Below are positions 1 through 64,000 of a stretch of DNA of 64,000 bases, piece after piece. Origin of the DNA: Natrialba magadii ATCC 43099 (GTDB lineage: Archaea; Halobacteriota; Halobacteria; Halobacteriales; Natrialbaceae); NCBI RefSeq assembly GCF_000025625.1, contig NC_013922.1, forward strand, positions 3,534,001 through 3,598,000, given 5' to 3'. Positions within the stretch are counted from its first letter, which is position 1. The number at the start of each line of letters is the position of its first letter. Made by a program: the position numbers and the translations under genes. The notes beneath the pieces are model-generated. The model saw only the letters and a list, made by a program, of their open reading frames with translations, did not search any database and was not told the origin of the DNA.

Positions 1-279
1 TCGACGCTCGCCGGACCGGTACTCGTCGTAGAGGCTGTTCACCGCCTCGAACCGGTCATATGGCCGTTCGACGGCAATGCGGTCGGCGTTCCAGCGAGCG
101 AGGTCTGTAGCGAAGGACTCGAGTTCGGTCTGTCTCTGTGCGGTGAGTACGTCGTCGCTTTCGAGATTTAGTTCGTCCAGCCTCGGATTGTCCATATGGT
201 ACGTCCCGAGGAGCATCACCTGGAGATCCGTCGAGTCGGGGGATGGCCAGCCAGTAGGGGCAGTGTCGGTCTCCGCCAT
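1..279 (-). CDS. DUF5694-like protein, N-terminal part
   Basis: The reading frame runs off the left edge of the window, so only the first 93 residues are present. After a short acidic leader it reads LQVMLLGTYHMDNPRLDELN, the hallmark start of the DUF5694 family, where a histidine in a GTYHM-type motif follows the first beta strand. Further on come acidic and aromatic residues (AVERPYDRF) of the same fold. The biochemical role of the family is unknown to me. ATG at 277-279 is the first in-frame start and follows a short gap from the divergently placed neighbour. Family assignment rests on recalled similarity of this motif only. Confidence 0.6.
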   Translation of the reverse strand, partial: MAETDTAPTGWPSPDSTDLQVMLLGTYHMDNPRLDELNLESDDVLTAQRQTELESFATDLARWNADRIAVERPYDRFEAVNSLYDEYRSGERR

Positions 280-409
280 TATGATACTGTTTCACTCTGA
301 CACGAAAACAGTTCGGATAGTGAGAAGTCCGCTAATTGGACGCGATCCACGACAGAAACTCGTGATCGGCGTGGGTACGGTGAGTGACGAGTGTGAGCGT
401 GCAGTCACA

Positions 410-1216
410 CTACCGATTCGTTTCGAACCACTCCGTCGCGAAGTCGACGAGCGCCGGCTGCTCGAGTAGGGTGGCCGTCGCAGCGCCAACGGCACCCTCG
501 CGATAGTCGTGCTGGGCTTCGAACGCGGCTCCAACCTCGGGGAAATCGTCCGTTGACGTTTCGAGTTCCTCGGTGTCACGAAGGACTCGCTCACCGTCCT
601 CGAGGACCGGCACGGTTGTCGTCGACGTTCCAAGATCGAGGTCAGCACGGTACTCGGCCAGGTGCAGCGACGTGTTTGTACTGTAGTCCGTGCCGAGCAT
701 GAGTACGTCACCGTCTCGCTCGTAGACGGACGCGAGCGGGGACTCCTCGCCGAGTCCGTAGTCGAACGGGTGGTCGGCGACGATCTCGTCGGCTGCCGAG
801 CCCCACGCAGCGAACGAGTAGATGGGGTGTGAACTCCGGACGACGCCAGGATAGGTTCGGAAACATTCCGGAATTGCGCCCATGCCTCGCGTCGGTGTCG
901 CGGCTGGCCGAAATGCGGGACGCTCCGTCCGGATCGTCTCGACCCAATCCGACGGAACGGGCGGATTCGACCAGACGGATGGGTCAGTATACTGTGACGT
1001 GTGCGTCGGCATCACGAGCGTTCCATCGGGAGTTACGGCGTTCTGGAGCGCCTCGACGACGGCCTGGGCGTCACCTGCAACCCAGCCCAGTGACGAGAGC
1101 GAGGAGTGAACGAGGAGGGTCTGTCCCGGCTCTACGCCCAGATCGCGCAGTTCTTCGGTTAGCGACGAGATCGTACACGGCTCCTGCACGCGATCGATGG
1201 CGTCTGCTTCGCCCAT
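410..1216 (-). CDS. AAC(3)-family N-acetyltransferase
   Basis: 268 residues, the usual length of the aminoglycoside 3-N-acetyltransferase family (YokD type), which transfers acetyl from acetyl-CoA to an amine. Visible family marks are LLVHSSLSSLGWVAGD near residue 35, DGTLVMPTHT around residue 65, a RGMGAIPE segment, SSHPIYSFAAWG, and LGTDYSTNTSLHLAEY. An upstream in-frame codon at 1318 would add 34 residues unlike the family, so ATG at 1214-1216 is preferred. In haloarchaea such genes are common and need not mean antibiotic resistance; the natural substrate is not evident. It stands alone, with an A+T-rich gap upstream. Confidence 0.85.
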   Translation of the reverse strand: MGEADAIDRVQEPCTISSLTEELRDLGVEPGQTLLVHSSLSSLGWVAGDAQAVVEALQNAVTPDGTLVMPTHTSQYTDPSVWSNPPVPSDWVETIRTERPAFRPAATPTRGMGAIPECFRTYPGVVRSSHPIYSFAAWGSAADEIVADHPFDYGLGEESPLASVYERDGDVLMLGTDYSTNTSLHLAEYRADLDLGTSTTTVPVLEDGERVLRDTEELETSTDDFPEVGAAFEAQHDYREGAVGAATATLLEQPALVDFATEWFETNR

Positions 1217-1598
1217 AGCTGTCACTACCGAGGAGTCATTGTAATTTCTCCGATTATACGTTGGAACGAAGGAAAAACCGCTCTCTGTGTATGATACCTC
1301 AAAAGGCGAGGTATACAAAAGTAGAGATAGTAATTAAGGAGATAGACCGTGCTACTGAGACAAAAGCACTCTCGCACGGTGAATTATCTGAGTTACTCCC
1401 TTCTGGATGGCAGGATATCACCTTTGTACAGACTCGTCCCGTAGGAGATTCTCTTCGGAGGCCGGCACATATCCTCTCGGATAGTCTCTGTTCGTGGTGC
1501 TTCGACACTCTAGTAAACATTCTGCCATTTTTGGCAGTGACTGTTCACACTCGCCGTAAAACCGACATTTAAATAATGAGACACCGTCGTCTGCGACG
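1217..1598. other. intergenic gap, A+T-rich
   Basis: 382 bases between two divergent genes. The stretch from about 1250 to 1420 is A+T rich compared with its surroundings. Reading frames of 70-100 codons exist on both strands here but lack acidic composition and codon bias, so I see no supported gene. The only recognisable element is the promoter of the next gene at its right end. Confidence 0.6.
1567..1574 (+). promoter_or_regulatory. TATA-like box of the metallo-hydrolase gene
   Basis: The A/T octamer ATTTAAAT is centred about 28 bases before the ATG at 1599, the spacing expected for a leaderless haloarchaeal transcript. Confidence 0.55.
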
Positions 1599-2627
1599 AT
1601 GGAGACGACGGACGAGCGCTCGCCATCCCAGCGTGGTGAGCGCGTCGAGCGACTCGAGTTCAGCGTCGAGTGGCCGCCGAACCACGCCGCCGCATATCTC
1701 GTCGAGGGGCCAACAGGGGAACGGGTGCTCGTCGATGCGGGACCGCCCGGCGAGCAGGCAACGGAGACGATGCGAACCCAACTGAACGGGCTCGGCGTCG
1801 CCCTCGAAACGATCGATGCAGTCGTTATCACACACCCCCATAGCGACCACATCGGACAGGTACCGGCGCTGCGCGCAGCTGGTGTGACGGTCTACGCGCC
1901 CGAACCCGCGCTCGAGCAGGTCCGACGCGACGAGGACGACCTCGCAGCGCGCGTTCGCGAGACGACACGCTCCGCGGGCTACGAGGATGCGGCACTCGAG
2001 CGTGAGGTCGAGCGCGCGCGGCACTCGCTCGAACGGAACCGACGGCTGCTCGATCCCGACGATGCGATCGGGTTCTCGTTCGGCGACTCGTTTTGTGTGG
2101 GGGGACTCGAGTTCGAGCCGATTCACACGCCGGGTCACCAGGTACACCATGCGAGTCTCGCAACGAGCATTGGCGGCGAGCGGGTGCTGTTCAGCGGCGA
2201 CGCACTCATCGAATCGTTTCGGGCGGGTGCGCTACACGTTGGCCTCGACGACGGAGCGTACGAGGCAGTCGAGGCGTTCGATGCTGGACTGGGGCGACTC
2301 GAGGATGTGACGTCTGCGCACCCGTTCGAACGGGTCTGTCCGGGCCACGGGCCGATCTTCACCGACACCGCGGGAGCGCTCGCGGACACTCGGGCTGATC
2401 TCGACTCGCTACTCGAGTCCAGAGAGGATGCTGTCGCAGCCGTCGGGCCGGCGACGCCGCTCGAGATTACGGAACACCTGTACGGCGACCTGCAGTATCC
2501 GGCGCAGTTGCTCGACACACTCGGTGCGCTCGGAACGCTCGCCGAGCGAGACGAAGTCGCGTTCGACTGGCGCGATGGCGTGCGGTACTATCGGACGGCG
2601 GATGGATCCGCTGCGCTGGGTCAGTAA
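1599..2627 (+). CDS. MBL-fold metallo-hydrolase
   Basis: 342 residues. The metallo-beta-lactamase metal site is complete: THPHSDHIGQ near residue 79 (HxHxDH), HTPGHQVHHAS around residue 178, FSGDALIES around residue 201 and CPGHGP near residue 249. The last ~90 residues (TPLEITEHLYGD onward) look like the small winged-helix domain that follows this fold in LACTB2/glyoxalase-II-like hydrolases. Substrate is not visible; thioesters or nucleic acid are possible in relatives. An ATG exactly placed for a leaderless transcript supports the start. It converges on the acyl-CoA synthetase gene about 50 bases downstream, so a link to CoA thioesters is possible but only inferred. Confidence 0.88.
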   Translation: METTDERSPSQRGERVERLEFSVEWPPNHAAAYLVEGPTGERVLVDAGPPGEQATETMRTQLNGLGVALETIDAVVITHPHSDHIGQVPALRAAGVTVYAPEPALEQVRRDEDDLAARVRETTRSAGYEDAALEREVERARHSLERNRRLLDPDDAIGFSFGDSFCVGGLEFEPIHTPGHQVHHASLATSIGGERVLFSGDALIESFRAGALHVGLDDGAYEAVEAFDAGLGRLEDVTSAHPFERVCPGHGPIFTDTAGALADTRADLDSLLESREDAVAAVGPATPLEITEHLYGDLQYPAQLLDTLGALGTLAERDEVAFDWRDGVRYYRTADGSAALGQ

Positions 2628-2677
2628 TAGAGGTGTCCTACTTGATGGGACGGACGGGGACGAAAACAGTAGTGACG

Positions 2678-4258
2678 CTATTCCAGTTTCTCGGGCTCCT
2701 CAGACCGCTCCTCTAGCTTGTACTTCTGAATCTTCCCCGAGGTCGTCCGCGGCAGTTCGTCGATAAACTCGACCTCGCGCGGGTGTTTGTATGCCGCGAC
2801 GTTGTCGAGGAAGAACTGCGTGATTTCCTCCTCGGTGACGTCGACGCCAGATTCTACGTCGGGTGTCGGAACGACGAACGCCTTCGGGACCTCGTTGCGG
2901 CGCTCGTCCGGGATGCCGACGACGGCACCCTCCGCCACGGCCTCGTGTTCGGAGAGGAGTTCCTCGAGTTCGCTCGGATAGACGTTGTAGCCCGCGGTGA
3001 CGATGACGTGTTTCTTCCGGTCGACGATCTCGTAGTAGTTCTCTGCGTCGCGTCGGGCGATATCACCGGTCCGGAAGTAGCCGTCGTCGGTGAAGGCAGC
3101 CTCGGTCGCCTCCGGACGGTTGTGGTAGCCCTTCATGACCTGTGGGCCGCGCACGAACAGTTCGCCCTCCTCGCCCGGCGGGACTTCCTCGCCGCTGCTG
3201 TCGACGACTTTGCAGTCAGTCATCCGGAGCGGCTGACCAATCGTCCCGTGGCGAAGGCCGAACGTCGAGTTCGACTGGGTGTGGGTCGCACCGTGAGTTT
3301 CAGTGAGCCCGTAGCCCTCCTGCATGTCGACGCCCGCGACCGATTCGAACTCCTTCTGGACGGCGACGGACATCTTCGCGCCGCCCTCGCCGGCCATCTC
3401 GAGTGTGGTCAGATCGTAGTCGCCGAACTCGTCGCTGTTGACGATGTCGACGTACATCGCGGTGACGCCGACGAAGTGGGTGATCGCCTCCTCCTCGATC
3501 AGTTCCATCGCCGTCTCGCCGTCCCAGTTTGCGGCGCTCCGGAGGAAGATGCGCCCGCCCTGAATCAGCGGCTGCCAGGCGGTGTGCGTAAAGCCGGTGA
3601 TGTGATACAGCGGTAGCCAGACGAGACTGCGGGTTTCCTCGGGTTCGAGCACGCTCTCCTGGGAAAGCGTCGCGAACATCTGCGCCCGAAAGTTCCGGTG
3701 GGTTGTCTCGACACCTTTTGGCTTCCCCGTCGTTCCCGACGTGTACGGCAACAGCGCGACGTCGTCGTCCGCCCGCTCGACGAACGTCTCCTCGTCGCGA
3801 ACCGATTCGAACGCGTGGATATCGTCGTCGGTGCTGGCAACGCTGATGATGGTCGGATCGGTCTCGACATCCTCGAGTCCCTCCCGAAGATGTGGGAGGA
3901 GCGCGGCGTGGGTCAGGACCGCCGTCGCGTCGGTGTCCTCGAGTTGGTAGGCGAGTTCGCGCCGGCGGTACTGCGGATTGACTGGGGAGACGGCGATGCC
4001 AGCTTTGAGCGCGCCGAGCGAGCCGATCAGGTAGGCCGGGCAGTTCGGCAAGTAGAGCAGCATGGCGTCGCCGGGTTCAATCCCCAGGTCGACGAGGCCG
4101 CCGGCGAACCGGGCGCTCTGTGCGCGAAGTTCCTCGTGTGTGTGTGCTATTCCGTGGTACTCAATCGCAACTGCGTCGCCGTGGTGGCGCGCCGTCTCGT
4201 CGTGGAGTCGAGCGGCATTACCCTCTCTGGCCGCAGCACTGAGGTCGTCCAGGTCCAT
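2678..4258 (-). CDS. acyl-CoA synthetase (AMP-forming)
   Basis: 526 residues, ANL superfamily; activates a carboxylic acid with ATP and CoA to acyl-CoA plus AMP and PPi, the entry step to beta-oxidation. Motifs in order: phosphate loop TSGTTGKPKG at about 173-182, WLPLYHITGF, YGLTETHG (A5), YFRTGDIARRD (A7), YEIVDRKKHVIVTAGYNVYP (A8) and the C-terminal PRTTSGKIQKY with the catalytic lysine (A10). The ATG at 4258 lies 27 bases from a TATA box, whereas an upstream in-frame codon at 4273 would precede the expected transcript start. Acyl chain length cannot be told from sequence. The acyl-CoA dehydrogenase just upstream is divergent. Confidence 0.92.
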   Translation of the reverse strand: MDLDDLSAAAREGNAARLHDETARHHGDAVAIEYHGIAHTHEELRAQSARFAGGLVDLGIEPGDAMLLYLPNCPAYLIGSLGALKAGIAVSPVNPQYRRRELAYQLEDTDATAVLTHAALLPHLREGLEDVETDPTIISVASTDDDIHAFESVRDEETFVERADDDVALLPYTSGTTGKPKGVETTHRNFRAQMFATLSQESVLEPEETRSLVWLPLYHITGFTHTAWQPLIQGGRIFLRSAANWDGETAMELIEEEAITHFVGVTAMYVDIVNSDEFGDYDLTTLEMAGEGGAKMSVAVQKEFESVAGVDMQEGYGLTETHGATHTQSNSTFGLRHGTIGQPLRMTDCKVVDSSGEEVPPGEEGELFVRGPQVMKGYHNRPEATEAAFTDDGYFRTGDIARRDAENYYEIVDRKKHVIVTAGYNVYPSELEELLSEHEAVAEGAVVGIPDERRNEVPKAFVVPTPDVESGVDVTEEEITQFFLDNVAAYKHPREVEFIDELPRTTSGKIQKYKLEERSEEPEKLE

Positions 4259-4280
4259 GGCCCTGTATATCATACACCAC

Positions 4281-4288
4281 TATTAAAA
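4281..4288 (-). promoter_or_regulatory. TATA-like box of the acyl-CoA synthetase gene
   Basis: On the minus strand the sequence reads GTTTTAATA, centred 27 bases before the ATG at 4258. This favours a leaderless transcript and decides between the two possible starts of the gene. Confidence 0.55.
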
Positions 4289-4317
4289 CGTATCCCGAGT
4301 CGACACGTTCGGCAGGA

Positions 4318-4376
4318 ATGCAGGGGCCGGGACGATGGCGGGGGTTCGGGGGATGCAGGGGCCGGGACGATGGCGG
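4318..4376. repeat. 24-bp direct repeat, 35-bp period
   Basis: Two copies of a 24-base G+C-rich sequence beginning ATGCAGGGGCCGGGACGATG start at 4318 and 4353, in the gap between the divergent acyl-CoA synthetase and acyl-CoA dehydrogenase genes. No function is evident. Confidence 0.8.
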
Positions 4377-4488
4377 AGCCTCCACGTCGGTTGATCCACT
4401 CCAGGCACCGTTTCGTCAGCCACTGGCTTGCATCGACCTGCGTGCAACAGTACGAGCGTTTACAATGCTGTCTGGAATTGGGGTGTAC

Positions 4489-4497
4489 ATTTACAGT
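4489..4497 (+). promoter_or_regulatory. TATA-like box of acyl-CoA dehydrogenase gene
   Basis: ATTTACAGT is centred about 26 bases before the ATG at 4519, fitting a leaderless transcript. A similar GTTTACAATG lies about 30 bases upstream (4458-4467); the two could be repeated regulator sites, which is speculative. Confidence 0.4.
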
Positions 4498-4518
4498 GGT
4501 GTGTGAGAACACCTCCGT

Positions 4519-5769
4519 ATGGAATACCACGATTCCGAGACGGCGAAGGCAGTTGCGGGCCGTGTAGAGTCCTTCATGGACGAGGTCGTCATCCCGCGCG
4601 AGCGGGAAGCGCTTGCGACGGGCGAGCAGATTCCGATGCACGAAATCGAGGACCTCTGGGAGGAGGCAAAAGAGCGAGACCTCTTCGCTCCGCAGGTCCC
4701 CGAGGAGTACGGCGGTCAGGGACTGGACTTCAGCGATATGCTGCCCTCCTTCGAGCAGGTCGGCCGGTCACTCATCGGTGCGCACGCCATCCGCGCCAAC
4801 GCGCCACAGGAGGGGAACATGCACACCCTCGAGATGGTCGGTACCGAGGAGCAAAAAGAGGAGTACCTCCGGCCGCTCGTCCAGGGGGAGATGACTTCCG
4901 CGTTCGCGATGACAGAGCCTAAACAGGGCGGGGGATCCGATCCGAAGATGCTCCAGAGCACCGCCGTCAAGGACGGCGACGAGTGGGTCATCAACGCTCA
5001 CAAGTGGTGGACCTCGGACGGGCTCGACGCTGACTTCTACCTCCTGATGGCGCGGACCGATCTGGACGCCCACCCCTACGAGGGAACCTCGATCATCCTC
5101 GTTCCGCGGGACGCCGACGGCGTCGAAGTCGTCCGGAACGTTCCCCACCTCGGGGGCCACGGCATCACCGAACGCACCGGCGGCCACGCCGAAATGAAGT
5201 TCGACAACGTTCGCGTGCCCGTCGAGAACACCATCGGCGAGGAGAACGCTGGCTTCCGGATCGCCCAGATGCGTCTCGGCGGCGGTCGACTCACCCACTG
5301 TATGCGCTACTCCGGGATGGCCGAGCGCTCGCTCGACATCGCGAAGGCCTACCTCGCAGAGCGCGAGGCGTTCGGTTCGACCCTGGAAGAGAAACAGGCG
5401 CTTCGCCACCGAATCGCCGACGCCGAAACGCGACTGCACGCCGCCCGGACGATGGTCCGCCACGCCGCGCGCGAACTCGACCGCAGTGACGCACGCATCG
5501 AGGTCGCGATGGCGAAGATGTTCACCGCGAACGTGACGCAGGACACCATCGACCTCGCACTGCAGTGTTGTGGGGGCAACGGCATCGGGAAAGACCTCCC
5601 GATCGCACACTTCTACGAGGCCGTCCGCGCGTTCCGTATCGTCGACGGCGCAGACGAGGTCCACCGCCGCTCGATCGCCCGCTGGGCGTTCGAAGACGTC
5701 GACGAGACCGAGATCGAGAACACACTGCAGTTCGACGAGGACCTGCGGATCGACGACCTGGACGACTGA
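4519..5769 (+). CDS. acyl-CoA dehydrogenase, ACAD10/11-like
   Basis: 416 residues, FAD-dependent acyl-CoA dehydrogenase fold: alpha-beta-alpha with AFAMTEPKQGGGSDPKM around residue 131-147 (FAD/substrate contact), HKWWTSDGLD, and a C-terminal bundle with LQCCGGNGIG. The segment that usually carries the catalytic glutamate (EGT-type) reads FRIVDGADEVHRR, with aspartate in that place, as in the ACAD10/11-like clade. The start is fixed by a TATA box 26 bases upstream. It introduces the alpha-beta double bond in beta-oxidation and sits between the acyl-CoA synthetase and a convergent thiolase. Substrate range is unknown. Confidence 0.9.
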   Translation: MEYHDSETAKAVAGRVESFMDEVVIPREREALATGEQIPMHEIEDLWEEAKERDLFAPQVPEEYGGQGLDFSDMLPSFEQVGRSLIGAHAIRANAPQEGNMHTLEMVGTEEQKEEYLRPLVQGEMTSAFAMTEPKQGGGSDPKMLQSTAVKDGDEWVINAHKWWTSDGLDADFYLLMARTDLDAHPYEGTSIILVPRDADGVEVVRNVPHLGGHGITERTGGHAEMKFDNVRVPVENTIGEENAGFRIAQMRLGGGRLTHCMRYSGMAERSLDIAKAYLAEREAFGSTLEEKQALRHRIADAETRLHAARTMVRHAARELDRSDARIEVAMAKMFTANVTQDTIDLALQCCGGNGIGKDLPIAHFYEAVRAFRIVDGADEVHRRSIARWAFEDVDETEIENTLQFDEDLRIDDLDD

Positions 5770-5815
5770 GAGAGCAAGAGCGAGAGAGAAAGCGTCAGAA
5801 TCGGATTTCGGCTTC

Positions 5816-7021
5816 TCAGACTCGCTCGATAATCGTCGCCACCCCCTGTCCGAATCCGATACACATCGTCGACAGCGCAGTGTCCTTCCCGGTCCGCTCG
5901 AGTTCATGCGCCAACTTCGTCAGTAACATCGCGCCCGTCCCACCGAGCGGGTGGCCGTGCGCGATCGCCCCGCCATTGACGTTGACCTGTTCCCAGGAGA
6001 CGCCGGTCTCCTCGAGCCAGGCCGCGACCACGGAGGCGAAGGCTTCGTTCACCTCGAAGAGGTCGATCTCTTCGAGTTCCATGTCGGCCTTCTCGAGTAC
6101 CCCTTCGGTCGCGGGGATCGGCCCAGTGAGCATCGTGATCGGATCGACGCCGACGACCTCGGTCTGGACGATGCGGGCCATCGGCTCCCAGCCGTGCTCC
6201 TCGGCGGCTTCCCTGCTGGCGATGAGGATCGCCGACGAGCCGTCGACGATGCCGGAGGAGTTGCCTGGGTGGTGGACGCCGTTGCCTTCCTCGCGGAACG
6301 CGAGCGGCAGGCCAGCGAGCGTCTCGAGGTCGGTCTCTGGGCGCGGGTGTTCGTCCTGCTCGACGGTGATCGTCTCACGGGTCGGTTCACTCCCCGTTCG
6401 ACTACCCGAGTCGCTTCCCGACTCGCTCTCTTCGCCATCTAGTGCAGTTTCGACGGGGACGACCTGGTCGTCGTAGTAACCTGCATCCCAGGCCTCACCC
6501 CACCGACGCTGGGAGTCGACGGCGAGTTCGTCGAGTTCCTCGCGGCTGAAGCCGTAGTTCTCCGCAATACGCTCTGCGCCCTCGCCCTGGTGAGTGACCT
6601 CGTCGAAGTACTCGAAGTAGGTGTCAGTGACGCCGTCGCCGTCAGAGCCCATCGGCTCGCGGGTCATGTGCTCGACGCCGCCGGCGACCAGCACGTCGTG
6701 CTGGCCGGCCATGACGTTCGCCGCGGCGAAGTTGACGGCCTGCTGGCCCGAGCCGCACATTCGGTTTAGCTGGACGCCGGGGACGCCGTCGCCCCAGCCG
6801 GCGACCATCGGCGCGAGACGACCGATGTTCGCGCCCTGCTCGCCGATCGGGGTGACGCAGCCGTAGATTACGTCCTCGACGACCTCGGGGTCGAACTTGT
6901 TTCGCTCCTCGAGTGCCTCGAGTGGTTTCGCTGCGAGATCCTGCGGGTGGGTGTCACGGAAGGAGCCGTCGCGCTTGGCGAACGGCGTTCGCACTGCGTC
7001 GACGATAACTGCCTCGTGCAT
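5816..7021 (-). CDS. acetyl-CoA C-acyltransferase (thiolase)
   Basis: 401 residues, thiolase II family. It cleaves 3-ketoacyl-CoA to acetyl-CoA and a shortened acyl-CoA. The nucleophilic cysteine is in LNRMCGSGQQA (Cys89). The catalytic histidine lies in GGAIAHGHPLGGTGA and the second cysteine in TMCIGFGQG near the C-terminus. Between about residues 195 and 220 there is a Ser/Glu/Gly-rich insertion (EESESGSDSGSRTGSEP) not normally found in the loop domain, so the protein is slightly longer than usual. It is followed on the same strand by the fatty acid dehydrogenase at 7096-7833, 74 bases away, so the two may be cotranscribed. Confidence 0.93.
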   Translation of the reverse strand: MHEAVIVDAVRTPFAKRDGSFRDTHPQDLAAKPLEALEERNKFDPEVVEDVIYGCVTPIGEQGANIGRLAPMVAGWGDGVPGVQLNRMCGSGQQAVNFAAANVMAGQHDVLVAGGVEHMTREPMGSDGDGVTDTYFEYFDEVTHQGEGAERIAENYGFSREELDELAVDSQRRWGEAWDAGYYDDQVVPVETALDGEESESGSDSGSRTGSEPTRETITVEQDEHPRPETDLETLAGLPLAFREEGNGVHHPGNSSGIVDGSSAILIASREAAEEHGWEPMARIVQTEVVGVDPITMLTGPIPATEGVLEKADMELEEIDLFEVNEAFASVVAAWLEETGVSWEQVNVNGGAIAHGHPLGGTGAMLLTKLAHELERTGKDTALSTMCIGFGQGVATIIERV

Positions 7022-7095
7022 GTGTGTGCGTCACAGTATTTCAGCGAGTACTATAGACGTTCCGAACGGCCAACTACTCCGGCATTCGTACGCGC

Positions 7096-7833
7096 TCACT
7101 CCCACTCCTCGCCGATCCCTCGCAACGCGAACGGCCCAGCCGGCAGATTGTAGCCCTTCTCGAGTGCTGTATCCACCTGGGCTTCCGTGGCGATTCCCTC
7201 GTCGACGATTTTCTGTGCCTCCTCGCGCATCGCCGCGTGACAGCGGTTGGCGACGAAGCCGTAGGAGCCCGGGTCGTCGTCGATCGTAATTCGCGTCTTT
7301 CCGAGCTCGTCGACGAGGTCCTCGGCGCGGTCGACGACCGCCTGATCGGTTTCCGGTGCCTCGACGATTTCGACCATCGACATGATCGGAACCGGATTGA
7401 AGAAGTGCGTGACGGCGACCCGCGAGGGATCCGAGACGGCGTTCGCAATTGCGGTGACCGAGAAGCCGCTCGTGTTCGAGTACAGCGGCTGGTCGTCGGT
7501 CACCGAATCGAGTTCGCGGAACACCTGTCCCTTGATCGCGAGGTCTTCGGTAACGGCTTCGATGACGAATTCCGTGCCTGCGGCCGCCTCTTCCATGTCC
7601 GTCGTGAACGAGATCCGATCGAGGATGTCCGCTTTCTCGTCCTCGTCGAGGTAGCCGCCCTCGACAGCGTCGTCGAGGCCGTAGTTTCCAGCGATGAGCC
7701 GATCCCGTGCTTCGTCTACCAACTCGTCCGATAGTTCGCGAACGCGAACCTCGTAGCCAGCCCGCGCGAGCACCTGCGCGATTCCCGCCCCCATGATCCC
7801 GCCGCCGATCACTGCAACTGGTCCCTGTGACAT
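7096..7833 (-). CDS. 3-hydroxyacyl-CoA dehydrogenase, short
   Basis: 245 residues. The NAD-binding Rossmann domain begins at once (AVIGGGIMGAGIAQVL), followed by EAVTEDLAIKGQVFREL, YSNTSGFSVTAIA and the THFFNPVPIMSMVEIV segment bearing the catalytic histidine. The C-terminal 3HCDH domain starts at SYGFVANRCHAAM but stops soon after NLPAGPFALRG, roughly 40 residues before the usual end of monomeric family members (about 280-290). It oxidises 3-hydroxyacyl-CoA in beta-oxidation and lies upstream of the thiolase on the same strand. No obvious continuation is seen in another frame past the stop, so this may be a natural short form rather than a fresh frameshift. Confidence 0.88.
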   Translation of the reverse strand: MSQGPVAVIGGGIMGAGIAQVLARAGYEVRVRELSDELVDEARDRLIAGNYGLDDAVEGGYLDEDEKADILDRISFTTDMEEAAAGTEFVIEAVTEDLAIKGQVFRELDSVTDDQPLYSNTSGFSVTAIANAVSDPSRVAVTHFFNPVPIMSMVEIVEAPETDQAVVDRAEDLVDELGKTRITIDDDPGSYGFVANRCHAAMREEAQKIVDEGIATEAQVDTALEKGYNLPAGPFALRGIGEEWE

Positions 7834-7978
7834 GCTACCGACACCACTGTGTGTTCTGTTAACGTTTTTGGTCGCGGCGCAGATCCGCCGGTGGGCGTAC
7901 GCTTATGGGGTCGTTGTTCGAATCTCACGACAATGGCTACACGCTCCGCAACGATCCGTCGCGACCGAGGTGCGTCGA

Positions 7979-8992
7979 ATGCCGACTAAGCCGCTGGCCA
8001 AACTCGAGTCCATGGTCGGCGAGTCGAAGCAGACTGTCGAAAGCTTCCGGATCGAGGCGGGGAAAGTCGACGAGTTCGCTCGGGCGATCACGGACACGAA
8101 CTCGGTGTTCAGAGACGAAACCGTCGCACGAGAGCGCGGGTTCGACGCAATTCCGGCACCACTGACGTTCCCACGTGTCAAACGATTTCCGCGCTATCAG
8201 GTCGGCGCTGACGCCGAGATGGACGAACGCGAGGAGGGTCACTACGGCTTCGACCTCGGCTTTCGACCGGAGTACGTCCTCCACGGCGAACAGGCCTACG
8301 AGTACGAACGGCCGCTGCTCGTCGGCGACGTACTGACCGGCGAGACGACGCTCGCCGAGGTCTACCAGCGCGACGGCGGCCGCGCCGGTACGATGACCTT
8401 CGCTGTACTCGAGACGGCCTACCGTGACCAGTCGGGCGAGCTCGTGCTCACCGACCGGGCGACGGCGATCGAAACAGAGGGTGCGGTCGACGATGGTGGC
8501 GGCGAGGAGACATCCGCTGGTGACGCAGCGACCACTCACGAGTCCGAACCTGAGCCACATCCCGTCGACCGTCCGCAATCTACGGCCGTACTCGAGTCCG
8601 GCCAAGCCGGCCCGACCGTCGTCGCCCCCGACCTCGAGCGGCGCGACTTCGTCAAGTACGCCGGTGCGAGTGGGGATTTCAATCCGATTCACTACGACGA
8701 GCCCTACGCGACGGCGGCGGGCAACGAGAGCGTCTTCGGCCAGGGAATGTTTACGGCTGGCGTCGCCTCCCGCGTCGTGACGGACTGGTTCGGCCGCGAG
8801 ACGATTTCGTCGTTCGGCGTGCGGTTTCAGTCGCGTGTCTTCCCCGGCGAGACCATCGTTGCGACGGGTGAAGTCGAGTCGGTGTCGCAGGGCGAAACTG
8901 TCGACGTGACGCTCGAAGCCGCGACGCCGGGAGGGAAGACACTTCTGACCGGGACTGCGACGGCGGATCTGTCGCGGTCGAACGACCGGTGA
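7979..8992 (+). CDS. MaoC-family dehydratase, two hot-dog domains
   Basis: 337 residues from the ATG at 7979; the frame stays open upstream but those codons read unlike the family, and a GTG at 7970 is the only near alternative. Residues ~10-150 resemble the FAS1-like N-terminal dehydratase half (VARERGFDAIPAPLTF), then a Gly/Glu/Ser-rich linker, and residues ~215-335 form a MaoC hot-dog domain with the hydratase motif GASGDFNPIHYDEPYA (Asp and His catalytic). It hydrates enoyl-CoA or dehydrates 3-hydroxyacyl-CoA. The divergent neighbour is 3-hydroxyacyl-CoA dehydrogenase, the next step in beta-oxidation, which supports an enoyl-CoA hydratase role. Confidence 0.85.
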   Translation: MPTKPLAKLESMVGESKQTVESFRIEAGKVDEFARAITDTNSVFRDETVARERGFDAIPAPLTFPRVKRFPRYQVGADAEMDEREEGHYGFDLGFRPEYVLHGEQAYEYERPLLVGDVLTGETTLAEVYQRDGGRAGTMTFAVLETAYRDQSGELVLTDRATAIETEGAVDDGGGEETSAGDAATTHESEPEPHPVDRPQSTAVLESGQAGPTVVAPDLERRDFVKYAGASGDFNPIHYDEPYATAAGNESVFGQGMFTAGVASRVVTDWFGRETISSFGVRFQSRVFPGETIVATGEVESVSQGETVDVTLEAATPGGKTLLTGTATADLSRSNDR

Positions 8993-9002
8993 TTGTGGGA
9001 GC

Positions 9003-9050
9003 GGTAGCAGCATCGGCAGCAGCACCGGCAGCAATAGCAGCAGTAGCACC
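9003..9050. repeat. imperfect 3-bp (AGC) microsatellite
   Basis: A run of imperfect AGC/GCA triplets in the short gap after the MaoC gene, ending in an A/T stretch. It may overlap the 3' untranslated region of the two convergent genes. Confidence 0.7.
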
Positions 9051-9092
9051 TTTTCACCAAAACTGGCGTCGAAACGACGACAGTGGCCCTCG

Positions 9093-10022
9093 TCAGTCGG
9101 CCGCAGTTTCCGCCTCGAGTGCTGCCCGAACATCACCGTACTGGTCGAAGCGCTCGGCACCGATGTAATCGATCGTATCCTGGAGATACTGGACAAGCTG
9201 GTGGCCGATCCGATCCGGATCGTAGCCCTCGAACGGCTGGTCGTCGTAGAGTGGGTCGCTCAACAACCGATTCTCGACGTACTCTTCCATTCGCGGCTCG
9301 TAGACATCGGCGACGATATCGGGTTCGGCAATCGCGAGCTGTTTCATCACCCAGCGGCCGTTCTCGATGTGACGAGTTTCGTCCTGTCGCACCTTGCCGA
9401 TGGCCTGCTGGAACGACTCGAGTACGGAGTCTCTGCCCATCTGAGTTGCCTTCAGTTCGATCATCTGGTCGAAACTGAGGTAGCCCCCGCGGGCGAGTTG
9501 CGCCTCGACGATGCCCATGTAGTTGAGGTAGGCTTCACCGAGGCTGTAGACGAGCTCGGTCCGGTCTCCGCTGTTGACCGCCGCGAGGAGGTCGTCTGCG
9601 GTGTCGTAGAGGTCGTCCGTACTGTACCCCTGTTCCTGATAGCCGCCCTCGCGGTAGGGCGCGGTGTTCTGTGTGCCGAAGACTTCCTCGAAGTACCGAC
9701 TGAAGAGGTCAGTGTGCTTGGCCTCCTCGTAGACCTGCTGGGCGAGGTACATTTCCTCCTGAACGGTGTCGAAGGGGAGCTCGTCGTTCGGGAGCGCGTC
9801 GAGTGCCATCATGTACGGCGCGAGCGTCCGCGTCACGTCTTCTTCGCCGTCGTAGAAGCCAGAACACGTCGCGAGAAAGCGGTGTTGTTCGGCCTCCGAG
9901 AACTGCTCCCAATCTTCGCGGTCCTGCGTCAGGTCGTAGTCGTCCGGATCCCAGGTTCCCTCACGCTTTCCCTTCCGGTACAGTTCGTAGGACTTCTCGC
10001 GATTACTGTAGTCGATCGGCAT
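9093..10022 (-). CDS. R2-like ligand-binding oxidase (R2lox)
   Basis: 309 residues of the ferritin-like R2 family, often annotated as ribonucleotide reductase beta chain. Candidate metal ligands are Glu60, Glu100, His103 (EEAKH), Glu173, Glu215 and His218 (DETRH). Val63 sits three residues after Glu60 and Tyr168 five before Glu173, the positions that form the Val-Tyr ether cross-link in characterised R2lox proteins with a Mn/Fe site. This makes R2lox, not a true ribonucleotide reductase subunit, the better call; no reductase alpha-chain gene is nearby. Its substrate is unknown; relatives bind a long-chain fatty acid, which fits the surrounding lipid genes. Residue matching was done by eye. 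Confidence 0.8.
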   Translation of the reverse strand: MPIDYSNREKSYELYRKGKREGTWDPDDYDLTQDREDWEQFSEAEQHRFLATCSGFYDGEEDVTRTLAPYMMALDALPNDELPFDTVQEEMYLAQQVYEEAKHTDLFSRYFEEVFGTQNTAPYREGGYQEQGYSTDDLYDTADDLLAAVNSGDRTELVYSLGEAYLNYMGIVEAQLARGGYLSFDQMIELKATQMGRDSVLESFQQAIGKVRQDETRHIENGRWVMKQLAIAEPDIVADVYEPRMEEYVENRLLSDPLYDDQPFEGYDPDRIGHQLVQYLQDTIDYIGAERFDQYGDVRAALEAETAAD

Positions 10023-10104
10023 GTGAGATTATGACGTACTCCCGGAAGATAACTGTTCGTCTGACGTTCGCGATTCGATGGTTGTTCCGCAGGAGAGTTG
10101 CAGC

Positions 10105-11646
10105 TTAGTCTTCCGAACCCGGTTCGACCGAGTCACGGGAGTCGTGAGAATCGCGAGAATCGCGAGAATCGTGAGCGCCGTGAGCGCCGTGAGCGCCGTG
10201 AGCGCCGTGAGCATCGTCTCGAGTACCCTCGCTATCAGCACCGAGGGGACCTGCTGCGGAGGTGTCCTCGTGATCGACGCGATCAACACGCTCGTGGGCG
10301 TCGAGCGAGGTCATCGTCAGATAGACTTGGCTGGGATCACGCTTTCGGAGCCGATACTGATAGTAGCCGTACGCGAGCACGAACCAGCCGAGTAGGACGA
10401 GACCGACAATCGGTTGCTGAAGCAACGTGATCACCCAGAAGCTGGCAGTCGTGATCGCGCCGCCGACGACAGCGAGCAGCAGGCCGCGCGAACGCCGAAG
10501 CCGGAACGGCGCATTCGCGTAGTGCTCGGGAAACTCTCGGGGCAGATTCCAGAGTCCAACGGCACAGAAGAAGTACGCGGTGAGACTCGCCAGACCGATA
10601 AACGTCGAGAGACCAACAATTTCGCCCGCGATAGGAACGAGCAAGAACGGCGGCAGGCCGAGGGCGAGAACCGAGACGTGCGGCGTGTCGAATCGGGGAT
10701 GAATGCGGGAGAACGATTCGGGGAGGATACCGTCCCGGCTAGCTCGCATGAGCGTCCGCGAGAAAACGAGTAGTGTCGTGTTGACTGTCGTGACGACGGC
10801 GAAGATCGCACCCGCGGCGATGACGTACTCGCCCCACCAGGGCAGGTAGACCGACACCACTAGCGCGAGGTCCGCCTCCCCGCCGAGTTGCGTGTAGGGA
10901 ACGACGCCAACGAGGACGGCGATAAGCGCGACGTAGACGACCGCGACGATACCGATACCGAGCCCGAGCACGAGCGGAATCGTCCGTTTCGGGTCGTCGA
11001 TCTCCTCGCCGAGTTCGATCAGGAGGCCGAAGCCGAGGAAGGGGTAAAAGAGCGCGACGACGGCGAGCGCAAACGCACCGTAGTCCGGGAAGAACGGAGC
11101 GTAGTTCGCGGTATCAACTGCGGTCGCGCCGGGGACGATGAACGTGAGCAACGCGAGCAGCAGGCCGACGAAGAAGACGAGTTGCACCTGTGCGACGAGT
11201 CGGAGGCCGACGACGTTGATGAACAGCGTGAACGCGAGCAGGCCGTAGATGAGCGCGAGTGGCGAAACGTCGAAGAAAATCTGCGTGTACTCGGCGAAGC
11301 CGGTCGCCGTGATGAGCAGCGAGGCCCAGGCGACCAGCGGAATCGTAACTGGGACGAGAAACCCCCAGAACGGCGCGACGAGCCGCGAGATGTAGACGTA
11401 GAGGCCACCCGCGACGGGCATCGCCGAACCAAGCAGTGCGTTGTACAACACGACGAACGCTGCCGGAATCGCCGCCAGTAGCGCCGCCACCACGATCGCC
11501 GGACCGGCGTCGCCGGCAAGCGGGCCGGGCAACACGAAGATCGGCACCGCGATCGCGTTCCCAACCAGGAGCGCGAGCACACCGAGTAAACCAACGTTCG
11601 AGGACAACGTCTCCGATCCGTCCGCACTCGAACTCGAGTTGCTCAT
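10105..11646 (-). CDS. APC-family amino acid permease
   Basis: 513 residues with about twelve hydrophobic segments. The first helix has the APC-type glycine-rich start (LVGNAIAVPIFVLPG) and helix six follows the family layout (ELGEEIDDPKRTIPLVLG, the conserved EE..P..I.. loop). It probably imports or exchanges amino acids; the substrate is not evident. The last ~60 residues are a hydrophilic tail with His-Gly-Ala repeats (four copies) and Ser-Arg-Asp repeats, encoded by 9-bp DNA repeats. Its ATG overlaps the stop of the small membrane gene upstream (ATGA), so the two are translationally coupled. Confidence 0.88.
   Translation of the reverse strand: MSNSSSSADGSETLSSNVGLLGVLALLVGNAIAVPIFVLPGPLAGDAGPAIVVAALLAAIPAAFVVLYNALLGSAMPVAGGLYVYISRLVAPFWGFLVPVTIPLVAWASLLITATGFAEYTQIFFDVSPLALIYGLLAFTLFINVVGLRLVAQVQLVFFVGLLLALLTFIVPGATAVDTANYAPFFPDYGAFALAVVALFYPFLGFGLLIELGEEIDDPKRTIPLVLGLGIGIVAVVYVALIAVLVGVVPYTQLGGEADLALVVSVYLPWWGEYVIAAGAIFAVVTTVNTTLLVFSRTLMRASRDGILPESFSRIHPRFDTPHVSVLALGLPPFLLVPIAGEIVGLSTFIGLASLTAYFFCAVGLWNLPREFPEHYANAPFRLRRSRGLLLAVVGGAITTASFWVITLLQQPIVGLVLLGWFVLAYGYYQYRLRKRDPSQVYLTMTSLDAHERVDRVDHEDTSAAGPLGADSEGTRDDAHGAHGAHGAHGAHDSRDSRDSHDSRDSVEPGSED
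10129..10215. repeat. 9-bp tandem repeats in permease tail
   Basis: Four perfect copies of GTGAGCGCC run from 10171 to 10206, preceded by three copies of GAGAATCGC-like units. They lie inside the 3' end of the permease gene; because the unit is three codons long, copy-number change keeps the frame. Confidence 0.9.
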
Positions 11647-11894
11647 TCGCCTGACTCTCGAGTCCCCTGTCGCTGGCGAAGTCGGTAGGAGCGATACTGC
11701 CGTCCGACGGCGAAGCCGGCGAGTGCGCCAACGAACGGCAGGATGACGAGCAACAGCGCACTCGTCAACATTCCGGCCACGACGCCGCTCGCGAGCCCGA
11801 AGACCAGTCCACCCTCTGGATACTGTGCAGCCGCAATCTCGCGTTCGACCCCATCCATCTCCGATGGGACGTCCCGGAATCGTCCGATCGACAT
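11643..11894 (-). CDS. small two-helix membrane protein
   Basis: 83 residues from the ATG at 11894 (MSIGRFRDVP); an in-frame upstream codon at 11942 would add a weak 16-residue leader. Two hydrophobic helices (about residues 30-70: GLVFGLASGVVAGMLTSALL and ILPFVGALAGFAVG) end in an Arg-rich stretch, so it is probably an inner-membrane protein with a positive tail inside. Its stop codon overlaps the permease start by the ATGA arrangement, implying joint expression and perhaps a role with the permease. I do not recognise a named family. Confidence 0.7.
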   Translation of the reverse strand: MSIGRFRDVPSEMDGVEREIAAAQYPEGGLVFGLASGVVAGMLTSALLLVILPFVGALAGFAVGRQYRSYRLRQRQGTRESGE

Positions 11895-12072
11895 GGTGTG
11901 GGTAACCACACCATGCCCCAAGTAGGTATCGCCCCGCTCCACCCGGTGCGAGGAGCCTGGAGGGATGGCTTCAGCGAGAAGGGGACTCGAGTACCAGCGC
12001 GAAAAGTGCGCTCCGAGAGGAAAGCAGGCAGCAACAGCGAAACGGGCGAACGGACCACAGGAGCGAGTTCGG

Positions 12073-13317
12073 TTAAATCAGTTCGCGTGCGATCGTCCGC
12101 TTCTGAATTTCGTCCGTCCCTTCGAAGATGCGGAAGACACGCGCAGAGCGGTAGTTGCGTTCGATCGGGAGTTCTTTCATGTATCCCGCGCCGCCGTGGA
12201 CCTGCATGGCGATGTCCGCCGCCTTGTTCGCGAGTTCTGCGCCGCGGAGTTTCGCCATGGACTCTTCCTTGCGGGCGCGATCGCCGTTGTCCATCTTCCA
12301 GGCGGCGTAGCGGTAGAGCTGACGGGTCTGCTCGATGTCCGTCGCGAGGTCGGCAAGCTGGAAGGAGACGCCCTGCCGATGGCCGATTGGCTTGTCGAAC
12401 GTTTCGCGGTCGCGGGCGTACTCCACGGACATGTCGAGCAGGTACTGGGCTGTCCCGACCGAGTTCGCGGCGATGTTGATCCGGCCGCCGCCGATCCAGC
12501 TCATCGCTGCCGTGAATCCCTGGTCGACCTCGCCGAGGATCTGGTCCTCGCCGACGCGGCAATCGTCGAAGTGGAGTTCGGCGTGTTGGCCGGGCGTCAT
12601 CCCCATCGATCGGTGAATCGTTCCGACCTCGAAGCCCGGATTGTCGGCCTCGACGAGGAAGCAGGTGATGCCGTGCAGATCGCCGTCCTCACCGCTCGTC
12701 CGCGCGAAAACCATCGCGAAGTCAGCGTAGGGCCCGTTCGTGATGTACACCTTCTGGCCGTTGATGACCCACTCGTCACCATCGTTCTCCGCAGCGGTGC
12801 CGCTCCGCTCCGAGTCGCTATGTGACTCGCTCTTCTCCGCGACGGTGTCCATATGATGGGCGTCACTACCGTGGCCCGGCTCCGTCAGCGCGAAACAGGT
12901 CGTAATCTCGCCATCCATCAGCGGCTGCAGGTACCGCTCGCGCTGCTCCTCGTCGCACGCGAGGAGAATCGGCGTTGGCCCGCCGGCACCGCCGAAGATT
13001 GCGCTGTGAAAGCCCGGCGGCCGGTTCGCCATGTGTTCGCCGACGATTGCACGAGTGAGGATATCGACGTCGCCACCGCCGACCTCCTCGGGCATCGTCA
13101 TCCCGTAGAAACCCGCTTCGACTGATTTCTTGCGGATCGTCTCGACGACCTCGCGATACGCCGGTACCTGTCGGTGATTCTCGTCGACGATGTGCTTCTC
13201 GTAGTCCTGACCCAGAAACTGCTCGTACTCCTGCTCGAGTGGAGCGACCTCCTGCTCGATGAAGTCCTCGAGTGCCTTCGTAATCTGCACCGCCTCTGAC
13301 GGCTCGCTGAAATCCAT
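12073..13317 (-). CDS. acyl-CoA dehydrogenase
   Basis: 414 residues. FALTEPGHGSDAHHM (around residue 130-145) is the FAD/substrate loop, GQKVYITNGPYAD follows, and VHGGAGYMKELPIERNYR with FRIFEGTDEIQKRTIA near the end carries the usual catalytic glutamate. A Ser/Glu-rich insertion of about 18 residues (EKSESHSDSERSGTAAEN) splits the small beta domain between the TEPGHGSD loop and the INGQK strand. Oxidises acyl-CoA to enoyl-CoA. It is divergent from an IclR-type regulator across a 95-base promoter region, suggesting local control by that regulator. ATG at 13317 is placed for leaderless transcription. Confidence 0.92.
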   Translation of the reverse strand: MDFSEPSEAVQITKALEDFIEQEVAPLEQEYEQFLGQDYEKHIVDENHRQVPAYREVVETIRKKSVEAGFYGMTMPEEVGGGDVDILTRAIVGEHMANRPPGFHSAIFGGAGGPTPILLACDEEQRERYLQPLMDGEITTCFALTEPGHGSDAHHMDTVAEKSESHSDSERSGTAAENDGDEWVINGQKVYITNGPYADFAMVFARTSGEDGDLHGITCFLVEADNPGFEVGTIHRSMGMTPGQHAELHFDDCRVGEDQILGEVDQGFTAAMSWIGGGRINIAANSVGTAQYLLDMSVEYARDRETFDKPIGHRQGVSFQLADLATDIEQTRQLYRYAAWKMDNGDRARKEESMAKLRGAELANKAADIAMQVHGGAGYMKELPIERNYRSARVFRIFEGTDEIQKRTIARELI

Positions 13318-13340
13318 ATCTCATATCACAGCAATTGACA

Positions 13341-13350
13341 TATAAATGTT
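13341..13350 (-). promoter_or_regulatory. TATA-like box of acyl-CoA dehydrogenase
   Basis: Minus-strand CATTTATATG is centred 28 bases before the ATG at 13317, in the short region shared with the divergent IclR-type gene. The same region would have to hold the regulator's operator if it acts locally. Confidence 0.6.
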
Positions 13351-13412
13351 ACCGTGCACCATACTGTTCGGCGCAGCGGAACACCTTTGTCAGCCCACAG
13401 GAATTGTGTCGT

Positions 13413-14186
13413 ATGGGAACACAAGGCAGGAATTCGGTGGATCGGATCGACGCAGTCGTGAAGACCCTGGATGTTCTCGAGGCCCTCTGGCAGGCCGACG
13501 GCGCTGGCGTAACCGAGGTCACGGAGCGAACTGGACTCGCGAAGAGCACGGTCCACGCGCACCTGACGACGCTCCGGTCGAAGGGGTACGTCGTCCAGGA
13601 AGGCGACGAGTACCGACTGAGTCTCCGATTTCTTTCGTTTGGCGAGCACGTTAAACACGCCGAACCGCTGTACGAGGCGTCCAAGACGCCGATTGCGGAT
13701 CTCGCTGAGCAGACCGGCGAGCGGGTCCTCTGTTCAACAGTACAGAACGGCCTCGGTACCGTCCTCCGTACCTGCGACGGCGACCGCTCGGTCCCCTCGG
13801 ATATCACTGTCGGCACGCATACCTACCTCCACTGCTCTGCCGGCGGCAAGGCCATGCTCGCTCACTTCGACGAGGAGCGCGTTGCAGACATCGTCGACAC
13901 CTGGGGCCTCCCCGCCTTTTCGGACGAGACGATCACCACCTGGGACGAGCTCACGGCCGAACTCGAGACGGTCCGCGAGGAGGGCCTCGCATATAATCAC
14001 GGAGAGTACCTCCCGGGACTCAGCGCCGTCGGCGCGCCCATTCTGGACAACGACGACACGGTCTACGGTGCCGTCTCGATTTCGGGACCAACGCACCGAC
14101 TCGAGAGCGAGTGGGATATCGACGACCTCCACAACCAACTGCTCTCGGCCGCGAACACTATCGAAGTCAACCTGCTGTTCACGTAG
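13413..14186 (+). CDS. IclR-family transcriptional regulator
   Basis: 257 residues from ATG 13413; 26 extra in-frame codons upstream do not look like the family. Residues ~8-70 form a winged helix (VVKTLDVLEALW, GLAKSTVHAHLTTLRSKGYV, the recognition helix). Residues ~80-255 form the IclR ligand-binding domain with TGERVLCSTVQNG, HCSAGGKAMLAHF and the typical end LPGLSAVGAPILDNDDTVYG. Such proteins control catabolic operons in response to small carbon metabolites. Its position, divergent from the acyl-CoA dehydrogenase, suggests it regulates that gene and perhaps itself. Confidence 0.92.
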   Translation: MGTQGRNSVDRIDAVVKTLDVLEALWQADGAGVTEVTERTGLAKSTVHAHLTTLRSKGYVVQEGDEYRLSLRFLSFGEHVKHAEPLYEASKTPIADLAEQTGERVLCSTVQNGLGTVLRTCDGDRSVPSDITVGTHTYLHCSAGGKAMLAHFDEERVADIVDTWGLPAFSDETITTWDELTAELETVREEGLAYNHGEYLPGLSAVGAPILDNDDTVYGAVSISGPTHRLESEWDIDDLHNQLLSAANTIEVNLLFT

Positions 14187-14783
14187 CGTTCAACGCTGTC
14201 GAACGCGTCCGGCGGCGTGGGCTCGAGTACAGTGCCTGAAACCCGACTCGTTTCACCTGTGGTTACAATCATACGATTGTAAACGCTTCGGCGTCTGTCG
14301 AAGGGTATGTTCGTATCGAGTGGGGCCAATTAGATATTCATTCTACCTGCTAAGAAGATGTAGACATAAGAAAAATAACATGATGAATAAAATTCGGCCA
14401 GGAAGTCGTAACCAGTATAGTGTCGCTTAGAGAGTCTAGCAGCGGCTAAAAGGAGTATGGCTGTTCAATAGCTGGTAAACTGGTCTATATCCATGATCGC
14501 GGTAGATAGTCTGCTTACACCAGATATATTCGACTTTCATATCTCTATCACACTACCAGACACATAGCTATCATAAGTTATACATTCATCTTCTGATTCT
14601 GACTATTTTGTCAAAACTGTTTGGGACGAGAACCAGAACTCGAGTACTGTCTGTCCGAATGCATGAAGAACCCCCACTTTCGAACGCGCAAGCGAACAGT
14701 CGCCAACGGCATCGCGTCGGTGCCCGTGAGAGTCATCCAGCGTCAGAAAATGATTGATACATCACCTCGAACAAGGCCAGAAC
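14187..14783. other. 597-bp A+T-rich intergenic gap
   Basis: After the IclR gene the base composition falls sharply between about 14320 and 14620, then recovers. No supported gene is seen on either strand. The gap holds a palindrome at 14264-14281 and a small CTTCG/CGAAG hairpin at about 14286-14303 that could end transcription. The low G+C segment could be the scar of a lost mobile element; no terminal repeats were found by eye. Confidence 0.6.
14264..14281. promoter_or_regulatory. perfect palindrome, possible operator
   Basis: TACAATC-ATAC-GATTGTA, seven-base arms around a four-base spacer, lies 80 bases after the IclR gene stop. Its size suits a dimeric DNA-binding protein; a terminator is an alternative. 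Confidence 0.4.
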
Positions 14784-15242
14784 ATGGACGAGCACGAGGG
14801 AGCCGTCGGTACCGACTCCACGGCGACCGACGGAGACCACCACCCCACACAGGTCGAGTTCGCGGACGGACCGATCGTCGCCGAGTTTAGCCACTGTGAC
14901 ACCGTCCGCGTAACCGGCAACCTATCCGACGTGATCCTCTCACTGTTCTGGTGGGACGAGGACGGCCAAATCGGGACCATCTCCGAACCCGTCGGTGGTG
15001 TCGATGACGAGCGTGAGGTCTCCGCCACCGACGAGTTCGGCGACTTCACTCACGGTCCGATTCTCACCGGACTCGAGTGCTTCACTGGCGGCGGACCGGT
15101 CGTCCCAGGTGCTGGTGCTGTCGAACTATCGAATCCGACGGTCGATGCGTGCATCGCCGCCGTTCGATCGGAGCACGACGGGCCAGAGGAACTCGAGTCA
15201 CCGTTCGATCGATCCGCGAGCACACTCGAGACGACGGAGTAG
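14784..15242 (+). CDS. hypothetical acidic protein
   Basis: 152 residues from ATG 14784 (MDEHEGAVGTD); the frame is open for ten codons upstream. After a 25-residue disordered acidic leader, the middle shows alternating hydrophobic residues and two tryptophans (VILSLFWWDEDGQIG), a Gly/Pro-rich FTGGGPVVPGAG loop, and one helix (VDACIAAVRSEH). The composition is soluble and cytoplasmic, with no signal peptide. I do not recognise a family. It precedes the universal stress protein gene on the same strand by 64 bases, so cotranscription is possible. Confidence 0.65.
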   Translation: MDEHEGAVGTDSTATDGDHHPTQVEFADGPIVAEFSHCDTVRVTGNLSDVILSLFWWDEDGQIGTISEPVGGVDDEREVSATDEFGDFTHGPILTGLECFTGGGPVVPGAGAVELSNPTVDACIAAVRSEHDGPEELESPFDRSASTLETTE

Positions 15243-15306
15243 GGACCGGAGAGACGAGACGTTTTGACAGCGGAGTACGAACACGACACAGACACCCGTT
15301 CACGCT

Positions 15307-15708
15307 ATGTACGACACGATTCTGGTCCCGACCGACGGCCGTCCGAATACGGAGCGAGCGATCGAAGAAGCGATTGGGCTCGCAGACGCCCACGACGCGA
15401 CGCTGCACGCACTCTACGTCATCAACTCGGCCGAAATTGCACCGGGGGTTGATTTCGAAGATCTCGAGCCGATCGGCGAATCGGCCGTCGAATACGTCGC
15501 CGATCGCGCGGCTGTCGCCGGTGTTTCTGCCGTCGAAACGTGTGTGCAACACGGCCTCCGACATCAGGCGATCCTCGACTACGCTGACGCCCACGACGTC
15601 GACCTGATCGTCGTCGGTCGAACGAGTGGACTCGACCGGTATCTCCGAAAGAGTGTTTCCAAGCAAGTTTCCGAGGAGGCGTCTATTCCGGTGTTGGTCG
15701 TCGAGTAG
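15307..15708 (+). CDS. universal stress protein, UspA family
   Basis: 133 residues, the normal single-domain length. It opens with MYDTILVPTDGRPNTERAIEEAIGLA, the nucleotide-binding first strand and helix, and ends with DLIVVGRTSGLDRYLRKSVS and PVLVVE. The ATP-binding signature G-2x-G-9x-G-(S/T) is degenerate here, with lysine where the last glycine is usual, so ATP binding is uncertain. Function in stress tolerance is inferred from the family. The 8-bp repeats begin six bases after its stop codon. Confidence 0.92.
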   Translation: MYDTILVPTDGRPNTERAIEEAIGLADAHDATLHALYVINSAEIAPGVDFEDLEPIGESAVEYVADRAAVAGVSAVETCVQHGLRHQAILDYADAHDVDLIVVGRTSGLDRYLRKSVSKQVSEEASIPVLVVE

Positions 15709-15713
15709 CCGAC

Positions 15714-15761
15714 ACACCAACACACCAACACACCAACACACCGACACGCCGACACGCCGAC
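15714..15761. repeat. six 8-bp tandem repeats
   Basis: Three copies of ACACCAAC, one ACACCGAC and two ACGCCGAC follow directly after the universal stress protein gene. They are noncoding. Confidence 0.9.
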
Positions 15762-15909
15762 ACGGGTGCATGGCTACACACCAACACGTCACAGCGAGCA
15801 GAGTGACACCAATCTCGACGTGTGAGACAGGGTAGCGAGTCGAAATCGGACGTGTCTGCCGCGTCTGCAAGACACTTTTGTGGGACTCGATTAAGCCGAC
15901 ACGGTTCTT

Positions 15910-17424
15910 GTGAGTCGTCGATCGTTCAATCCGATCCGGCTGTGTATCTACTGGATCGGACTCGCGCTTGCCCGTCTCGGGTTGATAGACCCCGAGCGAG
16001 CGCAGCGAACGTCAGACCTTGCGTGGCCCCGTGTCGTCACTGGTGTCGCGCGAATGTCGAAGAACGCGGTCGACGTCGCGATGGTTGGCGTGGCGGTCGG
16101 ATCGACGGCTATCGCCGGCGTCGGCTTCGCCTCGCCGTTCTGGGGGCTCGCGTTCGCCCTCGGCGGTGGGGTCGCCGGCGGTACCATTGCACTCGTCTCC
16201 CAGCGCTTCGGCGCGAACTCGTTCGACTCGCTCGGGCAGGCGGTGCGCTCGAGTACCCTCCTCGTACTCATCCTCACGCTGCCGGTGACAGCGCTGTTCT
16301 GGACGTATCCGACCGAACTCATTTCGCTCATTGGGAACGATTCAGAGACCATCGCGCTCGGTGCGGAGTACCTGCAAATCGTCGGTCTCGGGGTTCCGTT
16401 CGCCGGACTCAATCTCATCGGTAGCCGGACGTTCGTCGGCATGGACGACGCCTGGACGCCGATGATCGTCCGTGCGGGCGGTGCCGTCGCCAACATCGCG
16501 CTCAACGCGGTGCTTATCTTCGGGTTCGGGCTGGGCGTCGAGGGCGCAGCGCTCGGTACGGTACTTGCGAACGTGGTCGTCTCCGCGACGTTCGCGGTCG
16601 GACTCGTCGCGGGCTGGCTCCCCGGCGTCGGGACGTTCCCCGTTAGCGTCGATCCCTTCGGGAGCTACGTCCACGGCGAGACGGTTCGGAACCTGACGAA
16701 AATCGGACTCCCGGTCCTCGGCAGCAAGTCCGTCTGGACTGTCGCCGAGTTCCCGATGCTCGCCATCGTCGCGCTGTTCGGCCCACAGATCGTCGCCGCC
16801 TACGTCATCGCCCGGCGCATCTGGGGACTGATGAACACGCCCGGCTGGGGCTTCGGCCTGGCTGCCTCGAGTCTCGTCGGGCAGGAACTCGGCGTCGGCC
16901 ACGAGTGGCGTGCAGAGCGCTACGGTCGGGAAATTATCCGCTACGCCGTAGCGGTCTACGTCGTCTCGGCCGTAATCGTCTTCGTCTTCGCGGAGCCGAT
17001 CGTGCTCCTGTTCACCGACGATCCAGCCGAACTCTCGATTCCGGCCGCCGTCTCGCTCATCTACGCAGCGTGTCTCGCAATCATCCTGAAAGGCGTCTCG
17101 ACGGGTGCTGAAGGTGCGCTCAAGGCCAGTGGAGACACCAAGTGGCCGTTCTATAGCCAGCTCGTCGGGATGTTCGGACTCGCGATTCCACTCGCCTATC
17201 TCGGTGCAGCCGGGCTGACGATCCCTGCGATCGGTCCGGTCCCCGTTCTGGGGGTAACGATTCCCGGCGTCGATATCGCGCCACTCGGACTGGTGGGCCT
17301 GTATCTCTCGTTCATCGCCGAGACGGCCGCTCCCGCGGTGATCAACTACTACCGGTTCTCGACCGGTCACTGGAAGGCGATCAGTCGGGGTTACCGCCCT
17401 GGTGCAGCACCGAGTGACGACTAG
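15910..17424 (+). CDS. MATE-family efflux transporter
   Basis: 504 residues with about twelve membrane helices in two similar halves, as in multidrug and toxic compound exporters (DinF/NorM type), which use a Na+ or H+ gradient. Characteristic stretches are the first-half segment VGVAVGSTAIAGVGFASPFWG, IGSRTFVGMDDAWTPMIV in the middle, and in the second half FPMLAIVALFGPQIVAAYVIARRI and LKASGDTKWPF. Translation starts with GTG at 15910, the first start after an in-frame stop. Substrate unknown; no regulator is adjacent. Confidence 0.9.
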   Translation: MSRRSFNPIRLCIYWIGLALARLGLIDPERAQRTSDLAWPRVVTGVARMSKNAVDVAMVGVAVGSTAIAGVGFASPFWGLAFALGGGVAGGTIALVSQRFGANSFDSLGQAVRSSTLLVLILTLPVTALFWTYPTELISLIGNDSETIALGAEYLQIVGLGVPFAGLNLIGSRTFVGMDDAWTPMIVRAGGAVANIALNAVLIFGFGLGVEGAALGTVLANVVVSATFAVGLVAGWLPGVGTFPVSVDPFGSYVHGETVRNLTKIGLPVLGSKSVWTVAEFPMLAIVALFGPQIVAAYVIARRIWGLMNTPGWGFGLAASSLVGQELGVGHEWRAERYGREIIRYAVAVYVVSAVIVFVFAEPIVLLFTDDPAELSIPAAVSLIYAACLAIILKGVSTGAEGALKASGDTKWPFYSQLVGMFGLAIPLAYLGAAGLTIPAIGPVPVLGVTIPGVDIAPLGLVGLYLSFIAETAAPAVINYYRFSTGHWKAISRGYRPGAAPSDD

Positions 17425-18038
17425 CGAGCGAGAGAAGCGGTCCAAGCGCACGGCCGGTTCGCTATCGACGTGGATTTTCCGACCCAGAAAACGCGCTGAC
17501 ATCACTAATACCATCCAGTGCAACGGTGAAATTGGGGGACGAGACAGGTCCAACATCCACCCCGCGTTGGTCCCCCATCCGATCACCCACTCGAACGGGT
17601 CCCACCCCCACTGCGAGGGCGGCTCCCGACCCGCACTCGTCACCCGTTCGACCCGCCCTCTCCCCTGACAGCGCCTGTGCCCGCGCTGTCAACCCCACTC
17701 CACTCTCACTCTCGCTTTCGTGGCGAGCGCTTCGGCCCTACAGTTGCGGTCCGTTTTGCTGAACAGTCCGAACGAACACGAGCAGTTGCGACAGCAGACT
17801 GTCCCGTCGAAGTGGACGATCACTGTCAGTCGAGAAGGGAATCCGCCACGTGTTCCAGGTCGTCTCAGCGGAACCTGCCTCGGTCGCATCAACTGAACCT
17901 GCACTCAGCCACATCAGCCGAACCAGTCTCCGATCATATCAACCGACCCGTCCTCAGCCACACCAGCTGAACCCATCCTCAGCCACACCAGCTGAACCCA
18001 TCCTCAGCCGTACCAGTCGACCCCATCTCCAGTCGTCC
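17425..18038. other. 614-bp gap with degenerate repeats
   Basis: No supported gene. The left half (17425-17700) is unremarkable G+C-rich sequence. The right part holds degenerate 25-bp tandem repeats that reach almost to the stop of the DUF7521 gene. Confidence 0.6.
17866..18036. repeat. degenerate 25-bp tandem repeat array
   Basis: About seven head-to-tail units related to CCTCAGCCACACCAGCTGAA plus CCCAT. The two central units (about 17952-18001) are identical and the outer ones diverge. There are no spacers, so it is not a CRISPR array. It lies immediately downstream of the convergent-strand DUF7521 gene. Confidence 0.8.
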
Positions 18039-18350
18039 TCAGTGCTGTCCGTACAGCGAATACATAATCGCGACCAGTCCGAGCAGTCGACTCAGATTCT
18101 CGGCGAACACCGTCACGATCCGATCCGTCGCCGCCAGCGTATTGAGCACGACGTTGAGCACGAACGGGCACAGCGTCAGCAAGAGCAGCCCAACCGCGAG
18201 ATACAGCATCGAGCGCGCATCGTTTCGGCGATAGCCACGGTAGGCCTGATAGGCGATTACCGTCCCGAACAGCGCGACGAGGAAGAGACTCACAACTGTG
18301 AGGAGTTCGAACATCGTGGCCTCGTCGAGGCGAACAGGCTGGGCACTCAT
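18039..18350 (-). CDS. DUF7521-like membrane protein
   Basis: 103 residues from ATG 18350, with three hydrophobic helices (FELLTVVSLFLVALFGTVIA, MLYLAVGLLLLTLCPFVLNV, LSRLLGLVAIMYSLYG) joined by YQAYRGYRRNDARSM, a motif typical of the haloarchaeal DUF7521 family. These proteins are regularly encoded directly after small winged-helix regulators, and here the ATG overlaps the regulator's stop codon by the ATGA arrangement. Function is unknown; a membrane sensor partner of the regulator is a reasonable guess only. Confidence 0.75.
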   Translation of the reverse strand: MSAQPVRLDEATMFELLTVVSLFLVALFGTVIAYQAYRGYRRNDARSMLYLAVGLLLLTLCPFVLNVVLNTLAATDRIVTVFAENLSRLLGLVAIMYSLYGQH

Positions 18351-18706
18351 CGCATCCCCTCCCACATTCGGGTGAACTTGTCGGCGACGTCCTCTTCGTG
18401 GTAGTTCACCTGCAGATCGAACGAGCCGTCCTCGAGTGAGAGCTCTAGTCGATCGAGATTCGCGCTGTAGATGCTATAGTGGTTGCCGTCCGGGGCGAGT
18501 TCGGTCTCTTCAGTGACGAGTCGGCACTCCTCGAGCCGATCGAGGCGACGGTAGATCGTCGGCAGGGACGCGTCACACCGGTCACTCAGTGTACTAGCAG
18601 ACATGGGTTCGACGCTCGTGTGCGTGAGGATCTCTCGCGCGTACTCGTCGTCGAGCACGGAGAGAACGGTCGAGAGATCGGTATTGGGATCGCTATCCTC
18701 ACTCAC
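18347..18706 (-). CDS. ArsR-like winged-helix regulator
   Basis: 119 residues starting with GTG at 18706. VLSVLDDEYAREILTHTS and MSASTLSDRCDASLPTIYRR form the helix-turn-helix, followed by the wing LVTEETELAPDGNHYSIYSA and a C-terminal dimer helix (EEDVADKFTRMWEGMR). This is the common haloarchaeal small HTH family partnered with DUF7521 proteins. The overlapping start of the membrane gene downstream means the pair is translated together. The target genes are unknown. Confidence 0.85.
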   Translation of the reverse strand: MSEDSDPNTDLSTVLSVLDDEYAREILTHTSVEPMSASTLSDRCDASLPTIYRRLDRLEECRLVTEETELAPDGNHYSIYSANLDRLELSLEDGSFDLQVNYHEEDVADKFTRMWEGMR

Positions 18707-18841
18707 TGGTAGCTGTTCGTTTCGGCATCGCTATGAAAAACGGTCCGGTTTTTCTGACCGAGAAAAGACCCCCACAATCCGGTGTCAGCGTGGCCAATCA
18801 CTGCTCGAGAGCCGAATAGACGCCCGACGGTCGCACTCGTG

Positions 18842-19636
18842 CTATAACTCCGTCTCAGCCAGCCACGCGAACAACAGCCTACGCAACCGCGCTTCCGCCT
18901 CGCGCGAGAAAATGTGTCCCTCTCCCTCGAACACCTGCACGAACACGTCCGTCTCGAGTACCCCCGCCGCGTCGAGGCTGTCCGAAACGGGCACCGAATC
19001 GTCGGCCGCGCCGTGAAAGATGGCGACCGGTACGTCGAGCGTCGCTGCCACGTCCGCGAACGGATAGCGATAGCAATCCAGGTCGTCGAAGAATCGCTCG
19101 TCGAGTCGCTCACCGGTGTCGAACTCGAGTACCCCCTCGCGTTCGACCTGCGTTCGGTAGCGGTCGAAGGCCGAGATATCGGTGACGGGCGCGCGGGTTG
19201 CGACAGCGTCGATGCGGTCGTCGGTGGCGGCGGTGTGGAGCGCGACGGCGCCGCCGAAGCTGGAGCCGAAGAGAGTGAGTGAGCTGCAGTTGCTGTGGTC
19301 GTCCTGGAGGACGCTGTCGAGCACTGCCTGCAGATCGGCGAGGCGCGTACTGAGTGAGTGATCAACGAAGTCACGGTCGGACGCACCACAGCCGCGACAG
19401 TCGAACCGGACGGCGTTGTATCCCTCGTCGACGGCCCGCTGGCAGCGCCGTTTGTAGCTGCCTGATTTGTCACTTCGGAGCCCGTGACAGAAGACGAGCC
19501 AGTCGTCGGAGGGCGCTTCGTGGTGGACGGCGGCGACGGATTCCGGTTGGGCACTGGACTCCGATTTGGTATTGGACTCCAGTTCAGCGACTGACGATGA
19601 GCCGTCCGTAACTGAAACGGTGAACTCGCGTGGCAT
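18842..19636 (-). CDS. alpha/beta hydrolase
   Basis: 264 residues from the ATG at 19636 (MPREFTV). Residues 45-60 contain the oxyanion-loop strand WLVFCHGLRSDKSGS. The nucleophile elbow is LFGSSFGGAVAL (serine in GSSFGG), a catalytic aspartate lies near FHGAADDSVPV, and the histidine in FEGEGHIFS, completing the triad. This layout matches the serine-hydrolase (esterase/peptidase, DUF1749/hydrolase_4-like) group. An acidic Ser-rich stretch near residue 20-35 (LESNTKSESSAQPES) is low complexity. The substrate is not evident. Confidence 0.85.
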   Translation of the reverse strand: MPREFTVSVTDGSSSVAELESNTKSESSAQPESVAAVHHEAPSDDWLVFCHGLRSDKSGSYKRRCQRAVDEGYNAVRFDCRGCGASDRDFVDHSLSTRLADLQAVLDSVLQDDHSNCSSLTLFGSSFGGAVALHTAATDDRIDAVATRAPVTDISAFDRYRTQVEREGVLEFDTGERLDERFFDDLDCYRYPFADVAATLDVPVAIFHGAADDSVPVSDSLDAAGVLETDVFVQVFEGEGHIFSREAEARLRRLLFAWLAETEL

Positions 19637-19793
19637 GCTCGCTCGTCCATTTCGGCCCAACGACCGTATTCGTTGAGGTCACAGGGTGAGGTGTCCGGCC
19701 GACCAAACCGATTCGGTAATCGTGATACTGGACCGCCGCCGCGGCAGGTTATCTCCTGCATAACTAATCAGCCGACGTGGCTGGCCTACACCA

Positions 19794-20381
19794 ATGTGGC
19801 CATGGGAACACGCAATCGTCGGCTACGTCGTCTACTCGCTGTTTAGCCACCTCGTCTACCGCGACGCACCAAACGGGCTCGAGGCCTTTGCCGTCGTCTT
19901 CGCGTCCGTACTGCCGGATCTCATCGACAAACCGCTGGCCTGGCAGTTCGACGTCTTCGAGTCGGGATACGCACTCGGACACTCGGTCTTCTTCGCAGTG
20001 CCTCTTGCAATCGTCGTCGGCGTACTCGCTCGCTCAGTCGGCCGTCCACGCGCAGGGCTCGCCTTCGGCCTCGGCTACCTGCTGCACCTACCGAGTGACA
20101 TCCTCGACACCTACGTTCGCGGCGGCGAACTCCGGTACGATATCGTGCTCTGGCCCGTCCATCCAGTCGAGTCGATCGGCGAACACACCGACTTTTTCGG
20201 CGAGTTTACCCGTCTCTTCGGGCACTACCAGCAGGAGTTGCTCGCTGGCGATCTCTCGGCGTATATGTGGTTTCAGCTCTCCATTGCAGCGTTTGCAGCC
20301 CTCCTCTGGCTCTACGACGGCGCGCCAGTCCTCCGTGAGTTCCTCCGGGGCTGTCTTCGGGTCCTCTCGAGTGGCCGGTAG
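19794..20381 (+). CDS. membrane-bound metal-dependent hydrolase (DUF457)
   Basis: 195 residues with four or five hydrophobic helices. MWPWEHAIVGYVVYSLFSHL, VLPDLIDKPLAW, LGHSVFFAVPL and LLHLPSDILDTY supply the His/Asp set of the YdjM/DUF457 family of membrane hydrolases. Its real substrate is unknown; haloarchaeal genomes carry several copies. ATG 19794 is the first codon of the likely transcript region, 50 bases after an A+T patch. It is divergent from the alpha/beta hydrolase gene. Confidence 0.82.
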   Translation: MWPWEHAIVGYVVYSLFSHLVYRDAPNGLEAFAVVFASVLPDLIDKPLAWQFDVFESGYALGHSVFFAVPLAIVVGVLARSVGRPRAGLAFGLGYLLHLPSDILDTYVRGGELRYDIVLWPVHPVESIGEHTDFFGEFTRLFGHYQQELLAGDLSAYMWFQLSIAAFAALLWLYDGAPVLREFLRGCLRVLSSGR

Positions 20382-20425
20382 CGCGACACTGGGGTCAGCG
20401 CTGGCACCGGTATGAGTCCCGTACC

Positions 20426-20442
20426 GATTGTTCGGGACAATC
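20426..20442. terminator. GATTGT/ACAATC hairpin
   Basis: Perfect six-base inverted repeat GATTGT-TCGGG-ACAATC, 45 bases after the DUF457 stop. It may end that transcript or serve as a protein site; it shares its hexamers with the palindrome at 14264. Confidence 0.35.
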
Positions 20443-20455
20443 ACACAGTTCATCG

Positions 20456-20483
20456 TACGATAATGTTGTCATTTACTATCGTA
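20456..20483. promoter_or_regulatory. inverted repeat, possible operator
   Basis: TACGATA and its complement TATCGTA flank 14 A+T-rich bases that include a TATA-like ATTTACT. A regulator binding both arms would cover the promoter of the deacetylase operon. Confidence 0.4.
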
Positions 20484-20509
20484 TCGGTTCCAGTGAGTGT
20501 GTAGCTATA

Positions 20510-20770
20510 ATGAGCGAGACGACGAGGTGTCATAGATTCTCGAGTGAGTACGAGCGTGACCGTGACCGCACCCATGGCCGTGGTCCGTCGAATCGGCGCA
20601 GTATCCCCTGTAACCGGGATATTACGGTCGAGATCGGCGGTAGAACCACAGCCCAACTAGATCGACGCGGGCGTGACGAGTCAGGACTCGCAACGGGGTC
20701 AGTCACAGTTGCGACGCCGAGAATCGACACCACTCACGAACGCCGCCCCCTCCGGCAGGTGAACGCATGA
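20510..20770 (+). CDS. doubtful small Arg-rich ORF
   Basis: 86 codons from an ATG following an A+T-rich promoter-like patch, ending in TGA that overlaps the ATG of the deacetylase (ATGA). That coupling is typical of haloarchaeal operons and argues for a real leader gene. Against it, about one residue in five is Arg and the composition is basic, unlike nearly all neighbours, and I recognise no domain. It could be a small nucleic-acid-binding protein or a chance frame. Low confidence. Confidence 0.25.
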   Translation: MSETTRCHRFSSEYERDRDRTHGRGPSNRRSIPCNRDITVEIGGRTTAQLDRRGRDESGLATGSVTVATPRIDTTHERRPLRQVNA

Positions 20771-21843
20771 ACGCCGATCACACCAGCGCCCAACCGGCGC
20801 GAATCACAGCCCTCCCTGACGATGCCGAATTCGCCCTCTGTCTGACTCACGACGTCGACCGTCCGTACAAGGGCTTTCGGTCGCTGTACTACGCGACACA
20901 GGAGCGCCCAGGCTATCACCTCCGGACGGCGCTCGACCGGTCGAACCCCTACTGGCAGTTCGCCGAGATCATGGAACTCGAGGACGACCTCGGCGTCCGA
21001 TCGGCGTTCTACTTCCTGAACGAACAGCACCTTTTCAGGGATCGACCGCCGCGTGAATGGCTCTCGCCGGCGAACTGGGTACAGCATCTTGGTCGGTACG
21101 AAATCGACAGCGACGACATCGCCGCTACCATCCGCGACCTGTCGACAGGCGGCTGGGAGGTCGGCCTCCACGGTTCGTACCACACCCAGCACGACCGCGA
21201 CCGACTGCGAACCGAAAAGGTCGCACTCGAGAACGTCCTCGGCGAGCAGCTATCCGGCGGCCGTCAACACCATCTTCGCCTCTCGGTGCCCGAGACGTGG
21301 GAACACTACCGCGAAATCGGGCTCAGCTACGACACCAGTCTCGGTTCGACGACCGACTGTGGGTTCCACGACGGCTACCACCCGATCCGCCCGTTCGGTG
21401 ACGAGTTCGTCGTCTTCCCGCTGACGATCATGGACCAGGCGCTGCCGGATCCCGCGACCAACCCGGACGCCGCGCGCCGAACCTGCGAGCGGTTGCTGGT
21501 CGACGCCGCCCGGAACGACGCCGTGATGACCGTTCTCTGGCACCCGCGCTACTTTAACGAGCGGGAGTTCCCCGGCCACCGCGCGCTCTACCAGTGGCTC
21601 GTCGAGCGGGCACTCGAGTTAGGTGCGTGGGTCGGCTCACCAGGCGAGTTATATGAAACAATTGACGCCGAGACGGTGGATCAGCACCCCGTCTCGATCG
21701 GAACCGACTCGGAGGCGGATCCGGTGTCGATACCGACCCAGCCCGACCAGGAGCAGTCGCGTCGTGACCGTGGTGACCGGCGCGAGGAAGCCACGCCACA
21801 GCTTCGCTCGGCGAGCACCAGCGGAGGTGAGTCGCAGTTATGA
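20767..21843 (+). CDS. polysaccharide deacetylase-like protein
   Basis: 358 residues with the NodB/CE4 fold signs: the aspartate motif LTHDVDRPYKG (Thr27-His28-Asp29), an HxxxH metal pair at His135/His139 in GLHGSYHT, and a C-terminal LWHPRYFNERE with a further histidine. Such enzymes remove N-acetyl groups from sugars. The last ~60 residues are a disordered acidic Arg/Glu/Ser tail. No signal peptide is seen, so it probably acts in the cytoplasm on nucleotide or lipid-linked sugar. Its TGA overlaps the ATG of the next gene, a surface protein. Confidence 0.85.
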   Translation: MNADHTSAQPARITALPDDAEFALCLTHDVDRPYKGFRSLYYATQERPGYHLRTALDRSNPYWQFAEIMELEDDLGVRSAFYFLNEQHLFRDRPPREWLSPANWVQHLGRYEIDSDDIAATIRDLSTGGWEVGLHGSYHTQHDRDRLRTEKVALENVLGEQLSGGRQHHLRLSVPETWEHYREIGLSYDTSLGSTTDCGFHDGYHPIRPFGDEFVVFPLTIMDQALPDPATNPDAARRTCERLLVDAARNDAVMTVLWHPRYFNEREFPGHRALYQWLVERALELGAWVGSPGELYETIDAETVDQHPVSIGTDSEADPVSIPTQPDQEQSRRDRGDRREEATPQLRSASTSGGESQL

Positions 21844-23213
21844 GCAGTCGTCCAGCAGCAGTCCTCGCGGTCGTCGCCTTGCTCGTCCTGAGTAGTTTCG
21901 GCGGCGTCGCACAGGTCGGTGACTCGGCGTCGACGCCGTCACCGAACGCCTCGGCGACAAACGCGCCGCCAGCTGACAGCTACGTCATCGAACAGGACGG
22001 CTTCTGCCAGCAGATCGAGCCGCTCTCGAGTGGCGGCACGGTCGAGTCCTTCTACGACTACCGTAACCACGAGACGCACCCAGAGGGAGTCGACCGGATG
22101 TATAGCTCCTACGGCACTGAGCACCTGCAGGAGGACGACACGAGCATCCTGTTCCTCCACGAAGGAACCGATGGGGTGAGTCTCGTGACGGTTCACGACC
22201 GAGTCGATGGGAACTCCTCTGGCGGCGTGGCGACGTTCGACATCGTCGGTCTCCCGGCGGAGTCCGAGTGGGTCGTCCAGAACGACAACTACACGGGCGA
22301 GACAAACATGGCTGAGTGGTACAGCGGCGACGGCTGGCTCGGCGCATCGTGGATCTGGGCCGAGGAGCGCACCGACGGCGGTGCGATCAACGGCGGGCTC
22401 AACGACGCGTTCGCGGCGACGATCCATCCGATGTTCAACGAGGATGCAGAGCACTACGACAACGACGACCTCTACGATCCCGACTACCACGACGACGGCG
22501 AAATCGACGACTGGGAGATCCTCTCCGGCGATGCGGACAACCCGGACCGAACAGATATTCCATCGCTCGACGAGCCGGTAACGATCCGTACCGGAACGTG
22601 TGATGGCCCGTCAGTTTCGTACGAGCTTCTCGGTAGTGGGAGCGGTCCAGACGGCGGCGACGCCGATGCAGGTGTTGCAGCCGCCATCGAAAACGCAAAC
22701 CCCGACGACCAGATACACCTGCAACCGACGGCAGGCTCCGGTGACGAGGTCCGATTCGACGACGTGTACGTGAGCGGCCTCGATGACGACACGGCCGTCA
22801 CGTTCGAAAACAACCATCCCGACGACCTGCCAGACACTCCGGACGACGTCCCCGGACTCGGTTCGCTGGCCGTTGCCGGCGAACCCGCACTCGAGAACGT
22901 CTCGGCGACGGTGACGTTCACCGTGGACGAGACAGCACTCGAGGAGCACGGTATTGCGCCAGAAGACGTCTCCCTCTACGAGCAGGAAATGAACGAGTCG
23001 GCGTGGAACGAGTCGACGACGGAGTATCAGGGCTCCTCGGGATCGTCCCACGAGTACGCGGCGTCGGTCGAGTCACTCGAGGGGCTGACGGTTGCACAGG
23101 CCCAACCGGAGCCTGAATCAGGACTGTCGGCGATGCCCGGCTTCGGTGGTCTCGGTTCGCTCGTGGCGATCGCAGCGCTCATCGGCCTGCTCGCGGTACG
23201 CTATCGCGAGTAG
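21840..23213 (+). CDS. secreted surface protein with PGF-type C-terminus
   Basis: 457 residues. A Sec signal peptide (AAVLAVVALLVLSSFGGVAQ) is followed by a Thr/Ser/Pro linker and an acidic extracellular domain with many Asn-x-Ser/Thr N-glycosylation sites (for example NASAT, NYTGE, NVSAT, NESTT). The C-terminus reads MPGFGGLGSLVAIAALIGLL then AVRYRE: a PGF motif, one membrane helix and a basic end, the recognition signal of archaeosortase A. Residues ~100-230 have a His/Trp-rich pattern of unknown function. The start overlaps the deacetylase stop, so both are made together, suggesting a joint job at the cell surface. Confidence 0.85.
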   Translation: MSSRPAAVLAVVALLVLSSFGGVAQVGDSASTPSPNASATNAPPADSYVIEQDGFCQQIEPLSSGGTVESFYDYRNHETHPEGVDRMYSSYGTEHLQEDDTSILFLHEGTDGVSLVTVHDRVDGNSSGGVATFDIVGLPAESEWVVQNDNYTGETNMAEWYSGDGWLGASWIWAEERTDGGAINGGLNDAFAATIHPMFNEDAEHYDNDDLYDPDYHDDGEIDDWEILSGDADNPDRTDIPSLDEPVTIRTGTCDGPSVSYELLGSGSGPDGGDADAGVAAAIENANPDDQIHLQPTAGSGDEVRFDDVYVSGLDDDTAVTFENNHPDDLPDTPDDVPGLGSLAVAGEPALENVSATVTFTVDETALEEHGIAPEDVSLYEQEMNESAWNESTTEYQGSSGSSHEYAASVESLEGLTVAQAQPEPESGLSAMPGFGGLGSLVAIAALIGLLAVRYRE

Positions 23214-23302
23214 GGACTACAAACTCGATTTTACCAGGACGGTGGCTTCTGGGCCAGAACTCATTTTCGGACGTCTGTTGCTGACTGTCCGTTTCCGGTT
23301 GC

Positions 23303-23641
23303 TCAGTCGCTTCCATTTGTACTGTCCGTGACAACCCGGTAGAGGTGGGCGGTGTCCATCTCACCATTCAATTCTCGAATTGCAGCCTGCCAATCGTCGA
23401 CGCTCGCGAAGCCAGAGAGTTTTCGATAGGACTCGAGTGCCCCCGTGTCTGTTGGATCGACGGCGTCGATATGCTCGACCCGGCAATCACCCTCTTTCGG
23501 CCCCGTCCGAGATGTTCGCCACCAGGTGTCGCCGGTCGTGCGCTCGGACGCGCGGAAGGTGACGACCTCGCCGTGGTTCTCGAGCTGTGCCCGAGCGGTC
23601 GCGTCGGCAAAGACGATCGGTCCGACGTGTGCGTTGCTCAT
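23303..23641 (-). CDS. small ASCH-like protein
   Basis: 112 residues. HGEVVTFRASERTTGDTWWR, then KEGDCRVEHIDAV and KLSGFASVDDWQAAI resemble the ASCH/PUA-like fold pattern (TfR..Gd.W....SGF.s..W), which binds RNA or nucleotides; this is judged by eye. Proteins of this type occur in haloarchaeal proviruses and plasmids. Its ATG overlaps the stop of the gene fragment upstream (ATGA), so the two once formed one unit. It lies at the left side of the low-G+C island. Confidence 0.5.
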   Translation of the reverse strand: MSNAHVGPIVFADATARAQLENHGEVVTFRASERTTGDTWWRTSRTGPKEGDCRVEHIDAVDPTDTGALESYRKLSGFASVDDWQAAIRELNGEMDTAHLYRVVTDSTNGSD

Positions 23642-23911
23642 TCGGACTCACCCATGAACGAATCGACGGTCGTCTGTTTCTCTTTGTAGACGTGTGGCGT
23701 CACTTCGATCAACGGCGCGTCTACGTCGGGATCGACACACACCCACAGATCGAACTCGAGCTCCTCGCTCACGTTGGCGGGGTCGATCTCTAGGTGTTCG
23801 AGGCCGGCCGCCGGGATTGTCACTGACTTGGTCCCGCCGGCACCGAAGCGGTTGATCGCTCGCGTCAGCTCGTGTTTTCGACTGTTGATCGCCGTTTTGG
23901 TGTCGCCGATA
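23638..23911 (-). pseudogene. 5'-truncated gene at island edge
   Basis: The frame reads GDTKTAINSRKHELTRAINR, FGAGGTKSVTIPAAGLEHLE and on to FMGESE, with typical G/C-ending codons, back to about 23911. There it meets A+T-rich DNA and a TAA without any ATG, GTG or TTG start. The only internal start is GTG 23823, which would discard 30 coding-looking residues. The simplest reading is that insertion of the low-G+C segment removed the 5' end. A helix with Arg/Lys residues precedes a beta-rich half. Family unknown. Confidence 0.55.
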
Positions 23912-23959
23912 GTATTATTTTATTGGTGTGAATTTCAATAAGTAGTTTAGACAACTCAA

Positions 23960-25183
23960 TCATTTGATTTTCTGGAACTTCTCAGTATGAGTCCGTTCAA
24001 TCTTATTTAGAGTGTCAACAAACTCTTCCGGATTCTTTAGGAATCTTATGCGAATATTTTCGTTGGAGGATTGGCTAATTATAACAGATGGCTTGAGAAA
24101 GGGGAGAATTTTGACAATAAATCCACTATCTTTCGCTATAGTAGTAATTTCTTCCGAGTGTATTACCCACTGTGGTTCCTTCAGGTAGTTGTCATACCCA
24201 ATAAGTATATCATCATACACTCGGTATTCCATGTTCGAATTTCCTAGCCATATAATATAATTACTAAGAAGTAGTATAATAAGATAGGATGCAAGAAATA
24301 GAATGAGTATGCTATTTGAATGGAGAATCCTAGTAGAGGATGTTAGGAGAATGATGGCTAACACAGACCACATGAAAACAAAAGAACCAATCTGGAGCAT
24401 ATATAATATACTAACATAAAGGCTAGCCCAACTCCATAGTGCTCTGTTGTCTGTATCAAAAGTGTAGTTCGGCTTATTAGCTGGCATGGGTATGTGTTCT
24501 GTCGTATTATTGCTAGTTGGGTCAAAGGTAAGCGGCCACGGTCCGATTCCAGCCTCCCGGAAATCAAACAAGATCTTCGGGACTAAGGCTAATATTAATG
24601 CAGCGGCGACAGTGTCTGGTGATTGTGGAATGATGAATACTATAGCAATGCAGCCGACGAGTCCTGAATAGATGATTTCGCGTCGACGAACCGTCACTAC
24701 CGATGCCTGTTTGTAAATCCCGGTAGCCTCCCAGATAGCAATGATCGATATATGCTTGAGTATAAAAATAGGAATTAACAGTATAAAGGAACTATCAACA
24801 CGGCCTGTAATGGCTCCGAAGAGTACTGGTATGGCTGCTCCGCCAATTACAACAAACGCAATCCAAAATCTTAGAACATAGGGGATGTTTTTGGGATATA
24901 TGTTTGGTATCTTGGGGTGTATTTGAAAATACCCTCGCTTATCTAGTAAACCCTCATACCATAAAGTAAAATCATACAGACCTGTTGGGGGATTAATAGT
25001 GTTGTCCGGTGGCCTAGCAGTGAATAGCCTTTCAACTGTAATTCGACTGATTCCGAGGAAAGTTTCTATTGCGAAAAGAATCGCGATAGTTGCTGGGTTC
25101 CAGTTGAGTGTAATTGTACCGACAACAATCGCTATGTTGGTGACAAGAATCAGTAGAAAGAGGACTTTCTTCTTATTAGACAC
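23960..25183 (-). CDS. DUF6498-like membrane protein
   Basis: 407 residues with about nine hydrophobic helices. The N-terminus (LFLLILVTNIAIVVGTI, then FAIETFLGISRITVERLFTA) follows the layout of haloarchaeal DUF6498 membrane proteins. The last ~90 residues (MEYRVYDDILIGYDNYLKEP to KNPEEFVDTLNKI) look like the PH-like beta domain seen at the end of those proteins. Codons are A/T-rich and Ile, Asn and Lys are frequent, unlike every other gene here, indicating transfer from another lineage. It lies 85 bases downstream of the halocin-like gene on the same strand; an immunity or export role is only a guess. Confidence 0.6.
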   Translation of the reverse strand: MSNKKKVLFLLILVTNIAIVVGTITLNWNPATIAILFAIETFLGISRITVERLFTARPPDNTINPPTGLYDFTLWYEGLLDKRGYFQIHPKIPNIYPKNIPYVLRFWIAFVVIGGAAIPVLFGAITGRVDSSFILLIPIFILKHISIIAIWEATGIYKQASVVTVRRREIIYSGLVGCIAIVFIIPQSPDTVAAALILALVPKILFDFREAGIGPWPLTFDPTSNNTTEHIPMPANKPNYTFDTDNRALWSWASLYVSILYMLQIGSFVFMWSVLAIILLTSSTRILHSNSILILFLASYLIILLLSNYIIWLGNSNMEYRVYDDILIGYDNYLKEPQWVIHSEEITTIAKDSGFIVKILPFLKPSVIISQSSNENIRIRFLKNPEEFVDTLNKIERTHTEKFQKIK

Positions 25184-25268
25184 TGTAGTATAGAGAAATT
25201 AGTAGGAAATTTAAACGTTTTCATCACACAATTCTCAAAACGCGTGTGATTTTCCAAAGTAAGAGACG

Positions 25269-25556
25269 TTAAATTATATGTCTGGTTGAATAGTAACAAA
25301 CACTCATATCTGTACCACAGACTTCGTGTATTATCCATTCTGCGAGATTTCCAAATGAATCTACATACTCAAATATTTCTCCTACAAAGGCAGTACAGAC
25401 GATTGCTCCCCACCATAAAGCAAAGCCTGCAGTAGCACAGATTACGCCAGCGGCGACGTCGTCAACCATCGTACCTATGAGAGGTCCAACAGCAGTACAA
25501 TCTGCACACCCATAATTCTCGTCTGCAAGTTCGTCATATACTCCTGCTTCACCCAA
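25269..25556 (-). CDS. halocin-C8-like cysteine-rich peptide
   Basis: 95 residues from a TTG codon. The pattern is Cys17-AD-Cys20, a small-residue/Gly-rich stretch, Cys40, thirteen residues (ATAGFALWWGAIV), Cys54-TAFVGEIF, then Cys80 and Cys87. Mature halocin C8 has CSAC, then a Cys-thirteen-Cys-LGFVEIV segment with the same FVxx context and a closing Cys pair. Halocin C8 is cut from the end of a much longer precursor with a Tat leader and immunity domain. Here the frame stays open about 40 codons upstream without a start, so either the start is unusual or the leader is lost at the island border. Confidence 0.6.
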   Translation of the reverse strand: MGEAGVYDELADENYGCADCTAVGPLIGTMVDDVAAGVICATAGFALWWGAIVCTAFVGEIFEYVDSFGNLAEWIIHEVCGTDMSVCYYSTRHII

Positions 25557-25678
25557 TTCAACAGCAGTCTTTGCAAATTCTAGATTCAGCCGTCTCAGGA
25601 ATCCCCATATACCCGTTCTAGGGATCTTATCCTTTATCTGAGAAGACGCAGCTACCCACCGATGAACTGTGATTGTGA

Positions 25679-26830
25679 TCAGTCGCTTCCCACACCCATC
25701 GACTCCGATCGCTCCGGACGAGCGTGTTGGCCGAGCTGCCGGACCGACTCGAGTTCGTCGACGAAGCCGTCGACGAGTGCCACGTCGACGAGGAGATCTG
25801 AGAGAGAAACCGTGTCGGCGAGGAACTCGTCGCGGCGGCGTTGGTAGAGGTCGTCGACAGCCGTGTCGGCTCCATCCGCGACATCGCCGGTCGCGCCGCC
25901 ACTGAACAGCGTCTCGATCTCGTCGCAGATCGCGTCCGGCGATGCGACGTTTCGGATGAGCCCGCGCTTTTCGAGTTCGACGAAGTTCCCCATGTCGTCT
26001 TCGCCGACGAAGGAGTTCGAGCGAATCGCGGGCGTCCCGAGCAGCGCAGCCTCGGTGACCATCGTCTGGGTGTCTGCGACGAGCAGGTCGGCCGCCGAAA
26101 GCGCGTCGTGAAGCAGTGCCGGGTGCAGCTCGAACGAGCGGGCGGGCAGTCCCTCGAGGTTGGCGGTGTCACCTTCGTCCGAGACGAGCACGGTCACCTC
26201 CTCGGCCAACTGCTCGATGATTCGCCGGCGCTCGGTTCCCGTAATTCCCTGCTTGCCGACGTCGTGCTGGGAGCCGAAGGCGTTGAGCCGAAGAATAGCA
26301 AACGGCTCGTCCGCCCCGAGATCGAGTGCATCCCGAACGTCGGGATTCGGCTCGTACACGTCCGGATGGAGGTACGCACACTCCTTGAGCCCGTCAAAAA
26401 CGTAGTGGTGCTCGCCCAGATCCTTGCGGAAGGTGTTCGGTGTTAGAACGGTGCGGGCGAACGGCGTCGAAATCGCGTGATCGAACGCCGCCGGCTCAGA
26501 ATCGATCAGCAACACCGTCGGAGTTCGCAGGATGGCACCCGTGTGGGCCGCATACCCACCCATCCCGAAGATCAGATCAGGATCGAACCGTCGTGCCAGC
26601 CGAATCGCCCGCACGTAGTGGGCCGGCAGACGGCTCACGAGTGACCCCTTCGTGGTCCCGCAGGCACCGTAGACGTCGTAGGGCAGGTCGTGCCACTCGA
26701 GTAGCTCGACGGTGCAGGTGTACTCGCGAGCGAGGATCCGAACGTCGTGGCCCCGGTCCTCGAGGTCGCGAACGACGTGTTTGTACAGATGGACGTGTGC
26801 CGGCGTGTTCGTGAAGAACAGGAATTTCAT
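25679..26830 (-). CDS. DUF354 glycosyltransferase-like protein
   Basis: 383 residues of the DUF354 group, GT-B fold similar to UDP-GlcNAc 2-epimerase and MurG-type enzymes. The first strand and loop are KFLFFTNTPAHVHLYKHVVR, then DLIFGMGGYAAHTGAI. The second domain has the SDEGDTANLEGLPARSFELH segment and LVADTQTMVTEAALLGTPAI, the expected sugar-nucleotide region. It probably handles a sugar nucleotide for the surface glycan. It is divergent from the alpha/alpha-barrel gene and ends at the border of the low-G+C island. Confidence 0.85.
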   Translation of the reverse strand: MKFLFFTNTPAHVHLYKHVVRDLEDRGHDVRILAREYTCTVELLEWHDLPYDVYGACGTTKGSLVSRLPAHYVRAIRLARRFDPDLIFGMGGYAAHTGAILRTPTVLLIDSEPAAFDHAISTPFARTVLTPNTFRKDLGEHHYVFDGLKECAYLHPDVYEPNPDVRDALDLGADEPFAILRLNAFGSQHDVGKQGITGTERRRIIEQLAEEVTVLVSDEGDTANLEGLPARSFELHPALLHDALSAADLLVADTQTMVTEAALLGTPAIRSNSFVGEDDMGNFVELEKRGLIRNVASPDAICDEIETLFSGGATGDVADGADTAVDDLYQRRRDEFLADTVSLSDLLVDVALVDGFVDELESVRQLGQHARPERSESMGVGSD

Positions 26831-27004
26831 GAAAGCGATGTCTCCCGAGCGTCGGTGCTCCGCCAGCGAGGTTTGTTATCACCCTCATACCAGTTCGGAC
26901 GAGCATCATCGTGTGCGACTGGTTCGGACTAACCGCTTGCTGTAGTGCCATCACAACGGGTAGCGAGCGTATAATAATGGGACGCAATGGGGTGCCTCGA
27001 GTAG

Positions 27005-28447
27005 ATGCAGTCGCAAGGATTTCCCGACACTGGCGGCGTGACCGAGACCGGCGGGCGAGTCGAGATGGGTGTGACGGCTACGGAGACCGTCGAGCAGTAC
27101 GAACCCGTACTGGATGCGACGCTCGCGTACGCGCGCCGACACGATTATATCGGTCCGGACTACGGCGACGGGTTGAGCAGTCAGCTCCTCCAGGCGCTCC
27201 CCGTCGAGAATCGCGTGTTGAATCTCGTCGTCCAAGAGACGGTCAAACGCACGCCCGTCGACGTGCGGCCGCTGTTCCGCGTCGAGTGCAAGCGCAACTA
27301 CAAGGGCGCGGCGCTGTTCGCGATGGCCAACCGGAACTACCAGCAGTTGGCCGCCCAGGACATCGCAGACCGCGGCGTGGCGGACCTGCCGTTCGACCCT
27401 GAAGGCGAGGCCGACCGGCTCGTCGATTGGCTCGTCGACGAACGGATCACGGACTACAGCGGTTTCTGCGGCGGTCACCGCCACCCGATCCAGCACCTCC
27501 ACACCAAGGGCGTGCCCAGCGATCCTGACATCGTCTCGACTGCCTACGCTGTGCGAGCGTTCCTCCAGGCCGCCCGTACCGACGACGACGCCGAGGAGTA
27601 CGCCGAACTCGCCCGTACAGCTGCCGATTTCCTCGTCGAGGACCTGAACTACCGGGAGGTCGAGACCGGCGCAAAGGTGGACTACCACATGAACCACCCC
27701 GATGACTCCTACACCGTCAACGCGGCCGCCATCGGGGCCCACATGCTCGTCGACCTCTACGACTACTTCGGCGACGAGGAGTACCGCGAGCGCGCGACGA
27801 AGATTCTCGACCATATCGCCACGGCCCAGACCGACATCGGCGGCTGGCCCTACCGCCTCCCCGCCTCTGCCTCCCACCTCTCGATGGACAGCCATCACAA
27901 CGGCTTCGTCATCGAAGCCTTCCAGCACTACCGCGACGTACTCGGGAGCGACCGCTACGCCGACACGCTCGACACCGCACTCGAGTTCTACCGCGAGGAC
28001 CTGTTCGACCTCGACGGCGCGCCGAACTTCGACGAGGAGCACGCCTACCCGCGCGATATTCACGCGAGCACGCAGGGGATTCTCGTGTTCACGAAGGAAG
28101 GTGAACTCGAGTTGGCGGAGCGAATCCTGCGCTGGGTGCTCGCGAACCTGCAGGTCGAGGGTGAGGAAGGACGGTACTACTACCGGAAGTACCGCCATCA
28201 CACGAAGCGCGTGACACTAATGCGCTGGTGTCAGGGCTGGATGTCCTACGCGATGTCGGAGTTCCTGCTGGCGGTATCGAATTCGGACACCGACGTGCGG
28301 ACAAGTACGGTCGTGAACTCGATGGACTCGAGTACGACCGAGACGGAGGCGGAGGCCCAGGCGCTGGCGCAGCCGACGACCGACGGCGGGCGACCACCGA
28401 ACGACACTCCGAGCGACTGTGACGATGAGACCGACTCCCAGTCATGA
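27005..28447 (+). CDS. alpha/alpha-barrel protein of glycan locus
   Basis: 480 residues, soluble and acidic. Repeated helices with signatures such as VSTAYAVRAFLQAA, YTVNAAAIGAHMLVDLYDYF, IGGWPYRLP and SHHNGFVIEAFQHY indicate an (alpha/alpha)6 toroid as in D-glucuronyl C5-epimerases, lyases and terpene cyclases. Related haloarchaeal proteins have been labelled antibiotic ABC transporter permease, which is clearly wrong: there are no membrane helices. An Asp-rich cleft is likely (CGGHRHPIQHLH, DSHHN). The start is uncertain among several early Met codons (27005 or 27065). Its end overlaps the next glycosyltransferase (ATGA). Confidence 0.75.
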   Translation: MQSQGFPDTGGVTETGGRVEMGVTATETVEQYEPVLDATLAYARRHDYIGPDYGDGLSSQLLQALPVENRVLNLVVQETVKRTPVDVRPLFRVECKRNYKGAALFAMANRNYQQLAAQDIADRGVADLPFDPEGEADRLVDWLVDERITDYSGFCGGHRHPIQHLHTKGVPSDPDIVSTAYAVRAFLQAARTDDDAEEYAELARTAADFLVEDLNYREVETGAKVDYHMNHPDDSYTVNAAAIGAHMLVDLYDYFGDEEYRERATKILDHIATAQTDIGGWPYRLPASASHLSMDSHHNGFVIEAFQHYRDVLGSDRYADTLDTALEFYREDLFDLDGAPNFDEEHAYPRDIHASTQGILVFTKEGELELAERILRWVLANLQVEGEEGRYYYRKYRHHTKRVTLMRWCQGWMSYAMSEFLLAVSNSDTDVRTSTVVNSMDSSTTETEAEAQALAQPTTDGGRPPNDTPSDCDDETDSQS

Positions 28448-29718
28448 GTCTTCGAACGCGGGACGGTGACGACGTCGCCGATGCCGATGCCGATGCCGAT
28501 GCCGATGGTGTCCGAACAGAGGCAACGACGGGAGCAGAACCACCAGCAGACGGAGACGAACGTCCAGCGGCGGACGCGAACCAGGTCCACAGCGTCGCCG
28601 AATCCCAGCGGGTGCTCGTCATCACCGGTCTCGCGCACAAAAACGAGCGCCACTACGGCCCACTCGCGGACGTCGCCGGGGAGACGACGCTCGTCTCGCT
28701 CGCACCCGTCGAGGGCGTCGACACGGCCCGAAACGTCACCGTTCCCCAGGTCGGGCCGCGGCTCCTGCGCGTCGTCTTGCTCTTTGCCGTCGCGCTTCTC
28801 GAAGCCCGCCGGAACGAGTACGACGCGGTTGCCTCCATCTCGCTATTCCCCTACGGCTGCTACGCACTCGGGCTGAAGGCCATCTTTGGACTGCCGGCCC
28901 ACCTCGGCATCATCGGTATCGATCTCGACCATCACGCGACCCAGCGGTACGGCCTGCTCGTCCGCTGGCTGTTCAGACGCTTTGATATCGTGTCAGTTCC
29001 TGGCACAGACCACGCGGCCCGACTCGAGCGCTGTGGCGTCCCCGCCGAGCGAATCGTTCGGCTGACGAATCCGATCGACGTCGAGACTTACAGGCCTGAA
29101 GCGGCCGATACTGTGGAGAACGATTCTGGCTCTGACCCCAACGACAACTCCACCGACTACGACTTCGTCTGGGTCGGCCGCTTCGGCCCCGAAAAGGATC
29201 CCCACCAATTCGTCGCGGCGATGAACGCACTCGAGTCCCGCGGGCACGATAACAACACCGCGGTCATGGTCGGCGACGGTGCACTCCACGACGAGGTCGC
29301 AGCACACATCCGGGCGCGCGGACTCGAGGACACGATCGAACTCGCGGGCTGGGTCGACGACCCGATCGACTACTACCGCCGCTCGCAGGCGTTCGTGCTC
29401 ACCTCCGAGCGCGACGCGCTCCCGCTCGTCTTGCTCGAGGCGATGGCGACCGGACTTGCACCGATCGTGCCTCGCGTCGGCTCGATTCCGGACGCCGTCA
29501 CGGACGGCGAGAACGGGATCATCGTCCCGGATCGCCAGCCAGAGACGATCGCCGCGGCGATGGAACGCCTCCTGGAGAAGGACGAACTGCGCCGTTCGCA
29601 CGCGAGCGCGGCGACCGAGGTCCGCGACTCGTTCTCCATGTCGCAGGCTGGTTCGGATTGGGCACGAATCCTGGCTTCGATGGCCGGGGCACAGCACCAC
29701 TCGAGTTCGAGTCGCTAG
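28444..29718 (+). CDS. family 4 glycosyltransferase
   Basis: 424 residues. A disordered acidic leader of ~50 residues with Asp-Ala repeats precedes a GT-B fold: RVLVITGLAHKNERHYGPL is the N-terminal domain, and FVWVGRFGPEKDPHQFVAAM plus RDALPLVLLEAMATGLAPIV the nucleotide-sugar-binding C-terminal domain, where Asp replaces the first Glu of the E-x7-E motif. It transfers sugar from a nucleotide donor, presumably to the surface glycan or a lipid-linked precursor. The overlapping start and stop tie it to the upstream barrel protein. Confidence 0.88.
   Translation: MSLRTRDGDDVADADADADADGVRTEATTGAEPPADGDERPAADANQVHSVAESQRVLVITGLAHKNERHYGPLADVAGETTLVSLAPVEGVDTARNVTVPQVGPRLLRVVLLFAVALLEARRNEYDAVASISLFPYGCYALGLKAIFGLPAHLGIIGIDLDHHATQRYGLLVRWLFRRFDIVSVPGTDHAARLERCGVPAERIVRLTNPIDVETYRPEAADTVENDSGSDPNDNSTDYDFVWVGRFGPEKDPHQFVAAMNALESRGHDNNTAVMVGDGALHDEVAAHIRARGLEDTIELAGWVDDPIDYYRRSQAFVLTSERDALPLVLLEAMATGLAPIVPRVGSIPDAVTDGENGIIVPDRQPETIAAAMERLLEKDELRRSHASAATEVRDSFSMSQAGSDWARILASMAGAQHHSSSSR
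28477..28506. repeat. five 6-bp repeats (GCCGAT)
   Basis: Five perfect copies of GCCGAT code for Ala-Asp repeats at the start of the glycosyltransferase. Change in copy number keeps the frame. Confidence 0.9.
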
Positions 29719-29805
29719 TCCATCGCCCAACCAGTCAGGATCGGACCCGCTACGCCAGGGTAACGACGTTGTAACAAAACCGTCAGTCATCACACGCTGA
29801 CCTAC

Positions 29806-30825
29806 ATGGACATCGAACGACTCGACCTCGCGGCGTGGGACGACGCCCTCCCCGCCCGCGGCTTCGACGTCTTTCACGACCCCGACGCGCTCGCCGTCCT
29901 CGACGCCCACGCAGACAGCGAGTTGCGGCTGTACGGCGCGTTCAAAGGCCAGCAGGTCGTCGGCCTGCTCCCCGTCTTCGTCGATGACAAGCCGGTCGGA
30001 CGAACGATCTTCTCGCCGCCGCCGGGACTCGGCGTCCCGCGACTCGGCCCGATCATCAACCCCAACAGCCCCAAGCAACGCAAGTGGGAGCGCATCAACG
30101 CCGCCCTCGCCGAGGGCGTCCTCGAGGACCTCGAGACCGACCGACGCTCGACGCTGTTTCGAATGACCTGCCCACTCGAGTACACCGATCCGCGACCCTA
30201 CGTCTGGAACGACCTCGCGGCCGAGCCGTCGTTCACCTACGTGGTCGATCTCGAGAACTGCGCGGACGTCGAGGACGCGATGGCGGGCTTCAGCAAGAGC
30301 CTGCGAAACGAGATGCGCCGGTACGACGACCTCGACCTCTCGATCGAGACCGAAGGGATCGACGCCGCGCTGCGGGTCTACGACGACGTGGTCACGCAGT
30401 ACGAGGAGTACGACGACACCGCGCCGATGTCTCGCCCGTTCCTGCGGGACCTCCTCTCGAGTCTGGACGACGACCGCTGGCGGGTGTACGTGGCGCGAAC
30501 GCCCGACGGCGAGTACAAGAGCGGTATCATCACGCTGTTCTCGAACGATCTGGCGTACTACTGGCAGGGCGGCGTCACCGCCTCTTACGACCACGTGAGC
30601 GTCAACAACTGCCTCCACCGGGTGATCCTGGAGGATATCGTCACGGAGCCGGCACTCGAGTCCATCACGGGCTACGATCTGGTCGGCGCGAATACGGAGC
30701 GCCTCTGTGAGTACAAGGGGAAGTTCAACGGCGAGCTTCGACCCTACTACACCGTGGAGTCGGCCGGACTCGAGATGACGCTCGCGAAGTCGGCATACGA
30801 GCGGGTCGCTGGCTCGCTGAAGTAA
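29806..30825 (+). CDS. FemAB/GNAT-like acyltransferase
   Basis: 339 residues, two GNAT-like halves. The first half has GAFKGQQVVGLLPVF and FSPPPGLGVPRLGP, the second YVARTPDGEYKSGIITLF, YYWQGGVTASYDH and YDLVGANTERLCEYKGKFNG. FemAB relatives add amino acids from aminoacyl-tRNA to cell-wall precursors; archaea have no such wall, so here the target is more likely an amino sugar of the surface glycan. The same fold recurs at 42999 (shared SPPP, YDLVGA and YKxKFN motifs), making two paralogues in one locus. Confidence 0.82.
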   Translation: MDIERLDLAAWDDALPARGFDVFHDPDALAVLDAHADSELRLYGAFKGQQVVGLLPVFVDDKPVGRTIFSPPPGLGVPRLGPIINPNSPKQRKWERINAALAEGVLEDLETDRRSTLFRMTCPLEYTDPRPYVWNDLAAEPSFTYVVDLENCADVEDAMAGFSKSLRNEMRRYDDLDLSIETEGIDAALRVYDDVVTQYEEYDDTAPMSRPFLRDLLSSLDDDRWRVYVARTPDGEYKSGIITLFSNDLAYYWQGGVTASYDHVSVNNCLHRVILEDIVTEPALESITGYDLVGANTERLCEYKGKFNGELRPYYTVESAGLEMTLAKSAYERVAGSLK

Positions 30826-30871
30826 GTGGGCGTAGCGAAGTGGTGGGTGGTACTGCTGTTACTGGATTCCG

Positions 30872-30916
30872 TTCTATCCGTCCTATCCGTCCTATCCGCC
30901 CTGTCCGTCCTGTCCT
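30872..30916. repeat. five 9-bp tandem repeats
   Basis: TCCTATCCG-like units overlap the stop codon and the Gly/Gln/Asp-rich C-terminus of the minus-strand membrane gene. The array continues past the stop. Confidence 0.85.
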
Positions 30917-31341
30917 TCCTGCGGTGCTGGCGACTCCGACTTCTGGCTACGACCAACGATTACGAGGGAACCAAAATACACGAGTAATCCGACCCAGAGG
31001 TACGCCCAGGGATCAGTCGCAGCGAGGACTGCGAACAGGCCGTCGATTGCGGCCACGAGTAGCATACTGATGAAGGCGTAGTAGCCCGCCCGGTAGTATC
31101 GGCGCTGTTTTCGCTCGATGTCGGCATCGGAGCTGTATCCAGCCTCCTCGATCGTCAGCAATCCGTATCCGATCATCACTCCCGTCACGACGTACACACC
31201 AGCAAGTAGCGTCCAGGGGTCGCCGCTGTAGACGTTGTATCCGGTGAACGCGAGCGCGAGTGCGATCCCAGATCCGATCAGCAGGCGACCGCTTCGGCGT
31301 TGCTCGGCGACAGTCGCAGGTGGAGATAGCAGGGAGACCAT
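30892..31341 (-). CDS. four-helix membrane protein
   Basis: 149 residues from ATG 31341; upstream in-frame codons (to 31461) are Arg/Trp-rich and not family-like. Four helices are visible: GRLLIGSGIALALAFTGYNV, LAGVYVVTGVMIGYGLLTI, AFISMLLVAAIDGLFAVLAA and YLWVGLLVYFGSLVIVG. It ends in a disordered QEGQDGQGG tail made by 9-bp repeats. I cannot name a family. It is convergent with the FemAB-like gene. Confidence 0.65.
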   Translation of the reverse strand: MVSLLSPPATVAEQRRSGRLLIGSGIALALAFTGYNVYSGDPWTLLAGVYVVTGVMIGYGLLTIEEAGYSSDADIERKQRRYYRAGYYAFISMLLVAAIDGLFAVLAATDPWAYLWVGLLVYFGSLVIVGRSQKSESPAPQEGQDGQGG

Positions 31342-32004
31342 AGCTGCGTTGTCACGTGTCTCTCGTATATGTCTGGCGGATGTCCAGTTTGGCGCTGTGA
31401 GAACGACCACAGAGTAGTCGTGTGCCGGTGACGTGAGCGGTAAGAACCACCTACGCGTCATCGGTAACCAGTCACATCCCGATCAGACGTGACATCACGC
31501 TCATTGCGCACCGAGTGTGTTCAGTCGTGGATCGGCGAACTGAGAACGTCTCGATGTCGCTGACACCGCATCACCTTGGCGTTCGCTGGCGTACACTGCT
31601 CTTAACTAACGTTCGGGATTCTGTGGTCTGACGCATGGCTCTCTTCGGCGCGGGACAGCGGACGCTTTCAGCGGTGATCGATCTCTCCGTGGCGGTGCAG
31701 GCGCTCACCGGTATCGACGGACACAACGACAGTCACACAACCACTCACGGCGACACTTATACTCTCGCTCACACTCATCCCGGCAAGAAAACACGCCCTC
31801 ACACGCGAACGCACCCGCAGACGCAAACACACAGACACCGACGCAGAGATAGACACCGACAAAACACCTTGCTCACGCGATGGAACTCGAGTACCAGCAG
31901 CCGACGATGGACTGCAATTGGTGTGGCGCGAGGGTGGCGAGGTCGAAGCCGAGGCCGAGGACGAGACCGAGACCGAGACCGACTACACCGAGCAGGTGAC
32001 CAGG
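31342..32004. other. gap with CA-rich low-complexity DNA
   Basis: 663 bases before the ATP-grasp gene. From about 31730 to 31865 the plus strand is rich in CACA and ACAC; frames through it read His/Thr/Arg-rich protein that I do not credit. From 31870 the frame of the ATP-grasp gene is open and contains GAG/GCC/GAC repeats (31940-31985). A TATA-like CTTAAC near 31601 precedes an ATG at 31635 but the encoded protein is implausible. Confidence 0.5.
31940..31985. repeat. 6-bp repeats upstream of ATP-grasp gene
   Basis: GAGGCCGAG and GAGACC-type units form an imperfect six-base array. In the frame of the next gene they read Glu/Ala/Thr repeats and may belong to an N-terminal extension. Confidence 0.7.
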
Positions 32005-33240
32005 ATGAGCGATGAGCCGTGGACCCACTCCGTCGTCGTTCCGGCGATCACCGCCCCGAGCAGCGTCGCCTGCCTTCGAACCCTCGGCCGGCGCGGTATC
32101 CGGACCATCGTCGTTGCAGAGGACGAAACCGCGCCGGCGCTGCGCTCGAAGTACTGCGACGAGGCCGTTCCCGTTCCTGACCCCCACGAGGATCTGGTCG
32201 CATACAAGGACGCGCTGCTCGCCGTCGCAACTCGTTCCGACGTCCAGACGATAATCCCCGTTCGGGATGTCGACGTCTACGTCCTCGCGAAGTACAGAGC
32301 CGAGTTCGCCGACCACGTCGCCACTCCCTGGCCCAACATGGACACCCTCGCCAGCGCGCAGGACCGCATCCGTCTCTTCGACGCCGCCGAGGAGGCCGGC
32401 GTAGGTGTTCCAGAGACAGGGGTACTCGAGTCCGACCCTGATTTCGGTTCGGACGCCGACCGACCGTGGAGTCAGGAGTGGATCGTCAAGGCTCGATATG
32501 CGGTGCTCGCCGACGAATACATCGACGACTACGACCTTGGGCAGTACGTCGATCCGCCGAAGACGGAGTATCTCCGCCCCGGTGCGGAACCGGATATCGA
32601 CGCGCTCACGCGGGAGATGGGCCACCAGCCGCTGCTCCAGGAGTACGTCCCAGTCACCGACGAGTACGGCTTCTTCGCGCTCTACGACCACGGCGAACCG
32701 GTCGCTACGTTCCAGCACCGCCAGATTCGCGGCTACAGCTACGCCGGCGGCGCGAGTTCCTACCGGGAGTCCGTTCGCATCCCGGCACTCGAGGAGGCCG
32801 GCCGAGACCTACTCGGACACCTCGACTGGCACGGACTGGCGATGGTCGAGTTCCTGCGCGACGAGGACGGCGAGTTCAAGCTGATGGAGATCAATCCGCG
32901 GTTCTGGTCCTCGTTGCCGTTTTCGGTGCAGGCAGGCGCGGACTTCCCGTACTACTACTGGCAGCTCGCGAACGGGGAACGCGAGGCGATCGAGCACAGT
33001 TACCAGGCGGACATCGCCGGCCACCTGCTTCGCGGGGAACTGCTCTATCTGTACTCGATTCTGTTCGACGACGTGGAGCTGGCGGAGAAGCCCTCGTTCA
33101 CGGGGTCGCTCTCGGAGATTCTGTCGTCGATCGGCCGTGAGACGCGGTTCGATTACGCGAGCCTGGACGATCCGCGGCCGTTCGTTCGCGACCTGCGGAA
33201 CGCGTATCAGTACTACAAAGAGAAGGAGTCGGTCAAGTAA
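32005..33240 (+). CDS. ATP-grasp carboxylate-amine ligase
   Basis: 411 residues from ATG 32005; the frame is open upstream to a TTG at 31918 through acidic repeats, so an extension of 29 residues is possible. The ATP-grasp fold shows SVVVPAITAPSSVACLRTLG at the start, a Lys in QEWIVKARYAV, and the Mg-binding end EFLRDEDGEFKLMEINPRFW. Such enzymes join a carboxylate to an amine or activate it with ATP; here probably a modification of a glycan or its precursor. The following gene is convergent. Confidence 0.85.
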   Translation: MSDEPWTHSVVVPAITAPSSVACLRTLGRRGIRTIVVAEDETAPALRSKYCDEAVPVPDPHEDLVAYKDALLAVATRSDVQTIIPVRDVDVYVLAKYRAEFADHVATPWPNMDTLASAQDRIRLFDAAEEAGVGVPETGVLESDPDFGSDADRPWSQEWIVKARYAVLADEYIDDYDLGQYVDPPKTEYLRPGAEPDIDALTREMGHQPLLQEYVPVTDEYGFFALYDHGEPVATFQHRQIRGYSYAGGASSYRESVRIPALEEAGRDLLGHLDWHGLAMVEFLRDEDGEFKLMEINPRFWSSLPFSVQAGADFPYYYWQLANGEREAIEHSYQADIAGHLLRGELLYLYSILFDDVELAEKPSFTGSLSEILSSIGRETRFDYASLDDPRPFVRDLRNAYQYYKEKESVK

Positions 33241-33340
33241 CGTGCATCGACGTGGTCACGTCCCCAACGGTGGGTAGGTCGGTCCCGACAGCTGCAGTCG
33301 GGATGACTGTGACCGATTGCCCAGTTCGACGGCGGTATCG

Positions 33341-35026
33341 CTACAGCGCGTCGTACTCGACGGAGACGTTCGCGTTGCCTGCGAGCCGGAAGTTCTCGAT
33401 GTCGCCGCTGAACTCGTAGGCGTCACAGGCGTTGGCGATCGTTCCGGAGACGGTCGAACCTGAGATCGAACCGTTCTGGGAGCCCAGGTACGGCGTGTGC
33501 CGGACGTCGCCAGTAACGTCGAACGAGAACGTGGTCTCGCCGCTGGTGCCACAGGCGTCGATGACGATGACGTTTGTGCGGTCGTCCGATGGCTCGTCTG
33601 GTTCGTCAGACTCGTCACTGTCGTCACCCTCGTCCGTATCGTCATCGTCCGGCTCGCCGCCGGTCTGTTCGATGATTTCGTCCGGATCGAGACGCTCGCC
33701 GTCGAGTTCGACCCACATCACGTCGGGCTGGCCGATCTCGATCGACGTAATGGTTCCATCGACCCGGAACGCGTCACCGTGACCGCCGCCGGTCACACCG
33801 CCGGCGTGCCAGCCGTCGTCGGTCTCTTCGACGAAGTCCTCGGAGGTGTACGTCCCACCTTCGATGCGTCCGCCAGACGGCGTTGGGTCGGGAGCTTCTG
33901 CGAACCCAACCGGTCCGTCGGCGGTGAACTCGTAGCCAGCGTATCGTGCGTCGGGTTCGGTGACGAACGAGAGGAGGTGACCGTCAGCCGGTTCCTCATT
34001 TTCCGCGTCGTCCTCGTCGTCCGCGTCGTCCTCGTCGCTGCCATCACCTGGCCGTCCTGACCCTGACGAGCCGGATGCGGCCTCTTCTGCGCTCAGCGGA
34101 ACGCCCTCAACCTCGCTCGGTTCAGTCCGCTGTGGTGTTCCGGATGACGAACCGTGAATCGCAGCGCCGCGATTGTCGTCAGTTCCGTAGCGGGTGTTTG
34201 TAACCGTCACTTCGGCGTTCTGGCCCTTCACCCAGTCCGGTGCACCGCATCGGACGTCTGCGTGTGCCGAGCCGGAGATATCGCAGTCTTTGACTGCCGT
34301 GTGCTCGTAGTAACCCCAGAAGCCCTTGTCACAGTCGACCACGACGCAGTTCTCGACGATCGATCCGTCGGTACCCACGCGGAAGCCGGCCGCACGGGAG
34401 TTTCGCGCGTAGGAATCTTTGATCACGACCGGGCCGCCACCGCCTGCACCGCTTGGGTGTCGCGAGGAGTCACCAGGGTTGCTGGCGTAGATCGAGTTGT
34501 CCGGGCAGTTCTGAATGTTGACGTTCCGAATTTCGAGATCGCCGGCGTGGCCGTTGGCCACGTTGATGCCGGTGATCCCGGGATAGGTGTTGTCGTTCTC
34601 GCTACCCATGAAGTAGACGTTCTCGATCAGTCCACTCGCGTTCGGGCTGTTCACCTGGCAGATAATCGCGTCTTCCTTGTCCGTGCTATCCCAGTTGCCG
34701 CGGAAACCGACGTTGCGAATCTCCCAGTTGTCCGCGAGCGCACGAATGTGGAACTTCGCGTTCGATGCCGTGATGTCGATCAGGACGTTCGAGAAGGTCT
34801 CGCCGTCGCTCAGATGGACCGTCTCGGTCTGGCCTGCGCCAACTTCGATCACGTCGTAATCCTCGGAGGCCGCACCGACCCCGGACATCGCGACAGCTGC
34901 TGCCGCCGAGCCGACGAGGCCGATGTAGCTTCGCCGACCAAGTAGGCTGTCATTACCGGCTGAAACGCCGTCTGCTGGTTTTTGATCGCTAGATCCGTCG
35001 CCTTCCAATACCGTATCGCGTGCCAT
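33341..35026 (-). CDS. Tat-exported right-handed beta-helix protein
   Basis: 561 residues. A Tat signal (LLGRRSYIGLVGSAAAAVA) follows a 28-residue leader. Residues ~75-275 repeat short strands such as IENVYFMGSEN, GDLEIRNVNIQNC and VIKDSYARNSRAAGF, a parallel beta-helix of the pectate-lyase type that binds or cuts polysaccharide. After a Gly/Ser/Asp linker a C-terminal half has repeated Asp-rich linkers and a VIVIDACGTSGETTFSFDVTG segment. It is probably attached to the surface glycan, but no catalytic residues can be assigned with confidence. A TATA-like site lies 29 bases upstream. Confidence 0.8.
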   Translation of the reverse strand: MARDTVLEGDGSSDQKPADGVSAGNDSLLGRRSYIGLVGSAAAAVAMSGVGAASEDYDVIEVGAGQTETVHLSDGETFSNVLIDITASNAKFHIRALADNWEIRNVGFRGNWDSTDKEDAIICQVNSPNASGLIENVYFMGSENDNTYPGITGINVANGHAGDLEIRNVNIQNCPDNSIYASNPGDSSRHPSGAGGGGPVVIKDSYARNSRAAGFRVGTDGSIVENCVVVDCDKGFWGYYEHTAVKDCDISGSAHADVRCGAPDWVKGQNAEVTVTNTRYGTDDNRGAAIHGSSSGTPQRTEPSEVEGVPLSAEEAASGSSGSGRPGDGSDEDDADDEDDAENEEPADGHLLSFVTEPDARYAGYEFTADGPVGFAEAPDPTPSGGRIEGGTYTSEDFVEETDDGWHAGGVTGGGHGDAFRVDGTITSIEIGQPDVMWVELDGERLDPDEIIEQTGGEPDDDDTDEGDDSDESDEPDEPSDDRTNVIVIDACGTSGETTFSFDVTGDVRHTPYLGSQNGSISGSTVSGTIANACDAYEFSGDIENFRLAGNANVSVEYDAL

Positions 35027-35050
35027 ACAGTCAGGGATTTTGAAGTCAGG

Positions 35051-35060
35051 ATCATAAACT
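35051..35060 (-). promoter_or_regulatory. TATA-like box of beta-helix gene
   Basis: Minus-strand AGTTTATGAT is centred about 29 bases before the ATG at 35026 in a strongly A+T-rich stretch, consistent with a leaderless start. Confidence 0.5.
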
Positions 35061-35654
35061 TTCCGTTTATCCTAATTTAGACAGACAATACAGTCAATTT
35101 CTCGTGATATAATATATAGAATCCTATGAGTGTCTATTCACTAGTTTTTATAGAAAACATATAGACATTCAGTTGCAGTCTACCCGGCCATCAGGGGATC
35201 GGTTCTCAGTCCGCCCTTCTCCTTCGAAATCGAACGCATTCACGGAATCGAGATAGTATAGGTTCTGAATAGATCTGTCACTCGCCACGTTATGCACGCT
35301 GATTTCCAGCGGAAACTACTTCTAGACGAGTTCGGCTCGTGGCTGGGTGAACGACACTCGAGTACCCCCACGCGCACTCGGCGGTCAGCGAGATGGAGCC
35401 AGCCCGTTTGGCTCACGTGGTGCGGTGCCCGGCTGATCCGCGGCGACACACCGCTGTCCCGTCTCATCGCGGCAAACTGGACGGAAGCACTGAACGGGGA
35501 CGGGAGAATCGCGAGAACGAGGGGAAGGTCGAGGATGAGAACGAGGGGAAGGTCGAGGATGAAAACGAGGGAAAGGGCACGGACGAGAAAGACGAGGATG
35601 AGGATGAGGATGAGGATAAGGACGAGGATGAGGGAAAGAACGAACTGCGGTGAC
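35061..35654. other. gap with acidic-repeat DNA
   Basis: About 590 bases between the beta-helix promoter and the flippase stop. The first part (35070-35180) is strongly A+T rich. From 35502 to 35640 G/A-rich repeats form; frames through the gap read Arg- or Leu/Ile-rich protein without family signs, so I see no gene. It may be a gene remnant. Confidence 0.55.
35502..35640. repeat. G/A-rich 21-bp and 6-bp repeats
   Basis: Units related to GAGGGGAAGGTCGAGGATGA recur about every 24 bases, followed by a run of GAGGAT six-base units. In one plus-strand frame the array reads Glu/Asp/Lys repeats, but no gene context supports it. Confidence 0.8.
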
Positions 35655-37106
35655 TTACGAGAGCACGTTCTGCACGTCGAGCATCCCACTCGTCACCGAA
35701 ATTGTCGCCCAGACGAGGACGCCAACCGCGACGAGCGCGAGCAGCGACACCAGATTCGAGACCAATGGCAGCGCCACCACGACGACGGCGGCCATGCAGA
35801 GTGCAATTCCTGAAACCGCGACCACGGACTTTCCGAGGTACGGCAGCGATACCGGGAGTTCGGATCGAATGAGGTAGATGTTCACCGCGATCATGATCCC
35901 GTAGCTGACGACCGTCGAAATCGCCGCGCCGGCGATGCCGATGGTCGGGATCAACAGCAGGTTCAGCCCGAAGTTGAACCCACCGGTCACACCCTTCGAG
36001 ATCGCACGGTGTTTCGCACGGCCGAGATAGTCGAGCGCATCGTTCGTGATCTTGTCGATCGCCTGGAAGACGATGAAGAACGCGAAGATCTGGATAACAA
36101 GTACGGCCTCCAGGTACTCCGGCCCGAAGACGTACTGCACCAGCGGCTCGGCGACGACGATCAGCCCCGCCGCAGCAGGGATGTAGAACAGTACGCTGTG
36201 CTTGAACGTCGTCTCGTAGATGTCAGCTGCCTTCTCGAGTTCCCCGTTAGCCTTGTACTCGCCGTAGGAGGGCGAGACGGTGAACCCGAGCGAGCTCGCC
36301 GGCGCGATGACGAAGTCCGAAATCTGCTTCGCGAGCACGTAGTAGCCGACCGCTGCCGGCGTGAGGAAGAAACCGATGAGCAGCGTATCCACCTGCTTGT
36401 AGACCACGTTCGCACCGTCCGAAACGGTCAGTGGCAGGCTGTACTCGAGTAACCGTCGTCGCAGGCCGGGCTCGCGTTCGTCGGCGGCGTCGAATTCGCC
36501 GAGCAACTGAGACAGCAAATAGAGGCCGTAGACGGCACCGAGCACGTAGCCGAGGACGTAGCCGGTGAGCGCGCCGATGACGCCGAAGCCGGCGACGAGG
36601 AACACGAGGACCGCAACCAGGGTCGTGACGTTCGTGAGAATCGTTACGCGCGCACTCCAGGGGATGCGGTTGAATCCCTGAAAGATCGTGTGGACGTAGG
36701 AGTTGATCGTCCAGCAACTGATGTAGACGACCCCGAGCGCCAGCAGCGGTGCCAGGTCGCTCTCGCCGAACAGTGTCGCCAGTTGCTGATGGAACACCGC
36801 GATCAGGATCGAGACGGTCAACATCACCGCAGTCAGGAATGTGAGCGAATCTCGGATGATGTAGGGAACTTGCCCGGGATCCGTCTCCCGAAACTCCGCG
36901 AGATAGCGCGCCGTCGACCGAGGGATGCCGAGGCGACTGAACAGCAGCGAGGCGCTGAAGACCGAAATAGCCAGAAAGAGCAGGCCGTACTCGTCGGGTG
37001 TCAGAAACAGGCTCGCGAGCGACACCATGAGCACGCCCTTCGCAATCGTCCGGACGATTTCGGCGACGAGCGTCGCCCTGAAGCCGCGAATAATCTGTTG
37101 TTTCAT
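35655..37106 (-). CDS. polysaccharide flippase, Wzx-like
   Basis: 483 residues with about fourteen helices, the MOP superfamily (oligosaccharide flippases). Visible parts: FLTPDEYGLLFLAISVFSAS and RSTARYLAEFRE near the N-terminus, ADERE in the central loop, and GPEYLEAVLVIQIFAFFIVF with AISKGVTGGFNFGLNLLLIP in the second half. It moves lipid-linked sugars across the membrane, probably in S-layer N-glycan or exopolysaccharide assembly. It is 25 bases downstream of the Gfo/Idh gene, so the two form an operon. Confidence 0.9.
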   Translation of the reverse strand: MKQQIIRGFRATLVAEIVRTIAKGVLMVSLASLFLTPDEYGLLFLAISVFSASLLFSRLGIPRSTARYLAEFRETDPGQVPYIIRDSLTFLTAVMLTVSILIAVFHQQLATLFGESDLAPLLALGVVYISCWTINSYVHTIFQGFNRIPWSARVTILTNVTTLVAVLVFLVAGFGVIGALTGYVLGYVLGAVYGLYLLSQLLGEFDAADEREPGLRRRLLEYSLPLTVSDGANVVYKQVDTLLIGFFLTPAAVGYYVLAKQISDFVIAPASSLGFTVSPSYGEYKANGELEKAADIYETTFKHSVLFYIPAAAGLIVVAEPLVQYVFGPEYLEAVLVIQIFAFFIVFQAIDKITNDALDYLGRAKHRAISKGVTGGFNFGLNLLLIPTIGIAGAAISTVVSYGIMIAVNIYLIRSELPVSLPYLGKSVVAVSGIALCMAAVVVVALPLVSNLVSLLALVAVGVLVWATISVTSGMLDVQNVLS

Positions 37107-37131
37107 TCAGAACGAACCAAACTGCGCCGTC

Positions 37132-38223
37132 TTAGATTGTCGCCGGTGCGTCGACAGTGGTGGTACTCGAGTCCCGGAGCGCCTCGATCAGTCGGATCGT
37201 CCACTTCGAGGACTCGAGTGAGACCGGCATCTCGGCGTCGGCCTCGATGGCGCGAGCGGTTCGGTCGAACTGCGCGTAGTGGGCGTTCATCTTGATTGCC
37301 GTCTCCCAGTCGTCGTTGAGTTGGCCGTCAGCGACGAGTTTGGCGTTCGAGAGCAGCCCGGAGAGGTAGCCAGCCGAGCGGGAGATCGCCTGCTTGCCCT
37401 TCTTGAGTGAGGAAAGGTGATACTCCTCGTCGACAGTCTGGATCGTCTGGAGGACCATATCGAGTTGGATCGACTTCTCGGTGCCGTGGACGTAGATTTC
37501 GTGGCGTGGCTTCGAACTCGAGAGCATCTTCAGGCTGCAGAGCACGTCGTCTTCGGTAACGTACTGCAACTGGGCGGAGTCGTAGGCGAACTCGTCGTCG
37601 TAGTCGCCGACGAGCCGAGTGATACTCGAGATGGACTCCTCGCTTTCGGGGAAGCCGCCGACTCTGAGCGCGGAGTAGATCGGGTGGGGGAGTCCCTCCT
37701 CGAACTCGCCGCCGGGGAGGTCGAAGACCCAGGTGCCACGGTTCGCCTCGTCTGGAGTCGAGAGACCTGTGTAGATCAGGTCGACGCCACGAATCTCGCC
37801 GAGTTCGCCGGAGTGGATCATTCGGCGAGCGGTGCGCATCACCGGATCGAAGTTGTGCTGGTGGACCGGGGAGACCGGGACGTCGTGCTCGTCCGCGTAG
37901 GCTTCGAGCTCCTCGAGTTCCGCGACGGTTTCGGTGACCGGCTTCTCGATCAGCAACGGGACGCCGGCGTCGATCGCGCGCTTGGCCAGCGGGAGATGGC
38001 TCTGGACTGACGTACAGATGTGGAGCCAGTCGAGTGACTCCTGTTCGAGGAGGTCGTCGATATCGCCGTAGGCCGTGATATCGTACCGGGAGGCCGCCTC
38101 GCGCGCCCGGTCGATGTCGAGGTCGCAGATGCCGACGAGTTCCGTCCGCGGGTTCTTGTCGATTCCCGAGAGATGAACCTCCGAGACTGTGCCGGCACCG
38201 ACTACTGCCGTTTTGACTGTCAT
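37132..38223 (-). CDS. Gfo/Idh/MocA-family dehydrogenase
   Basis: 363 residues from ATG 38223, which fits the dinucleotide-binding motif AVVGAGTVSEVHLSGI at residue ~6; an in-frame codon at 38244 would add a stray leader. The family lysine lies in LLIEKPVTETVAELEEL (EKP motif). The C-terminal alpha/beta sheet contains VSPVHQHNFDPVMRTARRMI, with a histidine pair usual for sugar oxidoreductases. It probably oxidises or reduces a nucleotide sugar used in the glycan. The flippase follows in the same operon. Confidence 0.88.
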   Translation of the reverse strand: MTVKTAVVGAGTVSEVHLSGIDKNPRTELVGICDLDIDRAREAASRYDITAYGDIDDLLEQESLDWLHICTSVQSHLPLAKRAIDAGVPLLIEKPVTETVAELEELEAYADEHDVPVSPVHQHNFDPVMRTARRMIHSGELGEIRGVDLIYTGLSTPDEANRGTWVFDLPGGEFEEGLPHPIYSALRVGGFPESEESISSITRLVGDYDDEFAYDSAQLQYVTEDDVLCSLKMLSSSKPRHEIYVHGTEKSIQLDMVLQTIQTVDEEYHLSSLKKGKQAISRSAGYLSGLLSNAKLVADGQLNDDWETAIKMNAHYAQFDRTARAIEADAEMPVSLESSKWTIRLIEALRDSSTTTVDAPATI

Positions 38224-38739
38224 TCTCCTTCGAAAGACGAACACAGAGTGCTATTGTTATAGATCTGTTACCGGTTTGGCGTGGAGACTCGGCCGATGGC
38301 GTCTGCTACTGGGGCTGATCACACGTCGGCAACGGCTCCCTTCGACGTGGTGAAACGATGGTAGCTGGTGGTTGTGCGGGGGTATGGGCGGGTAATCGTC
38401 ACGCGGCCCCACGAGCTGTGAGTGGTGACCAACTGCGCGCGAGCGCTGCGCTGAGGGGACCGCGAGCGATTACGGACGCCGCGAGCGATCACCGACGAGA
38501 AGCGGAGGGAAAGAAGCCACGGACGGGAACAAGAGCGAACGAACAGGCGCGTAATCCGATCGTTGCGTTCGGAATCTGTGGATCGAACGGATCGGCCAGT
38601 TCTCCGGAGCTGGCAATAGGGGAGAGTGCACGAAAACGGGGGCGAGGACAATGAAATCGAGAATCAGTAGAGGGAGAAGACGACCAGCAGTCACACCCTC
38701 AGCCAGTGTCAACGAAGAGGTGAACGATGGCCACCGGAA
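38224..38739. other. 516-bp gap, no gene
   Basis: Sequence between two minus-strand genes. Frames of up to 110 codons on both strands are Arg/Ser-rich and lack acidic composition. The start (38224-38280) is A+T rich and probably holds the promoter of the Gfo/Idh-flippase operon. No repeats stand out. Confidence 0.6.
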
Positions 38740-40623
38740 TCAGGCGTCACCCATGCTGGCATCGATGTAGTACCGGTCGAACTCGCCGTTCGTGTGAATT
38801 CGGTTCACACCGGGTTCGTTCTCGAGCGCGTTGAAGTCGCCGTCACTGTGGCGAAGTTCGCCGTAGGCGTACACCTCGCGGTCGTAGTCGTACTGACTCA
38901 CCACGAGATAGCGGTCGTCGTCGTACTCGTCGACGAGCCCGGAACCAAACGCCGACTCGGGGACGTCGAAGTGGAGCCGCATTCGTTCTTCGTTGCCGTG
39001 AATCGCGTCATCGAACCGGTTCGGTCCGTTTCGCAGGCCGACGATCTCGACCTCGTCGTCTTGCATGTCGAAAGCGGTCTCGTAGCCGCTCATCTGTTGG
39101 TCGCTGACGTGGGGTGACGGGTTGTAGGTGTACGGCGAGGGGAAGACCGCCACGAGCGACAGCAACAGGAGGAGCGCGAAGCCGACGGCGAGCAGTGGCT
39201 GACCAGCGGGGACGAATCGTGACTCACGCCAACCACCAGAGAGACGGCTGGAGCCGGATAGTCCGTAGATTGCGAGCGCACCGAGCAGCGTCACGAAGAC
39301 CATCATCAGCCCGAAGACACGGAAGTACATCGTCGAGCCCGGTGCGAGGAAGTAGATACCGAACAGCGGCCCCAGTCCGACGAGTGCGACGGCGAAGTAC
39401 AGCGTCTCCGGTCGAACGCGGGCGAGCCACTCGGAATTGCGCGCGCCGAGAGCGGCCAGGATGAGCCCCGCGGCGAGCAGCGTAAAGAGGAGGTGGACGG
39501 TGAACAGTTTAAGGAAAATCTCGCCGAGGCCGCTCCCGAGCGCGCCGAGCGAGGCTCCCTGCATCGCGACTGTATCACCGGCTCCGCCACCGTCACCGAA
39601 GACGAAATCAATGGCAGCGCTCAGGAAGTAATCGATCATCCCGCTGAAGAAGCCGTGATTCGAGGTCCAGCCAAGAAAGAGCACGACCAGGAACAACGCC
39701 TGGCCGTACATCGGCGTCTGGCTCGCGATTCGCCCCTGCGAGGCGATCCGGCGCGCGAGGAACTGTACCAGCGAGATGCCGAGGAAGACGACGATCAGGT
39801 GTGCGATCAGCTGTGGATGGTAGACGACCGTCGCGACGGACACGAGCGCGAAGGCGCCACCGACGGCGGAGACCGTCGCGAGTGAACGATCGGCACGGAG
39901 GTATTTCGCGAAGAGGAAGAACAACAGTGCCGAGAACAGCACGGCCTGGGACATCGCGTGTGCCGTCATGTACATCGAAATCGTCGTGATCGGCAGGAGG
40001 AGGAACGACGAGAACGCGGCGATCACGACCGCACGGCGATCCGAGACGATCACCCCGACGCAAAGCGGGATGAAAACCCAGAAGACGATCATCGTCGCGA
40101 GGATGGCCAACAACAGCGACTGCTCGAGTGGGATGCCGACCGCGGCGTTGAGCATCGCGGTCATGGTGTGGATGCCGGGGTAGTACAGATCGAACGGAAC
40201 GATCGTTCCCTCAGCCAGGGCCCGCGCCCAGCCGAGGTGGGTGAGTGCGTCGTGGTTCCCGAAGAATCGGTAGCCGCGAATCAGCGGCAGGGCAGCGAAG
40301 ACGACCATCGTGAGGCCGCCGAGGACGAGCGCGAGCGGTCGGCTGGTGAACAGCCGCGCGTCGGTCTGACTAGCTGAACCCGTTCCTGTCCTCTTTCCAC
40401 CACCGACCCACGACGGTGGGATAAACGCGATGGCGAGGGCGATTGCCATGGCGACGAGGAGTCCGGCCCAGACACGACCAGGGGTCATCGTGTATATCGA
40501 GAGCTCGTACCCGGTGGCGGGCGCACCGTGGGCGAGAAACGCGCTAACAGCGACTGCGAGGAAGCCAACTGCGAGGGCGAGCTTTCGGAACGGTTCTTCG
40601 GTGACGGCTGACTGAGGAGACAT
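38740..40623 (-). CDS. large polytopic membrane protein of glycan locus
   Basis: 627 residues from ATG 40623 (an in-frame GTG at 40668 would add 15 residues). About thirteen helices span residues 10-500, with RFFGNHDALTHLGWARALAE after helix three: an Asp/His in this loop is typical of GT-C-like enzymes that use lipid-linked sugars. The last ~120 residues lie outside the membrane and hold HGNEERMRLHFDVPES and a Tyr-rich stretch. It is probably a membrane glycosyltransferase or polymerase of the surface glycan; no exact family recognised. Confidence 0.65.
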   Translation of the reverse strand: MSPQSAVTEEPFRKLALAVGFLAVAVSAFLAHGAPATGYELSIYTMTPGRVWAGLLVAMAIALAIAFIPPSWVGGGKRTGTGSASQTDARLFTSRPLALVLGGLTMVVFAALPLIRGYRFFGNHDALTHLGWARALAEGTIVPFDLYYPGIHTMTAMLNAAVGIPLEQSLLLAILATMIVFWVFIPLCVGVIVSDRRAVVIAAFSSFLLLPITTISMYMTAHAMSQAVLFSALLFFLFAKYLRADRSLATVSAVGGAFALVSVATVVYHPQLIAHLIVVFLGISLVQFLARRIASQGRIASQTPMYGQALFLVVLFLGWTSNHGFFSGMIDYFLSAAIDFVFGDGGGAGDTVAMQGASLGALGSGLGEIFLKLFTVHLLFTLLAAGLILAALGARNSEWLARVRPETLYFAVALVGLGPLFGIYFLAPGSTMYFRVFGLMMVFVTLLGALAIYGLSGSSRLSGGWRESRFVPAGQPLLAVGFALLLLLSLVAVFPSPYTYNPSPHVSDQQMSGYETAFDMQDDEVEIVGLRNGPNRFDDAIHGNEERMRLHFDVPESAFGSGLVDEYDDDRYLVVSQYDYDREVYAYGELRHSDGDFNALENEPGVNRIHTNGEFDRYYIDASMGDA

Positions 40624-40751
40624 TCGGGGCTGGCGCGACGTTATCCCGTAGCTATCCTTGTTATTCACCGATTGCGACCGGTAAGTCTGTCAGTACCACG
40701 AGTCGGAGTTGGACGTCGGAACACAGTCGAGCATCGCGAAGAGACGACCAG

Positions 40752-40759
40752 ATTTTAAG
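40752..40759 (+). promoter_or_regulatory. TATA-like box of small membrane gene
   Basis: ATTTTAAG is centred about 31 bases before the ATG at 40787 and supports that start over the open frame further upstream. Confidence 0.5.
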
Positions 40760-40786
40760 ACGGAGCGATACGAACTGGCAACGGTA

Positions 40787-41179
40787 ATGGTCTCCAGCAG
40801 CTCTCCCGACTCGGTTGATTTGACCAGTTCGTCTGACCCGTTCGATTCGTCCGGCTCGTCTGATCCGCTCGATTCGTCCGAATCATCGACGGCGAACGCA
40901 CGACTGCTGACCGACGGGGGGAACCCGACTAGCGACTCGGCCGCCGATCCCCAGCACGATACCGCAACCGAAGTCAGGGAGGGAACCAGAGATGCGCTGT
41001 ACGACACGATCGGAACCGTGGCTCTCCTCGGGTTCTCGTTACTCTTCATCGGTGTCGGCACTCGTGGACTCGTCACTGCCGACTCGACGGCGAGCGGTGC
41101 ACTCGGTGTCGGGATCGGCCTGTTCGGCGTCGTGCTCGCCGCGATCGCGTTCGACGTCGTCCCGCTGAGCCGCGAGTGA
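40787..41179 (+). CDS. small membrane protein with Ser/Asp-rich leader
   Basis: 130 residues from ATG 40787. The first ~55 residues are low-complexity Ser/Asp/Pro repeats, then an amphipathic segment (REGTRDALYDTIG) and two helices (GTVALLGFSLLFIGVGTRGL; ALGVGIGLFGVVLAAIAF). No family is recognised. It is divergent from the large membrane protein and could be an accessory factor of the locus. Confidence 0.6.
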   Translation: MVSSSSPDSVDLTSSSDPFDSSGSSDPLDSSESSTANARLLTDGGNPTSDSAADPQHDTATEVREGTRDALYDTIGTVALLGFSLLFIGVGTRGLVTADSTASGALGVGIGLFGVVLAAIAFDVVPLSRE

Positions 41180-41400
41180 GAGTACTCGCTGGTCAGCAGG
41201 TTGTCTCACCCCTGTTTCATCAACCACATCTCAGGCACCACCAGAGACGAGTCGTTTGAGTACCGTCCTGACGCTCCGATTCTCACCCCGGCGAGAACAG
41301 CCACTCCAAGACCACTAATAGCATGACTGCATTCGAAACCTGGCCCGAGTACGACCGCGTGCGAGCACTCTCCGATTCGGTTCGAAACGGATAGGATCTC

Positions 41401-41433
41401 GAGTGAGGAGAGAGTGAGGAGAGAGTGAGGAGA
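41401..41433. repeat. three 11-bp tandem repeats
   Basis: GAGTGAGGAGA is repeated three times exactly, just downstream of the DUF1616 gene on the minus strand. Confidence 0.9.
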
Positions 41434-41455
41434 GAAAGAGCGTTAGCTGGGGTGG

Positions 41456-42688
41456 TTAGTCATCGTCATCGTCGTCGTCTTCGTCCTCATCTTCATCGTC
41501 GTCCTCATCCTCGTCGTCGTCTTCGTCCTCATCTTCATCATCGTCATCGTCCTCATCAGCCTCCTCCGCTGAGTCATCATCGTCATCGTCCGCATCTGCG
41601 TCGTCTGCGTCTGCACCACCAGCTATCTCACCGCCACCATCGCCGACAGTCACCCACAGATACGTCGCCCGATCCGCGTTCTCGATCGTCGGCGTCTCCG
41701 GCACCGGCTCATCGTACAGCAACACCGCCATTCGAACCGTCCCACTCTCTGCCTCCGGCGTCATCGACACCCCATCGTGGGTCGACTCGCCGTCCGCGAG
41801 CGTGTACTCGAGTCGGTCGTGTTCGATCCGATCTAAGACTTCGCCGTCGCCGATCCACTGCTCCTGCACGACGGCGGTGTAGTCCTGCTCGGATTGTTCC
41901 TGATTCTCGAGGCCGATCGTCAGCGAGACGGACTCGTTCGGAGCGGTCGTCGTCTCGTAATCGGCAGCGACCAGTTCGCCGTCGTCATCCTCAGTGAGCA
42001 GCTGGAGGTCGGTGTACTGTTCGCCGTCTTGCGGCGAGACGAGCGCGTAGCCAACGCTCGAGAGGGCGATGAGCATGCTCGCGACGAGCAGGAGGTTGAT
42101 CGCGGTGTGAACTGTCGAGCCGGTGCCGAACAGTGCCGCGTGAATGGTGTCGTACGCACGTCTGAAACTGAACTCATAGCGGTTCTCTTCGGGAACACGA
42201 ACGCGTCGAAGACCAGCGAGGAAGGCACAGACGAGCACGAAAGCGCAGATGAGGCCGACGACGGCCGCCGAAGAGAACGAGTAGGGAGTGAGTGCGATGC
42301 CGATCCCGAACAGCGGGAGGAGAGCGACGCTCAAACCGAACGCGAGCGCGGCGCGTTCGACACTACTCACGGTGAGTGTCTGTCCGAACAGCGGCGTTGC
42401 GGTCGTTCTCGAGGGCGGGCTCTCCCGTGGGAACAGCACGGAGACGAGAGCGTAGCCAGGTGCGACGAACAACAGCGGCAAACCGACGGCGGCGCGGAGG
42501 ACGGGTGACGACACGTCGACGATCAACAGGAGGAGTACCGAAACGACGGCAACGCCAGCGATACCGACCAGATCAGTCGGGAGCCGAGCCACTGCTCTCG
42601 TTCCCCGCCCGACGGTCGCGAACGGCTGCGTGTCCAGAATCTCTTTCATGTATGCGTTAGCTATCCACCACTCGACTGGTTCGGACAT
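41456..42688 (-). CDS. DUF1616 membrane protein with poly-acidic tail
   Basis: 410 residues; ATG 42688 chosen, with ATG 42649 as alternative. Five helices in the first ~220 residues (RAAVGLPLLFVAPGYALVSV is the DUF1616 hallmark: glycine/proline helix with P-G-Y-A), then an extracellular beta domain (ESVSLTIGLENQEQSEQDYT), and a C-terminal run of about 55 residues that is almost only Asp and Glu. DUF1616 proteins occur in archaeal glycan loci; function unknown. The poly-acid tail is encoded by GAT/GAC/GAG triplets and may bind cations. Confidence 0.85.
   Translation of the reverse strand: MSEPVEWWIANAYMKEILDTQPFATVGRGTRAVARLPTDLVGIAGVAVVSVLLLLIVDVSSPVLRAAVGLPLLFVAPGYALVSVLFPRESPPSRTTATPLFGQTLTVSSVERAALAFGLSVALLPLFGIGIALTPYSFSSAAVVGLICAFVLVCAFLAGLRRVRVPEENRYEFSFRRAYDTIHAALFGTGSTVHTAINLLLVASMLIALSSVGYALVSPQDGEQYTDLQLLTEDDDGELVAADYETTTAPNESVSLTIGLENQEQSEQDYTAVVQEQWIGDGEVLDRIEHDRLEYTLADGESTHDGVSMTPEAESGTVRMAVLLYDEPVPETPTIENADRATYLWVTVGDGGGEIAGGADADDADADDDDDDSAEEADEDDDDDEDEDEDDDEDEDDDEDEDEDDDDDDD
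41459..41615. repeat. trinucleotide run coding poly-Asp/Glu
   Basis: Imperfect ATC/GTC/CTC triplets (plus strand) encode the acidic tail of the DUF1616 protein. Length variation would not shift the frame. Confidence 0.85.
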
Positions 42689-42998
42689 TGTTACTAGTCG
42701 CGTAACCGACTGTTCGGATTCGGTAGCCGTCGCGGTACCGGCGGCCGTCGTGCGGTTCTCGGCAATTGCCGACGATCCACAGCGAAGCCACGACGCTGGC
42801 CCACCTCGGTGAAATCGGATCGCAGTGAGGCGAGGTACTCGAGTACGGAAGCGGGTCGCTTACAAAGTGCACAGCGGGCGGACCCTACGATATGGATTGG
42901 AGTGTGACTCCAGAGACAGACGCAGAGACGAAACGCGGTGATGGCTCGTTCGCCCCCAGACCGTGTCGTCTCGCCCCCAGACCAATCGGAGGTGGGCG
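42689..42998. other. 310-bp divergent promoter region
   Basis: Lies between the DUF1616 and FemAB-like genes, which are divergent. No gene is supported; frames seen are Arg/Ser-rich. A short A/T patch (42690-42715) may hold the DUF1616 promoter. Confidence 0.5.
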
Positions 42999-44015
42999 AT
43001 GAGCATCGACGTTCGCGTCGCCACGGACGACGACCGCGAACGCTGGAACGACTACGTCCAGCGCTCCCCGCAGGGAACGCTGTGTCACGAACTCGAGGCG
43101 CTCGAAGTACAGGCCGAACACTCCGGGTCGACGCTGCACCCGCTGATCGGCTTCAAAGGACAGGAGCCAGTCGGGCTCTTCCCGGTGTTCGAACTCAAAA
43201 AGCAGTTCGTGACGACCGTCTTCTCGCCGCCGCCACACATCCGCGTCCCCTACCTCGGCCCGGCGTTTCTGAACATGGGGAAGCTCAAACAGCGAAAACG
43301 TGAGCGCCGTCGCCAGCGCTTCATGGACGGCTGTCTCGAGTGGATCCAGTCCGAACTGTCGCCGCGATACGCACACATTCGAACCAGTACGGGTGTCGAG
43401 GACGCGCGGCCGTTCAAGTGGAACGAGTTCGACGCGACGCCGGAGTACACCTACGCGGTCGACCTCACACGCGAGCGCGATGATCTCCTTATGTCCTTCA
43501 GCAGCGACGCACGGAGCAATATCACGAATACCGACGAAGACGAGTACGAGGTCACCGTCGGGGACTCCGAGGAAATAACCCTCATCTACGAGCAAGTGAA
43601 ACACCGCTACGAATCACAGGACATCAGCTTCGGCGTCCCACTCGAGTTCGTCCAGGACCTGGCCGACCAAACGGCGTCCGGTGCCGTTCGACCCTACACC
43701 CTGCGCGTCGACGGGGAGTTCGTCGGCGGGATTCTGGCACTCGAGTACGGCGACAGAACGGGTCGGTGGATGGGCGGTGTCCGGACGGATGCGGACGTAG
43801 ACGTGGACGTGCCGACGAACGATCTGCTGGACTGGGCGATTATGGAAGACGGGATGGAACGCGGCCTCGAGACGTACGATCTCGTGGGTGCGGATACCCG
43901 CCGGATCAATCGCTACAAGGCGAAGTTCAACCCGGAACTCGAGACGTACTACAGCCTGGAGTACGGCTCGTGGGGGATGAAGACGGTGGCGTCGTTGTAC
44001 GATTCGGTGAAGTGA
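42999..44015 (+). CDS. FemAB/GNAT-like acyltransferase, second copy
   Basis: 338 residues from ATG 42999; an in-frame codon at 42963 would add twelve basic residues. It shares with the protein at 29806 the motifs GFKGQEPVGLFPVF, FSPPPHIRVPYLGP, GRWMGGVRTDADV and YDLVGADTRRINRYKAKFNP. This is the FemAB/FemX-like fold. As archaea lack peptidoglycan, the acceptor may be an amino sugar or lipid head group in the surface glycan. The neighbouring phosphatase-like gene starts 168 bases downstream. Confidence 0.82.
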   Translation: MSIDVRVATDDDRERWNDYVQRSPQGTLCHELEALEVQAEHSGSTLHPLIGFKGQEPVGLFPVFELKKQFVTTVFSPPPHIRVPYLGPAFLNMGKLKQRKRERRRQRFMDGCLEWIQSELSPRYAHIRTSTGVEDARPFKWNEFDATPEYTYAVDLTRERDDLLMSFSSDARSNITNTDEDEYEVTVGDSEEITLIYEQVKHRYESQDISFGVPLEFVQDLADQTASGAVRPYTLRVDGEFVGGILALEYGDRTGRWMGGVRTDADVDVDVPTNDLLDWAIMEDGMERGLETYDLVGADTRRINRYKAKFNPELETYYSLEYGSWGMKTVASLYDSVK

Positions 44016-44182
44016 CACAGCGAACCCGCAGCAAACTGCGGTAGGTCCCAGTTACCCACCGTTTTGCACTGACTGACTGTTGTGTACTCGTGAACAACGC
44101 TGATTCGATCGATGGTGGTCCAGCCGCCAAATCCGGGTAACTGCGCGCATAACGAAAGGTCGAGCCCGTGGATCCTCCCTCG

Positions 44183-45796
44183 ATGAACGACGATTCGTCG
44201 CTGCAGACCCTGCTCGTCGGGATCGACGCGGCCTGTGACCGCGTCCTCGAACCCCTGTTCGAGGCCGGCGATCTCCCGACGCTCGAATCGATCTACGAGG
44301 ACGGCGCGAACGGCCCGCTCGAGTCCCAGATCCCGCCGTGGACCGCCAGCGCCTGGCCCTCACTCTACACCGGGAAGAACCCCGGCAAGCACGGCGTCTT
44401 CGGCTTTCTCTCCTTCGATGGCTACAACTGGGACGTCGTCAACGCCAGTGACGTACGCGAGCCCGCCCTGTGGGAACTCCTCTCTGAACACGGCATGACG
44501 AGCGTCGTCGTCAACGTCCCGGTCACCCACCCGCCCCGCGAGTTCGACGGCGCGGTGATCCCCGGCTACACCGCACCGGAGAATCCGGCCTGTCATCCCG
44601 AGGGGCTACTCGAGGACGTCCGCGAATCGATCGGCGAGTACCGCGTCTATCCCGACGAGGACGCCGCCGATCTGGGCGGTGCGTACGCCGACTGCGTCCG
44701 CATGCGCGGCGAGGCCTTCCAGTACCTCGCGGATCAGTTCGATCCCGAATTCGGCTTCCTCGAGTTCCAGGCGACGGATTCGATCTTCCACAAGAAGCCC
44801 GAAAACGACGCAGCGATCCGCGAGATCTATCGGGAAGTCGACCGCCAGCTCGCCGACATTCTCGAAACCCACGATCCGGACACCGTAATCGTCGCGAGCG
44901 ACCACGGCATGGGTCCCTACGAGGGCCACGAGTTCCGGGTAAACGAGTTCCTCCGCCGCGAGGGCCACGTCGAAACCACGAACGGCGGCGAGGGGATGCC
45001 GACCTGGGCAACGGTCCGCGACGACTCACTCAAAGAAGGTGAGGAGACGACCCAGCGCGAGCAAGGCCTCTCCGAGCGCGCGATGGCCGCCGCCGCGGGC
45101 GTCGGACTCACGAGCCAGCGTATCGGAGCCGTACTGGAGCGCCTCGGACTCGCCGACTTCGCGGCTGCCCACGCACCCACGGCGCTCGTCAGCGCGGGCG
45201 CAACGCAGGTCGATTTCCCGACCTCGCGAGCGTACGTCCGCTCGCGCATCGAACTCGGCGTCCGGCTCAACGTCGAGGGTCGCGAACCGAATGGTGTCGT
45301 TCCGGAGGCGGAGTACGAAACGGTCCGCACGCAGGTCATCGACGCCCTGCGCTCCGCGCGAACGCCCGACGGCGACCCCGTCTTCGAGGCAGTCCGGCCG
45401 CGCGAGGAGTACTTCCACGGCCCCGAGAGCGAGCGCGCGGTCGATATCGTGACGGTCCCAGCCGATTTCGAACACTTCATCTCTGCAACGCTGCGAGACG
45501 AGCAGTTCGGCCCACCGAGCGAGCCCTGGAACCACAAACTCGAGGGCACCGTCGCTGTCGCGGGCGCAGGCGTCGACCACACGGCCGGCGTCAGCGACGC
45601 ACACTTATTCGACGTCGCACCGACCGTACTGGCGAGCCTCGGCGTACCCACCGACGAGCGCATGGACGGTGAAGTGCTCCCGTGTCTCGACTCGAGTGGA
45701 ACGACAGACTATGCCCGCCGAGACAAGGGAGATACTGTCGCGACCGACGACGATGCCGTCGAGCAGCGGCTTGCAGATCTGGGGTATCTCGAGTAG
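44183..45796 (+). CDS. alkaline phosphatase-type phosphodiesterase
   Basis: 537 residues. Metal and nucleophile signs of the type I phosphodiesterase/nucleotide pyrophosphatase family: VGIDAACDRVLEPLFEAG (first metal Asp), PPWTASAWPSLYTGKNPGKHG (Thr nucleophile), EFQATDSIFH, ASDHGMGPYEGH (metal Asp/His pair). ATG 44183 fits the motif distance; an in-frame GTG at 44168 is possible. It cleaves phosphate diesters, here perhaps of lipid-linked sugars or nucleotide sugars of the glycan locus. No signal peptide, so likely cytoplasmic. Confidence 0.87.
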   Translation: MNDDSSLQTLLVGIDAACDRVLEPLFEAGDLPTLESIYEDGANGPLESQIPPWTASAWPSLYTGKNPGKHGVFGFLSFDGYNWDVVNASDVREPALWELLSEHGMTSVVVNVPVTHPPREFDGAVIPGYTAPENPACHPEGLLEDVRESIGEYRVYPDEDAADLGGAYADCVRMRGEAFQYLADQFDPEFGFLEFQATDSIFHKKPENDAAIREIYREVDRQLADILETHDPDTVIVASDHGMGPYEGHEFRVNEFLRREGHVETTNGGEGMPTWATVRDDSLKEGEETTQREQGLSERAMAAAAGVGLTSQRIGAVLERLGLADFAAAHAPTALVSAGATQVDFPTSRAYVRSRIELGVRLNVEGREPNGVVPEAEYETVRTQVIDALRSARTPDGDPVFEAVRPREEYFHGPESERAVDIVTVPADFEHFISATLRDEQFGPPSEPWNHKLEGTVAVAGAGVDHTAGVSDAHLFDVAPTVLASLGVPTDERMDGEVLPCLDSSGTTDYARRDKGDTVATDDDAVEQRLADLGYLE

Positions 45797-45954
45797 CCCC
45801 GCCACGCAGCGCCGTGTTTCTTCCGCGGTGTGCTCACCGAAACACAGATTTGTTGCGCCCACACAGTAGGAGACGAACAGATGAGAGACTGCGACGGTTC
45901 CGGCCGTGGTCTGGGCTGCCGTTCTCGTCGCTTCGAACGTGAGGTGAGGACGGC

Positions 45955-47166
45955 GTGACTGATTCCGACGCCAACACCAGAACAGACGTCACCATCACCG
46001 ACGCCATCGATACCTACCTCCAACGCAAGGCCGTCGGCGACCCCGACGGCCCCGGCGCGGGCGCATACGCTGCCAACGCCGAATCCATCCTCCACCGCTT
46101 CGCCGACTGGCTCGACCGCGAGTTCGGGATCACCTCGCTGTTCGCACTCGAGTCCACCCACGCGCGAGCGTACGCCGCCGACCTCCGCGAGCAAACCGAG
46201 CGCGGGGCCTACACCGCCTCGAGCGCCCACACCTACTACGCCGTCGTCCGGGCCTTCCTCTCGTGGTGTGTCCGCGGCGGCATCCTCGAGACGAACCCCG
46301 CCGCAACCGATCCCGCGGAATCAGCATTGCCGAACGCGAGTGCCGGCACGGACAAAAACCAAGACGGCGACACCGACACGGACACCACCGCCTGGAACCT
46401 CGAACAACGCCGCCGCCTCGAGACCTATGCCCGCGAACGCGCTCTCTCAGCAGCCGATGCGACACCAACCGAACGGCGAAGCCGCCTTCGCGAGTACGCC
46501 ATGGTCGCGCTGCTCGCGCACTCGAGTGTCCGCGGTGCGGAGCTGTTCCGAGTGCCGGAGGACGACAGACGCTCGGGGGCGACCTGGGACGACGTGGACT
46601 TCTATACGGGCACGATTCGGGTGCTCGGCAAATCTCAGCGCTTAGAGGACGTGTCGCTGCTCGCGCCGGCGAGAACGCCGCTGCGGCGGTACCGCGTGGT
46701 GCTCGATCCGCCGTCGAACGACTGGCCGCTGTTTCCGACGCGACACGCGCCGTCGATCGCCCGCCGCGTTCGCGAGGCGCTCGCGGATCGGGGATACGAC
46801 GACGCGGAGATCGAGGCGCTGTTCGACGAGGCGACGGCGACCGAACTCGCCCGCGAGCACGCGATTTCGCCGCCGGCGATTACGACCGAAGGGGCGCGCT
46901 CGGTGCTGAAGCGCCTCTGTGAGGACGCGGGACTCGAGGTCGGCGGCGAGTACCTGACACCCAGCGGCGTTCGCGCTGAAACAGGTGGTGACGGTGACGA
47001 GACCGGCACCAGCCGTCAACGCGTGCGATGCGAAGCGACACGGTCGCGACCGACGCTACGGACGCCGAACGGAGAGCGCTCGATCGCGGTTCCGGTCGAC
47101 GAGTTACTCGAGATCAACATACTCTCTCACAGCACGCGATCCAGTGGGCAGACGGACTCCGAATAG
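45955..47166 (+). pseudogene. tyrosine recombinase, decayed C-terminus
   Basis: 403 codons from GTG 45955. The SAM-like N-terminal domain (YLQRKAVGD to FLSWCVRGGILETNP) and catalytic Arg193 in LLAHSSVRGAELFR match haloarchaeal XerC/D-type integrases. So does the VLGKSQ strand and PPAITTEGARSVLKRLCEDA. But the H-x-x-R box reads TPSGVR (Ser for His) and no Tyr occurs after residue 333, so the active-site tyrosine is missing. The next frame at 47028-47170 reads a more integrase-like tail, suggesting a frameshift. It probably no longer recombines. Confidence 0.65.
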
Positions 47167-47324
47167 GAAGCAGTAGTAGCCCCAGTAGCAAGACTAGTAG
47201 ACGCGGCCGACGGCGGACGGTGCACCGAGATCTGTTTTAGGATTAGGAGACGCGTCGCGAGACGTGGTCGTTCGAGAACTTCGAGTGACAGAAATTCGAT
47301 AGAGAACCGTACAGAGGGGGGCGT

Positions 47325-49163
47325 CTACACCAGCAGCCAGATAATTACCGTGAGAATGATCGTCAACAGTAGGACCGTCGTCCCGATTCCAGCACGGAGG
47401 TGGATCGTCGATGGGCGGCCACCATCAGCGTGCTGGCGTTCCGGTACGTCGACCATCGGGAGCCGGCGAGCGGTTTCGTCGACGGCAAGCACTGGGTTGT
47501 TGCCGGCCCAGTAGCAGCGCTTGACGCCGCTGACGACGGCGTTGTCGACGGCAGCGTAGAGGTCGGTAATCGCGAGCATCGTGCCCCGGCCAAGGTAGTA
47601 GCCGGTCGGGTTCACGACCAACGACGGGTCGGAGTAGTCCATCTTCGAGAGCGGCTTGCGGATGAGTTTGAAGCCGATAACGGAGATGACGATCAGGATG
47701 AGAGCGTCCTGAAGGTGAGTGTCACTGTAGGGCTCGAGTTCGTTGATGGCCATGTCTGGAATACTGATCCCGTCGACCAGCGGCAACAGGTCGGCAAAGA
47801 CCGGCCAGCCGATCGCCGGCAGTCCGAGCAGGACACAGGCACCACCGACGGAGAACATCGCGACCGTCTGGCCCGTCCTCGAGTCCTTGACTGTGTAGTC
47901 GGATGGGCCGTGCAAGAAGACGTAGTAGCCGAGCTTGATGAACGAGAGGAACGTGCCGATCGCACCGATGAACAGCAGCCAGTACAGCGCCTGGTACTCG
48001 CTGCCGCCGTAGTAGGCTGGATCGGCCGCGTCGAGCACCATCCCCTTGCTGATGAAGCCGCTGAAGCCGGGCACAGCGGTAATCGAGAGCGCACCGATGG
48101 CGAACGCGATTGCGGTCAGCGGCATCTCACGCCAGAGGCCACCGAGCTTGTAGAGGTCGTTCTCACCGGTTCGGTAGATGACGACCCCGACGGCCATGAA
48201 CAGCAGGCTCTTGTAGAGCACGTTGTTGAACAGGTGCCCCATCGCGCCGGCGATCCCGATCGCGGAGCCGATTCCGATACCCGCGACCATGTAGCCAAGC
48301 TGTGCCTGGATGTGGTAGGACAGCAGCGCGCGCATGTCGTGCTGAAGCAGCGCGAAGACGACGCCGTAGACGGCCATCGCCCCTCCCATGTACGCGAGCA
48401 GGAGGTTCCCCTCCGGAATCGCGCGGTAGAGCACGTAGGCGCTCGTCTTCGTCGTGAAGGCCGCAAGGAACACCGACGCGGCGAAGTGCGGGCGCGGGTA
48501 GGTGTCCGGTAGCCAGGTGTGGAAGCCGACGAAGGCAACGTTCACACCGATGCCGAGCACCGCGAGCAAGAGCGGAATGCCGTCAGCGAAGCCGACCGTC
48601 TCTCCCGCTTCTGTGACCATAGCGAACGAGCCGACGGCGGCGTACTGTGCGATCACCGCGAACAGCACCAGGCTCCCACCGATACCGTGGGCCAGCGCGT
48701 AGCGGTAGCCCGCACGGACCGCGTCGCCACCGTACTGCCAGACCAGCAGCGTGCTCGTCAGCGCCATGATCTCCCACATGAACACCAGCACGAGCCAGTC
48801 GCCCGCAAAGGCCGCACCGAGCGCGCTCGCGACGTACGCCAGCGCGATGGCTGCCAGTTTGCGCGAGGCCTCACTCGAGTACGCGTAGATGACGGCGAAA
48901 GTGCCGAGGAAGCCAAGCGCGATCCCCATCATCCGGGTGAAGTCGTCGATGAGGAACGGGTGGATGTCCTGGAACCCGAGGAAGGTGCGGGTGAGGTGGG
49001 CACCTTCGGGTGCGAGCAGCGAAATTGCGACGACCGAAGCGAGGCTCAGTGTGCCGACCGCGAAGCCGAGGAGTCGCGGCAGAACGAGCACGAGCAGCGC
49101 GGCTGCGAAGACGATCAGCGGTGGATACGCGTAGGCCAGGATGTCGTAGGTTGCGTCGATCAT
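47325..49163 (-). CDS. Mrp-type antiporter, MnhD/NuoM-like subunit (a)
   Basis: 612 residues with about fourteen helices plus a cytoplasmic C-terminal domain. It is the proton-conducting membrane subunit type shared by Mrp antiporters and complex I. Glu131 sits in FMWEIMALTS (helix 5) and a lysine in TTKTSAYVLYRA (helix 8). The helix-7 motif that normally begins with Lys reads GVNVAFVGFHTWLPD, with Asn208 in the lysine position. Last gene of the operon, one base after the 669-residue homologue. Confidence 0.88.
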   Translation of the reverse strand: MIDATYDILAYAYPPLIVFAAALLVLVLPRLLGFAVGTLSLASVVAISLLAPEGAHLTRTFLGFQDIHPFLIDDFTRMMGIALGFLGTFAVIYAYSSEASRKLAAIALAYVASALGAAFAGDWLVLVFMWEIMALTSTLLVWQYGGDAVRAGYRYALAHGIGGSLVLFAVIAQYAAVGSFAMVTEAGETVGFADGIPLLLAVLGIGVNVAFVGFHTWLPDTYPRPHFAASVFLAAFTTKTSAYVLYRAIPEGNLLLAYMGGAMAVYGVVFALLQHDMRALLSYHIQAQLGYMVAGIGIGSAIGIAGAMGHLFNNVLYKSLLFMAVGVVIYRTGENDLYKLGGLWREMPLTAIAFAIGALSITAVPGFSGFISKGMVLDAADPAYYGGSEYQALYWLLFIGAIGTFLSFIKLGYYVFLHGPSDYTVKDSRTGQTVAMFSVGGACVLLGLPAIGWPVFADLLPLVDGISIPDMAINELEPYSDTHLQDALILIVISVIGFKLIRKPLSKMDYSDPSLVVNPTGYYLGRGTMLAITDLYAAVDNAVVSGVKRCYWAGNNPVLAVDETARRLPMVDVPERQHADGGRPSTIHLRAGIGTTVLLLTIILTVIIWLLV

Positions 49164-49164
49164 A

Positions 49165-51174
49165 TTAGGCTAGCACCTCCGCCAGAATCTCCTCGTGGGA
49201 GAGTGCACTCAGTTCGGACCACTCCATGCCGAAGACGCCCTCGACGATGTAGATCACGAGGTCGAGGAAGACCGCGTAGTCGGGGATCACGCCGAGCGTG
49301 ACGGCACCGACAGCGATGACCGTGATCGGCATGAGCATGAGCCACGTGCTCTCGGAGAACGGCGAGTGCCGTGTCCAGCCACCTGGCGGCGCACCGCCGT
49401 GGTGGTCGTGGTGATCGCCGTGGTCGTGGTGGCCTTCGGCGTGATCTGCGTGTGCACCACGGTTACCTGGGACATCGGCGTCGCTTGGGTATTTGTCGAC
49501 GGCGTACTCGTAGTCGTCGTCAGCCTCGTCCGCATCTGGCTCCGACTCGAGTGGTGTCCCAGCGCCAGCGGCCTCCGTTTCGCCAGCGTCGTCGTCGGCG
49601 GGGCGTGGCTGGCCGCTTGGGGGTTTGTCGTCGGTCTCATCGTCACCAGCTGCGCCCTCGTCTTCGTCAACCGGGTTCCCACCGTCCGTGGCCACCTCCT
49701 CACCGAAGTAGGACTCGCGCTTCCCGCCTGGCGGGAACTCGAGGAGCGGCTTGGCGTCGTGGCGGTCTTCGCTCTCGAAGAACGCGGTGTAGACGACGGG
49801 CCAGAGGTAGGCGATGTTGAGGATGCCTGAGAGGATCAGCGCGCTGGCGAAGAGCCAGTAGCCGCCGCCGACGTCGGCGGAGCCGATCAGCATGTAGAAC
49901 TTGCTGACGAAGCCGGCGATGAGCGGCATGCCGGCCATGCCCGCCGCGCCGATAGCGAAGGCGGACATGGTCAGCGGCATCCGTTTTCCGATCCCGGCCA
50001 TCTCGCTGACGTAGTCGGTGTGGGTCTCGACGTGGACTGCCCCTGCACAGAAGAACAGGGTGAGCTTCCCGAACGCGTGGGCGGGGATGTGGAACAGCGC
50101 CCCGAGGATCGCGAACGGATGGAGCATCGAGAGTCCGAGCACGATGTAGGATAGCTGCGCCGTTGTCGAGAACGCGAGCCGGCGTTTGAGGTGGTCCTTG
50201 CGTAGCGCGATGATACTGGCTGCGGTCAACGTAAAGGCGGCCAGAATCGCCACCGGCACGTTCAGCCCGACCTCACCGATACCCGGGACGTTGAGCGGTA
50301 GGTCGTGAATCAGCCCGGGTCCGAAGACCTCGAGGATGACTCGCGCCACCCCGAACGCACCGGACTTGACGACCGCCACGGCGTGGAGCAGCCCGGAGAC
50401 GGGCGTCGGTGCGACCATCGCGTCGGCAAGCCACGAGTGAAGCGGCATGACGGCGGCCTTGACACCGAAGCCGGCGATCAGCAGGAAGAACGCGGCCTGT
50501 GCGAAGACGGGTTCAGCCTGTGCGGCCTCTGCAAGTGCGTCGATGCCGCCGGATTCGAACGCGGTCGTCGCGCCGTCGGCGGTCATACTGGTGAGCCAGT
50601 AGGTGAGGACCGTCCCGGCGAGCAGGAACACCCCGCCGCCAAAGAACGTGTAGGTGAGGTACTTGCGACCGGCGATCCGGGCCTCGTCGTCTTCGTTGTG
50701 TGCGACCAGCGGGTAGGTGACGAGCGACAGCAGCTCGTAGAAGATGAAGATCGTCACCAGGTTGCCGGCGAACGCGATACCGAGCGCGGCCGAGAGGCTG
50801 GCCGCGAACGAGGCGAAGAACCGGGTCTGGGCGTGTTCGTCCAGCCCGCGCATGTAGCCCGCGGCGTAGAACGACGTGAAGATCCAGAGGAAACTCGCGA
50901 GCAGTGCGAACAACATCCCGAGCGGGTCGGCGCGCAGAACGAAGTCGATGCCGGCGAGGAATTCGATACCGAGCGATTCCTGCAGGCTCCAGTAGTAGGT
51001 CGTGCCGTCCAGCACGTCCGGGAGCATACTGAGGATGATCCCGAACTTCGCCAGCGCGGCGAGGACGGACCAGCCCTCGCGGACGTTCGGATAGCGATAC
51101 GACGCGATGATCAGTACCATCGCGACCGCCGAAACGAGGACGGCAGCGAGCGGTAAGATGGATTCTTCAGTCAT
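49165..51174 (-). CDS. Mrp-type antiporter, NuoL/MnhD-like subunit (b)
   Basis: 669 residues. Conducting-subunit helices are intact: FIFYELLSLVTYPLVAH (Glu, helix 5), GVKAAVMPLHSWLADA (Lys, helix 7) and HAVAVVKSGAFGVARV. Between the last two helices lies a hydrophilic insertion of about 130 residues, first Asp/Glu-rich and then His-rich (HADHAEGHHDHGDHHDHHGG). This is unusual for the family and may bind divalent metal or sense pH. The start overlaps the end of the upstream gene (ATGA), within the antiporter operon. Confidence 0.9.
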   Translation of the reverse strand: MTEESILPLAAVLVSAVAMVLIIASYRYPNVREGWSVLAALAKFGIILSMLPDVLDGTTYYWSLQESLGIEFLAGIDFVLRADPLGMLFALLASFLWIFTSFYAAGYMRGLDEHAQTRFFASFAASLSAALGIAFAGNLVTIFIFYELLSLVTYPLVAHNEDDEARIAGRKYLTYTFFGGGVFLLAGTVLTYWLTSMTADGATTAFESGGIDALAEAAQAEPVFAQAAFFLLIAGFGVKAAVMPLHSWLADAMVAPTPVSGLLHAVAVVKSGAFGVARVILEVFGPGLIHDLPLNVPGIGEVGLNVPVAILAAFTLTAASIIALRKDHLKRRLAFSTTAQLSYIVLGLSMLHPFAILGALFHIPAHAFGKLTLFFCAGAVHVETHTDYVSEMAGIGKRMPLTMSAFAIGAAGMAGMPLIAGFVSKFYMLIGSADVGGGYWLFASALILSGILNIAYLWPVVYTAFFESEDRHDAKPLLEFPPGGKRESYFGEEVATDGGNPVDEDEGAAGDDETDDKPPSGQPRPADDDAGETEAAGAGTPLESEPDADEADDDYEYAVDKYPSDADVPGNRGAHADHAEGHHDHGDHHDHHGGAPPGGWTRHSPFSESTWLMLMPITVIAVGAVTLGVIPDYAVFLDLVIYIVEGVFGMEWSELSALSHEEILAEVLA

Positions 51175-52796
51175 TCGTTGAACACCTCCGTCGCGAACGG
51201 ATCGAGAAGGTCGTAGAGTTCACCACCCGCGAATCCGAGCAGGACCGCGACGATGGCGGCGACGATAACGAGCGCGAGCATGCCGAACGAGACGGCGTCG
51301 GGGTTGCCGCGGCCGATGCGGCCAGCGTCAGTGAACGCACTGGCACCAACGTTGCCAGCAGACTCGTCACCGTGTTCGCTCCCGTGCGCGTCGTCACCGT
51401 CTCCACCCTCGTGACCACCGTCAGTCGCAACCGGACCCGACGGATGCGGTGATTCGACCGGCGTCGCCGGCGTGAAGTACATCTTCTCCAGCAGGCGGGC
51501 CGAGTAGGCGAGCGTCAGCATGGTGCTGAGCAGGATGACGGCCGCGACGGGCCACATCTCGGCCTGCACCGAGCCGACGGCGATGTACCACTTGCCGATG
51601 AAGCCGGCCGAGGGCGGGATGCCGATCAACGCGATCAGCAAGAGCGCCGTCCCGCCGGCGACGAACGGTCGGTTATCCGCAAGACCGGCGTACTCGTCGA
51701 CGGTTCGCGCACCGTAGCTGACCGCGATCACGCCGGCAGCGGCGAACAGTCCGGCCTTTATCACTGCGTGACCGAGCAGGTGGATGATCCCCCCGATCAG
51801 GGCCGTCTCCGTGACGAGACCGAACGCCGCCACGACGAGACCGAACTGCGCGACCGAGGAGTAGGCGAACATCCGCTTGACGTCGGTCTGAATGACAGCG
51901 AGCGTGCTACCTGCGAGCACACTCAGACAGCCGACCGTGACGACGATTTCCGTCAGGTACGGCGTCGACGTGAGGAACTCCGGCCCGAAGACGGTGTACA
52001 TCAGCCGTCCGAGCGCGTACGCGTACGCCGTCGAGACCAGCGCCGCGATGACTGGCGTCACACCGTCAGGCGCGTGCTGGTAGGCGTCCGGTTGCCAGGT
52101 GTGCAGCGGCCACTGGGCGACCTTCAGCGCGAAGCCGACGAAGATGAACGCGAACGCAGCCTGCATCAGGACGAGGTTCTGCCCGCCCTGCGCGAGCACC
52201 TCGGGCATAATCTCCGAGAGCACCTGCATGTTTAGCGTCCCGGTTGCCATGAAGATGAAGCCGACACCGATCAGGTACAGCGACGCACCGACAGTGCCGA
52301 GGATCAGGTACTTCAACGCCGAAACTGCCGACTCGGGACCGTCTCCGCTCGCGATCAGGGCGTAGGTTGCGAGCCCGACGATCTCGAGGAAGACGAACAT
52401 GTTGAACACGTCGCCGGTCAGCGAGAGTCCGAGCAGGCCACCCGTCAGCAGCAGGTAGCCTGCATAGAACGTGTTCCCGCGCGGTCCACCGACGCGCATG
52501 TACGCAAGGACGGCCGTTGCGGTGGCAATTACCAGCAGCGCGATCAGCGTGGAGAACTCGTCTGCGACGAGTTGAATCCCAAACTCACGTGGCCAGCCGC
52601 CGAGTTCGTGGGTGACCATCCCCTCGCTGTAGACCGCACTCGCGAGGTACGCTGTCGCAGCGAGTAGTCCGGTCGTCGTGAGGGTGGTAACACCCCAGCC
52701 GGTCCGATCGAAGCGCAGGCCGAGCGCGATCGGAACGGTGGCCATGAGAATCGGCACCGCGACCAGCAGCGGCAAGATGAGATCGACGTTACTCAT
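51171..52796 (-). CDS. mnhD: Mrp antiporter subunit D
   Basis: 541 residues from ATG 52796; upstream in-frame codons (to 52826) lie within the preceding gene. About fourteen helices; Glu138 in MFVFLEIVGLATYALI, Lys in FALKVAQWPLHTWQPDAYQ, and GGIIHLLGHAVIKAGLF. This resembles true MnhD/MrpD. The C-terminus holds a His/Gly/Asp-rich linker (EGGDGDDAHGSEHGDES) before a last helix. It overlaps the subunit C gene by eight bases. Confidence 0.9.
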   Translation of the reverse strand: MSNVDLILPLLVAVPILMATVPIALGLRFDRTGWGVTTLTTTGLLAATAYLASAVYSEGMVTHELGGWPREFGIQLVADEFSTLIALLVIATATAVLAYMRVGGPRGNTFYAGYLLLTGGLLGLSLTGDVFNMFVFLEIVGLATYALIASGDGPESAVSALKYLILGTVGASLYLIGVGFIFMATGTLNMQVLSEIMPEVLAQGGQNLVLMQAAFAFIFVGFALKVAQWPLHTWQPDAYQHAPDGVTPVIAALVSTAYAYALGRLMYTVFGPEFLTSTPYLTEIVVTVGCLSVLAGSTLAVIQTDVKRMFAYSSVAQFGLVVAAFGLVTETALIGGIIHLLGHAVIKAGLFAAAGVIAVSYGARTVDEYAGLADNRPFVAGGTALLLIALIGIPPSAGFIGKWYIAVGSVQAEMWPVAAVILLSTMLTLAYSARLLEKMYFTPATPVESPHPSGPVATDGGHEGGDGDDAHGSEHGDESAGNVGASAFTDAGRIGRGNPDAVSFGMLALVIVAAIVAVLLGFAGGELYDLLDPFATEVFNE

Positions 52797-53154
52797 CGGC
52801 ACGCACCTCCCGGAGGGTATCCTCACGGAGCGTTCCGTACTCCGAGTGGATCCGGACGATCAATGCAAGCCCGACCGCCGTGAGTGCAATGCCGACGACA
52901 ATTGCAGTCAGCACGATCACGTGCGGGAGCGGACTGGCCATCGCGCCGGGGTCGCCCTCAGTCGGAACGATCGGTGCCGAGCCGCCCTCGACGTAGGCGA
53001 CCGCGACGAAGAACAGGAAGATCGCCGTCTGGAAGAGGTTGACCCCGATCAGCTTCTTTACGAGGTTCTGGTTGGCGATCATCATGTACATCCCGACACC
53101 CATCAGGACGAACATCAGGGCGTAGGCGTAGCGCGAGGCGAGCAGTTCAATCAT
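52789..53154 (-). CDS. mnhC: Mrp antiporter subunit C
   Basis: 121 residues, three helices, NuoK-like. The second helix holds LVKKLIGVNLFQTAIFLFFV, and the third PLPHVIVLTAIVVGIALTAVGLALI, where family members carry the conserved PxPxxLVLTAIVI segment. It is part of the membrane arm beside the antiporter subunits. Its ATG overlaps the end of subunit B (53147). Confidence 0.92.
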   Translation of the reverse strand: MIELLASRYAYALMFVLMGVGMYMMIANQNLVKKLIGVNLFQTAIFLFFVAVAYVEGGSAPIVPTEGDPGAMASPLPHVIVLTAIVVGIALTAVGLALIVRIHSEYGTLREDTLREVRADE

Positions 53155-53665
53155 CGCGTCCCACCTCCGGACCCGTGTGAGACGAGTCGGTCTCGTTGCT
53201 GTGACGCTCGGGCGTAAACCCCGCCGCTGTCGCGAAGAACAGCGTGATCACTGCGCCGGCAACGATCAGTGCAACACCACCGACCTCGATGGCCTCCATG
53301 CCCCAGTAGTGTGCGATCCCGAAGGTGTCGGCGATCGCATCGTACTCGAGGAAGTTGCCGCCGAGAGCCATGGTGAACAGCCCGGTTGCGATGAAGATGG
53401 TGACACCGCCGGTGATGAGGCCGGCAACGAAGGAGTTTTTGACCCACTTTCGGGTCGGGTCGATCCCGAACGCGAAGGCGAGCATCAGGACGGTGACGCC
53501 GATGATGGCGCCGCCCTGGAAACTGCCACCGGGGGTGTCAGCCCCGTGGAGACTCAGGAACATCCCGTAGGTGAGCGTAAACGGTGCAATAATTCGAACG
53601 GAGGTCAGAATGACCTGACTCTCCGAGTAGGTATCTGTATTCGTGTTCGAATCTGGCTGCGACAT
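53147..53665 (-). CDS. mnhB: Mrp antiporter subunit B
   Basis: 172 residues, four helices of the MnhB domain. APFTLTYGMFLSLHGADTPGGSFQGGAIIGVTVLMLAFAFG is the classic MnhB region (H-G-x-x-x-P-G-G-x-F-Q-G-G). Its start at 53665 abuts the stop of the DUF4040 gene by one base. Confidence 0.93.
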   Translation of the reverse strand: MSQPDSNTNTDTYSESQVILTSVRIIAPFTLTYGMFLSLHGADTPGGSFQGGAIIGVTVLMLAFAFGIDPTRKWVKNSFVAGLITGGVTIFIATGLFTMALGGNFLEYDAIADTFGIAHYWGMEAIEVGGVALIVAGAVITLFFATAAGFTPERHSNETDSSHTGPEVGRDD

Positions 53666-54222
53666 TAGGTGAACACCTCCCGTTTCAGCACGAGCAACAC
53701 GGCGATTGCGGCAGCGAAGACGACGACAGCCTCACCGAAGGTGTCGAACCCACGGTAGGAGGCGAGCACTGCGGAGACGGCGTTCTGTGCCTCAGTGTCA
53801 CCGAACGTGTTCTCGATGTAGTAGAGCGACGGCGTCTCCGTGAGAACGCCCTGTTCGCCCCAGACTGGTGCGGACTCCGTGCCGACGGCATACATGTCGG
53901 GCAAGAGGGTCCCGAGCATCAGGACGAACGCACCGACGACGATGACCGCCGGGACGTTGACCCGCTCGAAGAGCCGATCCGTCGAGGGCCGCGTCGTGCG
54001 CGCGATGGTTAACAGCAAGAGGATCGTCGTCACGCCGGCACCGATTGCGGCCTCCGTCATGGCGACGTCAGGTGCGAGCAAGAACGTGTAGAGAATTGCC
54101 ATCCCGAGGCTGTAGGCACCGAAGACGACGATTGCGGAGAGGACGTCTCTGAACAGTGCCGTAGCGACGGCTGCCAGCACGATGAAGAGTGCAAGCGTGT
54201 AGGCGACAGCGGTTCCGATCAT
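53665..54222 (-). CDS. DUF4040 subunit (MrpA C-terminal-like)
   Basis: 185 residues, five helices. LFRDVLSAIVVFGAYSLGMAI and LAPDVAMTEAAIGAGVTTILL match the DUF4040 domain, which is fused to the end of MrpA in bacteria but separate here, as in archaeal Mrp/Mbh loci. The acidic residues DVAMTE probably line the ion path. It overlaps the subunit G stop by four bases. Confidence 0.9.
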   Translation of the reverse strand: MIGTAVAYTLALFIVLAAVATALFRDVLSAIVVFGAYSLGMAILYTFLLAPDVAMTEAAIGAGVTTILLLLTIARTTRPSTDRLFERVNVPAVIVVGAFVLMLGTLLPDMYAVGTESAPVWGEQGVLTETPSLYYIENTFGDTEAQNAVSAVLASYRGFDTFGEAVVVFAAAIAVLLVLKREVFT

Positions 54223-54581
54223 TGTGACTCACCCTCGTCTGGGGTCGATGGATCCGGTTCGACGTCGACCTCTGTCTCCTCAGTCAACGGGACGATCCCG
54301 GACTCGGCCGCAGAGCGTGCGATCGCGTGTGCGGCCGTCGGGTTCGTGATGAACACGAAGAACAGCAACAGCACGGCGTAGATCGCCATGCTGTCCCAGC
54401 CGAGTGCGAGCGCGACGGCCGCAAGCGCGAGTCCCGCGCCGAGCGTGTCCGTCTGGGACGCGGTGTGGGCTCGCGAGTAGATGTCTGGCAGACGAATCAC
54501 GCCTACTGCAGAGACGAACGTGAAGAACAGTCCGAACGCGAGCAGGACGATGATGGCCCAGAATCGAACCTGTTCGATCAC
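54219..54581 (-). CDS. mnhG: Mrp antiporter subunit G
   Basis: 120 residues with three helices of the MnhG/PhaG family. FTFVSAVGVIRLPDIYSRAHTASQTDTLGAGL is the family core (GxxRxPDxYxRxHAxxxxxT). A 25-residue acidic tail closes it. Overlaps the subunit F gene by four bases (ATGA). Confidence 0.93.
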   Translation of the reverse strand: MIEQVRFWAIIVLLAFGLFFTFVSAVGVIRLPDIYSRAHTASQTDTLGAGLALAAVALALGWDSMAIYAVLLLFFVFITNPTAAHAIARSAAESGIVPLTEETEVDVEPDPSTPDEGESQ

Positions 54582-54859
54582 AGCACACCACCTCGCTCGA
54601 CGGTGAACTTCGAGATGGCGATCGCCATCAGGAAGTTAAGCAGCGCGTAGATCAGGGCGATGTCGAGGAACCACGGCTCTCCGAGCCCCGCTGCAAGCAA
54701 GGCCAGAATAACGACCGTGTTCGTCCCGAGCACGTTCACCGCCAGCAGTCGGTCCTGGGTCGTTGGGCCGGCAACGGCGCGGTAGAACATCATGATCGCC
54801 AGGACGACGAACAGCGCCGCCGTGACGAGGAAGATATCGTTGAGCAAGTCTGCAGTCAC
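54578..54859 (-). CDS. mnhF: Mrp antiporter subunit F
   Basis: 93 residues, three helices of MnhF/MrpF. FRAV-type loop is here YRAVAGPTTQDRLLAVNVLG (family: R.v.Gpt..DRv.a.n..g), followed by a helix with the conserved pattern LDIALIYALLNFLMAIAISK. Overlaps subunits E and G by four bases each. Confidence 0.93.
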   Translation of the reverse strand: MTADLLNDIFLVTAALFVVLAIMMFYRAVAGPTTQDRLLAVNVLGTNTVVILALLAAGLGEPWFLDIALIYALLNFLMAIAISKFTVERGGVL

Positions 54860-55905
54860 AGTTCGTCACCTCCGATAATTTCCGTATCGCCGCGCTCTTC
54901 CGGCGTCGGAATACGAGCGCCCCGCCGTCCGTGGAAGACGAAGCGAACGGCACGCTCCAGTGACCCCTCGAAGAGATCCTCCCGAGCCGTCGGGATCAGC
55001 GTGTGAATAATCAGGCGCTGGTCGTCCGCTCGAACCGTAAGCGTTCCCGGCGTCAGCGTGATGCTGTTCGCAAGCGCGAGCAGCGGGAGTCCGCTCCGAA
55101 CCCGCGCGTTGACCCGGGTCATCGTCGGCTCGATCGGCATCGAGGGCCGCAAGATGACGAGCGAAATCGCGAGATTCGCCTTCACGATCTCGAAGAGAAG
55201 ATACGGCACGTAGGCTGCAAACCGCAGCGTCCGGACCGGCGACCCGATCCGGTCAAGCGGGAACGCGAACGTCACGTGTGCAAGCGAGACGGCGACGATT
55301 CCGGCGACTGCCGCACCGGTGACGAGATCGAACCAGTACGTTGGATCCCCGAGGACGAGATAGAACCCATAGGAGATCCAGAACATCGCGAACATCTTGT
55401 CAAACCGCTCGGCCCCGTCACCGACCAGTCGCTCGTGGCGTGCGGGTCGTTCGACCGGTGCTTCGTTGTACGCCAACCCGACGCTCTCGAGTTCCCGCTC
55501 GAGTGGCTGGAGCATCTGTGCCGTCGTCCCCGGCTGGTACTCCGGGTCGAGCACCAGACGATCGATGTCGTTCGCCGCGGCGTACGAATCGAACGTCCGT
55601 GCGTAGTCACGCGGCCCGAACAGATACTCGTCCTCGCCGAGCACGGCCGTTTCGATGTCGATCGTCGTGCTCGTCGAATCCGCGCTCGCGTCCTCTCGGA
55701 CCCAGCTCTCGGCCTTCGAGAGCAGTTTCTCGGCCTCCTCCGTCAACGACTGCCCCTCCGGCATCTCCATATCGTGGGGCAGTGCGACGACGAGGTGGAA
55801 CTCGAGTGTCTCTGCCTCGCCGGGACACGATTGGACGGCGTACCCAACCGTCTGTCGGACGGTGACCGTGTCAGACAGCGGTATGAGCACTCGTTCAGCC
55901 GCCAC
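54856..55905 (-). CDS. mnhE: Mrp antiporter subunit E fused to Usp-like domain
   Basis: 349 residues starting with GTG 55905. Residues 1-150 look like a universal stress protein-like nucleotide-binding domain (RVLIPLSDTVTVRQTVGYAV at the start), then residues ~175-349 are MnhE: IGSPVRTLRFAAYVPYLLFE, KANLAISLVILRP and LALANSITLTPGTLTV are its signatures. It is the first gene of the operon E-F-G-DUF4040-B-C-D-NuoL-like-NuoM-like. The Usp part may regulate the antiporter by nucleotide binding (inference). Confidence 0.88.
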   Translation of the reverse strand: MAAERVLIPLSDTVTVRQTVGYAVQSCPGEAETLEFHLVVALPHDMEMPEGQSLTEEAEKLLSKAESWVREDASADSTSTTIDIETAVLGEDEYLFGPRDYARTFDSYAAANDIDRLVLDPEYQPGTTAQMLQPLERELESVGLAYNEAPVERPARHERLVGDGAERFDKMFAMFWISYGFYLVLGDPTYWFDLVTGAAVAGIVAVSLAHVTFAFPLDRIGSPVRTLRFAAYVPYLLFEIVKANLAISLVILRPSMPIEPTMTRVNARVRSGLPLLALANSITLTPGTLTVRADDQRLIIHTLIPTAREDLFEGSLERAVRFVFHGRRGARIPTPEERGDTEIIGGDEL

Positions 55906-56096
55906 GGCGCAACCCTCCTTGTGACCGTCGTTGGATACTCATGGCTCTTGTTGGTAGTCGAGTCAAGCGGTAGCCATAGGAAAACGATTTCGTTATCTGC
56001 CGGTTGGCGCGCTGTTTCGAGTGGATTTCCCACGACAATAGTTCAGAAGAGTATCACGTCATGTGCCATGTGACCAATCAGTCTGGATTGAGATGG

Positions 56097-56152
56097 GAGG
56101 TGTTTGGAAGAGAGGGTGTGGAAGGGAGGGTGTGGAAGAGAGGGTGTGGAAG
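56097..56152. repeat. 14-bp tandem repeat, four units
   Basis: AGAGGGTGTGGAAG-like units at 56111, 56125 and 56139, preceded by a degenerate copy at 56097. Confidence 0.88.
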
Positions 56153-56206
56153 GGAAGGGAGGACACAGAACACACTGCTGCACCCACTGGTGTGGTATGA
56201 CATAAC

Positions 56207-56215
56207 ACTTTTAAC
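56207..56215 (+). promoter_or_regulatory. TATA-like box of acyl-CoA dehydrogenase
   Basis: ACTTTTAAC is centred about 27 bases before the ATG at 56239, the leaderless spacing. Confidence 0.6.
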
Positions 56216-56238
56216 GTGAAGCGGAAACGGTTCATTCA

Positions 56239-57450
56239 ATGGCTACACTTCTGCGTGACGCAGTACAGCTTACCGAAAGCCAACAACTCGTCCGCTCGAG
56301 CATCGGCGATATCTGCGCTGACTTCGACCACGAATACTGGCGCACGCGCGCTGAGACGGGCGAGTATCCCCACAAGTTCGTCGACGAACTCGTCGAGCAC
56401 GGCTGGATGGGGATTCTCGTTCCTGAAGCGTATGGCGGCGCTGGCATGGGAACCCAGGAGACGGTCGTGATGATGGAGGAAATCGCCGCGAACGGCGGCG
56501 GCTTCAGCGCGGCTCAAGCGGTCCACGGCGGCGTCTACAACTCCGTGCCGATCGTGGAGTACGGCGGCGAGGACCTGAAATCGAACCTGCTCCCGCGAGT
56601 CGCCGACGGCGAGGCCTCGATTCAGGCCTTCGGACTAACAGAACCGAACGCCGGCTCGAACTCGACGGCGATCGAGACGCGCGCTGAGGCGAGTCAGGAC
56701 GGCGACGAATACGTCATCAACGGCCAGAAAATCTGGACCTCTCGGGTCGATGTCTCGGATTATCTCGTGCTCGTCGCACGCACCACGCCACTCGAGAACG
56801 TCGAGAAACGAACCCAGGGTATCTCGATGTTCCTGGTGGATCTCGAGGATGCCTACGATCAGGACGCCCTGGATATCGAGTCGATTCCGAAATCGGCGAG
56901 CGACTTCGTCCACTCCTACGAACTCTGGTTCGACGACTTACGCGTGCCCGCGGAGAACCTTATTGGCGTCGAGGGCGAGGGCTTCTACCAGGTGCTAGAC
57001 GGGCTCAACGAGGAGCGACTCGTGATCGCCGCCGAGTGTCTCGGGTTAGGACGGCTGGCACTCGAGCGCGCGGTCCAGTACGCGACCGACCGCGAGGTGT
57101 TCGGCAACCCGATCGGCTCGAATCAGGCGATCCAGCACCCGCTTGCAGAGGCCTACGCGCGGCTGCAGGCAGCGAAGCAGTTGACGTACAATGCCGCGGA
57201 TCGGGCGGCCTCAGACGAGAACGTCGACCTGGGAGCGTACGCGAACGCGGCGAAGTTCCTTGCGGCCGACGCGGCGTACCAGGCGGCCGACGCGGCGGTC
57301 CAGACCCACGGTGGGTTCGGCATCGCGACGGAGTACGACGTCGAGCGGTACTTCCGGGAGGCCAGACTGACGCGGCTGGTGCCGATCACCCAGCAACTTG
57401 CGCTGAACTATCTGGGTGAGAAAGTGCTGGGGCTGCCGCGTTCGTACTGA
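56239..57450 (+). CDS. acyl-CoA dehydrogenase-like protein
   Basis: 403 residues. FGLTEPNAGSNSTAIETRAE (residue ~134) and VINGQKIWTSRVDVSD are the FAD/substrate loop, and VQTHGGFGIATEYDVERYFRE the C-terminal bundle. The place of the usual EGTxE catalytic glutamate reads TRLVPITQQLALNYL, without acid. So either another residue serves, as in isovaleryl-CoA dehydrogenase, or the reaction differs. It starts the cluster with MaoC, CoA-transferase and MmgE/PrpD genes on the same strand. Confidence 0.88.
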   Translation: MATLLRDAVQLTESQQLVRSSIGDICADFDHEYWRTRAETGEYPHKFVDELVEHGWMGILVPEAYGGAGMGTQETVVMMEEIAANGGGFSAAQAVHGGVYNSVPIVEYGGEDLKSNLLPRVADGEASIQAFGLTEPNAGSNSTAIETRAEASQDGDEYVINGQKIWTSRVDVSDYLVLVARTTPLENVEKRTQGISMFLVDLEDAYDQDALDIESIPKSASDFVHSYELWFDDLRVPAENLIGVEGEGFYQVLDGLNEERLVIAAECLGLGRLALERAVQYATDREVFGNPIGSNQAIQHPLAEAYARLQAAKQLTYNAADRAASDENVDLGAYANAAKFLAADAAYQAADAAVQTHGGFGIATEYDVERYFREARLTRLVPITQQLALNYLGEKVLGLPRSY

Positions 57451-57513
57451 CGCTGATACTGATCCTGTAATGACACTATACTGACACAGATTCCCATCGG
57501 AGAACGAGCACGA

Positions 57514-57630
57514 CCCACCACCCACAACCCACCACCCACCACCGGATCCCACACCACCCACAAACACCTCCCGCCACCGGATCCCACACCACCCACAAAC
57601 ACCCCCCACACCCACCACCCACACCACACA
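57514..57630. repeat. CA/CC-rich repeats with 35-bp unit
   Basis: Two copies of a 30-base sequence beginning CCACCGGATCCCACACCACC start at 57539 and 57574, within a CACC-rich tract that fills the gap between the acyl-CoA dehydrogenase and MaoC genes. Confidence 0.85.
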
Positions 57631-57631
57631 A

Positions 57632-58231
57632 ATGACAGACGACACCGAGACCGACTCCGACTCCGACTCCAACCCCAATCAGAACGAATCGACCGACAAA
57701 CAGCTCATCTCCGGCTGGCACGGGCGCTACTACGAGGATTTCGACGTAGGGGATGTCTACAAACACCCCTTCGGACGCACCGTCACCGAGACGGACAACG
57801 TCTGGCTGACCAACGTAACGATGAACCTCAACCCGATGCACTTCAACGAGGCCTACGCCGCCGAAACCGAGTTCGGCGAACGCCTCGTCGACGGCACGTT
57901 CGTCATCGCACTGGCGGTCGGCATGAGCGTCATCGACGTCTCCGTCAACGCCACCGCGAACCTCGGCTACGATAACATTCGTCACCACAACCCCGTCTTC
58001 CACGGCGACACCGTCTTCGCCGAGAGCGAGGTTGTGAGCAAACGGGAACTCGAGTCCCGCGACCACGTCGGCATCGTCGAGACGGAACTTCGGGCGTACA
58101 ACCAGCACGGCGACCTCGTGCTCTCACTCGAGCGGACGCCGATGGTGTTGAAGCGCTCGCACGCCGAGCCATCGGCCGCGGAGCCGCCGGGGTGGCCAGA
58201 GGGAATTGGCACCCAGCCGGAGGACTGCTAA
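57632..58231 (+). CDS. MaoC-family hydratase, mesaconyl-CoA hydratase-like
   Basis: 199 residues. After a Thr/Asp/Ser-rich leader the hot-dog domain starts at HGRYYEDFDVGDVYKHPFGR. The hydratase region reads ETDNVWLTNVTMNLNPMHFNEAYA and includes the catalytic Asp/His pair (Asn-Pro-x-His here), then NLGYDNIRHHNPVFHGDTVF. The arrangement resembles half of mesaconyl-CoA hydratases. The next gene, a family III CoA-transferase, begins one base after its stop, so they are coupled. Confidence 0.8.
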   Translation: MTDDTETDSDSDSNPNQNESTDKQLISGWHGRYYEDFDVGDVYKHPFGRTVTETDNVWLTNVTMNLNPMHFNEAYAAETEFGERLVDGTFVIALAVGMSVIDVSVNATANLGYDNIRHHNPVFHGDTVFAESEVVSKRELESRDHVGIVETELRAYNQHGDLVLSLERTPMVLKRSHAEPSAAEPPGWPEGIGTQPEDC

Positions 58232-58232
58232 G

Positions 58233-59411
58233 ATGCAGGCACTCGACGATATCACGGTCGTCAGCCTCGAAAGCGGCATCAGCGCACCGCTGTGTACACG
58301 ACTGCTCGGCGACTTCGGCGCGGAAGTCATCAAGGTCGAGCGCCCCGGACTCGGCGACGTCAACCGCCACTGGGACTCGGTGGTCTACGGCGATTCCTCG
58401 GCCCACGCCTGGGTCGACCGCAACAAGCTGAGCATCGAGTTGAACCTGAAGGCCGAGCGAGGGACCGACCTCTTTCACGAACTGGTCGAAGAGGCAGATG
58501 TCGTCGTCCAGAACTACTCACCTGGCGTCGTCGAACGCCTTAGCGTCGGCTACGAGGACGTCTGTGAGACCAACGAGGAGGTCATCTATCTCAACGTCTC
58601 GGGCTACGGGCGAGACGGCCCCTACAGCGACCGCAAGGCCTACGACATGGTCATGCAGGGCGAAACCGGGCTGATCCAGATGAACGGCTCGCCGGACGCG
58701 CCGGCCAAGATACCCCTGAGCGTCTGCGACATCAACGCGGCGACCTACGGCACCATCTCGACCCTGCTCGCGCTCTTCCACCGCGAGCGAACCGGCGAGG
58801 GGCAAGAGATCGACGTCACCATGTTCGGCGGCATGCTCTCCTGGCTGGGCTACTTTCCGCACAAGTACTGGCACAACGACGAACTGCCCGAGCGGATCGG
58901 GATGCGCCACCACCTGCTGACACCCTACGGTCCCCACGAGACGGCCGACGGCCAGTACGTCAACTTCGCGATTCTCAGCGAGGCCCACTGGGAAACACTC
59001 TGCGAAGACGTACTCGAGTCCCCCGGCCTGCTCGCAGACGAGCGCTTCGCAACGAACGAGCAGCGCGTCGAGCACCGCGACGTACTCGAACCCACAGTCG
59101 AGTCGCTCATCGCCGAGCAGCCGCGAGACTACTGGGCCGAACGCCTCGCGGACGCGGGCATCCCCTGGGGTGACGTCAACGAACTCGACGACGTTCTCTC
59201 GCACCCCCAGACCGAGCATCTCGACCTCGTGAAGGAACTCGAAACCGAGGAGGGGCCCGTCAAGTACGTCGATACCCCAATCGAGTTCGGGGCACTCGAG
59301 TTCGCCCGCGAGCCGATGCCCGACCTCGGTGAGCACACGGCGGACGTTCTGTCTGCACTCGGCTACGATGCCGACGAGATCGAAGCACTTCGGACAGCGG
59401 AGGTGATCTGA
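58233..59411 (+). CDS. CaiB/BaiF family III CoA-transferase
   Basis: 392 residues from ATG 58233; nine in-frame codons upstream overlap the MaoC gene and are dismissed. SAPLCTRLLGDFGAEVIKVE, the typical start, is followed by NRNKLS-like DRNKLSIELNLKAERG and by KAYDMVMQGETGLIQMNG, where Asp in YDMV is the catalytic aspartate of the family. It moves CoA between carboxylic acids; with the MaoC gene it could be a succinyl-CoA:mesaconate-type transferase. Confidence 0.88.
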   Translation: MQALDDITVVSLESGISAPLCTRLLGDFGAEVIKVERPGLGDVNRHWDSVVYGDSSAHAWVDRNKLSIELNLKAERGTDLFHELVEEADVVVQNYSPGVVERLSVGYEDVCETNEEVIYLNVSGYGRDGPYSDRKAYDMVMQGETGLIQMNGSPDAPAKIPLSVCDINAATYGTISTLLALFHRERTGEGQEIDVTMFGGMLSWLGYFPHKYWHNDELPERIGMRHHLLTPYGPHETADGQYVNFAILSEAHWETLCEDVLESPGLLADERFATNEQRVEHRDVLEPTVESLIAEQPRDYWAERLADAGIPWGDVNELDDVLSHPQTEHLDLVKELETEEGPVKYVDTPIEFGALEFAREPMPDLGEHTADVLSALGYDADEIEALRTAEVI

Positions 59412-59414
59412 TCG

Positions 59415-60803
59415 ATGGCCGAGCGCAACCACGAGCACGCGAACGACAACGAGAACGAACGAGCCACGGCAGCCGCCGAGCTCGGCACGTTCGTCGCCGA
59501 ACTCTCGGCTGCGGACGTCCCAGACGAGGCCCTTCGGCTGGCCGAGCGAGCGATCCTCGACACCGTTGGCGTGACGCTCGCGGGAGCGGACACCGAGGCC
59601 GCGACCGCAGCGCTCGCCGCTGTGGGCGACTCGTCGGGGAATGCGACGGTCATTGGACGTGAGGAAACACTCGGCCTCACGGACGCTGTCTTCGTCAACG
59701 CGACGGCCGGCCACGCACTCGACTTCGACGACGTCGCGCTGGCCGCGATGGACGGTCACCCGAGCGTCCCCATGGTCGCGCCGCTGCTCGCCGTCGGCGA
59801 GCGCGAGGGGGCAAGTGGCCGCGACGTGCTCACAGCGTACGCCGCCGGCTTCGAGGCCCAGTGCTACGTCTCGCGGCCGATCAGCCCCGGCCACTACGAG
59901 GGCGGCTGGCACGCCACGTCGACTATCGGCGTCTTCGGTGCCGCCGCGGCAGTCGCCTCGCTACTCGACCTCACTGCTGCGGAAACGACCCACGCGCTTT
60001 CGGTCGCCGCCTCGATGCCCGCCGGGCTCAAGCGGAACTTCGGCTCGACGACCAAACCGATTCACGCCGGACAGGCGGCTCGCTCTGGCCTAACCGCGGC
60101 GCTACTCGCAGCCGAGGGCGCGACGGCGGATCCGACCGCCATCGGCGGCAACCGCGGATTTGCCGACCTCTATCGCGGCGACGACGACCCCGATTTCGAC
60201 CGCTTCCCCGAACTCGGCGAACGGTGGGCTCTCCTGACGGATGGTATCGACGTGAAGAAGTATCCCTGCTGTTACTACACCCACGCTGCGATTTACGCGG
60301 CAAGTGAACTCGCACGTGAGCAGCAGCTACAGCCCGAAGCCATCGATGCGGTCGACGTTACTGCCTCGCAGGGAGCAGCGGACGCGCTGCACCACGACGA
60401 TCCACAGACCGGACTCGAGGCGAAGTTCTCGATGCCGTACCTGCTCGCCAGTGCGTTGGTCCGCCGGAGCGTCGGCCTTGCGGCGTTCGAGGCGAAGACC
60501 ATCGCCCAGCCAGCAGTTCAGCAGGTCCGAAAGCGGGTGTCACTGACTGTCGATTCGGATCTGCCGTACGACTCGAACGAGGCACACGTCACGGTTCGAA
60601 CGCGGTCAGGAGAGACGTACGAGAGACGACAGGAGCGGCCACCGGGGACCCACGAGGAACCGCTGTCGACCACAGCACTCCACGAGAAATTCAACATGTG
60701 TGCCGCGCACTCGCCCGAGGCGGTCGACACCGGGACGGCACGCGACGCGTTGAACAACGTTCGAATCGCAGGAAACGTCGCCGACGTACTCGAGTTGCTG
60801 TAG
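59415..60803 (+). CDS. MmgE/PrpD-family protein
   Basis: 462 residues. MmgE/PrpD dehydratase/decarboxylase fold: VNATAGHALDFDDVALAAMDGHPSVPMVAPLLA (the H-x-x-D-FDD motif), GGWHATSTIGVFGAAAA and VKKYPCCYYTHAAIYA are characteristic. Family members act on methylcitrate, iminodisuccinate or cis-aconitate. The ATG at 59415 follows the CoA-transferase stop by three bases, so it is in the same operon; a role on C5 or C6 acids is likely. Confidence 0.88.
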   Translation: MAERNHEHANDNENERATAAAELGTFVAELSAADVPDEALRLAERAILDTVGVTLAGADTEAATAALAAVGDSSGNATVIGREETLGLTDAVFVNATAGHALDFDDVALAAMDGHPSVPMVAPLLAVGEREGASGRDVLTAYAAGFEAQCYVSRPISPGHYEGGWHATSTIGVFGAAAAVASLLDLTAAETTHALSVAASMPAGLKRNFGSTTKPIHAGQAARSGLTAALLAAEGATADPTAIGGNRGFADLYRGDDDPDFDRFPELGERWALLTDGIDVKKYPCCYYTHAAIYAASELAREQQLQPEAIDAVDVTASQGAADALHHDDPQTGLEAKFSMPYLLASALVRRSVGLAAFEAKTIAQPAVQQVRKRVSLTVDSDLPYDSNEAHVTVRTRSGETYERRQERPPGTHEEPLSTTALHEKFNMCAAHSPEAVDTGTARDALNNVRIAGNVADVLELL

Positions 60804-60816
60804 CAACGCTCCGGGA

Positions 60817-60825
60817 CGTTTACGT
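60817..60825 (+). promoter_or_regulatory. TATA-like box of pyrD
   Basis: CGTTTACGT is centred about 27 bases before the ATG at 60849. Confidence 0.5.
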
Positions 60826-60848
60826 ATCGTCCGTTCGCAGTACTGGCA

Positions 60849-61919
60849 ATGACGCTGTACTCGCGAGTTCGCCCCCTCGCGTTCAAACTGCCGGCCGAGA
60901 CGGCCCACGACCTCGGGAAGCGAACGCTGCGGGCCGCACAGTCGACGCGACCGACGCGGGCGGCGCTATCGACTGCGTACCAGTACGACCATCCCGCACT
61001 CGAAGTCGACCTGTTCGACACCACATTTCCGAACCCCGTCGGCATCGCCGCCGGCTTCGATAAGAACGCCGAAGTAACGCACGCACTGGAGGCGCTCGGC
61101 TTCGGTTTCGTCGAGATTGGTACCGTCACCCCCTACTCGCAGGACGGCAACGACCGGCCGCGGCTATTCCGCCTGCGCGAGGACGAGGCGATGGTCAACC
61201 GTATGGGATTCAACGGGCAGGGAATGGAGGCAGTCAAGGCCCGACTCGAGGAAGACGGCACGCCGGGCTTCCCCCTCGGCGTGAACATCGGCAAGATGAA
61301 CTCCTCGACCGAGCGCGAGGCCATCGAGGACTACCGGCGCGTCTTCGACCGCCTCTCGCCGTTTGCCGACTACGTCGTCGTCAACGTCTCCTGTCCGAAC
61401 ACGCCCGACGAGTTCGACGAGGCCTCGCCCGAGCACCTCCGGGAGATTTTCGAGACGATCGACGCGGAGAACGATTTGGACGTCCCAATCCTCGTCAAAA
61501 TTGGCCCCGACGAACCCGAGGAGTCGATCCTCGACCTCGTCGACATCGTTCAGGAGTTCGACGTCGACGGAATCGTCGCCACAAATACGTCGACTGCGCG
61601 CGAGGGACTCGCCTCCGCAAAACGCGAGGAGTGGGGCGGCCTCAGCGGCAAACCCGTAGAGGGGCGCTCGACCGCAGTCATCCGGACGATTGCCGACCAC
61701 ACCGACGGCGACCTCCCGATCATCGGCGTCGGCGGCGTCGACTCCGCCGCGAGCGCCTACCGCAAGATTCGAGCCGGCGCATCGCTCGTCCAACTCTACA
61801 CCGGCTTCGTCTACCAGGGTCCCTCGACCGCGAAGCGGATCAACCGCGGACTCGTGCGACTCCTCGAACGCGACGGCTTCACGTCGATCGAGGAGGCTGT
61901 TGGAGCCGAACTCGAGTGA
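60849..61919 (+). CDS. pyrD: quinone-dependent dihydroorotate dehydrogenase
   Basis: 356 residues, class 2 DHODH: FMN-dependent oxidation of dihydroorotate to orotate with quinone as acceptor in pyrimidine synthesis. The N-terminal amphipathic helices (residues 1-45) are the membrane anchor of class 2. NPVGIAAGFDKNAE, GFVEIGTVTPYSQDGNDRPR, NRMGFNGQGM and VVNVSCPNTPDEFD (catalytic Ser in class 2) follow, then IGVGGVDSAASAYRKIRAGA. Own promoter; separate from the upstream operon by 45 bases. Confidence 0.95.
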   Translation: MTLYSRVRPLAFKLPAETAHDLGKRTLRAAQSTRPTRAALSTAYQYDHPALEVDLFDTTFPNPVGIAAGFDKNAEVTHALEALGFGFVEIGTVTPYSQDGNDRPRLFRLREDEAMVNRMGFNGQGMEAVKARLEEDGTPGFPLGVNIGKMNSSTEREAIEDYRRVFDRLSPFADYVVVNVSCPNTPDEFDEASPEHLREIFETIDAENDLDVPILVKIGPDEPEESILDLVDIVQEFDVDGIVATNTSTAREGLASAKREEWGGLSGKPVEGRSTAVIRTIADHTDGDLPIIGVGGVDSAASAYRKIRAGASLVQLYTGFVYQGPSTAKRINRGLVRLLERDGFTSIEEAVGAELE

Positions 61920-61991
61920 CCTGTAGACCTACGATCTGTCATACAATCAAAAATTTCATGCTCCAACGGCATATTTGCAGCACCGATATCT

Positions 61992-62339
61992 ATGAATTTG
62001 AGACGGTTGGTAAAACCGCTGGTGATGGATACGTGCGTGTTGGGTGTGCTAACCGTCGCGCTCGTGTATGGTCTCACTCGTTCGGGACTCCTCATCGTCG
62101 GACTGGCTGGCCTTGGTATCATCTGTATAGCGGTCGGTGGCGGGACTGCTGGACAGGTCACTTCGGGTCAGTCTGGATACGGTGAGTATGGCGAGGTAGG
62201 AACGCCGGTCGATGATACGGGAATCTGGTCGGGAGTTTCCCCTGACGCTCCGTTCCAGGTACGACTCTTTTTTTACGGGGTTGGACTCGTTCTCTGGAGT
62301 CTCATCGTTCTTCGACTGTTTTCGTCGAACCTGCAGTGA
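61992..62339 (+). CDS. small three-helix membrane protein
   Basis: 115 residues with helices at about 14-50 (CVLGVLTVALVYGLTRSGLL, GLAGLGIICIAVGGGTAG) and 90-108 (LFFYGVGLVLWSLIVLRLF), and a Gly/Tyr-rich loop between. The composition is less biased than in neighbours (more A/T-ending codons). I recognise no family. It lies between pyrD and the end of thiI. Confidence 0.6.
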   Translation: MNLRRLVKPLVMDTCVLGVLTVALVYGLTRSGLLIVGLAGLGIICIAVGGGTAGQVTSGQSGYGEYGEVGTPVDDTGIWSGVSPDAPFQVRLFFYGVGLVLWSLIVLRLFSSNLQ

Positions 62340-62556
62340 TCCCACGCCCACGCTGGAACGACTCCCCGCCCACCGTTCAATTCGCGCTCTGTATCGAATA
62401 CGCGACTCGTGGCAGACAGCAAGTGGACCGACGGCTCTACTGGTAACCACTCTCACCAGCACTTCCGCTGAGCGTGTCAGACTGTTTGCTCTCTAATACG
62501 ATTTCCCGGATTGTGGCTTCAGAACGCCTTTGTCGCCGAAGTAACCCGTTTTCGAC

Positions 62557-63735
62557 TCAGGGCTCGACGAGTTCAGACTGTCGCGCCGCTTCTTCCGCTC
62601 GCTCGAACAAGTCGTCCGGTTCGTACTCGAGTAGCGGCTCGAGTCGGGCGTTGGTTTCGGCGCGGTCGGGGGCGACGCGGTTACAGCCGGCGTTGATCGT
62701 CGACTGGGTGAACGTGTCGATCTCGCGGGCTTTGGCGACGATGTCGGCTTTGTCCCAGGTGAGCAGCGGGCGGTGGATCGGCAGTCGGGTCACGCGGCTG
62801 GTGACGCCGAGGTTCTGGAGTGTCTGGCTCGATTTCTGTCCGACCGCTTCGCCAGTGACGATGCCGTGGGCGTCGACGCGGCTTGCGAGGTGTTCCGCCG
62901 TGCGGTAGAAGAAACGGCGTAGCGAGAGCATCCGGCCCTGTTCCATCGTCTCGACGAGCAGGTCGACGGTCTCACCGCCGGGAACTGTGTAGACCTGCAT
63001 GTCGAAGTTGGGTGCGTAGCGCGAGAGCGTTCGGACGGTTTCCATCGCGCGGACCTCGTGGTCGATGCCGCCGTAGGCACCGAGATCGACGTACACCGGC
63101 ACGATTGGGCTGCCGCGTCGCATCATTTCGTAGGCTGCGACGGGGGAATCGATCCCGCCGCTGATCAGCGCGATGACCGGCTCCTGGGCACCGAGTGGAA
63201 GTCCGCCCGGTCCCGGCACTTTCTCGAGGTAGATGAACGCGAAGTCTTCCCGAACCTCGACGCCGAAGGTGAGGTCCGGGTCGTCGAGGTCGACTTCGGG
63301 CTCGAACTCGTCTTCGACGGCGTCCCAGATGGCGGTGCCGCCCTCCCGGGCGAGGTCCTCGCTCGTGTAGGGGAGGGTCTTGTCGGCGCGGCGGGCGTCG
63401 ACCGCAAAGCTGCCGCCGTCGTAGCACGCCTCGGCGGCCTCGGTGAGCGCGGCGCAGATTTCTCCCTTCGCGGTGTCGACGGTTCGGACGGCGCTTGCGG
63501 AGACGACGCCGAAGGCGTCCGCAGCGGTCGCCGTGGCGGCCTCGACGTGTTCTTCGTCGGTGTGAATCAGGGGTCGGTTCCACCGACGTTCGACCTCGCC
63601 GGGGATCGAGCGGTCCGCGAGGAGGGCAGTAAGATTCTCCGCGAGACAGTCCTCCATGTACCGCTTGACTGTGTTACTCTTGGTGTTGACGTCCCCGTGG
63701 CGGATGAGGACGGTATCGGCTCCCGGCAGGTGCAT
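62557..63735 (-). CDS. thiI: tRNA 4-thiouridine synthase ThiI
   Basis: 392 residues from ATG 63735; upstream in-frame codons (to 63801) do not match. VLIRHGDVNTKSN opens the NFLD domain, THUMP follows with GVEVREDFAFIYLEKVPGPG at its end, and the PP-loop ATP-pyrophosphatase motif is IALISGGIDSPVAAYEMM. It makes 4-thiouridine at position 8 of tRNA. No rhodanese-like domain is present, as usual in archaea, so sulfur must come from another donor; the C-terminal NAGCNR holds a cysteine. Confidence 0.94.
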   Translation of the reverse strand: MHLPGADTVLIRHGDVNTKSNTVKRYMEDCLAENLTALLADRSIPGEVERRWNRPLIHTDEEHVEAATATAADAFGVVSASAVRTVDTAKGEICAALTEAAEACYDGGSFAVDARRADKTLPYTSEDLAREGGTAIWDAVEDEFEPEVDLDDPDLTFGVEVREDFAFIYLEKVPGPGGLPLGAQEPVIALISGGIDSPVAAYEMMRRGSPIVPVYVDLGAYGGIDHEVRAMETVRTLSRYAPNFDMQVYTVPGGETVDLLVETMEQGRMLSLRRFFYRTAEHLASRVDAHGIVTGEAVGQKSSQTLQNLGVTSRVTRLPIHRPLLTWDKADIVAKAREIDTFTQSTINAGCNRVAPDRAETNARLEPLLEYEPDDLFERAEEAARQSELVEP

Positions 63736-63901
63736 GGACAGCGCTATGAAGGCGCGCCATAAGGGGGTTACGAGCGACGATCGGTGACCGGGTCGGCGCA
63801 CTCACCTCGACAGTGAGTCGGCTTTCTACCGCCGCTAACTGCTGAGCAGAAGGAGAGAAACTGCGAAACGCAACCGAAAGCGAATCGAATCGAGCGCCGA
63901 G

Positions 63902-64000
63902 TTAGAACGTCGTCAGTTCGCCGTCGATAACCTTTCGCGTAATGTCTGTGACGTTCGCGAGTTCGTCGTCGACGATCGCTTCGATCTCGTCCTGAACGTC
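63902..64000 (-). CDS. C-terminal end of unidentified protein
   Basis: Only the last 32 residues lie inside the window: DVQDEIEAIVDDELANVTDI then TRKVIDGELTTF. They form one helix and a short strand, acidic as expected. The stop is TAA at 63902-63904. Too little is present to name a family. Confidence 0.55.
   Translation of the reverse strand, partial: DVQDEIEAIVDDELANVTDITRKVIDGELTTF

What the first reader, a model, noticed from the sequence alone, without database searches (positions are those of the whole stretch)
25269..25640. Divergent halocin-C8-like peptide without a visible leader
The 95-residue product keeps a CxxC start (Cys17/Cys20), a Cys40-13-Cys54 spacing followed by xxFV, and a closing Cys pair, matching the mature end of halocin C8, but shows six cysteines, not ten, and a WW pair in the loop. 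The frame is open about 40 codons upstream with no start codon, so the Tat leader and immunity part of known precursors are missing or encoded elsewhere. It could be a new short class of microhalocin or a stranded C-terminal fragment.
Basis: partly seen in the sequence, partly recalled or inferred. Interest (0 to 1): 0.75.

Follow-up and report, generated by a model that had tools for sequence, protein, structure and literature searches.

The report
Headless halocin tip beside immunity gene
The short cysteine-rich reading frame is almost certainly the cut-off tail of an archaeal antimicrobial protein, left next to an intact membrane-protein gene that probably protects cells against it; comparison with other genomes points to a little-described two-gene branch of the halocin C8 family.

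Summary
The six-cysteine reading frame is real. It lies on the minus strand, and its similarity to halocin C8 is real but distant. It is not a stand-alone short halocin. Same-genus genomes lack window 23266-25637, and homology to long precursors (about 670-700 aa, most with an RR Tat-like leader) starts at the edge of that segment: the leader and most of the precursor are missing and no start codon replaces them. The next gene, 23960-25183(-), is an intact 407-aa polytopic membrane protein, distantly DUF6498-like. Among 53 halocin-C8-like loci compared, the long-precursor class (6-8 Cys) has such a gene directly downstream in 16 of 18; the HalC8-like short class (about 10 Cys) in 0 of 35. Five close relatives of the membrane gene stand without a halocin; one (Halobacterium salinarum DSM 3754) sits where a related genome still has the precursor. 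Best reading: a toxin-immunity pair whose toxin was beheaded while the immunity gene was kept. Two other loci show the same headless state. The immunity role is inferred, not shown.

The parts
25269..25640 (-). Headless C-terminal tip (123 codons + stop) of a long halocin-C8-like precursor; no start codon of its own
   Evidence: homologous to the C-terminus of the G113, G322 and L143 frames, linker included
25296..25508 (-). Six-Cys mature-peptide-like region (CxxC to closing Cys); 8 extra residues follow up to the stop
25509..25640 (-). Conserved linker before the CxxC; contains the only TTG (25554-25556)
23960..25183 (-). Intact 407-aa DUF6498-like polytopic membrane protein with PH-like C-terminal domain; candidate immunity protein
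25208..25215 (-). TATA-like TTTAAATT starting 32 nt before the GTG of the membrane gene; possible own promoter
   Evidence: Sequence seen; function inferred
23266..25637 (.). Foreign segment absent from two same-genus genomes (G223, G324); A+T-rich from about 23900 on
23641..23910 (-). Second scrap in the segment: C-terminal part of a plasmid-type gene cut at its 5' side
   Evidence: matches residues 65-148 of a Natrinema pallidum plasmid protein
23303..23641 (-). 112-aa ORF in the same segment, no family found
25679..26830 (-). Host DUF354-type gene that flanks the segment; C-terminus native

Best explanation
The locus is the remnant of a two-gene antimicrobial system. In intact relatives gene 1 encodes a precursor of about 670-700 aa with a Tat-like leader, whose last 65-80 residues are a cysteine-rich halocin-C8-like peptide, presumably released by proteolysis outside the cell. 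Gene 2, directly downstream, encodes a DUF6498-like polytopic membrane protein that protects the producer. Here a horizontally acquired piece holds only the last 123 codons of gene 1 plus all of gene 2. The tip has no start codon and no leader, so it is probably neither made nor exported; gene 2 is intact and may be expressed from its own promoter, giving resistance to halocins of relatives. Shown: homology, truncation at the junction, linkage across genomes, intact frame of gene 2, copies of gene 2 without a toxin. Inferred: proteolytic release (by analogy with halocin C8), immunity, expression, and the selective reason for keeping gene 2. I put the headless reading at about 0.85 and the immunity role at about 0.65.
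For: Precursor homology including the linker, ending at the segment edge. No ATG or GTG in the frame. DUF6498-like gene directly downstream in 16 of 18 long-class loci and 0 of 35 short-class loci; 8 of 8 among loci first recognised by the tip profile. Membrane gene kept without precursor in H. salinarum DSM 3754 at the locus where G113 has both, dN/dS 0.33 between the two copies; also without a tip in G004, Haloferax mucosum and Haloarchaeobius iranensis. Window membrane protein in a 100/100 clade with these. Two other headless tips beside such genes.
Against: No functional data. Tip and membrane-protein distances do not co-vary (Mantel r=0.07, p=0.35, 7 pairs). Two long-class loci (G130, G124) lack the gene. 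The wider family is common (118 of 293 genomes), so most members have other roles. A weak PF22862 domain, part of the N-terminal half of known precursors, remains in some long precursors, so immunity could still lie there. The tip is still open over 123 codons (chance about 2e-4 at its composition), so the truncation is recent or the frame is still used.
Confidence: 0.68

Rival explanations
1. A new short, leaderless class of microhalocin: the tip is translated from the TTG at 25556 and acts as a stand-alone peptide guarded by the membrane gene.
For: Frame open over 123 codons with all six Cys kept; short frames also in L143 and G205.
Against: TTG lies inside the conserved linker; the three short copies break at different points and share no start; the G205 frame has no start codon at all and a TGA upstream inside the homologous stretch. 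Homology stops at the foreign-segment edge. No export signal.
Confidence: 0.06
2. Pure relic: both the tip and the membrane gene are unused debris in an intergenic spot that collects foreign DNA.
For: A second truncated scrap lies in the same segment; the spot carries different content in each relative; the stop after the last Cys seen in the nearest relatives is lost, giving an 8-aa tail.
Against: The membrane gene is open over 407 codons at about 40% G+C and keeps the residues invariant in its family.
Confidence: 0.18
3. The membrane protein is an exporter, processing or regulatory partner of the long precursor, not an immunity protein.
For: Strict position directly downstream of the long precursors; eight-helix polytopic model with a PH-like domain.
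Against: It is kept in genomes without the precursor, once at the very locus where a relative has both; precursors carry Tat-like leaders and would not need a private exporter.
Confidence: 0.2
4. The Cys pattern is a chance likeness and the frame is not related to halocin C8.
For: TIGR04449 is below its cut-off; identity to canonical tips is only about 17-25%.
Against: Profile and shuffles, E=2e-12 to the G113 precursor, and the conserved gene next door.
Confidence: 0.02

Closest known systems
Halocin C8 (HalC8/ProC8; NCBIfam TIGR04449; Pfam PF22862 Hac8_like_N for the N-terminal domain)
   Same: C-terminal Cys-rich peptide, CxxC start, same 19-13-25 spacing of the shared Cys, FV motif, closing Cys pair
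   Different: Six Cys, not ten; below the TIGR04449 cut-off; no leader or N-terminal part in the window; intact relatives are 650-720 codons, not 283 aa (283 aa and HalI: PMC11509114), and have a separate downstream membrane gene
Long C8-like precursors with DUF6498-like partner
   Same: Tip, linker and partner gene homologous and in the same order
   Different: The window copy has lost about 580 N-terminal residues and any start codon
DUF6498 (Pfam PF20108)
   Same: Several linked homologues pass the model (G103 52.6 bits, G205 33.5 bits)
   Different: The window copy scores 13.7 bits against a cut-off of 23.7; function of the family unknown
Orphan toxin-immunity modules of bacterial polymorphic toxins (from general knowledge)
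   Same: A C-terminal toxin end without its head, followed by an intact immunity-like gene
   Different: Archaeal, disulfide-rich peptide; no long precursor in this genome to recombine with; exchange not shown

Membership tests
Halocin C8-like domain (TIGR04449) | Score above the curated cut-off (24 bits) | tested here: not met
   12.3 bits, profile positions 1-65 of 69
Halocin C8-like domain (TIGR04449) | CxxC start, conserved Cys spacing, closing Cys pair | tested here: met
   2-19-13-25-6 against 2-19-13-25-5 for the shared Cys of L065; six Cys invariant in A2
Halocin C8 (HalC8) | Ten cysteines | tested here: not met
   Six; also six in G113, L143, G205 and G322
Halocin C8 (ProC8) | Tat leader and N-terminal HalI/Hac8_like_N part in the same protein | tested here: not met
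   No start or leader; PF22862 absent from the genome
Halocin C8 | Kills other haloarchaea after release of the C-terminal peptide | not testable with these tools
   Needs expression and assay
Long-precursor C8-like class (defined here) | Tip plus conserved linker plus DUF6498-like gene directly downstream | tested here: met
Long-precursor C8-like class (defined here) | Complete Tat-like precursor of about 670-700 aa | tested here: not met
   Only the last 123 codons remain
DUF6498 (PF20108) | Score above the gathering cut-off (23.7 bits) | tested here: not met
   13.7 bits for the window protein; homologues in its alignment pass
Halocin immunity protein | Protects a sensitive cell from the cognate halocin | not testable with these tools
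   Only genomic association and toxin-less copies

The most novel reading that the evidence does not exclude
Headless tip plus membrane gene is a mobile, exchangeable toxin-immunity cassette of haloarchaea, like the orphan modules of bacterial polymorphic toxins: tips are swapped onto long Tat precursors by recombination, and resistance spreads by the membrane gene alone. The DUF6498-like protein would be a new type of halocin immunity protein, perhaps a resistant copy or decoy of the toxin's own membrane target.
Probability: 0.12. Interest if true: 0.75.

Novelty: new variant of a known kind. Interest (0 to 1): 0.5.

Why it matters
The classic halocin C8 account is that one gene gives both toxin and immunity. 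The relatives found here suggest a second branch: a precursor more than twice as long, a peptide with 6-8 cysteines, and a separate membrane gene directly downstream that probably gives immunity. If so, DUF6498-like proteins gain a first testable function, resistance could spread by gaining one gene, and the six-Cys forms show which cysteines make the minimal core. I found no paper on DUF6498 in the library. A 2019 survey of archaeal antimicrobial peptides and toxins (Makarova et al., mBio, known to me from memory) is not held, so earlier notice of this linkage cannot be excluded.

Tried and rejected
(1) Stand-alone short halocin: rejected on start codons and differing break points. (2) Chance Cys pattern: rejected by profile, shuffles and linkage. 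(3) A missing head elsewhere in the genome: TIGR04449 and PF22862 find nothing in G000. (4) Co-divergence of tip and membrane protein: no signal. (5) Structure of the tip: AlphaFold2 mean pLDDT 57, not usable, so no disulfide reading. (6) Structure of the membrane protein: usable (pLDDT 79), but the PDB search gave only PH/PTB-like matches to its C-terminal domain, E above 0.03. (7) Viral and plasmid relatives: no viral contig; only Halobacterium plasmid copies of the membrane gene at 30%, without a tip. (8) Terminal repeats or target-site duplication at the segment ends: none seen. (9) Known defence families: none in PADLOC. (10) A second profile hit, window 4716-4997(-), is a Ser/Cys-rich frame and looks spurious. 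Failed calls: whole genome as file (10), wrong frames (32, 35, 42, 86).

Full report
WHAT IS THERE. It has six Cys spaced 2-19-13-25-6. The curated model TIGR04449 gives only 12.3 bits against a cut-off of 24. So kinship is real but distant.

THE TIP HAS LOST ITS HEAD. The G113 genome encodes a 699-aa protein with an RR Tat-like leader whose C-terminus matches the window tip and its upstream linker (E=2e-12). In two same-genus genomes (G223, G324) the neighbouring DUF354 gene and its 3' flank align with the window up to 25638-25643. On the other side the common sequence ends near 23217 in G223 and, read by eye, near 23265 in G324, whose DNA joins the two flanks directly. Homology to the precursor starts at that same edge. 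No ATG or GTG exists in the frame; the only TTG is inside the conserved linker. The reading is therefore a precursor cut at its 5' side with the last 123 codons left. TIGR04449 and PF22862 searches find no precursor elsewhere in this genome.

THE INTACT PART IS THE NEXT GENE. Gene 23960-25183(-), 85 nt downstream, encodes 407 aa: about eight long helices plus a PH-like C-terminal domain (model mean pLDDT 79; PDB matches to PH/PTB folds only, E above 0.03; weak bPH_2 hit in the G205 homologue). It is distantly DUF6498-like (window copy 13.7 bits, below cut-off; linked homologues G103 and G205 above it). A TATA-like TTTAAATT starts 32 nt before its GTG and could serve a leaderless transcript; this is inference.

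TWO CLASSES. A profile of tips (A2) searched through 392 genomes separates two classes. Long class: frames mostly of 650-720 codons (G175 427), 6-8 Cys, conserved linker, DUF6498-like gene directly downstream in 16 of 18 loci. Among the eight loci first recognised by the tip profile (G154, G321, G322, G242, G280, G041, G175, G370) it is 8 of 8. Short class: HalC8-like, mostly 260-320 codons and about ten Cys, 0 of 35 within about 1.5 kb. Fisher p is about 1e-11 for all loci and 7e-9 for the eight. Caveats: L143 entered through the membrane gene; genomes are related, so loci are not independent; A2 was made partly from linked loci; the counts were put together by hand.

WHY IMMUNITY. The membrane gene also occurs without a precursor. 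In Halobacterium salinarum DSM 3754 (G064) the flanks of G113's locus are conserved, the precursor is gone and the membrane gene remains (94% nt identity; 26 aa differences; dN/dS 0.33). Haloferax mucosum, Haloarchaeobius iranensis and G004 also have it without a tip. In the tree the window protein is sister to that of Natronolimnohabitans sp. A-GB9 (L143; 96/95) inside a 100/100 clade with G113 and these tip-less copies. Keeping the gene after the toxin is lost is what an immunity gene should do; an exporter or processing factor would not be expected to stay. Against: the wider family is common (118 of 293 genomes) and must have other roles; two long-class loci lack it; tip and membrane-protein distances do not co-vary. 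Nothing here is a functional test.

RECURRENCE. Two further headless tips sit beside the same kind of gene: L143 (open 108 codons before the CxxC, its start overlapping the 5' end of a divergent gene) and G205 (25 codons, no start, a TGA upstream inside the homologous stretch). The break points differ, which argues for repeated loss of the head rather than a designed short gene. In G322 the Tat leader is in another frame than the rest: a sequencing error or another damaged copy.

THE SEGMENT. 23266-25637 is a patchwork. Its left part holds a plasmid-type gene cut at its 5' end (matches residues 65-148 of a Natrinema pallidum plasmid protein), ending at a sharp G+C step near 23900. No terminal repeats were found. 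Relatives hold unrelated content at the same place, so this spot seems to gather foreign DNA.

VERDICT. As a halocin candidate it is a broken one; as a pointer it leads to a long-precursor, separate-immunity branch of the halocin C8 family that can be tested directly.

Noticed in passing
window 33341-35071 (-): A frame with an RR leader-like start and an acidic beta-rich part whose C-terminal repeats resemble the N-terminal domains of the long halocin precursors (best tblastn E 2e-7, G172); probably a shared domain of haloarchaeal secreted proteins.
   Followed up: partly
window 23217-25640; L133, L134, L136: The gap between the secreted-protein gene ending at 23213 and the DUF354 gene holds different content in each same-genus genome: a 159-aa hydrophobic ORF in G223, a frame that looks by eye like an IS605-type TnpB in G324, an alpha/beta hydrolase in G276.
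   Followed up: partly
L103 5124-6698 (-) (G000:C1 about 2.276 Mb): The same genome has a second, unlinked 524-aa DUF6498-like protein in the large housekeeping-like part of the tree.
   Followed up: no
L188 (G113) against L187 (G064, H. salinarum DSM 3754): Natural gain or loss of a whole precursor gene with the membrane gene kept; break points about 105 bp before the membrane gene and near the upstream gene.
   Followed up: yes
L180 (G322): Six-Cys long precursor whose Tat leader lies in another frame than the rest: frameshift or sequencing error.
   Followed up: no
L107 (G130), L108 (G124): Two long-class precursors of 8 Cys without a DUF6498-like neighbour; how they are guarded is unexplained.
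   Followed up: no
L097 4629-5918 and 6589-7932 (+) (G118): Two DUF6498-like genes in a row behind one long precursor.
   Followed up: no
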